NCBI GenBank assembly: GCA_944389215.1
Contig: CALXLN010000066.1
Span: 1 to 36,508 of the forward strand
Reading direction: 5' to 3'
DNA from: an uncultured Opitutales bacterium
GTDB lineage: Bacteria; Verrucomicrobiota; Verrucomicrobiia; Opitutales; Intestinicryptomonadaceae
DNA length: 36,508 bases
The first letter of the stretch is position 1; each line of letters begins with the position of its first letter. Of the stretch, positions 1 through 36,508 are shown one piece after another. The position numbers were made by a program, and so were the translations under genes. A model generated the notes under the pieces. It ran no database searches, was not told the DNA's origin, and was given only the letters and a program-made list of their open reading frames with translations.

Positions 1-1318
1 CTTTCTTCAGGCGGTTTTTCATGTCTTTAAGAAGTTTGCCGTGCGATTTGCCATAGGCTAAATTTTTTGTCTCGTCGGGATCTGAAGCCGTATCGTACAA
101 GAAATGCGCGCCTTGGGGCTTCCACCAGTATGCGCATTCCAATGCCGGCGAATCGGATTCTACGGCTGCCCGCCTAAAAGCGCGCCAACCTGCCTGTCCA
201 AAAGCGTAGTTTGAAACTATTAACGGCTGCCTGTAAGCGAAAAAGTTTCTAATGTAGCGCACATTGCCCGAACTTACCGCGCGGCTGAAATAAGTGCTTT
301 CGTCAAAACGCGCCGCAACCAGAAAAACCTCATCGCTCTTTCCGGAAATATCCATTCCCAAAAACGGCTTTCCGCACATTTGCTCAGGAATTTTTATTCC
401 CGCCAAATTTAGGATTGTCGGAGCCAAATCCGTAAAATCCACGGTGCGTTCGGAAATTTTTCCCGTCCGTCCAAAAGGATTCAAATGCTTTAACTTCTCA
501 GGAATATAAACTATTAGAGGAACTTGCGTGCCGTCCTTGTTAAGGTTGCGCTTTTGCCGGGGAAGAATGCCCCCGTGGTCGGAATAATAAAATATTATGG
601 TATTGTCCACCACTTCCCGTGGCTCTCTCATCAAATCGGAAATTATCTCTCCCACCCTTCTGTCCATCGCCTTTATGCAGTCGTAATACACGGCTATGTC
701 GCTTTTTATTTCGGGCAGAGGGGGAAGATACCCCGGTATATCCACACGCTCCGGATCGTTTTCAGGAATCGGGGGAATTATATTGCGGGCGCGGTTTCTT
801 GCAATTTTTTCGTCGAAAAGATTGCTTTCATGCGTCGTCTCTATGTTAAAAACGGCCAAAAACGGCGTATCCTTGGAAGGCCTGTTTTTAAAGTGCGCGG
901 TACGCCTGCATTCATCCCAAATAGACGCGTCGTTCATCCTTATATTGTAGTCTGTTTTCGCGGCGTTCGTGCAGTAATATCCGGCCTCTTTGAAATAAAC
1001 AGGATAAGGTTTGAACTTTGGCGGGACCGGATAGCGCGAACGCATATTGTGAGTTCCGAGAGTCGCCGCGTTTACGCCGGTGAGTATGGTCGACCTGGCA
1101 ACCGCGCAAACAGGGGCGTTGGCATAGGCGTTCATAAACACAAGCCCAGATTCGGCAAGCTTGCTTAAATTCGGCGCCGAGCACGATTTGTCGCCGTACA
1201 TGGGCATATATCTTGCGGAATTGTCCTCGCTGACAATCCACAGAATGTTCGGCTTGCCGGCAGATATGCAAGACAAGCCGCAAAGGCAACACCAGATAAA
1301 AAACGCAATCTTCGACAA
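1..1318 (-). CDS. Secreted formylglycine-dependent sulfatase (C-terminus cut by window edge)
   Basis: Hydrolyses sulfate esters, probably on a polysaccharide, in the periplasm or outside the cell. The reverse-strand frame is open from a TAA just upstream of 1318 to position 1, so the C-terminus lies outside the window. I take TTG at 1318 as the start because no ATG precedes the conserved core; it gives a hydrophobic leader (IAFFIWCCLCGLSC) before KPNILWIVSEDN, the first metal-binding segment. The active-site block APVCAVARSTILTG (about residues 69-81) has the Cys that would become formylglycine (about C71) and the following Arg (R75), but Val sits where Pro or Ala is usual. Further sulfatase motifs are TNAAKTDYN and YYSDHGG (metal Asp/His). 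It starts 12 nt after the stop of the upstream glycoside hydrolase, so the two are probably co-transcribed. The exact sulfatase subfamily and substrate cannot be read here. Confidence 0.9.
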   Translation of the reverse strand, partial: MSKIAFFIWCCLCGLSCISAGKPNILWIVSEDNSARYMPMYGDKSCSAPNLSKLAESGLVFMNAYANAPVCAVARSTILTGVNAATLGTHNMRSRYPVPPKFKPYPVYFKEAGYYCTNAAKTDYNIRMNDASIWDECRRTAHFKNRPSKDTPFLAVFNIETTHESNLFDEKIARNRARNIIPPIPENDPERVDIPGYLPPLPEIKSDIAVYYDCIKAMDRRVGEIISDLMREPREVVDNTIIFYYSDHGGILPRQKRNLNKDGTQVPLIVYIPEKLKHLNPFGRTGKISERTVDFTDLAPTILNLAGIKIPEQMCGKPFLGMDISGKSDEVFLVAARFDESTYFSRAVSSGNVRYIRNFFAYRQPLIVSNYAFGQAGWRAFRRAAVESDSPALECAYWWKPQGAHFLYDTASDPDETKNLAYGKSHGKLLKDMKNRLKK

Positions 1319-1330
1319 CTTCGTTTTTGT

Positions 1331-2755
1331 TTATTGTTTAAAATCTATGCGGACCGCGCAAGAGCGCTTGAATGCGGGCAATTTTACCTTTACGGACCTT
1401 TCAGCCTCGAAGATCCGGCCTCCCCAAAGGTCGTAGACCCTAACGCGCGCTATTTCACGCCCTTTTGAGCAATCGGAAAAATCCAACGCCGCCGAATCTA
1501 TATTGCGGGGTTTCTGCCCGCGTTCAAATTCGCTTCTCCAATCGTTTTTGGAATCCCGCGCAAACGCCAACAGAGACGTTTTTCCGCATAGTGCGTAAAC
1601 GCGCAAACCGTCCGCATCAGCCCTGAAGGGTTTGAAATTTTGCGCAGGAATGTCGATATCCTTGATAAGTTCCGAAAACTGCTTCATGTGTCGCCAATGC
1701 CCGTGCGTGTAGATGTAATCGTTCCAATGCCACATTTCTCCGGGTCCGGCGGCTCCGCAGAAAAACGGAGTATAAAAGAAATCGTGAAAGATTATTCCGT
1801 CGCCATCGGAATCGTAGAAGCGCCATTTGCCAGTGTGGTTTGGCTGCACGGCGCCGGTCTCGGCTAGCAGCAAGGGGCGGTCTCCGAGAATCGACTCCAT
1901 CTGGGCAACGGCGTCCGCCGCTCCGATATCCGCAGGCGCCTGGCATTCCTTATACTGCGCGCCTTCGTCGAGATACCTGTGAACGGCGGCTATTGCGTTT
2001 GCCGTATCGGCGTAAAAAAGCTTGTAGGATTTTTTAGACCAATCTGAATCAAAACTTCCGTAGCTGTTCACTACAAGCTGCTTTTTGCAAACCTCGGAAA
2101 TTCTTGCAAACATATATTCCTGCCACTTTTTTACGGTCTCGGGATTAGCCTTGACCGTATTTTGCTCGTTCCAAAGCTCCCACGCAAAAACTATTGGATC
2201 GTCGCCGTATCTGTCGAAAAGAACTTTGAAGCGGTTGAAATACAAATCCCTTCCCTTTTGCGACGAAAAGAAATCGTCCATATTCTTAAATTCTCCGTCG
2301 TAAACCGGGCGAACAAAAGCGGGAGAAACAGGGCCGCCCCCTTTTAGATTTCTAAAGTGCTCAAGACATATTTTTATGCGAATTCCATACTTTCGGGCAA
2401 GCGAAACGTATCTGTCTATCCGGGCAATCTTAACGGGATTGTATACACCCGGCTTTTCGTCCTCTATCTCGTAAAAAGCGTTGGAAACCCATAGGCGCGC
2501 GTAATTGCCTCCGTTCGCCGCCATATTTTTCATATGCGCCTCAACCATCTCGAAACACTTATCCTCGGAAACCCTTGCCTCAGCTCCCGGAAAACACAAA
2601 TTGTATCCTATCGGCACATAGCAAGAACCGTCCGAAAGTTCAAAGTAGCGCGGATTTTCTTGCGAAACTTTTACAAACCCGCCATCGCCTCCAGAAGCGC
2701 AAAGCGGAATAAAAAGACATGCTGCTGCTAAATGTTTTAATAATAAACTCTTCAT
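1331..2755 (-). CDS. Secreted glycoside hydrolase, cellulase/GH5-like (clan GH-A)
   Basis: A 474-residue protein with a signal peptide (MKSLLLKHLAAACLFIPLCAS). It has the look of a clan GH-A retaining glycosidase: NGGNYARLWVSN near residues 81-92, AWELWNEQNT with the likely acid/base Glu at about 197, and LLLAETGAV with the likely nucleophile Glu at about 299. A small beta-rich tail follows from about residue 390. The spacing of the two Glu residues and the WNE motif fit GH5 or a related cellulase-fold family; which family, and whether the substrate is a mannan, glucan or host glycan, cannot be settled by eye. It is the first gene of a probable two-gene operon with the sulfatase, suggesting that the two act on one sulfated or decorated glycan. 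The ATG at 2755 leads directly into the signal peptide, so the start is well supported. Confidence 0.88.
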   Translation of the reverse strand: MKSLLLKHLAAACLFIPLCASGGDGGFVKVSQENPRYFELSDGSCYVPIGYNLCFPGAEARVSEDKCFEMVEAHMKNMAANGGNYARLWVSNAFYEIEDEKPGVYNPVKIARIDRYVSLARKYGIRIKICLEHFRNLKGGGPVSPAFVRPVYDGEFKNMDDFFSSQKGRDLYFNRFKVLFDRYGDDPIVFAWELWNEQNTVKANPETVKKWQEYMFARISEVCKKQLVVNSYGSFDSDWSKKSYKLFYADTANAIAAVHRYLDEGAQYKECQAPADIGAADAVAQMESILGDRPLLLAETGAVQPNHTGKWRFYDSDGDGIIFHDFFYTPFFCGAAGPGEMWHWNDYIYTHGHWRHMKQFSELIKDIDIPAQNFKPFRADADGLRVYALCGKTSLLAFARDSKNDWRSEFERGQKPRNIDSAALDFSDCSKGREIARVRVYDLWGGRIFEAERSVKVKLPAFKRSCAVRIDFKQ

Positions 2756-3134
2756 TTATATATGCTATAAAAAAGCCCCACATGGTCAAGCTGCAAAAAC
2801 TCAAATTCCAACAGGCATTGCGCGCGCCGCTAATAATATAAATTGTCTTAAAAATCCGGAGAGAGAAAACCGATAAAACACTTTCGCCCAAGTACGGGCT
2901 AAAATACGTCGGTGAATTGGCCGTTTATTAAGGCAAGCCAGAACAAGAGCCTGCCCGAAAGAATTTCATTATTGCTTAAAAACTCTCAGAAGCCTTAACC
3001 GCAAAACTGTAGCGCCTCAAATTCCCATCTGCAGCCGAATCGCGCTTCGGAACCTTGAATAAGACAATTTAGAGCCCGACACTGCAATGTATAAGCTCTG
3101 GCAATTATTGCATGCGCGCGAAAATTAAATGCGC
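2756..3134. other. Non-coding stretch upstream of the glycoside hydrolase gene
   Basis: About 380 bases with no convincing reading frame. It must hold the promoter of the minus-strand hydrolase/sulfatase pair, but I see no clear -35/-10 pair, hairpin terminator or repeat. A short minus-strand frame that runs into the hydrolase start (2640-2891) has no protein-like character. Confidence 0.5.
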
Positions 3135-3437
3135 CTAGACAGAAATTTTTTCGTCTCTTGACAGTTTTTCCCTCACCGCGTGAACAATGTATTCGTCTAT
3201 GGTTTTTATGTTAAGCCTCTCCATGTGTTTCATTAATTTTCTGAAATCCGGCAGAGACAAATGCAGCTCTATGGAATCCGACATTAGGCGCGACACAAGC
3301 GCTGCGGCATATCCTGGCAATTCTCCGCGCGTGCGCCAACCTTCTATGGTTTTTGGAGATACGCAACATTTATCGGCGACTTCTTTCCTCGTAAGTCCCG
3401 CTTTTTTTCGCCATTCTTCTAGTTCGCTGTATCTCAT
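3135..3437 (-). CDS. Small HTH protein with C-terminal ribbon-helix-helix-like segment
   Basis: A 100-residue putative DNA-binding regulator. The N-terminal half has a helix-turn-helix pattern: GLTRKEVADKCCVSPKTIEGW, about residues 14-34, where VSPKTIEGW would be the recognition helix. The C-terminal half (about residues 54-93) reads as a short beta strand (SIELHLSLP), a helix (DFRKLMKHMERLN) and a second helix (DEYIVHAVREKL), the order found in ribbon-helix-helix proteins. The same layout occurs in the divergent neighbour starting at 3558 (ERFIIDAVSEKM and ERYIIKILRDET). A perfect 17-bp-arm inverted repeat lies between the two genes, so one or both proteins may bind it and control their own expression. 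No exact family is recognised; the HTH call is moderately secure, the RHH call is inference. Confidence 0.75.
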   Translation of the reverse strand: MRYSELEEWRKKAGLTRKEVADKCCVSPKTIEGWRTRGELPGYAAALVSRLMSDSIELHLSLPDFRKLMKHMERLNIKTIDEYIVHAVREKLSRDEKISV

Positions 3438-3498
3438 TTAAATTTTAATTTAGTACTCTTTCTATTTGCTCTTTAAACAATATCAAACATTTTCATTT

Positions 3499-3543
3499 CC
3501 TTAAAATAAGGTATTATTATCTTGAAAATACCTTATTTTAAGG
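3499..3543. promoter_or_regulatory. Perfect 17-bp-arm inverted repeat between divergent regulator genes (putative operator)
   Basis: The arms at 3499-3515 and 3527-3543 (CCTTAAAATAAGGTATT and its exact complement) are separated by 11 bases. The element begins 61 bases upstream of the minus-strand HTH gene and ends 14 bases before the ATG of the plus-strand gene. The arms are AT-rich and no T-run follows on either strand, so an operator for a dimeric repressor is likelier than an intrinsic terminator. That either neighbour binds it is inference. Confidence 0.6.
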
Positions 3544-3557
3544 GTTTATTTAAAATT

Positions 3558-3932
3558 ATGAATCAAATAAGCATATTCATTAATAAACGAAAAATTCCTA
3601 AAAATATTTTCGGAATTTTTAACGGGAAACAAAATAAATCCCACGTTAATATGGAAAGATTCATAATAGACGCAGTATCTGAAAAAATGCGTTCCGGGAA
3701 AAAATCCAAAAACAAGGCTTCTTCCGACAGTATTCTACCGTCGGACAACTCGTTTGTTCAGAAAGAAGTGCTCATATCGTTGCACATTCCATACGACATA
3801 CTGAATGAGATATGCAAAATTGCCGAGGAGTTAAAGTGCGAACCGGAAAGATACATAATAAAAATTTTGAGAGACGAAACAAAAGGCAAGCATATAGGTT
3901 TTTGCGGGGGAGAAAGAAAACAACTAAGATAA
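3558..3932 (+). CDS. Small hypothetical protein with two ribbon-helix-helix-like segments
   Basis: A 124-residue protein from ATG 3558. A longer frame using TTG at 3522 would start inside the palindrome and is less likely. The C-terminal half has a clear strand-helix-helix pattern: VLISLHIPYD, then LNEICKIAEELK, then EPERYIIKILRDE. The N-terminal half shows a weaker version (QISIFINKRK followed by VNMERFIIDAVSEKM). A polar, Lys/Ser-rich linker joins them. This looks like a tandem ribbon-helix-helix DNA-binding protein whose second helices resemble the C-terminal helix of the divergent HTH protein. It could be a transcriptional regulator or an accessory partner of the HTH protein; no toxin or plasmid gene is nearby. 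The last residues (GFCGGERKQLR) are basic. The function is unproven and no named family is recognised. Confidence 0.6.
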   Translation: MNQISIFINKRKIPKNIFGIFNGKQNKSHVNMERFIIDAVSEKMRSGKKSKNKASSDSILPSDNSFVQKEVLISLHIPYDILNEICKIAEELKCEPERYIIKILRDETKGKHIGFCGGERKQLR

Positions 3933-4423
3933 ATATTCCATTCTTAGGAATCCGGTAATTTTAATATTACCCTTGCAGTTTCGCCTCATTGAAACATTCA
4001 ACAGCACAGTCGCGCCGCCCTAAAAAATTACAATGTTGCAAATGTATTCCACACACTTGTCCCATTCCAAGCCCGCAAACTAAAATAATTTATTTGAATT
4101 AAATTCCTGACAGCCTTGCAAAACAGCTCTTACCCGCCGGACGCCTCTCCATGAACAAACGCGGAACGGGAACCGAACAACCGCTGAAATAATTTGAATA
4201 TGCTGCAATTTCATCACAAAACGCATTAACCGGCTGTTCCCAAAATTAAACAACGCTACTTCATTTCCACATTCGGAGGAAACGCCGCAGTCGACGCTAG
4301 AATTTGATTTTTTTGATTCACTACATTTTAAATTCCACTATTGTGGCAAAAAATAATTTTATAAAAACAATCCGGATACAAGTGTTCAACAAACAGCTTG
4401 GCGCGCAGCACGGCAATATCTTT
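3933..4423. other. Non-coding stretch
   Basis: About 490 bases between the small RHH-like gene and the glycosylase. I see no RNA gene, repeat or clear terminator. The frame upstream of 4424 stays open back to a TTG at 4304, but the residues it adds are not family-like. It presumably contains the promoter of the following gene. Confidence 0.4.
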
Positions 4424-5008
4424 ATGGGCAGCGACTCGCAGGAAAAACATCCCTTGAAGCCTTTTTTTCCGAAAGGCGCGCGATTGCTTATGCTGGGAAC
4501 TTTTCCGCCAAAGAAAAATAGGTGGTCCATGGATTTTTTCTATCCGAATTTTCAAAACGACATGTGGAGAATTTTCGGAATTATATATTTTTCAGACCCG
4601 CTGCATTTCACAATAGCTGGGAAAAAATCCTTCGACAAAAATAAATTGGAAACTTTTCTCTCTGCGAGAAAAATAGCCCTTTACGATGTCGCAATATCGG
4701 TCGTGCGCCTCAAGGACAACGCAAGCGACGCCTTTCTAGAAATAAAAGAAACTTTAAATTTACCAACCGCGCTAAAAAAACTTCCAGAATGCTCCGCCGT
4801 TGCTGCAACCGGGAAAAAAGCATGCCAAACGCTCGCAGAAACTCTAAACGTTCCCGAACCTAAAATCGGTGAATGCGCGCGCGTGGAAATCGCTGGAAGA
4901 AAAATAAACTTTTACAGAATGGCGTCAACATCGCGCGCATATCCGCTGCCCATTGCTCAAAAGGCTCTGATATACGCCAGCATGATGCGAAAAGAAAATC
5001 TGCTTTGA
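4424..5008 (+). CDS. Uracil-DNA glycosylase superfamily protein
   Basis: A 194-residue protein (from ATG 4424) resembling single-domain members of the uracil-DNA glycosylase superfamily, which remove deaminated or mismatched bases during base-excision repair. Visible signatures are LLMLGTFPPKKNRW (about residues 21-34, the position of the family's water-activating loop), FFYPNFQNDMWRIFG (substrate-pocket region), ALYDVAISVVR and the late MASTSRAY segment at the place of the DNA-intercalation loop. The frame is open further upstream to a TTG at 4304, but those 40 residues look unstructured and the conserved core begins after the ATG. It appears to stand alone, with no operon partner. Which lesion it prefers (uracil, hypoxanthine or another base) cannot be told from the sequence. 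Confidence 0.75.
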   Translation: MGSDSQEKHPLKPFFPKGARLLMLGTFPPKKNRWSMDFFYPNFQNDMWRIFGIIYFSDPLHFTIAGKKSFDKNKLETFLSARKIALYDVAISVVRLKDNASDAFLEIKETLNLPTALKKLPECSAVAATGKKACQTLAETLNVPEPKIGECARVEIAGRKINFYRMASTSRAYPLPIAQKALIYASMMRKENLL

Positions 5009-5138
5009 TAAAATTTAGCGGCGCGTTCGCAGTATGCCTGCGCAATTATAAACGCATATTTCAAAAAATTTTCTTTATATAAGCGCATATATATATTGTA
5101 AAAGCCTTATAAAATAAATTTGTGAATTTATCTAAAAA

Positions 5139-6530
5139 ATGAAAATTATAGTTTTTCTAACAATTTGCATTTTCTTCACCTTTCAAACACACGCCAACGA
5201 ATACTCAGGGAACCCAATTATACCTGATAATTTCGCCGATCCCGCGCTGCTGATTGACGGCGGGGTATTTTACATATACTCCACCTCTAACTGCGGCACC
5301 GTTTGGTATTCAAAAGATTTCAGGAACTGGAAGCACCGCGTTTTAAACTGGCCTACTTGCACAAATAAAAAATGCCAATGGGCGCCCTGCATCAGAAAGG
5401 TTGGGAACTTCTACTATTTGTATTACTCGCTAGACAGCCAAATATACGCCGCCAAATCTGCGTCGCCATTCGGACCTTTTGAAAATATGCTGCCCAACGA
5501 CGCCCCTTTCATAAAAGACAAGCAGTATTTTTCCCCAACAATCCACTCGATTGACGCAGACTTGTTTATTGATGACGACGGCCGCGCATACCTTTACTGG
5601 GGCTCTGGTTGGAACTTTAAAAATGGGCTATGCGCGGCTGCGGAATTAAATCCCGACATGTGCTCATTAAAAACCGCCCCTAAGAATATAACCCCCGAAG
5701 GTTATTTTGAAGGGCCACATATGCTAAAGCGCAACGGGAAATATTATTTAATGTACTCAGACGGCGTATACACTGACAACACCTACTGTCTTAAGTACTC
5801 AGTTTCCGACTCTCCTCTCGGCCCATTTGTATACGGGAAAAACAATCCGATTCTCATAACCGACAAATCGAAAAACATCTACGGGCCCGGACACCACTAT
5901 ACCGCAAAGATTGGCGACAAATACTATATAATATACCATAAGCTTGAATATCCTAGGATAAACGAAAAGCGCGACGGAACCTACCGCCAAATTTGCATAG
6001 ACGAACTTGTATTCGACAGCGAAGGAAACATCGAAAAAGTAGTTCCGACCCACCGCGGCGTGAAATTGGATTTTGTTGCGTCTAATAAAAACGGGCAAGA
6101 GAAACGAATAATTCCGATAAAAACGGAGTCTTCCAAATGCGCGCAGTTTACGCCAAACGCCTATGAAGCTTCAAAGGCATTTGATGAAAATTTCGGCACT
6201 CTCTGGGAACCCGCCGATGGGAAAGATGCATGGATTGCCGCGGATTTGGGAGAAATAAAGGAAATATCGGCTATCGAACCGTTTTTTGCTTCGACGCGAG
6301 ACGGCGTAAAATATATCATAGAGTATTCGTCCGACACTCCCCAAAACGGTTCGGTTAGCTCCGTAAAAAATTGGGAGACCTACTGCAGCTTAGACAATTC
6401 CGACGCAAAAGAGTGGCCGCAACGTACCGAAAAGCGCGTGAAAGCCCGCTTTGTGCGCTTAAAATTTACCGGAGGAGAAACTTCAAGATGGGGTCTTTGG
6501 GAACTCAAAATTTTTGAGGAAATAAAATAA
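5139..6530 (+). CDS. Secreted GH43 glycosidase with C-terminal F5/8-type (discoidin-like) domain
   Basis: A 463-residue exo-acting glycosidase of the family 43 five-bladed beta-propeller fold (arabinofuranosidase/xylosidase type). A signal peptide (about residues 1-19, ending QTHA) precedes NPIIPDNFADPALL with the likely base Asp34. SIDADLFIDDDGRAYLYWGS carries the pKa-modulating Asp (about 139) and GYFEGPHMLKRNGKYYLMYS the acid Glu (about 191), a complete catalytic triad. Residues about 320-463 form a beta-sandwich like coagulation-factor 5/8 type C or CBM32 domains (NAYEASKAFDENFGTLWEP, DAWIAADLGE, ARFVRLKFTG), a probable sugar-binding module. With the sulfatase and GH-A-like enzyme nearby it forms a small glycan-degradation locus, though on the opposite strand. 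The substrate linkage is not determined. ATG 5139 gives the signal peptide directly. Confidence 0.93.
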   Translation: MKIIVFLTICIFFTFQTHANEYSGNPIIPDNFADPALLIDGGVFYIYSTSNCGTVWYSKDFRNWKHRVLNWPTCTNKKCQWAPCIRKVGNFYYLYYSLDSQIYAAKSASPFGPFENMLPNDAPFIKDKQYFSPTIHSIDADLFIDDDGRAYLYWGSGWNFKNGLCAAAELNPDMCSLKTAPKNITPEGYFEGPHMLKRNGKYYLMYSDGVYTDNTYCLKYSVSDSPLGPFVYGKNNPILITDKSKNIYGPGHHYTAKIGDKYYIIYHKLEYPRINEKRDGTYRQICIDELVFDSEGNIEKVVPTHRGVKLDFVASNKNGQEKRIIPIKTESSKCAQFTPNAYEASKAFDENFGTLWEPADGKDAWIAADLGEIKEISAIEPFFASTRDGVKYIIEYSSDTPQNGSVSSVKNWETYCSLDNSDAKEWPQRTEKRVKARFVRLKFTGGETSRWGLWELKIFEEIK

Positions 6531-6897
6531 ACGCGCCTAATACGACTGTCTGCAAAGCAGCACAACACACTATAACTCCGCAAAAATTTTTCGGCCTTCT
6601 TTTTTTGCCCTCGCACTCGTTTGGGTAAATTTCCTCCGCAAAAAAATCTAACCGGAGTTCCGCATTAGGCGTACATTAGGTGCCGCGCTCTGATAAATTT
6701 TCTTCCCTGAAATATGCGGATTTTGCGAGCCCGCAAAACACCGCAAAAAAGAAAGGAAATCTTTTCGGCTGGAATCCGCCTGCACTCTGTCGCTTATGAT
6801 AAGCTTTTTTAAAAACGCTAAAGTTTATCCCAGCGCGAAATATTTTTCATTGAGCAAGCAAAAGCCGCAAAGAAAAGCTTGCGCAAAGCAAGGCCGC
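6531..6897. other. Non-coding stretch between convergent genes
   Basis: About 370 AT-rich bases between the 3' ends of the GH43 gene and mtaB. Apart from a weak hairpin near the mtaB end, no gene, RNA or repeat was seen. Confidence 0.5.
6869..6889 (-). terminator. Weak possible terminator after mtaB
   Basis: On the minus strand, CTTGC and GCAAG form a 5-bp stem just past the mtaB stop, followed by a pyrimidine-rich CTTTTCTTT. The stem is short, so this is only a candidate end of the dapA-mtaB transcript. Confidence 0.3.
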
Positions 6898-8202
6898 TTA
6901 AACGGTTTTTCCAACGACGCGGTTTGATTCCAAGCGCTCCAATCTAACTCTCTTTAACGTGTTGCGAAGCCCGTCTTGCGGAATATAAACCAATGTCTGT
7001 ATGTAATTGTCCGTGTACGACAAATACTCTCCGCTTGCCAGACGGTTCTCCAATAAAACTTCTCTTTCCTTTCCCAACTGCGATTTCCAAAACCTGCGTT
7101 CAACATCCGCCGCGGCAAGGCGCAAATCGTCCGCGCGCGCCTTGCGGACCGCCTCCGGCGGAGTCTCGCCCGCCATGGCGGCAGCCAAAGTTTTAGGGCG
7201 CGGCGAAAACGTAAATACATGCAAGTGCGTTAGGGGACTTTCTAAAAATGCCGTTCGCGTGGCGGCGTAATCGGCGTCGCTCTCGCCGGGGTGCCCGCAT
7301 ATTATGTCGGCACCTATGGATATGTCCGGCAAACGGTTCCGAATCCTCTCCGCAAGCGCCATGAACTCTGAAACATTGTATCCGCGCCGCATTGCGCGCA
7401 ACACATTGTCGCTTAAACTTTGGGCTGAAATATGCAAATAAGGCGCCAGAATATGGGAACTATCGCCCATTCTCTCAACGATTGCGTCGGCGTCGAAATG
7501 CGGAGGCTCTATGCTGCCTATCCGCAAACGCAAAAGCCCCGGTATCGCATTGAGGCTGTCCGCGAGCTCAACCAAACCTCCCTCCGGCGCGGAAAACTTT
7601 GATATGTTTATGCCCGTTAAAATTATCTCGCGCACTCCGCGGCTAACCAAATTGCGCGCATCGGACAATATCTCGCTGAAATTGCGGCTGCGCGGCAAGC
7701 CGCGAGCTCGCGGAATTATGCAGTACGAACACGCGTTGTCGCAGCCGTCTTGTATTTTTAAATTTGCCCTATCCGCTATATCGGCGCCGCCAGACAAAAG
7801 CGATTCTCCGAGACCAACCGCCCGGTCTAAAAATATCTTTGCAGGAGATTTTTTGGTTGCGGGATTTTTCTCCAATATGTCTATTAAAGCGGATTTGGAC
7901 GCGTTTCCTACCACCCATTTGACACCTTCAATTTCGGAAAGCTCCGAAGCCGAAGTCTGCGCGTAACATCCTGTAACGGCTATCAAACCGCCGGGATTTT
8001 CCCGCATAAAAGCCCTAAGCGCGCGCCGCGTCTTAGTCTCGGCGAGCCGCGTCAGGGCGCATGAATTCACCACGCAAACGTCTGCGCGCTCGCCGCGGCC
8101 TGCAATTTTCCAGCCGCGCGCGCGCGCCGCGTCGGCAATAGCCATCGACTCGTACTGGTTAACCCTGCACCCAAGCGTGCAAATTGACATTTTGCGCCCC
8201 AT
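6898..8202 (-). CDS. mtaB: tRNA threonylcarbamoyladenosine methylthiotransferase MtaB
   Basis: Radical-SAM methylthiotransferase that converts t6A37 to ms2t6A in tRNAs. From ATG 8202 (434 residues) it has the N-terminal UPF0004 domain with three cluster cysteines (about C8 in ICTLGCRVNQYE, C48 in VVNSC, C79 in TGCYAQ). The radical-SAM triad CDNACSYC follows (C154, C158, C161), then LTGINI and ISIGADIICGHPGE, and a TRAM-like RNA-binding tail from about residue 375. The reading frame extends 53 codons upstream but that part lies inside mrp and is not family-like; ATG 8190 is an alternative start just before the conserved block. CRVNQYES and absence of a MiaB-type N-terminus favour MtaB over MiaB or RimO. 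It is the last gene of the dapA-dapB-ruvA-mrp-mtaB operon. Confidence 0.93.
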   Translation of the reverse strand: MGRKMSICTLGCRVNQYESMAIADAARARGWKIAGRGERADVCVVNSCALTRLAETKTRRALRAFMRENPGGLIAVTGCYAQTSASELSEIEGVKWVVGNASKSALIDILEKNPATKKSPAKIFLDRAVGLGESLLSGGADIADRANLKIQDGCDNACSYCIIPRARGLPRSRNFSEILSDARNLVSRGVREIILTGINISKFSAPEGGLVELADSLNAIPGLLRLRIGSIEPPHFDADAIVERMGDSSHILAPYLHISAQSLSDNVLRAMRRGYNVSEFMALAERIRNRLPDISIGADIICGHPGESDADYAATRTAFLESPLTHLHVFTFSPRPKTLAAAMAGETPPEAVRKARADDLRLAAADVERRFWKSQLGKEREVLLENRLASGEYLSYTDNYIQTLVYIPQDGLRNTLKRVRLERLESNRVVGKTV

Positions 8203-8224
8203 TTGCGGTCTCAGCTCGAGAAAT

Positions 8225-9244
8225 CTACTTTCCCAAAAGCCCCAGTATTTTGCGAGCAAGAGAATCGAAAATATCCCGCGATGAATCGGAAATCGCATCC
8301 GTATGCAGAGACTTGTCCAGCGGAATCTCGGCAAGCACCGGAACCCCCAACTGCGCCGCAACCCCGGCGGCGTACCCTTCGCCGAATATGTATTCTTTTG
8401 AACCGTCCGGCATCGGGAAGTACGCCATATTGTCGACTACGCCCAATACTTTGACGGCGCTTTTTTCAAATACCATTGCCCCGCGCGCCGCGGTAGTGGC
8501 GGCAAGTGAATTGGATGTTGTAACAACAATCGCTCCGTCCAGAGGCACCAACTGCACAACGCTCAACACGGCGTCCCCGGTTCCCGGAGGCAAGTCCAAA
8601 ACCATTACATCCAAATTGCCCCATACCATTTCTTCGGCAAACTGCTTTATCGCGCTGGTAACCATGGGGCCGCGCCAAAGCAGCGGCTGGTCGTCGCCAA
8701 CCAACATTCCCATAGACATAACTTTTATGCCACCTATCTCCGGAGGCACTATTTTTTCTTCTTCATTAACGGTTGGAAATACATGCTCGTTAAACAAGAT
8801 TGAAGCGCTAGGCCCGTGGATGTCGCAATCCATCAACCCTACGCGCGCCTCTCCGCCTTTGGAGAAAATTTTTGCGAACGCGCGCGCCAAATTCACCGCC
8901 ACGGTGCTTTTGCCTACGCCGCCCTTTCCCGACGCCACAGCTATCTTTAATCCCGCTCCCGCAAGAGTTTCCTTTTTGGGCTTCGGAGCGGGTATATTTT
9001 TGGACGGATCCTCCGACAATAAAACGACGTTGAAACTGCAACCGCCAAACGCCGCCTCCAAAGCGGCTTTCGCGCGCGCAACAACGCCCTTTGCAACTTC
9101 AGAATCGCCGCCGGTAAATATGCGGATCTCCGCGGAGTTTCCGTCCGCCTTAACATACTTCACCATGCCAAAAGACACGATGCTCTTTTGATACGGCGGA
9201 TAATTTACGGTCTCCAAGACCTCCAGAATCTTTTCTTTGTCCAT
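8225..9244 (-). CDS. mrp: Mrp/NBP35-family iron-sulfur carrier P-loop ATPase
   Basis: P-loop ATPase of the Mrp/ApbC group, thought to carry and deliver Fe-S clusters in the cytosol. From ATG 9244 it is 339 residues. An N-terminal MIP18/DUF59-like domain (about 1-85, with NYPPYQKSIVSFGMV) is followed by the deviant Walker A ASGKGGVGKST (about residues 104-114) and MDCDIHGPSAS. LWRGPMVTSAIKQF and LDLPPGTGDA are strongly Mrp-like. The CxxC pair that many Mrp proteins carry after the NM motif is missing: here NMAYFPMPDGSKEYIFGEG has no Cys, as in some other bacterial lineages. An upstream in-frame ATG at 9274 would overlap ruvA and add ten atypical residues. It sits 13 bases after the ruvA stop and 22 bases before mtaB, itself an Fe-S enzyme, which makes a functional link plausible. 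Confidence 0.93.
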   Translation of the reverse strand: MDKEKILEVLETVNYPPYQKSIVSFGMVKYVKADGNSAEIRIFTGGDSEVAKGVVARAKAALEAAFGGCSFNVVLLSEDPSKNIPAPKPKKETLAGAGLKIAVASGKGGVGKSTVAVNLARAFAKIFSKGGEARVGLMDCDIHGPSASILFNEHVFPTVNEEEKIVPPEIGGIKVMSMGMLVGDDQPLLWRGPMVTSAIKQFAEEMVWGNLDVMVLDLPPGTGDAVLSVVQLVPLDGAIVVTTSNSLAATTAARGAMVFEKSAVKVLGVVDNMAYFPMPDGSKEYIFGEGYAAGVAAQLGVPVLAEIPLDKSLHTDAISDSSRDIFDSLARKILGLLGK

Positions 9245-9257
9245 AACAGACCAATTT

Positions 9258-9857
9258 CTATTTTGAAAGCGCAAGTTTTACGATTTGCTCGGTGGTTGCG
9301 TCCTCGCCAAGTTTTGCGGCAGAGGCGCGCACGGCTTTGTCGGCGTCCTGTATCTTCATGCCCAACGCGACTAAGGCAGCCACGGCGTCTCCCGCAGGAC
9401 TTGCCGCAAACGCGCCCGGCTGCGCTCCGGAAGACACCGCAGAAGCAGTTCCTGATAGCGTTCCCTTCAATTCAAGAACCAACCGTTCCGCCGTCTTTTT
9501 GCCAATGCCCGGACACTTCGACAGCATCGCGACGTCTCCCGACGCCACGGCGTCCCTCAAGGTTGACACAGACATCCTGCTCATCATATTGAGCGCGGTT
9601 TTTGGCCCTATTCCTGTAACCTTCTCGACCAATATCTTGAAAAAATCCCTGTCGGCGGCCGTCGCAAATCCGTAAAGCGACTGGGAATCCTCGCGATAAA
9701 CGTCCAGAGTGTAAAGCATTACCTCCGAGCCATTTTTCGGAAGGCGCTCGGCTGTAGTTACCGGTATTTCGACCTCGTAAAACAACCCTCCCGCGGTCTC
9801 GACGATAGCAAGCACGGGAGTGCTTCTAACAAGTTTGCCTTTTATAGCCGCTATCAT
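9258..9857 (-). CDS. ruvA: Holliday junction branch migration complex subunit RuvA
   Basis: A 199-residue subunit that binds four-way DNA junctions and recruits the RuvB motor during recombination and repair. The N-terminal OB-fold begins MIAAIKGKLV. Two helix-hairpin-helix motifs follow: EKVTGIGPKTALNMM (about residues 73-87) and KCPGIGKKTAERLVLELKG (about 108-126). A flexible Ala/Ser-rich linker leads to the C-terminal RuvB-binding domain (about 150-199, with AVAALVALGMK). Length is normal for the family. The start codon overlaps the dapB stop by 4 bases, so translation is probably coupled. ruvB and ruvC are not in the window. Confidence 0.97.
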   Translation of the reverse strand: MIAAIKGKLVRSTPVLAIVETAGGLFYEVEIPVTTAERLPKNGSEVMLYTLDVYREDSQSLYGFATAADRDFFKILVEKVTGIGPKTALNMMSRMSVSTLRDAVASGDVAMLSKCPGIGKKTAERLVLELKGTLSGTASAVSSGAQPGAFAASPAGDAVAALVALGMKIQDADKAVRASAAKLGEDATTEQIVKLALSK

Positions 9858-10594
9858 TTTATCTGGCTAAAGTTCAGAACATCCTCCATACCATAGAGGC
9901 CAGGCGCCGCGGATACCGCCCATTTTGCGGCTCGAAGCGCGCCAAACGCGAAAATTTTTCTGTCGGCAGCCTTGTGCGCAAGCTCAAGGCGCTCGCCGTC
10001 GGCGGCGAAAATTACAGTGTGGTCGCCCACAACGCTGCCGCCGCGCAGGGCGTGGACGCCTATTTCGCCCGCGGGACGCCCGCCAACCTGACCGTGCCTG
10101 CCGTAGCACACGGATTCCTCCCCTACGCCTCTGGCTTCGCAGACTATCTGTTTTAGCTTTTCGGCCGTACCGCTCGGAGCGTCCTTCTTATGGCGGTGGT
10201 GCATCTCTACTATTTCTACATCGTACGATTCGCCTAAAATTTTCGCGGCTACCGACGTAAGATAATTGAGAAGATTTACGCCCACGGAATAATTGCCCGC
10301 CCATACTATTGCAATTTTTTCGGCGTTCTTCAATATGCGCGCACGCTGTTCGGGCGTGTGTCCCGTTGTGCCTATGACCAGCGGCTTGCCGTACCTGCCG
10401 CACAAATCAGCCAAGACGGGAGTCGCTTCTCTAAACGAGAAGTCGATTGCCACATCGCATCCGGATATGAAATCCGCGGGATTGTCGCCCGCGTCGCACG
10501 CTCCGAAAATCTCGCATCCGCTCTCAGCCGCGGCGGAGGATATCGCAACCCCCATGCGCCCTTTGCAGCCGTTTAACAGTATCTTAGTTGCCAT
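9854..10594 (-). CDS. dapB: 4-hydroxy-tetrahydrodipicolinate reductase DapB
   Basis: Second dedicated step of lysine and diaminopimelate synthesis: NAD(P)H-dependent reduction of 4-hydroxytetrahydrodipicolinate. The 246-residue protein has the Rossmann-type start KILLNGCKGRMG (residues 4-15), VIGTTGHT in the cofactor region and the active-site signature EMHHRHKKDAPSGTA (about 130-144) with the catalytic His132 and Lys136. A C-terminal GGSVVGDHTVIF block is also typical. Slightly shorter than the E. coli enzyme, as in many bacteria. The start shares one base with the dapA stop (TAATG), which argues for translational coupling and joint expression. Confidence 0.97.
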   Translation of the reverse strand: MATKILLNGCKGRMGVAISSAAAESGCEIFGACDAGDNPADFISGCDVAIDFSFREATPVLADLCGRYGKPLVIGTTGHTPEQRARILKNAEKIAIVWAGNYSVGVNLLNYLTSVAAKILGESYDVEIVEMHHRHKKDAPSGTAEKLKQIVCEARGVGEESVCYGRHGQVGGRPAGEIGVHALRGGSVVGDHTVIFAADGERLELAHKAADRKIFAFGALRAAKWAVSAAPGLYGMEDVLNFSQIK

Positions 10595-11490
10595 TATATA
10601 AGCTCCAGTTTTTTCATTTCAGACTTTAAAATTTCGAGATTTTGCGGCTGCATTCCGCACAGCGGCAGCCTCACGAAATCCGAAGGAATACGCCCGCACA
10701 ACTTTAGCGCCGCCTTTGCGGGAACGGGATTTGGCTCTATAAAAAGCGCTTTGAAAAATCCGGAAAGCCGCGCATTTTCAGCCTCAGCTTCAGCAATCTT
10801 GCCATCTTCTATCATCTTGACAAAATCCACCATTACCTCCGGAATAATATTGGACGCCACGCTCACGACACCTTTTGCCCCTGCGCGCATGAAGTCTAGC
10901 GTCAAGCCATCGTCGCCGCTCATTATGTCAATCTTTCCGCCGGCGCGCCCGAACAAATCGCGGACTTTCTCAACTTTTCCGCCTGCCTCCTTCATCACGC
11001 AGAAATTCGCATATCTGTCGCGCAGGCGCAGGGCGGTATCGTTGGATATTTCAATTCCGCACCTTCCGGGAATCGAATAGAGCATTATGGGTTTGTGGGT
11101 GCACTTGGCAATCTCGCTCATATGCAGAAATACGCCCTCTTGCGACGGCTTATTGTAATAAGGCGCTACGACCAAAAAACCGTCGGCGCCCGCCTCGTCA
11201 GCCTCGCGCGTAAGATTTACGGCCTCGCGCGTGCAGTTGGCGCCGGTGCCCGCTATTACGGGAACCCTGCCCGCCGCAAATTCTATCGTTTTCTTTATTA
11301 CTACTATGTGCTCCACGGGATCGAGCGTAGGCGATTCACCCGTAGTGCCGACCGAAACAAGGCCGCTCACGCCGCCTTTTATCTGAGCCTCAACCAAGTT
11401 CTCCAAAGCATCGTAGTCGACGCCCAATTCCGTCATAGGCGTAACAAGCGCCGTCCAAACTCCTGAAAATTTTTGCATAACATTCTCCAT
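10594..11490 (-). CDS. dapA: 4-hydroxy-tetrahydrodipicolinate synthase DapA
   Basis: Condenses pyruvate and aspartate semialdehyde at the entry to lysine/diaminopimelate synthesis. The 298-residue TIM-barrel has GVWTALVTPM at the N-terminus, GTTGESPTL (about 48-56, carrying the proton-relay Thr), APYYNKPSQEG, the tyrosine of MLYSIPGRCG (about Tyr138, Arg143) and the Schiff-base lysine in FCVMKEAGGK (about Lys167). Everything needed for catalysis is present. First gene of the dapA-dapB-ruvA-mrp-mtaB operon; ATG 11490 and an ATG four codons later are both possible starts. About 350 non-coding bases lie upstream. I see no lysine riboswitch there, but a structured search would be more reliable than reading by eye. 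Confidence 0.97.
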   Translation of the reverse strand: MENVMQKFSGVWTALVTPMTELGVDYDALENLVEAQIKGGVSGLVSVGTTGESPTLDPVEHIVVIKKTIEFAAGRVPVIAGTGANCTREAVNLTREADEAGADGFLVVAPYYNKPSQEGVFLHMSEIAKCTHKPIMLYSIPGRCGIEISNDTALRLRDRYANFCVMKEAGGKVEKVRDLFGRAGGKIDIMSGDDGLTLDFMRAGAKGVVSVASNIIPEVMVDFVKMIEDGKIAEAEAENARLSGFFKALFIEPNPVPAKAALKLCGRIPSDFVRLPLCGMQPQNLEILKSEMKKLELI

Positions 11491-11843
11491 TTAAATAAAG
11501 CCCAACCTATCCTTGCAACTCTTTTTTATTTCCCCTAACAAGTAAAACCGCATGCAAATCTCCCGATCCTGCCTGATACACCCGCAACCCATCCAGAGAT
11601 AAACTCCGCCCATTCCCCGCGGCAAATGCGCCGCGCAGGCTTCTTTGCCCAAAGCCCGGCGCATGGGTTTCAAAACAAAGAAAACGCCGCGCGCGCCCAA
11701 TCTCCGCCCAACCCGTAAAACTGGTGGGGCACCCGCACGTGGCAAACTCCGCTGCGGCGGTTCTTTCAAACCGCGCGCAAAAGCGCAAACGGGAAAAATT
11801 TTCCGCCCAGGCAAACGCAAAATCCGGCTTTTAAAAAACCCGT
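11491..11843. other. Non-coding GC-rich stretch upstream of dapA
   Basis: About 350 bases between dapA and the acetyltransferase gene, with many GCGC-type runs. A minus-strand frame covers it (ending at 11491) but its residues are Arg/Gly/Pro-rich with no protein-like pattern, and it runs into the acetyltransferase coding region. The dapA promoter should lie here; no clear element could be picked. Confidence 0.45.
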
Positions 11844-12461
11844 TCATTCTCCCGCAGAGAAACTTCTTTCTATCGTTTTCCAAACAGCTCCGGCATTTGG
11901 GAAAGACGCATGCACGCGCTCGAAAACAATTTTAACCGTTTGCATTATTTCCTCGGCGGAAATTCTGCCGTCGAAGCCCGCGCAATTTATGAAGTACAAG
12001 TCCATCGGCACGGCGGAATCCCCGCCGCCCGGCAGAAGATAGTCGGCGTTTATCTTGTAGGCTCCGTTGCTTTTGTAAAACTTTATCCTTCTCAGGGTAT
12101 TAGGGTCCAAGGGATTAGGCTTTTCGACTTCAAGCAAAATTCCCTTGCAGTTTGCGTAGCGGGCGGTTATCAGGCGCAAAGCCTCGGAACCCAACCCGCA
12201 GCCGTGCATGGAAGAAGCTATGGCGAAGTGGTCCAACAGCGCAACGGATGTATCTCCGGCAATGTACGCGCAAAAATAACCCGCCATGCCGCCGTCTTTT
12301 TCAAGTATGCAGCACTCGTAGTTTTCGTCGCGGCGCAGAGAATCGAACGCCTCGCGGGTTTTCATTTCCTCGGCGGGAAACTGTAGAAGCATATCGGCGT
12401 ACATTTTGTCGAAGTCCGAATCGGAGGCTTTTGCTATTTTCATATATTTTTCTCTAGCCAT
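11844..12461 (-). CDS. GNAT-family N-acetyltransferase
   Basis: A GCN5-related acetyltransferase of about 205 residues that would move an acetyl group from acetyl-CoA to an unknown amine. The core runs KIAKASDSDFDKMY (first strand and helix), GGMAGYFCAYI, ALLDHFAIASSMHGCGLGSEAL with the acetyl-CoA pyrophosphate loop MHGCGLG, and ILLEVEKPN with KFYKSNGAY, the usual last strands. About 50 extra residues follow the GNAT core. Starts at 12461 or 12443 suit the fold; the longer frame back to 12512 adds a basic stretch that is not family-like. It is divergent from the cysteine synthase gene and transcribed toward dapA, but 350 bases away. The substrate is not predictable. Confidence 0.83.
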   Translation of the reverse strand: MAREKYMKIAKASDSDFDKMYADMLLQFPAEEMKTREAFDSLRRDENYECCILEKDGGMAGYFCAYIAGDTSVALLDHFAIASSMHGCGLGSEALRLITARYANCKGILLEVEKPNPLDPNTLRRIKFYKSNGAYKINADYLLPGGGDSAVPMDLYFINCAGFDGRISAEEIMQTVKIVFERVHASFPNAGAVWKTIERSFSAGE

Positions 12462-12544
12462 ATTTCCCGGAGTATGCAATCGTTTCTTTACAGAACACTC
12501 TTTTTGATTCAATATCGGTATGTTTAACAGTTTGGATTAGAAAA

Positions 12545-13465
12545 ATGAACATAAAAAATTCGATAAAAGAGACAATCGGCGCAACGCCGCTCGTGCGCGC
12601 GACAAGGACAAACGACACCGCCGCAGACATTTTGCTGAAACTGGAAAGCTTCAATCCGTCCGGCAGCGTAAAAGACCGCGCTGCGCTCTATATGCTGGAA
12701 GACGCAAAGGCGCGCGGACTACTAAAAAAGGGCGGAACTATAATAGAGCCCACAAGCGGAAACACCGGAATAGGGCTTGCAATGCTCGCGGCGGCGGAAG
12801 GGATTAGGGCTATATTTGTCATGCCTGATACAATGAGCGTAGAACGCATTAAATCCTTCAAAGCGTACGGGGCGGAAGTGGTGCTTACGCCCGGAGAAAA
12901 AGGAATGCGCGGCTCGCTGGAAAAAGCCGAAGAGCTGAAATCGCAAATTCAGGGGGCGTTCATACCCGGACAATTTTCCAATCCTGCAAACGCGCGGTCT
13001 CATATGGAAACCACAGCAAGGGAAATTTGGCGCGACACCGACGCAAGAATCGATTTCTTTGTGGCGGGCGTCGGCACCGGAGGCACGCTGTGCGGCGTCG
13101 GCGGAGAACTTAAGCGCCTGAATCCCCACATCAAGATAGTCGCCGTGGAACCCGCAGAATCTCCCCTGCTCTCCGGCGGCAAAGCCGCCCCGCACAAATT
13201 GCAAGGAATAGGCGCAAACTTCGTCCCTGAACTTTACAATCCCGAAATAGCCGACGAAATCATAACAATAACGGCGGAGGAAGCCGGAGAAAATGCGCGC
13301 GCACTCGCCAGAAAAGACGGAATTTTCTGCGGAATATCTTCCGGCGCCGCAATGGCGGCGGCGCGCAAGCTTGGCGCGCGTCCAGAAAACGCCGGCAAAA
13401 CAATAGTGGCACTGCTGCCCGACTCCGGGTCTCGCTATCTTTCAACGTGGCTTTTTGAAGAATAA
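12545..13465 (+). CDS. cysK: Cysteine synthase (O-acetylserine sulfhydrylase, PLP-dependent)
   Basis: Forms L-cysteine from O-acetylserine and sulfide. The 306-residue protein has IGATPLVRATR at the N-terminus, the PLP lysine in SFNPSGSVKDRAA (about Lys43), the substrate loop EPTSGNTGIGLAM (about 69-80), VAGVGTGGTLCGVG for PLP phosphate binding, and GIFCGISSGAAMAA near the end. All are hallmarks of the CysK/CysM group of fold-type II PLP enzymes. Length and motifs fit CysK somewhat better than cystathionine beta-synthase-type proteins, but CysM cannot be excluded. Its stop overlaps the next gene's start (TAATG), so it heads the plus-strand operon that continues to nadC. The start at ATG 12545 is divergent from the acetyltransferase gene. 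Confidence 0.94.
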   Translation: MNIKNSIKETIGATPLVRATRTNDTAADILLKLESFNPSGSVKDRAALYMLEDAKARGLLKKGGTIIEPTSGNTGIGLAMLAAAEGIRAIFVMPDTMSVERIKSFKAYGAEVVLTPGEKGMRGSLEKAEELKSQIQGAFIPGQFSNPANARSHMETTAREIWRDTDARIDFFVAGVGTGGTLCGVGGELKRLNPHIKIVAVEPAESPLLSGGKAAPHKLQGIGANFVPELYNPEIADEIITITAEEAGENARALARKDGIFCGISSGAAMAAARKLGARPENAGKTIVALLPDSGSRYLSTWLFEE

Positions 13466-14241
13466 TGAAGATAACTTTTTTGGGAACGGGAACATCGCAG
13501 GGTGTGCCCGTAATCGGCGGCGACGCCAGCGGAATAGACTTGGACAATCCGAAAAATTGGCGGACGCGCTCGAGCGTGCATGTCGAGTGTTGCGGCGCGC
13601 ACATACAAATAGACGCCGGCCCCGAGTTTAGAATACAATGCCTGAAGAATAAAATAAGCTGGATAGACTTTTTCATACTCACCCATGGGCACGCCGACCA
13701 CATCGCCGGAATGGACGATTTGCGCAGGTTCTGCGACCGCCTTCCCGGAAACAGGCTTCCCGTATATTCAAACGAATACGGCCTGGAGCGCATACGCGCG
13801 ATGTTTCCGTACGCGCTTAAAGAAAAACCCGCAGAGCGCGGCTATCCATGTTTCGACATAAAAAAGATGCCCGACGTTTTGGAATTGCCGAACGGTTTAA
13901 AAATAACGTCCGTCGCGCTTCCGCACGGGCCTGTCGAAACGCTGGGGCTTGCCATTGAAGGCGGCGGGAAAAAATTTGCCTACTACACCGACTGCAAGCG
14001 ACTTACGGCGGAGGCGTTCAATCTTGCCAAAGACGCGGACATCTTGGCGTTGGACTGCCTGCGCATATCGCCGCACCCTTCGCACATGAGCCTTTCCGAA
14101 GCCCTAGAAACCGCGCGCAAAGTCGGCGCGGGCGCGACCTACTTCACACATCTCACCTCGCACATAGACTACGGAAAACTTGAGCCGAAGATGCCGCCGA
14201 AATGCGATATAGCCTATGACGGTTTGTCGGTAGAAATTTAA
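13465..14241 (+). CDS. Metallo-beta-lactamase-fold hydrolase, PhnP-like
   Basis: A 258-residue cytosolic metal-dependent hydrolase, probably a phosphodiesterase. The start MKITFLGTGTSQGVPVIGG is the PhnP-type opening. ILTHGHADHIAGMDDLRRF (about 71-89) supplies the His/Asp metal ligands H74, H76, D78 and H79. FAYYTDCKRL holds the bridging Asp, and YFTHLTSHIDY the last His region. PhnP hydrolyses cyclic ribose phosphates in phosphonate use, but no phosphonate genes are nearby and many relatives of unknown substrate exist, so only the family is claimed. It overlaps the cysteine synthase stop by one base (translational coupling). Confidence 0.9.
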   Translation: MKITFLGTGTSQGVPVIGGDASGIDLDNPKNWRTRSSVHVECCGAHIQIDAGPEFRIQCLKNKISWIDFFILTHGHADHIAGMDDLRRFCDRLPGNRLPVYSNEYGLERIRAMFPYALKEKPAERGYPCFDIKKMPDVLELPNGLKITSVALPHGPVETLGLAIEGGGKKFAYYTDCKRLTAEAFNLAKDADILALDCLRISPHPSHMSLSEALETARKVGAGATYFTHLTSHIDYGKLEPKMPPKCDIAYDGLSVEI

Positions 14242-14296
14242 TTGCAAGATTTCCCGATTGCTGCAATGCTGGAGTACAATAAAAAAAGGAACACAA

Positions 14297-15028
14297 ATGA
14301 AATCCAAACCATACGCCCCTCCGCCACCCCCGCTGAAATCCGCAGATGAAGACCGCAATCTCTGCGCCCCGCAAAAGACTCCGCGCGCCGCAATAGTATT
14401 GTCGGGCTGCGGAGTGTTTGACGGCTCAGAGATCCACGAGGCCGTAATAGCGCTGCTCAACCTTCAAAAGCGCGGAGTGGAAACGGAATTCTTTGCGCCG
14501 GACACGGAACAAGCCGACGTTGTCAACCATCTCGACTCGATAGCCATGCAGCCCAGGCGCAATGCGCTTGTTGAATCGGCAAGAATCGCGCGCGGGCATA
14601 TCCGCCCGCTTGCAAAATACGACGCCGGGGAATTCGACCTGCTTTTGTTTGTCGGCGGATTCGGCGCGGCAAAAACGCTCTGCACTTTCGCCGCCGACGG
14701 CGCCGACTGCAAGGTAAACAAACATGTTGAAAGCGCAATAGTGGCAACGCTCGCAAAAAAGAAGGCGCTTGCGTTTATGTGCATAGCGCCCGTTCTGGCG
14801 GCAAAAGTCATAGGCAACGGAGTTCGCCTGACAATTGGGAACGACCCCTCAACCGCTAAAGCGCTGGAGGCTATGGGCGCAAAACACGTCGACTGCCCGG
14901 CAAACTCTTTTGTCGAAGACTCGTCAAAAAGAGTCTATTCCACCCCGGCCTATATGCTGGCGAAATCCACCCCCGACATAGACGCCGGAGTCGGAGCAAT
15001 GTTGGACGCAATATTAAAAAATGTTTAG
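14297..15028 (+). CDS. elbB: ElbB-like glyoxalase/DJ-1 superfamily protein
   Basis: A 243-residue protein of the DJ-1/PfpI superfamily resembling E. coli ElbB, described as a glyoxalase-like factor linked to isoprenoid formation. The family signature LSGCGVFDGSEIHEAV is present near residue 35, with FVGGFGAAKTLC and the nucleophile-type Cys in AFMCIAPVLAAKVIGNG (about C162). The start at ATG 14297 is supported by AAGGAAC shortly upstream; the frame runs back to 14258 without a better site. The first 27 or so residues are an unusual Pro-rich extension (PPPPPLK). The start of the next gene lies 8 bases inside this one. Enzyme activity is not proven for most members. Confidence 0.9.
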   Translation: MKSKPYAPPPPPLKSADEDRNLCAPQKTPRAAIVLSGCGVFDGSEIHEAVIALLNLQKRGVETEFFAPDTEQADVVNHLDSIAMQPRRNALVESARIARGHIRPLAKYDAGEFDLLLFVGGFGAAKTLCTFAADGADCKVNKHVESAIVATLAKKKALAFMCIAPVLAAKVIGNGVRLTIGNDPSTAKALEAMGAKHVDCPANSFVEDSSKRVYSTPAYMLAKSTPDIDAGVGAMLDAILKNV

Positions 15029-17453
15029 CGCAAACCGAAAACCGCGCGGCACGACGCCGTTATTTTGCGCGGCCGCGGCAATCGCCGCCGCGGCGCTCTT
15101 TTTTTGCGCGCGGGCGGATGCCGCCAAGCGCGACACCCGAATGCTGCCCGGAACGGTGTCGAACTTCGAGCTCCCCAATTTCAATGAAAACAGCGGAGCC
15201 AAGGAATGGGAGCTTTTCGGCGACAAAGCAACCTATATTTCCGACGAGCACATAGACATAGACAATATGAAGCTCAACCTTTTCGAAGGCGCGCAAAAGC
15301 CGGAATTGAAAGCTGTAATGACAAGCCCCAACGCGCAGGTAAACGCCGTTGCAAAGACGGTAACCAGCATGGATAAGATTTTTGTAAAGGGCGACGCATT
15401 CGACTTGAGCGGCAAAAAGTGGAAGTGGAACGGCGACAAAAAATTTATAGAAATATTTTCCAACGTAAAAATTGCCTTAAACTCCCGTGGAGTCCCCGAC
15501 ATAGACTCGGCAATTGGAAGCCGCGCCAAAGCAGACCCCCAAGAAAGCAGCCTCTCTAACGGAACCCAAAATAATAATCCGGACAGCTCTGCTACGGGAA
15601 AAAACGCGGCAGAAAAGAAAAACGCCGATAGTTCCGTAACCGATATTTTCTCGGACTACGCAAGCCTAGACCACGGCGGAAAGGCAAATAAATTCAATGT
15701 CAAAAAGAATGTCCGCGTAAGCAACGCAGACATGAAGCTCGAATGCGACGAACTTGAAGTGGATTCAAAGAAATCCGGCGCGGAAAAGATAGGCGAAATT
15801 CGCGCGCGCGGCAACGTTAGAATGTCGACAAACCTGCGGCGGGCGGCGGCAGGCGAGCTTCGCTTATTCCCCGCGGAAGCAAAAGCGGTTTTAACGCTTT
15901 CTCCGGAAATAGAGGATATACCGAGCAAGTCAAAGATATACGGCGGCAAAATTATACTCAACCGCAATGACAAATCAATAGTGTCCCTCCCATCCGAAGA
16001 CGGGAAAATCAGGCCAAAAACCATTCTCCATAACCCGCAAGACGAAAAGATGCGGCAGATAACCGTTCTCGCGGACGACATAAGGATGAAAAACGCCGAA
16101 GACGGCAAGAGCCTTTTTGAATTTAAAGGGCATGTAAAGGTTGAATCCGACGATTTTGAAGCGCGGTGCGACGTTATGACAGCAGAAGCCGACTCCAAGG
16201 CAGACGGGAAAGCGCAAATCTCAAAGATAGAGGGTTTCGGCAACGTAAAGGTCGTAACCGCAAGCGGAACCGCCCAATCCAAGAAACTTGAGATTATTCC
16301 CGCCAAGTCGGAAATTTTACTCCACGACAACGTAAAGCTGACCGACTCCAAGCGCGGATTCAATCTCAAGAGCAATACCCTTATTTTTGCAAGCGGACGC
16401 GACGAAGGCGTTGCGCTCGCGGACAACGGAAACAAAAACTCTTTCGTAATAACGGAGATTGCCGAGACCCCCACCGTGGGACAATTAGACGGAAAAAAAA
16501 GCGCCGCCGGCAGAAACAAAGCGGCAACCACAGTTGTAAAAAGCCGCTCGCTTTCATTCTCGCGCGACAGCGACGGAATAGCGGACCTGCATTTTCTCAA
16601 GGACGTGTCAATCAAATCCGCAGACATAGACGCGTCGTGCCAAAAGATGGATGTAATAGCCAAAACCGAAGGAAGCAGAACCAACATTTACAAGATTACA
16701 GCGTCCAAGGATGTAGTCGTAAAGCAGAAGGAAAATACCGCAACCGCGCAGCTAGCCAATATTTATCCGCGCGTAGGCGACGAAGATGCAAATGCTTCAA
16801 GCGGGAAAGACAACCAGTCCGGCAAACCAAAAATACACCGATTTGTGGAGCTTTTAACGGACGAGCAAAACTCTCCCGAAATCCTGCCTGCCATAATCCT
16901 GCCACCGTTGGGCAATATAGGCTTTAGCGACGAATATTCCGCAGGCAAAGTAAAACCTTCCCCAACGGTTATAACAAGCCGCAAGCAGTGGCTTACATCT
17001 TCTTCCGACGCCGACAAGTATTACTTCAAAGGCGATGTAAAAGTAACCGGCACCGATATGAACGCCTCTTGCGACGACATAGAAGTAACTATAAAGCCTG
17101 TCGCAAATCTTGCTGCAAAGAGCGCAGGCTCAAGCGGAGAGCGCGCCATTACGCACATAGCAATGACAGGCAATGTAAGGCTTGCGCAGGGGTTAAAAGA
17201 CGCAGCATGCGGGCGCGCCGACATACACGCGCTCGAAGAAATGGTCGTTCTTTCAAATTCGCCCGTGGTTAGAAACCGCGAAGACAACACCCGCGCCACA
17301 GGATTTAGAATAATCTACAACCGCGGCAAACAGACCGCCACGATAGAGGGCGAAGCTCCCTCAGCGGAACAAAACGCCGAAGACGAGGACAAAGACGAAT
17401 CCGCTCGCCCGACGGTCGTGCTGCCGCCGATAGGTTCATTCGACAAGAAGTAA
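15021..17453 (+). CDS. Very long LptC/OstA-repeat LPS-transport-type periplasmic protein
   Basis: An 810-residue secreted protein related to the LPS transport proteins LptC and LptA, which form a beta-jellyroll bridge across the periplasm. A hydrophobic signal/anchor (about residues 13-34) is followed by an LptC-like block: AKEWELFGDKATYISDEHID, KLNLFEG and ITSMDKIFVKGDAF-like strands. Then come about four OstA-type units, each with a D-x-A pattern and a central beta run: DYASLDHGGKANKF, DDIRMKNAEDGKSLFEFKG, SRSLSFSRDSDGIADLHF and SDADKYYFKGDVKVTGTD. Low-complexity Ser/Asn/Lys linkers join them. LptA itself is usually under 200 residues, so a single polypeptide of this size is unusual. The first bases overlap elbB by 8. 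No lptB ATPase or lptD is in the window. The C-terminus is acidic and Pro-rich. Confidence 0.82.
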   Translation: MFSANRKPRGTTPLFCAAAAIAAAALFFCARADAAKRDTRMLPGTVSNFELPNFNENSGAKEWELFGDKATYISDEHIDIDNMKLNLFEGAQKPELKAVMTSPNAQVNAVAKTVTSMDKIFVKGDAFDLSGKKWKWNGDKKFIEIFSNVKIALNSRGVPDIDSAIGSRAKADPQESSLSNGTQNNNPDSSATGKNAAEKKNADSSVTDIFSDYASLDHGGKANKFNVKKNVRVSNADMKLECDELEVDSKKSGAEKIGEIRARGNVRMSTNLRRAAAGELRLFPAEAKAVLTLSPEIEDIPSKSKIYGGKIILNRNDKSIVSLPSEDGKIRPKTILHNPQDEKMRQITVLADDIRMKNAEDGKSLFEFKGHVKVESDDFEARCDVMTAEADSKADGKAQISKIEGFGNVKVVTASGTAQSKKLEIIPAKSEILLHDNVKLTDSKRGFNLKSNTLIFASGRDEGVALADNGNKNSFVITEIAETPTVGQLDGKKSAAGRNKAATTVVKSRSLSFSRDSDGIADLHFLKDVSIKSADIDASCQKMDVIAKTEGSRTNIYKITASKDVVVKQKENTATAQLANIYPRVGDEDANASSGKDNQSGKPKIHRFVELLTDEQNSPEILPAIILPPLGNIGFSDEYSAGKVKPSPTVITSRKQWLTSSSDADKYYFKGDVKVTGTDMNASCDDIEVTIKPVANLAAKSAGSSGERAITHIAMTGNVRLAQGLKDAACGRADIHALEEMVVLSNSPVVRNREDNTRATGFRIIYNRGKQTATIEGEAPSAEQNAEDEDKDESARPTVVLPPIGSFDKK

Positions 17454-17468
17454 AATTCATAAAACATC

Positions 17469-18218
17469 ATGAAAGAGTTCCTTGATACAGCCATAAAAAC
17501 GGCAAAACTTGCCGGCGACCGCCTGCGCGAAATATCGGAGCGCCGCGTCAATTCCGACGCGGGCAACGATGTAAAATTGCAGGAAGACGTCGAGAGCGAA
17601 ATGTTTATAAGGCGGCAGCTGGCCTCCACTGGATTGCCCGTAATAGGCGAAGAGCAAGGCGGAGACCCCGCAATACTGGAATCGAATGAACCATACTGGA
17701 TAGTCGACCCTATAGACGGCACGTACAATTATTTGCGCTCAATCCCCGGAGTGTGCGTGAGCATAGCCCTAATGCGCGGATGGAGTCCAATAGCGGGCGC
17801 AATTTACGATTTCACCAGAGGCGAACTTTACGCCGGAGGCAAAGGATTTCCGCTTACTTTAAACGGCGCGGAAATAACCCCGGCATGGGCTTCCGACATC
17901 CGGCAAGCGGTTCTGATGACGGGCTTCCCAAGCGCCACAAACTATTCCGATGAAAACCTCTCGAAATTTGTGCTCGCGGCGCAAAAGTTCAAGAAGGTTA
18001 GAATGTGCGGCAGCGCGGCGTTGGCTATGGCGTGGGTCGCGGCGGGACGCGCCGACAGCTATAAAGAGTCGCGACTTTACCTGTGGGATATAGCGGCCGG
18101 GCTTTCTCTTATGGAATCGGCAAAAGGCGCCTACGATGTCAAGCCGCTGAAAGTCGAAGGAAAGCCGTTTTGCGTGGAAATTCGCGCGGCTAGAAGTAAA
18201 GATTTCTTTGTGGATTAA
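17469..18218 (+). CDS. suhB: Inositol monophosphatase family protein
   Basis: A 249-residue Mg2+-dependent phosphatase of the inositol monophosphatase/SuhB family. Metal ligands are visible: the Glu pair in VIGEEQGG (about E61/E62), DPIDGTYNYL (D80, D83) and WDIAAGLSLM (D207). GSAALAMAWVAAGRADSY is another family block. SuhB, CysQ and histidinol-phosphatase members share this fold; no CysQ-specific feature was noted, and the symbol is only a best guess. It lies 15 bases after the OstA-repeat gene in the same direction. Confidence 0.9.
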   Translation: MKEFLDTAIKTAKLAGDRLREISERRVNSDAGNDVKLQEDVESEMFIRRQLASTGLPVIGEEQGGDPAILESNEPYWIVDPIDGTYNYLRSIPGVCVSIALMRGWSPIAGAIYDFTRGELYAGGKGFPLTLNGAEITPAWASDIRQAVLMTGFPSATNYSDENLSKFVLAAQKFKKVRMCGSAALAMAWVAAGRADSYKESRLYLWDIAAGLSLMESAKGAYDVKPLKVEGKPFCVEIRAARSKDFFVD

Positions 18219-18265
18219 CGCGTGCTCCTTGCCGTAAACACGCAATATTCTAGGAAAAATATACC

Positions 18266-19204
18266 ATGAAAAACGATAAATTTAAAGCTCACTTGATTCG
18301 CAGAATCGGATGGGGCGATATCGACGAAAAATATATATTGCAGCTGGTGCAGACCGCGCGCGCAGAGGACATAGAGGGCGCGGGGCTGAAAATTTTGCCT
18401 AAAACCGCCGCCGACATTACAACCCGCACGCTTACGCCAAATGTAAAATCTTCCGTAATGCTTTGCGCGCGCAGGGATATGACAGTCTGCGGAATGAGAC
18501 TTGTGCCGTTGATATTGGAAGTCTACAAATCGGCGTCTGATGGGGGAGAATGCGTGTTCATGCCGCTTGTAAAAGACGGCGAAAACGTAACGCGCGGAAC
18601 TGATCTTGGAGAGATACGCGGGTCGGCACACATAATATTGCAAGCCGAACGCATAATGCTGAATTTTCTGCAGAGATTGTCGGGAATTGCCACTTGCACG
18701 CGGGAATACGTTGCCGCACTGGGAAATTCTCCCACTAAATTGCTGGATACGCGTAAAACGACTCCTGGACTCAGGGTATTGGAAAAATACGCCTTTGCGT
18801 GCGGAGGAGGATATAACCACCGCATAGGGCTGTTCGACCGAGTCATGCTCAAGGACAACCATTTAGCGGCCGCCGGAGCAGTTGACGGAGATATGCTTGC
18901 CGAAGCCGTCCGCGTTGCAAAGCGCAAAAATCCCGATGTCGCAATCGAGGTAGAAGTCGACAGAATTTCGCAGATACAACCCGTTTTAGACGCCGAAGCC
19001 GACGTAATAATGCTGGACAATTTCAGCCTTGAAGATTTGCCTAAGGCGCTAGGAATAATCGGCGACAAGGCTTGGACGGAGGTCTCCGGCGGAGTAACGC
19101 TTGCGACTCTTCCGCAAATAGGGAAAGCCGCCCCGGACTTTGTATCAAGCGCTGCTCCGATACATTCGAGCAGCTGGATAGACATAGGCCTGGACGCCAT
19201 ATAA
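18266..19204 (+). CDS. nadC: Nicotinate-nucleotide pyrophosphorylase (carboxylating), NadC
   Basis: Converts quinolinate and PRPP to nicotinate mononucleotide in de novo NAD synthesis. The 312-residue protein has EDIEGAGLK near residue 33, the VLCARRDMTVCGM-like start of the N-terminal domain, LNFLQRLSGIAT (about 132-143), the substrate-binding LLDTRKTTPGLRVLEKYA, GGGYNHRIGLFDRVMLKDNHL and the C-terminal SGGVTLATL and PIHSSSWIDIGLD. All residues of the QPRTase signature are intact. AGGA lies a suitable distance before ATG 18266. It is the last gene of the run starting with the cysteine synthase; nadA and nadB are not in view. Confidence 0.96.
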   Translation: MKNDKFKAHLIRRIGWGDIDEKYILQLVQTARAEDIEGAGLKILPKTAADITTRTLTPNVKSSVMLCARRDMTVCGMRLVPLILEVYKSASDGGECVFMPLVKDGENVTRGTDLGEIRGSAHIILQAERIMLNFLQRLSGIATCTREYVAALGNSPTKLLDTRKTTPGLRVLEKYAFACGGGYNHRIGLFDRVMLKDNHLAAAGAVDGDMLAEAVRVAKRKNPDVAIEVEVDRISQIQPVLDAEADVIMLDNFSLEDLPKALGIIGDKAWTEVSGGVTLATLPQIGKAAPDFVSSAAPIHSSSWIDIGLDAI

Positions 19205-19451
19205 AGCTTTTGCGTAAGAATCTCAATTTCGTCGTTCGGCTACCATAGAAAATACTGCATATTGTTTAATGTGCCGCACTGCGGCAACTGCCGCCGGCCT
19301 TTGCTGTAAGATTGGCTAATATTTTCCGCGCGAACCCTTGTCAGCGGCAAGCGTTAAAAATTACATCCACTCCGCATGGCGCCGCAATAATCTTGCGCCC
19401 CGCCCTGCGCAAAAGCGGCAAAAACCGTTTATGCATTCCATCGCGTGGGAA

Positions 19452-19527
19452 AATTACGGAACATCTACTTGGAACAATGTAGTGGCTACGTCTTTGATTG
19501 AAAACAATAAGCTCACATTGAAAGATT
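19452..19527 (+). pseudogene. Inverted, decayed fragment of an Ig-like repeat of the giant gene
   Basis: Read on the plus strand this gives NYGTSTWNNVVATS-LIENNKLTLKD and then a stop. The minus-strand giant gene has the matching NYGTSTWNNVVATSSV-LIENNKLTLKD at about 21852-21932. Compared base by base over about 75 positions, the two differ at about four sites and by a 6-base gap. The similarity reaches a Trp codon just upstream and then fades. It is too short for a gene. It is either a remnant of a paralogous domain or an inverted duplication. Confidence 0.75.
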
Positions 19528-19872
19528 AGACTCTTGAAGGTAAGCATTCTAAAAAATATCCGGCGTTAGCATTCCGCTTTATATCTAAAACAACGTTTGT
19601 ACTGTCTAGAAATGATTTTCCGGTCCCATAGGGAAGCCAAACAATTTAAGCTACGCTATAAAACTGTGCAAAAGCATATCCGAACGGCAGACAAGCTCTT
19701 TGCCGATTTTTAGTTTTCGCCGCGCGGATTGCACAAGCAGCGCATTCCGGAAATACAAAAAAGAGAATTGCGCTTCTAGCCGCACAATAGTTACTTTTCC
19801 ATCTAGAGGTTCTATAAAGCATCTGAAGTTTCCGCAAAAAAAGCGCTTTTGCTTTTTATCTGCCATGCCGCA

Positions 19873-19907
19873 AAAAAACGGCGCCGCCAGAAGCCGCGCC
19901 GTTTTTT
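19873..19907 (-). terminator. Rho-independent terminator of the giant Ig-repeat gene (possibly bidirectional)
   Basis: Perfect 12-bp arms AAAAAACGGCGC (19873-19884) and GCGCCGTTTTTT (19896-19907) surround an 11-base loop. The arms give a GC-rich stem core flanked by A- and T-runs on both strands. It sits 15 bases past the giant gene's stop codon, as expected for its terminator. Confidence 0.88.
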
Positions 19908-19922
19908 GTCTGTTAATTTTTC

Positions 19923-22900
19923 TTATTCAGTCGCAAACTTGAACCGCACAAACACCTGCTTGCCTTCAAACTGCGGAATCTCCACCGCGTAAATACGCGC
20001 AGCGGAAGTTATCTCAACAAGAGAAGGCGTCGCGGATACATCAGTCCAAGTCTTCATATCGGTGCTATACTGCACGCCGACTATGGCGTCTGTTACATAT
20101 ATCGCAACCGGATATTTAACAACCGTCGTTCCGGAAAGCGTCTTTGTTATGGAAACTCCGTTCTGCAAGGATGTCCCGCCGTTTGCAGCAAAAATGTATT
20201 TTTCAACATTTGTTACAACCGAACCGGACGCAATCTGGTCTCCCGAATCTGCCGCCAAACCGTTGGCTTCCGCCCATGTAGAATAAGTTTCACCCACGTT
20301 GAGTTTTATCTCGTCTGACGATGCGGAAACAACATTCGTTATCTCTCCGGAGTTATCCGTCTGAACTACGGACACCACGCAACGGTAAAGTTTGTCCGAA
20401 TCGAGATACGACGACTGTTTCGTGTAGGATACCGACGTTGCGCCCGATATGTCTTCCCAACCGTCGGAGTTGCCGTTTGAAGCCAATGTCGATACCGGCG
20501 CCGAAGTGTTTTTCTCCTGCCACTGGTAAGTCGCGTCCTTTGCGGAAGTCAAAACGCTCATCGTAACCGGCGTGCCGGACTTCACAAGCGTTGTCGGAGC
20601 ATCGGATTTTACTTTCACGGTTACAACCGCCAAGCCAGAATAGACATGCGATATTCCATTGTCCGCCTTGCAGTAGTACCCCACTCCGTTATCGGTAATA
20701 TCAAGAGTGTAAACGGTCATAGTCGGCCCGGTGAAATTGCTTAATTTGTACTCTTGTCCATTGCGGTATTCGTACCATTCATAAGTAATGTCGGGCTGCC
20801 CCTGAACTTCAAACGATATTGTAACATTGTCGCCTTCATAGACAGTCTGGGACTTTACATCCTCAACAACCTGAAGCGGCCACTGGACAACCAATTGCGC
20901 GCTGGCGACATTTTCCGCCGAAGTTTCAGGAGCTACAAACGGAGTTCCAGGATTGGAAACCACGCACGCATAAGTATCGCCGTTCTGCTCGTATTGGACA
21001 TTCTTGACTTCAAGCAACTCCGACTCGGCACCATCGACAAGAGTCCAAGTGGATTCACCCGCCCTCTTAACATACCATTTGTATGCCAAGGGGCCTTCTC
21101 CAGTGGCATTTGCAGTAAAGTAAGCCGCCTGGCCTACATTTACAGCCTGCACAAGAACCACTCCGCCCTCAGCCGGGAATCTAGCCTTTGCGTAAACCAC
21201 TATAGACATCGACCCAGTCGTTATAGACATCGCGCCGTTGCTTACAACGCAGCGGTAGACCGAGTTATGATCGTCAAAATCAAGCAAGTTTACCGTAAGC
21301 GAATTTCCGTCTATAATATACTTTGCGGGATCTCCTATCAGTTCCCAAGTGCTTGTCTCGAAGTCGTAGCGCTGCCATTGGTATGTCGTATCGGCGGTAA
21401 CATTGGATACGTCAAACGTTATGGTAACGTTTGAACCTTCGTAAGCGTATGTATAAGTCGGAACATTGGAAACGTTAATGGGATCTACAACAGTAAGAAC
21501 AGCCTCTCCATATCCGAACACCTCTCCGCGGTCGGATACTTCGCACCTGAATTTGTCGCCGCTCATTGATTTTGAAACGCTGGCTATTGTATAAGTCGAA
21601 GCCGTAGCGCCGGCAATGTCGTCGTAGGAATCCGTCGCCGAATTGTACTTCTGCCACTGGTACGACAATTCATTTCCGTTGGCGGATATGCTGAAGATTG
21701 CGGCAGACCCTTCGACTGCAAAGACATCTTCGCAGCTCTCTATAGACGGAACTACATAAATCTTTGTTATAATTTCGTCGGAAGTAGCAGAAGCTCCGCC
21801 GCCGCTTACAACGCACCGGAACGACGCATTATTGTATTGCGCCTGGGTTACATCTTTCAAAGTGAGCTTATTGTTTTCAATCAGCACCGAAGACGTAGCC
21901 ACTACATTGTTCCAAGTAGACGTGCCGTAATTGAACATTTGCCATAGATAATTGGCGCCTTCCGGAGCGTTCTGGACATCGATAAGTATTACGACATCCT
22001 CTCCGACATAACCTTCAACGAATTCCGGGCTGTCAATTATAATATTTTCAACAACCGTAAGAGTCGTTTGAGAAGATCCGAACACTACACCCCTGTCGGA
22101 CACTGTGCATTTGTAAATGTATCCGTTCATAGACGATGTCAAATTATCGACTGTGTAAGTGGCGGAAGTTGCAGACGGAATGTCTTCCCATTCCGAACCG
22201 CCGTCCTTAGACACCTGCCAAACATACGTCAGGCTTGTTCCGGTTGCCTCAACGAAAATGCTCGCACTGCCTCCGACAACTCCGGACACCTCTGCAGGAT
22301 ACGAAAGCGTCGGCTTTGGATAGACAACCACATTCATACCCGAAGTCGTTACCGTGTTGGCATCGCCCTCTACAGTGCACGAGAACACTGCATTCAGATC
22401 GTCGAGCGTAGCGGAATTGATAGTAAGCGAAGACCCTGAAATTGTATAACGCGGATTTGAAGTTACATCCACCCAAGTGTGCGTAGAATAATCAAAACGC
22501 TTCCAAATATACTTTGTAGTATCTGTGGCATTGGCGACGTCGAACTTCAGCACAATGGATTCTCCCTCTACACCTTCAACATATTCGGGCACATTGGAAA
22601 CGTCAATTCCCTTGAATACATTGAGAGTCATTTCGGCTGAATCAAAGAATACGTTTGCCGAATATACCAGGCATCTGAACTTCTGCCCGTTCATATCCTC
22701 CGCAACATTCGCGATAGCGTACACGGAAGAAGTGGCCCCTTCAATATCCTTATAGAAGCCGTCTTCGTATTTTTGCCACTGGTAGGACAGATTTTGTCCC
22801 GCAGCCTCGACAAACAGTTCCGCCGTTCCGCCGATAACCGCATTCACCGAAGTCGGGGCGTCTATAATTTCATTCTTGGCCAGAACATGCAGCACTGCGC

Positions 22901-25900
22901 CGTTTGTCGCCCCGGCGTATATATTGGAACCGTCCTCCGAAATAGACGTGAATTTGCAGCGGAAGATTGCATTATGCAAAGATTCATCAGCAACAAACCT
23001 CAGCACATTATCTTCAGAACCGGCCAATCCGGTAAAGTCGGTCCATGTGGCGCCCATATCATAGGATATCTGCCACTGATAGGACATATTGCCTTCCGTG
23101 CTGGCTTCGCAAACAAACTCTACAATCTCGCCGCTCACCTGTGTTTGCGGTTGCGGCTGAACATCTGCCACTACCGCCGCGCCAACGGACATCTTTGCAG
23201 CATTCGAGAATGCAACCCCGCCGGTATTCATAATATAGCAGCGGTACATATTTCCGTCCATACCATACGTCGATTGTACGGAATATGTCTTGGAATTTGC
23301 TCCGGAAATATCACTCCAACTATTGCCTCCGTCGGTTGACACCTGCCATTGAACGGTTTCTCTGCCGCAAACGTAGTCAACCGTAAACGACGCACCGGAT
23401 CCCTCTATAATTTCGATGCCATCCGGATGCTTGGTTATTACAGGCTGTTTCAAGACCTCCAATTTAACAGGCTCGGAATACACGACATTCCACACGCAAT
23501 CGGCAAATATGGATTCCTTAACAAAGTAGTTATAATACTTTATGCGGTACATGTTGCCGTTGAGATCCGGAGTTACCTCGTTAAACGACAGCGCATCTGA
23601 ATTTTCTCCGCTCAAATCCGACCATGTCGTTCCGCCGTCCGTCGATACCTGCCAAACGCTTGCGCGGGACAGCGTTATGTCGGTGGAAGGCGCTTCCGCT
23701 TTAGTTCCGTTTACGTAATATGTGTAAATGGTCTTTTGGAATTCATCGGACAATACCGGAACAGTAGCCGCCGCTTCAAAGACGACATTTCCGTAATACC
23801 CGGAAGAAACAGACACGGGCTGTTTGAGTATTTCAATCGGCGGCGTTGTTATAAGAGCCATATATTTAGTAACTATGCCTGTCGCGCCAGCGAATGAAGT
23901 CGAACTTAAGACACAGTTGGCATCTTCGTCGGTAACGCTGTCTTTTATATAGGTCTTATCAGTTGCGCCGTTTATTTGCGATTCGGTGTAAGTAAACGAA
24001 TTGTCTGTATTGCGCAATGGCTCACCGCTTTCCGGATCTACTGTAATCTTGCAAGCAGACCAAGAATAGGTCATATTATCAGGACCAATGTTTGTATTGA
24101 CAAACGTGGCGGGGCTGTTCGTTTGATCGAGGGAATCGTATTTGGAGGCAAATACCACCGTGTCCGTTGTGGCGTAATTAGCCATTCCCGTAATCAAAGT
24201 CATAGTGATGGGAGCTCCATTGACTGAATTCGAAGTGCCTTCTATGCGCGCGCCATAGAAGATTTGGCTTGTGCCGTAGCTTATTACGTCTTCCGCACTC
24301 AAGCTTATCTTGCATGTTGTGCTTGTCGTCGGAGCAAATTCCATATACTTGTTGCCAATCTGGCAGAAGTAGACCAAGCTTGCGCCAAACGGAGCCGAAA
24401 CCTTGAATGTCATTTCAACAGAGCTGCCGCGCGCAACCGTGAACGACTTCAGCGGTTCTACTATCTGCATTGAACTGTATATGTTAAGCTTGTATTCTTT
24501 AGACGTCGCTTTACTGTCCGCTCCGTTGGAAACAACGCAGCGATAAATCGCCGAAGACGTTACGGAATACAACGTCAATTTTGAAGTTCCTTCCTGCGTG
24601 GAAATTGAATTCCAAGTCTTGCCTCCGTTTGTGGAAGACTGCCATTCAAATACGAGATTCGACGTGTCGGACGGCGACGAAATAGTCGGCTCAATATACA
24701 CGGTTGAACCATAAACCGCATTTATCTCATATGCCGAGTCGTCTTCCTGGTTTATCGTTATCGAAACGGGATTTATAACGGTCAGATGAGCCGCAAGCGA
24801 CACCAAATCCACCTTGTCGGCAATCGAAGTCGCCACGCACCTGTACTGCGTGCCGCTATCGCCTTCAAGCGCCGTAATTTCGTATGTGCTCGATGTTGCG
24901 CCTTCAATATTGATCCAGTCCGAAGCGTTCGGCAGCAGCTTCTGCCATTGGTATTCTACATCTCCCGACACAACCACCATGAAAGAAACCTTGTTTCCTG
25001 CGTCGACGACCTGAGATTCGGGTTGGAACACTATTTTAGCGGCAGTGTCAACTGCAATCTGGCCTGACAGCGACTTTACCAAGTAATCAGGTGTAGACAT
25101 TACGCAGCGATACTTATAGCCGTTATAGGAAGCGGGAACATCTTCAATACGCAATGTTTGGGATGTCGCCCCCGATACGTCAATCCAACTCAAGCCGTTG
25201 TCGGACGAAACCTGCCATTGATAAGACAAAACTCCCGCGTAATTTTCAACCGAGAATTCCGCCGTTCCCAACCGCGTATCAGGATCCAATTCTACATTGC
25301 AAACCTCGGGAACAACCGCAATGGACTCGCCAACCGTCAAAGCTACTTTGTCGGTGTAAACTACCTGGGCGCGGTTTGAAATTTTGCAGCGATAGAGAAT
25401 GCCGCTTTTTTCTTCGCGCTGTTCCAGCAATTCTAAAGTGGAATTAGTCTCGGAGTCTATATCGACCCATTCGTTTGTCTCATAGCTGAACAATTGCCAT
25501 TGATACGCAGTGGGCTCGCTAGGATCAGATTCGCATACGACTTCAAATACTATGTCGGCACCGCCGGGAACTGTCGTATCTTGCGGAGCAGACTTAATTA
25601 CCAAAGCATCGATTACTTCCAACTTGAACGAATCGGACTGTATTTGTCCGTTATTGGTGGTTATCAAGCAACGATAGCTTGTGCCGCTGGAGGCCTTGGT
25701 AAGGTTAGAAAGCTGCAAAGTCGAGGCGTTTGCGCCGCCGATATTCGACCAAGCGCTTCCGTCAGGCGAAGACTGCCACTGGTATATTGCCGTGGGAACT
25801 TCAGCCACAGACAGTGTAAAGTCGCCGCCCACATACCCCTTGGGCATTGAAGTGAGAACTTCCGAAGGTTCTGCCACGACAACATTTGACGTCGACGAAA

Positions 25901-28900
25901 CAACTCCCATGCCGGCGTTGCTTACATAGCAGCGGTAGAGCCCGTTCGACGAGAGCTCGGAATCCAGAACCAAAACAGAGTCGTAGCAGCCTACAGATTC
26001 CCATTTTCCTGTTGATTCGTTATACTTCTGCCAATCGTAGGTTAAGTTTTTGCCTTCGGCCTCCACCGACAATGTTATGCTGTCGGCGCCTACATATGTC
26101 AAAATATCCGACTGCGGGCCGGCTTCAATTTCCACCGACGATTTCACGACCAAATTCGCGCTTGCCGAGAATACCTCCGAAGCCTCGTTGTACACGCGGC
26201 AGCGGAACATAGTATTTATATCGGTATACAAAGCTGTCGGAAGCGAGAGCTTGGATGTAGCCATTCCCACATAGCGGGAATCGGAAACTTTCAGCCATTC
26301 TCCGGACGAATAATCAAAATACTGCCATTCATAGCCGACCGCGCCTTCCGCAACAACTTCAAACTCGGCGGAATCTCCGGCCAATACTTCCTGAGTGGCG
26401 GGCTGCTTTGTTATCGAGATAACCGGACTTACGAACAATTCCACAACATTTGAAGACGACTTGCTACCCATTGTGGTCGTTGAATCGCATCTATATTTAT
26501 AGCCGTCCATAGACACCGCCAAATCGGACAGAACCAATTCGGTGGAAGTCTGTCCTTGCAATGCTTCCCAATTATTTCCTCCGTCTTTTGAAACCATCCA
26601 CTGTAGAGTTTGGTACTGGCTCATTGCGTTTGTTACGGAGAAGGTCGCCGAACTTCCTTCAAGAGCATTTATTTTTTCGGGCGAGACAACCGGCACCGGG
26701 AATACGCCCAACTGCATCTTCGGAGACGTTACCGTGAAATATCCGTTAGATACCTCGCAATAATACACCGAATTCATCAAGTTAGCGGAAACGTTTGTTA
26801 GCGTGAGCGTGCCTTCCTCCGCGGCGAGTATTTGCCATGATATTCCGTTATCGTAGCTTACATACCACGTATAAACTTTATTCTCGCCGCCCACATCCAC
26901 AGAGAATGTGGCCATATCGCCTTCAAACACCATTTGCGAACCGGACGATGAATTAAACGTCAACGAAGTGTGCACCGAAAGAGTTACGGGATTAGAAATC
27001 GCCGAACCACCTTTATTGGAAGCTATTACCCTATAAGAAACAGCGTTCATTTCCATTGTCGGAACAAACGTATGCGTCGAAGAATTTGAATTCGGAATGT
27101 CGTACCATACCGAAGATGTCAATGTAGTTTCGGCAAACTCATTTTTGCCGGCGCCGCATTTCGGGCACACCCAGTCGTCCGGCAAGTCGTTCCACTTTAT
27201 GGAATTACCCATATCGTCATACACATAATCGCATGTAGTTCCAGAATTGGAATCGGTTATATGCTTGCAAATGTGGGCGGTGTATTCTTCGGGTTCTTCA
27301 GTCCTTTGATACTGCCAGAGATATGTAATCGGCTCCTGGCCTTCCACGCCGACCGAAAGAGTGGTCTCAATCCCTTCGCCTACATGTATTACGCCGGTTG
27401 TCGTGCTTCCGTAATCAATTTGGCGCGTTATGACAACGGATTTGTAAATCCAAAGAATTGCCGGATCCGAATAGAACGGAATGCCCATGTAGTTGTATGC
27501 CACGCATCTGAATTGGGCGTTTAAGTATTCGTCCGTAGCAGTAAATGTAAGCGTTTCCGACTTATGGCTGCCGTCGGACGCCACAAAGTCAATCCATTCC
27601 CAGCCGTTAAACGAGTACTGCCATTTAAACGTTACTCCAGATTCGGGGCAGTAAGTCTTCACGGAGAATGTTACTTCTTCCCCTGTATATGCCTCGAATT
27701 TCTGCGGCTGCTCAATGAATGTTACGCCCTTTGAAACAGCCAGTGAAACTTGGTTTGTATTGAGGACTCCGCCGGGATACGAAATCTCGCAGTAATACAA
27801 CCATCCTTTCATATCATACTCCGCGCTGACCGTGTATGTTGGGGAATTTGAATTCGGTATGCTTATCCACGAAACTCCGCCGTCCGGGCTGTAATACCAA
27901 GTATACGTCAATTTTCCTCCGTTTACAACCACGTTGAATGAAGCATTGTCGCCTTCAATAACCGAAACGTCAACAGGCTGTTGAACTATTATCGGAGTGG
28001 GGCTTACAGTTAATGTGGCAACTCTGGAAGACACAGTCATCATGGATTCCGGAACGAGAGGATCGCTGGCGTTGGAAACCTCGCACATATACTTGTAGCC
28101 GTTGTAGCTGAACGGTATGTCGGTAAGCGTCAACGAGGAAGACGTCGCCCCGCTAATCGGCTGCATGTTTGCATCTGAGCCGTCCATCGAGACGTACCAC
28201 TGGTACGTTATCGGATTGGAGTTTTCAACCGACGCAATAACATTAAATGTGGCGGAACCATACAACCCTACACTCGCATCTGCGGGATTGTTTTCGTCCA
28301 AAATAATGGGAGCTCTTATATATAAATAGGCTACATTTGAATTTGTTGTGCCGTAACTATTTTTAATGACGCAACGGTATTGGGCGCCGTCTATTTTTTC
28401 GGAAGTTTCAGTATACGACGGCTCGTTTGCACCCGATATGTCCGTAAAGCTCTGTCCGTTGGTAAGCGAACGCTGCCACTGGTAGGTCATAGGCTCGGAA
28501 CCTACAGCTTCAACGGAGAAGACCACTTCTTCCGAGGAGCCCTCCGAAATATAAACATTTTTGGGCTGAGTTACTATATTGGGCTTTGTATATATATATA
28601 ATGTGGCAGATTTCGACGATTTATTCGCACCGGAGTGCACAACCTGGTTGTTTTCATCGTACACGGCGGACTGTTTGAAATTGAAAACGCAAGACGCTCC
28701 GTTAAACACTAAAGGATCATATCCAGTCGAGCCCAAAGTTCCCACCGGATAAGTTATTGTAACGACATTGTCTTCCGTACTAGCATCAACCGTAGAGAAA
28801 GAATACTCCGTATTTCCGGAATACGCCAGCATCTGGAAGTTGTAAACAAGAGGAGTATCTTTGTAACATATTACTTTTGCGGTAAACGTAAAATATCCGT

Positions 28901-31289
28901 CGAGAGAAGTCTCGCAATCCTCTGGTTCTTGGAGAACATAAAGAGTGAAATAGGCATACAACGGCGCGCTATCCGAGAACGTCGGAGTGCCGACCGCATT
29001 AAGCACAGCGCAGCGATAGAGCGTCTTGCCGTCGCGGGTATCCAGATTGTAGGCTGTTGTGAAGGTATAGTAATACACCCTGCCTTCTTCCGAATCAAAA
29101 TATCCCTTTTGGCCTTCGGTTACATCTGACCAACTGGCGCCTCCGTCTTTTGACACCTGCCAATAGGCGTCGATGGAAGTTCCGTTTTCAACAAGGCAAG
29201 TAAATGTGGCGTCGGTAGAACTTATGACAAGTTGCTCCTGCGGATTTGCCAAAATTACCGCGGGAACACCCACCACTACAGTTGCGGCGTTTGAAACAAC
29301 CGGAGTTGTTGTGAGAGGATTTGAAACTTCGCACCTAAAGAATTTACCTGAATATGTGGTATCGGCGACAAACTCGTATTGAGCAGAAGTGGCGCCCTCT
29401 ATCTTTGTCCATACGACGCCGTCTTCGGAAAAATACCATTGATACTTAAGGTTGCTGCCGGTGGCTTTTATGGAAACTATTGCTTTTTGCCCGTTGTTTG
29501 TTTTTACATCCTGCGGATGTTCTATGATTTGAACTTCGGACAATATATCCAACCTGTATTGAGCGGAGGACTTTTGGGCTTCGCCGGTGCCCGCAGTACA
29601 TTTATATATAAATGCGTTTTGGTTTTCAGCATCCCCTGCAATAAATGAATAAGTGTCGGAAGTGGCGCCGCTTATAGGATTAAAAGTAACGCCGCCGTCA
29701 GTGGATTTATACCATACAATAGGAGAAAGGGTGGTTGTAACTTTTAAAGTAACTGTATCGCCATTCTTGACATAATCGGGCGAGGAAATCATTTCCAAGA
29801 CGTCGGGTATATATTCCCATCCCAGCTCTTCGCTTACATACTGGGCTCCTGCAAGCGACTCTTTTCCCGTTGTCAGTTCCACTATATAAATGCACGAATC
29901 GTCCCCGGAGGCAGGCTTTTCTTTTATATAAATGTGGTCGCCGCCCATCTTATAGTTTTTAAAGAGCAATTTATTTGCCTGCCCTTTTATGCTGTCCGAC
30001 GTCTCAAAGGACTGGAAAGACACAACTTGGTTTGCGTCGTTGTCTCCAAAGTCTACGACCGCTATGGTCGGCGCCTTGCCCAAGCGCGAAATCCTAAGCG
30101 CGCCGAAGTTTTGCGAATTTCCGTTGAGCTCCAAAGTTCCGGCTATATTGTCGCATTCGTCCGAAGTACTTACGCCGCGCGAACTATAAACCGGCTCCGA
30201 GACCGGAGTTCGGAATTCAACTGCGGTATTTGATGGAACCTGGTCGGAATAATCGTATGTCAGAACGGCTCCCCGCTCTATTATCAAAGACGGATTTGCG
30301 TCGCTTATGACTGTAGCCCCGCCTTGTTTGGCGAATCTCACGTCTGTTGAAACTATCGCAGTTTTAAAAGTATTTGTGCCCGTGCCGCCGACAATTATCT
30401 TCGGATACGGCAAATATTTAATGACGGAATTAATCGATGTTACATCGGCCATATAGGAAAAGCCTTCCCTAAGCTCCAAAGTCTGGCCGGTTCCCAATAG
30501 AGTAGAGTTTATAACGAGATCTCCGCCGGTGTGGTATTTGTTAAAGGCTTTTGTGGTTTCAAACAGCATTCCGCTGGCTTTCAGCTCGGAATAAGTCAAG
30601 GTGCCGTCTGCGCCCTCGGAGTAGTCGGGCAAAGTAAGGTCGTCGGCGTTAATCGTGTTCCCGTCTACAAAAGTCATTACGCCTTGGGAATTATTCCAGA
30701 CTCCGGCCCGCTTATATTCGCCCGTCGCGCAGAAATTTAAATTTAAATTGACAAAAGTGTCTATATACTCCGACGCCCTGCTTGTGGGAGTGCTCGACGA
30801 AGCGGGCTCTAAAAACGCGCCGGTCGATCCCACCAGAGACTCGAGCCCTAGAAGGCCGAACCCGAAAGCCATGTATTGCGGATCGGAATTTACCATTATT
30901 TCAAGCGTTTTTCCGTCAATGGAAGAAAGCGTCGTGGGAATATTCCAGTGATTGTTGAAAGAAAAATACGACACTCTGATGGGAGCGTTTGTGCTGACTT
31001 CGTCGACATAAATATAGCGGTCCATATCGACGACAAGATCCGTATCGTGACCGCTTTGGGCGTTGTTCGACCTATACCCCAATCCGGTTCTATACAATAT
31101 GTTTTCGCCCTGTCCGGGAACGCCGTTAGTCCATCGGCCCTCGGCGCTCCAAACATTGCCGGCTCCGCCCAGCTTTACATCCTGAAATGCTTTTCGCTCG
31201 CTCTCTATGAACTCCGGAGTAGCGGCAATAGACGACAATTGCCAGACAACCATCGCCGCCAATAGTGTGTTGAAAAGAAATTTCTTCAT
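19923..31289 (-). CDS. Giant secreted protein with about 32 tandem Ig-like domains and a rubredoxin-like insertion
   Basis: A protein of 3,788 residues (roughly 400 kDa) from ATG 31289, where a signal peptide begins (MKKFLFNTLLAAMVVWQLSSIAA). The frame is open to 31433, but a promoter-like pair at 31358-31385 lies inside that extension, so the longer form is unlikely. About residues 1-500 are Gly/Asn-rich beta structure (NVWSAEGRWTNGVPGQGEN), like N-terminal regions of autotransporter-style surface proteins. About residues 500-3666 hold some 32 Ig-like units of 85-100 residues, each with a Y-x-W-Q core and a Y-R-C motif. The last 120 residues (from TYSTWAEANGL to FVRFKFATE) are a separate, non-Ig end domain. 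One repeat carries the rubredoxin-like insertion (27130-27280). Three consecutive two-domain modules (21186-22871) look like recent duplications. No transmembrane anchor or sortase signal was seen at the C-terminus. A surface adhesin or scaffold is the best guess; no substrate is known. Confidence 0.93.
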   Translation of the reverse strand: MKKFLFNTLLAAMVVWQLSSIAATPEFIESERKAFQDVKLGGAGNVWSAEGRWTNGVPGQGENILYRTGLGYRSNNAQSGHDTDLVVDMDRYIYVDEVSTNAPIRVSYFSFNNHWNIPTTLSSIDGKTLEIMVNSDPQYMAFGFGLLGLESLVGSTGAFLEPASSSTPTSRASEYIDTFVNLNLNFCATGEYKRAGVWNNSQGVMTFVDGNTINADDLTLPDYSEGADGTLTYSELKASGMLFETTKAFNKYHTGGDLVINSTLLGTGQTLELREGFSYMADVTSINSVIKYLPYPKIIVGGTGTNTFKTAIVSTDVRFAKQGGATVISDANPSLIIERGAVLTYDYSDQVPSNTAVEFRTPVSEPVYSSRGVSTSDECDNIAGTLELNGNSQNFGALRISRLGKAPTIAVVDFGDNDANQVVSFQSFETSDSIKGQANKLLFKNYKMGGDHIYIKEKPASGDDSCIYIVELTTGKESLAGAQYVSEELGWEYIPDVLEMISSPDYVKNGDTVTLKVTTTLSPIVWYKSTDGGVTFNPISGATSDTYSFIAGDAENQNAFIYKCTAGTGEAQKSSAQYRLDILSEVQIIEHPQDVKTNNGQKAIVSIKATGSNLKYQWYFSEDGVVWTKIEGATSAQYEFVADTTYSGKFFRCEVSNPLTTTPVVSNAATVVVGVPAVILANPQEQLVISSTDATFTCLVENGTSIDAYWQVSKDGGASWSDVTEGQKGYFDSEEGRVYYYTFTTAYNLDTRDGKTLYRCAVLNAVGTPTFSDSAPLYAYFTLYVLQEPEDCETSLDGYFTFTAKVICYKDTPLVYNFQMLAYSGNTEYSFSTVDASTEDNVVTITYPVGTLGSTGYDPLVFNGASCVFNFKQSAVYDENNQVVHSGANKSSKSATLYIYTKPNIVTQPKNVYISEGSSEEVVFSVEAVGSEPMTYQWQRSLTNGQSFTDISGANEPSYTETSEKIDGAQYRCVIKNSYGTTNSNVAYLYIRAPIILDENNPADASVGLYGSATFNVIASVENSNPITYQWYVSMDGSDANMQPISGATSSSLTLTDIPFSYNGYKYMCEVSNASDPLVPESMMTVSSRVATLTVSPTPIIVQQPVDVSVIEGDNASFNVVVNGGKLTYTWYYSPDGGVSWISIPNSNSPTYTVSAEYDMKGWLYYCEISYPGGVLNTNQVSLAVSKGVTFIEQPQKFEAYTGEEVTFSVKTYCPESGVTFKWQYSFNGWEWIDFVASDGSHKSETLTFTATDEYLNAQFRCVAYNYMGIPFYSDPAILWIYKSVVITRQIDYGSTTTGVIHVGEGIETTLSVGVEGQEPITYLWQYQRTEEPEEYTAHICKHITDSNSGTTCDYVYDDMGNSIKWNDLPDDWVCPKCGAGKNEFAETTLTSSVWYDIPNSNSSTHTFVPTMEMNAVSYRVIASNKGGSAISNPVTLSVHTSLTFNSSSGSQMVFEGDMATFSVDVGGENKVYTWYVSYDNGISWQILAAEEGTLTLTNVSANLMNSVYYCEVSNGYFTVTSPKMQLGVFPVPVVSPEKINALEGSSATFSVTNAMSQYQTLQWMVSKDGGNNWEALQGQTSTELVLSDLAVSMDGYKYRCDSTTTMGSKSSSNVVELFVSPVISITKQPATQEVLAGDSAEFEVVAEGAVGYEWQYFDYSSGEWLKVSDSRYVGMATSKLSLPTALYTDINTMFRCRVYNEASEVFSASANLVVKSSVEIEAGPQSDILTYVGADSITLSVEAEGKNLTYDWQKYNESTGKWESVGCYDSVLVLDSELSSNGLYRCYVSNAGMGVVSSTSNVVVAEPSEVLTSMPKGYVGGDFTLSVAEVPTAIYQWQSSPDGSAWSNIGGANASTLQLSNLTKASSGTSYRCLITTNNGQIQSDSFKLEVIDALVIKSAPQDTTVPGGADIVFEVVCESDPSEPTAYQWQLFSYETNEWVDIDSETNSTLELLEQREEKSGILYRCKISNRAQVVYTDKVALTVGESIAVVPEVCNVELDPDTRLGTAEFSVENYAGVLSYQWQVSSDNGLSWIDVSGATSQTLRIEDVPASYNGYKYRCVMSTPDYLVKSLSGQIAVDTAAKIVFQPESQVVDAGNKVSFMVVVSGDVEYQWQKLLPNASDWINIEGATSSTYEITALEGDSGTQYRCVATSIADKVDLVSLAAHLTVINPVSITINQEDDSAYEINAVYGSTVYIEPTISSPSDTSNLVFEWQSSTNGGKTWNSISTQEGTSKLTLYSVTSSAIYRCVVSNGADSKATSKEYKLNIYSSMQIVEPLKSFTVARGSSVEMTFKVSAPFGASLVYFCQIGNKYMEFAPTTSTTCKISLSAEDVISYGTSQIFYGARIEGTSNSVNGAPITMTLITGMANYATTDTVVFASKYDSLDQTNSPATFVNTNIGPDNMTYSWSACKITVDPESGEPLRNTDNSFTYTESQINGATDKTYIKDSVTDEDANCVLSSTSFAGATGIVTKYMALITTPPIEILKQPVSVSSGYYGNVVFEAAATVPVLSDEFQKTIYTYYVNGTKAEAPSTDITLSRASVWQVSTDGGTTWSDLSGENSDALSFNEVTPDLNGNMYRIKYYNYFVKESIFADCVWNVVYSEPVKLEVLKQPVITKHPDGIEIIEGSGASFTVDYVCGRETVQWQVSTDGGNSWSDISGANSKTYSVQSTYGMDGNMYRCYIMNTGGVAFSNAAKMSVGAAVVADVQPQPQTQVSGEIVEFVCEASTEGNMSYQWQISYDMGATWTDFTGLAGSEDNVLRFVADESLHNAIFRCKFTSISEDGSNIYAGATNGAVLHVLAKNEIIDAPTSVNAVIGGTAELFVEAAGQNLSYQWQKYEDGFYKDIEGATSSVYAIANVAEDMNGQKFRCLVYSANVFFDSAEMTLNVFKGIDVSNVPEYVEGVEGESIVLKFDVANATDTTKYIWKRFDYSTHTWVDVTSNPRYTISGSSLTINSATLDDLNAVFSCTVEGDANTVTTSGMNVVVYPKPTLSYPAEVSGVVGGSASIFVEATGTSLTYVWQVSKDGGSEWEDIPSATSATYTVDNLTSSMNGYIYKCTVSDRGVVFGSSQTTLTVVENIIIDSPEFVEGYVGEDVVILIDVQNAPEGANYLWQMFNYGTSTWNNVVATSSVLIENNKLTLKDVTQAQYNNASFRCVVSGGGASATSDEIITKIYVVPSIESCEDVFAVEGSAAIFSISANGNELSYQWQKYNSATDSYDDIAGATASTYTIASVSKSMSGDKFRCEVSDRGEVFGYGEAVLTVVDPINVSNVPTYTYAYEGSNVTITFDVSNVTADTTYQWQRYDFETSTWELIGDPAKYIIDGNSLTVNLLDFDDHNSVYRCVVSNGAMSITTGSMSIVVYAKARFPAEGGVVLVQAVNVGQAAYFTANATGEGPLAYKWYVKRAGESTWTLVDGAESELLEVKNVQYEQNGDTYACVVSNPGTPFVAPETSAENVASAQLVVQWPLQVVEDVKSQTVYEGDNVTISFEVQGQPDITYEWYEYRNGQEYKLSNFTGPTMTVYTLDITDNGVGYYCKADNGISHVYSGLAVVTVKVKSDAPTTLVKSGTPVTMSVLTSAKDATYQWQEKNTSAPVSTLASNGNSDGWEDISGATSVSYTKQSSYLDSDKLYRCVVSVVQTDNSGEITNVVSASSDEIKLNVGETYSTWAEANGLAADSGDQIASGSVVTNVEKYIFAANGGTSLQNGVSITKTLSGTTVVKYPVAIYVTDAIVGVQYSTDMKTWTDVSATPSLVEITSAARIYAVEIPQFEGKQVFVRFKFATE
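21186..22871 (-). repeat. Three tandem A-B Ig-domain modules inside the giant gene
   Basis: Six consecutive Ig units alternate between two types. Type A (NEIIDAPTSVNAVIGGTAEL, TLSYPAEVSGVVGGSAS, SIESCEDVFAVEGSAA) has the short WQKY/WQVS core and GATxSxY loop. Type B (IDVSNVPEYVEGVEGES, IIIDSPEFVEGYVGED, INVSNVPTYTYAYEGSN) has a longer N-terminal strand and WKRF/WQMF/WQRY. The period is about 187 residues (about 560 bases), repeated three times: duplication of a two-domain unit rather than of single domains. Confidence 0.7.
27130..27280 (-). other. Rubredoxin-like metal-knuckle insertion in an Ig-like repeat
   Basis: Within the ninth or so Ig unit, between the core strand ITYLWQYQRT and the resumed VWYDIPNSNSS, lies a segment with NDLPDDWVCPKCGAGKNEF, the classic second half of rubredoxin (CPxCGxGK). 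Its first half is CDYVYDD preceded by another Cys. The four cysteines are about C1341, C1353, C1375 and C1378 of the protein. The first pair is spaced 11 residues apart instead of the usual two, so the first knuckle is altered. Rubredoxins bind one iron (or zinc) through four Cys; metal binding here is inference. Confidence 0.75.
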
Positions 31290-31348
31290 TGGGTATCTAA
31301 TTAAAGTGCTGTTTTCGGGCACAATAAGCCCTTGTATATAAAAAGTCT

Positions 31349-31385
31349 TTACCGGTAATCCTACATTCAAGACCGTCTTCGTCAA
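31349..31385 (-). promoter_or_regulatory. Promoter-like pair for the giant gene, with a small palindrome at the start site
   Basis: On the minus strand TTGACG (31380-31385), a 16-base spacer and TAGGAT (31358-31363) form a good sigma-70-type pair. Transcription would start near 31350, leaving about 60 bases before ATG 31289. TTACCGGTAA (31349-31358), a perfect 10-base palindrome, overlaps the -10/start area and could be an operator; that is conjecture. Confidence 0.45.
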
Positions 31386-31462
31386 CGCATTTTTCTCACT
31401 TTTTTTAACCGCCGAGAAGGAATTTTTTGGCAAAGGAACGGCTTGGCAAAAATTTATAAAAT

Positions 31463-31491
31463 TTGTCTGGATTTTTGGGAGCAGTTAAAAT
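31463..31491 (+). promoter_or_regulatory. Promoter-like pair for exbB-exbD-tonB
   Basis: TTGTCT (31463-31468), a 17-base spacer and TAAAAT (31486-31491) match a sigma-70-type promoter. The predicted start, near 31498, lies less than 20 bases before ATG 31515. It sits back to back with the giant gene's promoter. Confidence 0.4.
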
Positions 31492-31514
31492 TTACTAGTG
31501 TCGATTCTATAGCT

Positions 31515-32348
31515 ATGCCACACTTAACAATTTTTTCATCATCTTCGGTTACCGATTATTTTGCCCAGTCAAACCTTGCCGGACAAATAATAGTGCTCTT
31601 TCTGCTGGCTTTCAGCGTGCTGGCGTGGGGAGTTATGTTTTGCAAAAATTCCGACTTGAGCGCAATGGATTCGTCAAATAAAGAGACCATGCGCAAGATT
31701 TCAAAATCCGCCTCTCTGATAGAAGCGGCCGCGGCAAAATCGTTGCACGGGCCATACGCGGTCCTCTTGCGCGACGCAGTCGAAGCATGGGGAAGATTCG
31801 GAATGGGGGCCGAAATGTCCGAAAGCGATAGAACCGCGCGCGCGAACTATGTTGAGAACTCTCTTCAACGCGCGATATCCAAGCAGATAGTCCGCTACGA
31901 GTCGAAAATGGTGTGGCTGGGTACAATCATAAGCGGCGCGCCATTCTTGGGGCTGCTGGGCACGGTGTGGGGCGTAATGGACAGTTTCGGTTCCATGAGC
32001 GCCCAAACTTCAGTTACGCTTCAGCAGCTTGCTCCCGGCGTTGCGGGAGCGCTGCTCACGACCGTCGCCGGCCTTCTGGTGGCTATTCCCGCCGTATTCG
32101 GATACAACTACCTTACTTCGCGGGCGCGGACGATGTCGGCGGAATTGGAAAACTTTGCCAGCTTGTTGGCGGACAGAATAGAACTTGAATCACGCGAAGC
32201 TTCGCTTGCGGAATCGCGGCAACCTACGGTGGAACGCCGGCCCGTGATGGCTTCAAAAGTAGAGGAAACTCCGCATCAGACAAAGGTTATAAACTTTTCG
32301 CTCGACGACGACGATGACGGCCCAACTCCCTTGAGAGATTTCGAATAA
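31515..32348 (+). CDS. exbB: ExbB/TolQ-family proton channel subunit
   Basis: Inner-membrane subunit that with ExbD turns the proton gradient into energy for TonB-dependent outer-membrane transport. From ATG 31515 it has 277 residues: a first membrane helix (about 21-43, AGQIIVLFLLAFSVLAWGV), a cytoplasmic domain, and two more helices (about 135-160, LGTIISGAPFLGLLGTVWGV, and about 175-205, GALLTTVAGLLVAIPAVFGY). GLLGTVWGVMDSF is the family signature. The frame extends to TTG 31443, but the first 24 residues are not family-like and the promoter pair lies inside them. A charged tail with a DDDDD run ends the protein. ExbB and TolQ are hard to separate by eye; exbD and tonB follow at once, and no tolB or pal is seen. 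Confidence 0.9.
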   Translation: MPHLTIFSSSSVTDYFAQSNLAGQIIVLFLLAFSVLAWGVMFCKNSDLSAMDSSNKETMRKISKSASLIEAAAAKSLHGPYAVLLRDAVEAWGRFGMGAEMSESDRTARANYVENSLQRAISKQIVRYESKMVWLGTIISGAPFLGLLGTVWGVMDSFGSMSAQTSVTLQQLAPGVAGALLTTVAGLLVAIPAVFGYNYLTSRARTMSAELENFASLLADRIELESREASLAESRQPTVERRPVMASKVEETPHQTKVINFSLDDDDDGPTPLRDFE

Positions 32349-32349
32349 T

Positions 32350-32760
32350 ATGAAATTCAGGACCAGAAGCGGTTTGTCCGCAATGACAGAGCTCAACGTT
32401 ACGCCGCTCATGGACTTGGCGTTTTCGCTGCTCATCATATTCATGATAAGCACTCCGTTATTGGAGCAAACCATTCCCATTGACCTTCCGAAGCAGGAGG
32501 AAAATCCGTCCAGCGCGCGGCCGGAAATAGAATTCCAAGTAATATCTATCAACGCCAAAGGGCAGATATACTGGGGAAAACAGCCTGTCGACATGGTTGA
32601 GCTAAACAGCCTGCTGGAATCAATGTCCAAGATGCCGAATCCTCCGGCGATAAGCTTCCGCGGAGATTTCAGCCTGCCGTACCAAAAGATAGTAGACGTA
32701 ATAGACGCCATCAAGAGGCACAATCTCACAAAATTGCATTTGGATACTGAAGTGCGGTAA
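32350..32760 (+). CDS. exbD: ExbD/TolR-family proton channel subunit
   Basis: A 136-residue partner of ExbB with a single membrane helix (about 19-37, PLMDLAFSLLIIFMISTPL). The helix holds the proton-carrying Asp (in PLMDLAF), preceded by the SAMTELNVTPL segment shared by ExbD and TolR. The periplasmic part (about 45-136) has beta-rich INAKGQIYWGK and ends with a helix and strand region. It starts one base after exbB, implying co-translation. Size is normal for the family. Confidence 0.93.
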   Translation: MKFRTRSGLSAMTELNVTPLMDLAFSLLIIFMISTPLLEQTIPIDLPKQEENPSSARPEIEFQVISINAKGQIYWGKQPVDMVELNSLLESMSKMPNPPAISFRGDFSLPYQKIVDVIDAIKRHNLTKLHLDTEVR

Positions 32761-32767
32761 ACCGAAT

Positions 32768-33583
32768 ATGGCCGAAGACAATACAAAGTTGGGTTTTTCT
32801 TACTCGGTTGCCTTGCATTTAGGAGTAGCGATAGCCGCCATCGTATCGGTATTCGTGTCTTCCCTTTGGAGGGATGACGATATAGAGCCTCCCCAACCGT
32901 TTGAGTTGGTCGAGCCCCCGCCCGAACAACCCGCGCCCGAAACGCTTGCGCCCGAACCATCCTCGCAAATACTCCAGCCCAAGGTCGACAAAATAGATCC
33001 TTTGGACTTGCCAGAGCCGCAGCCCGAACCAGAGCCCGAGCCGCAGCCCGAACCGCAACCCGAGCCGCAGCCCGCAGAGCCCGCGCCCAAACCGCAACCA
33101 AAGCCTACTCCAAAGCCCACCCCAAAACCTAAACCGAAAAAAGTATCCTACGCCGATTTTATCAAGGAAAACCCCAAGGTAAACCGCCACACCCAGACGC
33201 GCACCGCTCCGCGAAAGCCAGTAGTTGCGCCAAAAATAAATGCGGTAACCACCGCCATTCAAAACATCGCCACAAACAAAAGCACCAATTACCAAAATTC
33301 GGCGGCTTTTGCGAACGCCAAACAGGCTTACTTGCAACTTATACACTTCACAGCAAAGCACAACTGGATTGCGCCTGAATCCACCGCGGGAATGTCGTTT
33401 TCGGCAAGAATAGCGTTTAATTTAAGCAAGTCGGGCGGAATAAGCAATGTAAGAATAATACAAAGCAGCGGCAACGCCGATTTCGACAAATCCGTAATCG
33501 CCGTTTTCAACAATATCACCCTTCCGCCTCCTCCGGAAGGTCTGGGAGAAACAATCACTTTGACGTTTAAAACGGAAATTTAA
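32768..33583 (+). CDS. tonB: TonB-like energy-transducing protein
   Basis: A 271-residue inner-membrane-anchored protein that would span the periplasm and pull on outer-membrane transporters. One helix (about 12-34, SVALHLGVAIAAIVSVFVSSLW) precedes a rigid Pro-rich spacer of Pro-Glu, Pro-Gln and Pro-Lys pairs (about 40-125). The TonB-type C-terminal domain (about 175-271) has HFTAKHNWIAPESTAG, FNLSKSGGISNVRIIQSSG, FDKSVIAVFNN and LPPPPEGLGE. The simple Pro repeats could vary in copy number. The reading frame opens 7 bases after exbD, completing an exbB-exbD-tonB operon. TolA is an alternative, but the C-terminal pattern favours TonB. Confidence 0.9.
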   Translation: MAEDNTKLGFSYSVALHLGVAIAAIVSVFVSSLWRDDDIEPPQPFELVEPPPEQPAPETLAPEPSSQILQPKVDKIDPLDLPEPQPEPEPEPQPEPQPEPQPAEPAPKPQPKPTPKPTPKPKPKKVSYADFIKENPKVNRHTQTRTAPRKPVVAPKINAVTTAIQNIATNKSTNYQNSAAFANAKQAYLQLIHFTAKHNWIAPESTAGMSFSARIAFNLSKSGGISNVRIIQSSGNADFDKSVIAVFNNITLPPPPEGLGETITLTFKTEI

Positions 33584-34012
33584 CGCTTTCAGGCTTGAAT
33601 GCGCGCGCGATGCCAGAAAATCTTCAAACCGCCTTCAAACACCGCCTTTGCCCAAAAAAGCCTTCAATGGCGCGCGCTGCTGCGCGCCCGCCCGCCGGCG
33701 CAAACCTTTTCCACGCGCGAATCTTCCGCCGGCACAAGGCAATACGATTTGCGTTTCCGCCAAGTTTTACGCAGCGCTTGCGAATCCCAAAGCATCCGCA
33801 TTTTGCGCAAAATTTTAGCAGGGCTAAAACTTGTTGCCGCAGAGCTTTCATTGCTTGCAATATAAATTTCACGCAATAATAAATCCGCTTTTTACATTGC
33901 TAAAAGCCCGTCATTTTAAGAATTTCCGAACATCAACCCTGCTTTTGCTGCAAACCGAATGCCGAAAGAAAAAATTGAACGGTAAAATCCAATCCAAGTC
34001 TAACAGAACAAA
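33584..34012. other. Non-coding stretch downstream of tonB
   Basis: About 430 bases with no convincing gene. The first half is GC-rich and contains a 7-bp-arm hairpin (GGCGCGC at 33669-33675, GCGCGCC at 33682-33688) without a T-run, so it is not a standard terminator. The second half is AT-rich and presumably holds the metallophosphoesterase promoter. Composition resembles the 11491-11843 gap. Confidence 0.45.
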
Positions 34013-34891
34013 ATGCAAAAATTGAGCATAAGACACAAGCTTGTACTGCTATTCCCCATAATGGCGCTTTGGGTCTGGGCGTTTGTCGTAGAGCCGTATT
34101 TCATTACGGTAACAGAAGAAATCAAAATTTGTTCTCCGACGTGGGACGCAAAGCTGGACGGCTTGAAAGTCGGAATCTGGGGCGACATTCACGGGCGCGG
34201 AATACCGCTAGAAAATCTGCGCATAGGCAACCAGGCAAAAAAATTAAATTCCATGAAGCCTGATATAATATTTTTGCTGGGCGACTATATTACCAGAAGT
34301 TTCTTCGGAGAATCAATGGACGAAAAAGAGCTCTCAAAAATTTTGTCAACCCTGAAAGCTCCCTACGGCGTATACGCAATTATGGGCAACCACGATTCGT
34401 ACTTCAGCAGGCCCAAAATAAGAAAAATGCTGCGGGCGGCAAATATAGACGTAATAGAAAATTCAAACCGCAAAATATCCACTCCCAAGGGAGATTTCTA
34501 CGTCGCCGCCATAGCCGACCCCGTTACTTCAAGCTACTCCTACCGCGCCGCGTTTAAAAAAATCCCCCAAGGAGCCCCCGTGATATTTTTAACGCACTCC
34601 CACGATGTAATCCGAGAGATTCCAAACGCTGCAAGCGTGTCTTTCGCAGGACATACCCACGGGGGGCAGGTACGGATACCGTTTTTGGGCCCTATTGCAA
34701 CCCATTCGATATACGGCCGACATTTTTCCGACGGGCTAATACAATACGAGAACCGGCTGATATACGTAAATATCGGCACCGGAATGAGCCGCTATCCTGT
34801 AAGATTCCTCTGCCCTCCGACGATTACGCTTGCAAAAATCTATAAAGGGAACCAATCTGAGTCAGTGCCTTCGCCCAAAACTATAAAATAA
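34013..34891 (+). CDS. Membrane-anchored calcineurin-like metallophosphoesterase
   Basis: A 292-residue hydrolase with an N-terminal membrane anchor (about 10-28, LVLLFPIMALWVWAFVVEP), then the metal-site motifs GIWGDIHGRG (about 55-64), FLLGDY, IMGNHDSYF, FLTHSHDV and FAGHTHGGQVRIP. The block order and GHTHGGQ match the YaeI/YkuE branch of phosphodiesterases; relatives act on lipid-linked phosphates. GDIH stands in place of the more common SDxH, but the metal-binding Asp and His remain. Its substrate cannot be told here. The gene lies upstream of the porin gene in the same direction with a short gap. Confidence 0.88.
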   Translation: MQKLSIRHKLVLLFPIMALWVWAFVVEPYFITVTEEIKICSPTWDAKLDGLKVGIWGDIHGRGIPLENLRIGNQAKKLNSMKPDIIFLLGDYITRSFFGESMDEKELSKILSTLKAPYGVYAIMGNHDSYFSRPKIRKMLRAANIDVIENSNRKISTPKGDFYVAAIADPVTSSYSYRAAFKKIPQGAPVIFLTHSHDVIREIPNAASVSFAGHTHGGQVRIPFLGPIATHSIYGRHFSDGLIQYENRLIYVNIGTGMSRYPVRFLCPPTITLAKIYKGNQSESVPSPKTIK

Positions 34892-34944
34892 GGGTAGTTA
34901 ACCGGCGCTAAATAAAGACGATAAAAAATTAATTTCCCTGCAAT

Positions 34945-36351
34945 ATGAAAAATAAAACGCTTGTATTTCTGCTGTCGTTGCTTGCTCTATACCAGGCGTC
35001 CGCCCTCCAAAGGAACTATTTCACAGGCGACAATTACGGTGTAAACAGCGACGTCGCAACCGTGTTCGATTCGGCGTACTACGATAAAATTGTCAACAAT
35101 AATCCCATTTGGGACCTTACATTCGAGCAATGGTTCAACGGTCCGCACGCGACAGGCGGATGGTTTGGCGCAAGAAACTCTTTAGAGGAAGCTGGAATAG
35201 TTCCGGTGCTGTCGTATATAGGCAACTTTGCCGCCAATCCCGACGGAGGCAAAAGCCGCGGCGCAAGCGTTACAAGCAGCGTGAATATGGGGCTTGGAGT
35301 GGACTTAAAACAAGTAACATCCATAAAGGAACTTGACGGCTGGAGCATAGGCAATACTTGGGTATGGCGTTTTGGCGACAGCCTTACGAAAGAGCGCATA
35401 GGCAATACATTCAATGTCCAGCAAAATTTTGGCAGCCAAACCGTACGCCTCCAATCGCTATTTTTGCAGTATGTCAAGACATTCGACGACGATTGGCAGC
35501 TGCGCGTAAAATTCGGGCGCTTCGCCGCCGGAGACAACTTTTTGACAAAACCCATTTACTGGCTCTATCAAAACAACGCCTTTGACGGAAACCCCGTGGG
35601 AATATTTAACCAAACGAAGTGGTCCGCATACCCTGGAAGCACATGGGCGGCCGCGGCGCAGATAAAATACAAAGACGGGCAATATTTCCGCGCGGGCGTC
35701 TTTCAAATCAACACCGACCGCCAAGATTCCGTCGGAATGCACGGGCTCGACTGGTCGTTCCACGGAGAAGGCGTAAACGCCAACTTTGAAGGCGGATGGG
35801 ACATAAACCACGACGATAGCGGACGCTCTCCCGGCAACATTTCTGTCGGAATCGCCGCCGACTGGTACAATGCCCAACACAACAACAATCCTTTGGCGTA
35901 TTCGCCTTTTAACTGCACCGTGTATGTTCAGGCTGACTACATGGTTTACAATATGGGTTTCGTAAAGCAGGACGAACCCTATTATATACCCCGCAAAGGG
36001 GAAAAATACCGCGACCTCAGGGGAATCATTCTTTGGGGAGTTTTTCAGTACGACCCTTATGAAAATCTGGCTTATATGCCCTATTTTGCCAACGGAGGTA
36101 TACTGTTTAACGCCCCGTTCAAGTCGCGCGCCGACGACGTGCTGTGTTTCGGGGCGGCCTACGGCAAGTATTCTTCAGACCTCAGGGACAAAGAGCGCGG
36201 CTCTTATGAAATAGCCCTCGAACTGAATTACAAGTTTCAAATAAACCGATTCTCATTTTTGCAGCCCAATATCCAATACATAATAAATACCAAGGGCGGA
36301 GAGTGTCCGAACGCGCTGGTTCTAGGAATGCAATTCGGGCTGAATCTGTAA
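34945..36351 (+). CDS. OprB-like carbohydrate-selective porin
   Basis: A 468-residue outer-membrane beta-barrel. A signal peptide (MKNKTLVFLLSLLALYQASA) is followed by an NxxxW-type region (WFNGPHATGGWFGARNSLEEAG), repeated amphipathic strands rich in Tyr/Trp/Gly (VWRFGDSL, LFLQYVKTFDDDWQLRVKFGRFAAGDNF, WSAYPGSTWAAAAQIKY) and a C-terminal QFGLNL end. This matches OprB-family sugar porins. It would move sugars released by the glycan-degrading enzymes at the left of the window, though it is far from them. It begins 54 bases after the metallophosphoesterase stop. The final residue is Leu rather than the Phe often seen for barrel assembly. Confidence 0.85.
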   Translation: MKNKTLVFLLSLLALYQASALQRNYFTGDNYGVNSDVATVFDSAYYDKIVNNNPIWDLTFEQWFNGPHATGGWFGARNSLEEAGIVPVLSYIGNFAANPDGGKSRGASVTSSVNMGLGVDLKQVTSIKELDGWSIGNTWVWRFGDSLTKERIGNTFNVQQNFGSQTVRLQSLFLQYVKTFDDDWQLRVKFGRFAAGDNFLTKPIYWLYQNNAFDGNPVGIFNQTKWSAYPGSTWAAAAQIKYKDGQYFRAGVFQINTDRQDSVGMHGLDWSFHGEGVNANFEGGWDINHDDSGRSPGNISVGIAADWYNAQHNNNPLAYSPFNCTVYVQADYMVYNMGFVKQDEPYYIPRKGEKYRDLRGIILWGVFQYDPYENLAYMPYFANGGILFNAPFKSRADDVLCFGAAYGKYSSDLRDKERGSYEIALELNYKFQINRFSFLQPNIQYIINTKGGECPNALVLGMQFGLNL

Positions 36352-36365
36352 GACCGTCCACAAAT

Positions 36366-36399
36366 GCCGCCGTTGAAAAACCCGACAGAAACGGGCGGC
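36366..36399 (+). terminator. Imperfect hairpin after the porin gene, possible terminator
   Basis: GCCGCCGTT (36366-36374) pairs with AACGGGCGGC (36390-36399) apart from one bulged base. No clear T-run follows, so termination is uncertain. Confidence 0.3.
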
Positions 36400-36482
36400 T
36401 GATAAAAACAAAATTGTGCGCCGCGCTAAAAAAAACTTGCAATGGAAAAAAAGATAGGTTTTAGTTTACGCCTTTAAATTTC

Positions 36483-36508
36483 GGCGTGGTAGCCAAGTGG
36501 TAAGGCAA
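36483..36508 (+). tRNA. 5' part of a tRNA gene, cut by window edge (possibly tRNA-Cys)
   Basis: GGCGTGG (acceptor 5' strand), TA, then GCC-AAGTGGTAA-GGC form a tRNA acceptor and D-arm with the conserved GG of the D-loop. The anticodon is outside the window. The D-arm pattern resembles Cys or Gln tRNAs; a Cys tRNA starting GGCG is the best guess, not a firm call. Confidence 0.75.

Follow-up and report, generated by a model that had tools for sequence, protein, structure and literature searches.

Rubredoxins are known as electron carriers of the cytosol or as terminal modules of cytosolic enzymes. Complete rubredoxins have also been engineered into the intracellular loops of G protein-coupled receptors, for example CCR5 (4mbs) and the apelin receptor (5vbl), so that an entire domain is accommodated by an unrelated scaffold. 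In the open-access literature, we found neither a natural rubredoxin situated in an immunoglobulin-like (Ig) domain nor an exported rubredoxin of such kind; with this scope, the absence is weak evidence. Here, we analyzed a stretch of 36,508 nucleotides from an uncultured Opitutales bacterium (contig CALXLN010000066.1, referred to as the window), in which a rubredoxin domain and Ig repeats are encoded in a single reading frame.

Table 1 Features of the window considered in this study.
Feature	Position	Strand	Basis and remarks
Giant Ig-repeat protein gene	19923..31289	-	ORF translation, orthologue comparison; ~3,788 aa
Ig repeat carrying the insertion, residues 1333-1489	26967..27437	-	Repeat HMM, AF2, VIA-align
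Rubredoxin domain in the C-C' loop, residues 1384-1435 (approx.)	27129..27284	-	PF00301, phmmer to PDB, fold match
Expanded first knuckle C1389-x11-C1401	27231..27269	-	Alignment and rubredoxin comparisons; nine residues longer than compared rubredoxins
Second knuckle C1423-P-K-C1426 (CPxCG)	27156..27167	-	Sequence, alignment
exbB	31443-32348	+	Divergent neighbour of the giant gene
exbD	32350-32760	+	exbB-exbD-tonB block spans 31443..33583
tonB	32768-33583	+	exbB-exbD-tonB block

A rubredoxin domain in the C-C' loop of an Ig repeat

The insert, YTAHICKHITDSNSGTTCDYVYDDMGNSIKWNDLPDDWVCPKCGAGKNEFAE, lies inside one open frame on the minus strand, where the preliminary description had correctly located and read it. 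Its cysteines are residues 1389, 1401, 1423 and 1426 of the giant ORF, encoded at 27267-27269, 27231-27233, 27165-27167 and 27156-27158, respectively. The Pfam rubredoxin profile (PF00301) matches residues 1400-1433 with an E-value of 2.4e-7 and 31.1 bits (curated cutoff 23), and the insert also exceeded this cutoff, with 32.6 bits, in a genome-wide scan. The NCBIfam rubredoxin model aligns with residues 1383-1434 (E=5e-9), yet stays under its own full-length cutoff. A phmmer search against the PDB returned rubredoxins and rubredoxin fusions, with the Clostridium pasteurianum rubredoxin 4rxn at the top (E=3.3e-9). In a separate comparison, 27 of 41 residues are identical to one cytosolic rubredoxin. 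A MAFFT alignment of 25 rows was built from the window insert, the insert of an orthologous protein (MAG CALXNZ01, referred to as G007) and 23 rubredoxins of viral contigs; the latter were taken from 54 loci obtained with a DNA pattern; a strict peptide query of viral contigs had matched nothing. All nine invariant columns (9/9) are retained in the window insert, including the four cysteines, each of which aligns with a ligand position. A chance resemblance is ruled out by the profile, phmmer and alignment evidence. The earlier notion of a "rubredoxin-like knuckle" was thus right about the rubredoxin likeness and too narrow about its extent, because the insert comprises a whole rubredoxin domain instead of a single knuckle.

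The two knuckles of this domain differ in their preservation. The second one is present as CPKC, whereas the first one reads C-x11-C instead of CxxC, which substantiates the unusual spacing reported before. The nine extra residues between the first two cysteines occur in the window sequence alone among the 25 aligned rows; the other rubredoxins extracted from the genus have a CxxC first knuckle, and C-x11-C is peculiar to the window species. In addition, Asp replaces Gly after the second cysteine (CG to CD), a change also seen in natural rubredoxins of viral contigs. The window insert is therefore homologous to rubredoxins but, with its non-canonical first knuckle, not itself a canonical rubredoxin. 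The phmmer alignment with 4rxn draws a different register: C1389 takes the place of the second ligand (YTAHIC opposite YTCTVC), and C1401 becomes an extra cysteine. This register is less likely, because the Pfam match, which begins at residue 1400, has C1401 for its second ligand, because MAFFT aligns all four cysteines, and because the offset between predicted model and known structure, described below, sets C1389 on the first ligand. Among the viral-contig rubredoxins, one (L082, IMGVR_UViG_3300029705_003024, 607-635) has its first knuckle cut to CPCG (CxC instead of CxxC).

The position of the insert was defined with a repeat HMM built from 86 repeats or half repeats of three orthologous giant proteins. 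Both halves of the host repeat match this HMM and are split at model position 38-40, which places the insertion after strand C (YLWQ) and before strand C' (VWYDI); the corresponding strands of the profile, derived from the Ig repeats of the three orthologues, are YQWQ and WxDI. In the other repeats of these proteins, the C-C' loop comprises 7-10 residues in 76 of 80 measured loops and 14 to 24 residues in the remaining four, while the rubredoxin-bearing loop has 67 residues in the window protein and 69 in the G007 orthologue. The C-C' placement proposed in the preliminary description is right, and the lengths mark this loop as the place of extra material in the protein family, with the rubredoxin as the extreme case. 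A second C-C' insertion, MDTNADGTVNIVNGEIQW, was observed in the G007 giant protein (L044) in the repeat at residues 2320-2420; by eye it has the look of a calcium loop of the dockerin/EF-hand type, and the C-C' loop may accordingly host other metal motifs.

Structure prediction was performed for both parts of the chimera. With Ig repeats as alignment, AF2 modelled the Ig part with a pLDDT of about 95, mostly 95 or more, and the best structural matches of the host repeat in VIA-align were Ig domains, namely a phage N4 decoration protein, titin and MALT1 (Z up to 12.9). The closest of these is the phage N4 capsid Ig-type protein 9e99_K (Z 12.9, 1.6 A, 27% identity over 90 residues). The host repeat hence combines the Ig fold with the profile match of the Ig_3/I-set family, and its fold is predicted to stay intact around the insert. 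The pLDDT of the insert was 50-78 in the run with Ig rows only and rose to 85.9 with an alignment of 23 real rubredoxins, which gave a model of 64 residues with terminal strands at 4-10 and 54-60; being guided by rubredoxin rows, this model is not an independent proof of the rubredoxin fold that it adopts. All top rows in VIA-align were rubredoxins; the superposition on 6rxn has a Z of 7.1 and an rmsd of 1.1 A and covers 44 of its 45 residues. A Z of 7 is modest, as expected at 64 residues. The rows listed by Foldseek were rubredoxins, rubredoxin fusions and rubredoxin-bearing enzymes with weak E-values for this 64-residue model (0.008 at best). Model range 5..57 is aligned to residues 1..52 of the 6rxn chain, so that model residue 5 falls on chain residue 1, C1389 on the first ligand, and nine model residues are left over, which is the length of the extra stretch. 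By these offsets, the four cysteines are predicted to gather in the rubredoxin ligand positions, with the nine extra residues probably looping out of the first knuckle.

The carrier protein, its orthologues and the origin of the insert

The mechanical ORF of the giant protein (19923..31433, minus strand) comprises 3,836 aa and begins with TTG. Its likely start is MKKFLFNTL at residue 49 (window position 31289), followed by a signal peptide; both were recognised by eye in the sequence and are common to the orthologues. The signal peptide is followed by an N-terminal beta domain, about 30 Ig repeats (Pfam Ig_3, 9e-65) and a C-terminal domain; a surface location is presumed. Nearly every Ig repeat of the protein (window 19923-31289) has a lone cysteine in strand F and none in strand B, so that the canonical disulfide between these strands is absent from most repeats. 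The rubredoxin-bearing repeat is among the few without the F-strand cysteine and has Val at this position; in the corresponding host repeat of the G007 orthologue the cysteine is kept.

Each of the three species with the giant gene has an exbB-type gene as its divergent neighbour. The flanks of exbB were also read in twelve other relatives, and no giant Ig frame was found there. Elsewhere in the window (15021-17453), a single protein of 810 aa is a fusion of LptC with LptD_N/LptA-type domains.

Searches with PF00301 and with a two-row Ig and rubredoxin profile detected a rubredoxin in a giant frame in 2 of 373 genomes of the order, namely the window genome and G007, which is likewise from an uncultured Opitutales bacterium and whose giant frame comprises 3,298 aa. 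The G007 protein carries LICRNCGYYTTDFNEWDQLPETWTCPTCGQLKNTF at the equivalent site, the C-C' loop of the corresponding repeat, and its four cysteines have the canonical CxxC...CxxC spacing. Given also the significant profile match and the predicted ligand positions of the window cysteines, none of the three refuting conditions named in the preliminary description applies. A third orthologue (G013) has an ordinary short loop there and no rubredoxin. Further chimeras of this kind were not found in the class sample beyond the window, and the best matches, to which the listing for the phylum sample was confined, are all in frames under 500 aa, so that weak hits in giant frames would have escaped it.

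Overall identities of the giant proteins are 34% (window-G007), 35% (window-G013) and 38% (G007-G013). Because G007 shares no more identity with the window protein than with G013, a later gain would be no more likely than a single gain before the split, followed by loss in G013. Both inserts keep the rubredoxin core P, W, CP, CG, K, N and F; the chance of keeping nine given residues at a background identity of 0.34 is about 6e-5, a rough value that assumes independence. The inserts are identical at 17 of 39 positions and are no closer to each other than each is to cytosolic rubredoxins. That both occupy one particular loop of one repeat among about 30 nevertheless favours a single capture event over two independent captures.

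The window genome also encodes a stand-alone rubredoxin (L001), next to what we take to be a flavodiiron-type protein, and a rubredoxin fused to a presumably ThDP-dependent, acetolactate-synthase-like enzyme (L002), both neighbour and enzyme being named by eye. L002 (G000:C2, 1-1620, minus strand) is an enzyme of ~600 aa with an N-terminal short-loop rubredoxin, conserved across the family and present in most of its genomes. As sources of the insert, the stand-alone and the ThDP-fused rubredoxin are not separable on about 40 residues.

Probable metal site and alternative readings

We consider it likely, with a probability of about 0.72, that a complete rubredoxin domain was grafted into the C-C' loop of an Ig repeat of a giant Sec-exported protein and is displayed on this scaffold, most likely with a (Cys)4 zinc or iron site. 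The termini of a rubredoxin lie near each other on one short sheet, which, as far as prediction goes, would allow the insert to ride the loop as a side domain with the Ig fold undisturbed. The four cysteines would most probably coordinate a single ion, Zn or Fe; this metal would fold and stiffen the side domain, so that the module protrudes from one fixed position of a long Ig rod, presumably outside the inner membrane. The site is canonical in the sister species; in the window species the first knuckle has gained nine residues, with which tetrahedral metal binding should persist but one face of the site would be perturbed. Judged from sequence and model, metal binding is likely, and a structural or binding role seems more plausible than an electron-carrying one. 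Adhesion, redox sensing and cross-linking, the roles suggested in the preliminary description, would be candidates. Rubredoxin made in E. coli takes up Fe or Zn according to supply, whereas the native host loads iron only (PMC7700505). An exported copy would presumably be filled after translocation, and zinc would thus be as likely as iron.

A natural extracellular rubredoxin could instead hold a redox-active Fe(Cys)4 centre at a fixed rod position and serve redox or iron sensing at the cell surface or electron exchange with the outside, the expanded knuckle tuning potential or partner. The predicted rubredoxin fold with all core residues, the canonical site of G007, the divergent ExbB-ExbD-TonB genes next to the giant gene and the iron-only loading in the native host are all consistent with this. 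We nevertheless regard it as unlikely: the scanned neighbouring genes include no cytochrome, flavoprotein or reductase, and exbB-type genes occur in the genus also without an adjoining giant gene and are therefore not specific partners. The nine extra knuckle residues would probably alter the exposed cysteine ligands, which are the usual electron path, and the metal chosen outside the cytoplasm would depend on supply. Decay of the domain is improbable as well, given that all four cysteines and all invariant core residues persist in an intact reading frame and that the insert is still near cytosolic rubredoxins. A working rubredoxin captured once, with its metal binding now fading in the window species and the domain kept merely as a loop, would however account for a C-x11-C unique among the compared rubredoxins, for the change of CG to CD and for the third orthologue without the domain.

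Exported proteins frequently have disulfides, and CxxC pairs can be oxidised. The insert might on these grounds be an exported knob whose cysteine pairs are oxidised and not metal-bound, which we consider very improbable. The search for oxidising factors covered DsbA and VKOR; neither was matched in 19 family genomes, and both gave matches in control genomes. Together with the mostly single cysteine per Ig repeat, this absence suggests that exported thiols may stay reduced in this lineage, which would suit the preferred reading of a metal-bound rubredoxin side domain.

Comparison with known systems

The insert resembles rubredoxins of PF00301 (4rxn and the short-loop protein of Desulfovibrio desulfuricans, 6rxn) in its four cysteines, the LPDDWVCPxCG motif, the conserved K and F and the predicted fold, and its central loop is short as in 6rxn. 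Known rubredoxins stand alone or form part of a cytosolic enzyme; the insert, by contrast, sits in an exported Ig domain and has C-x11-C with Asp after the second cysteine. The ThDP-enzyme fusion of the same genus shares the short loop and an identical spacing after the second cysteine, but there the rubredoxin is terminally fused to a cytosolic enzyme and has a canonical CxxC. The host repeat, in turn, has the Ig fold of the Ig_3/I-set repeats of giant exported proteins, 9e99_K, titin and MALT1, and differs from them in carrying a 67-residue rubredoxin loop in place of 7-10 residues.

Rubredoxins and Ig repeats are each well known, and their natural chimera is rare within the order (2 of 373 genomes). 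Being small, natural and exported, the inserted domain lends itself to testing if thiolate metal sites assemble and persist outside the cytoplasm, and the canonical G007 and the enlarged-knuckle window orthologues form a pair for probing the tolerance of the rubredoxin site. A parallel is provided by the receptor-rubredoxin constructs mentioned above. Those are man-made crystallisation aids, whereas the Ig-loop rubredoxin is natural and common to two species: a metal module domesticated in nature as an insertion domain, as crystallographers do deliberately.
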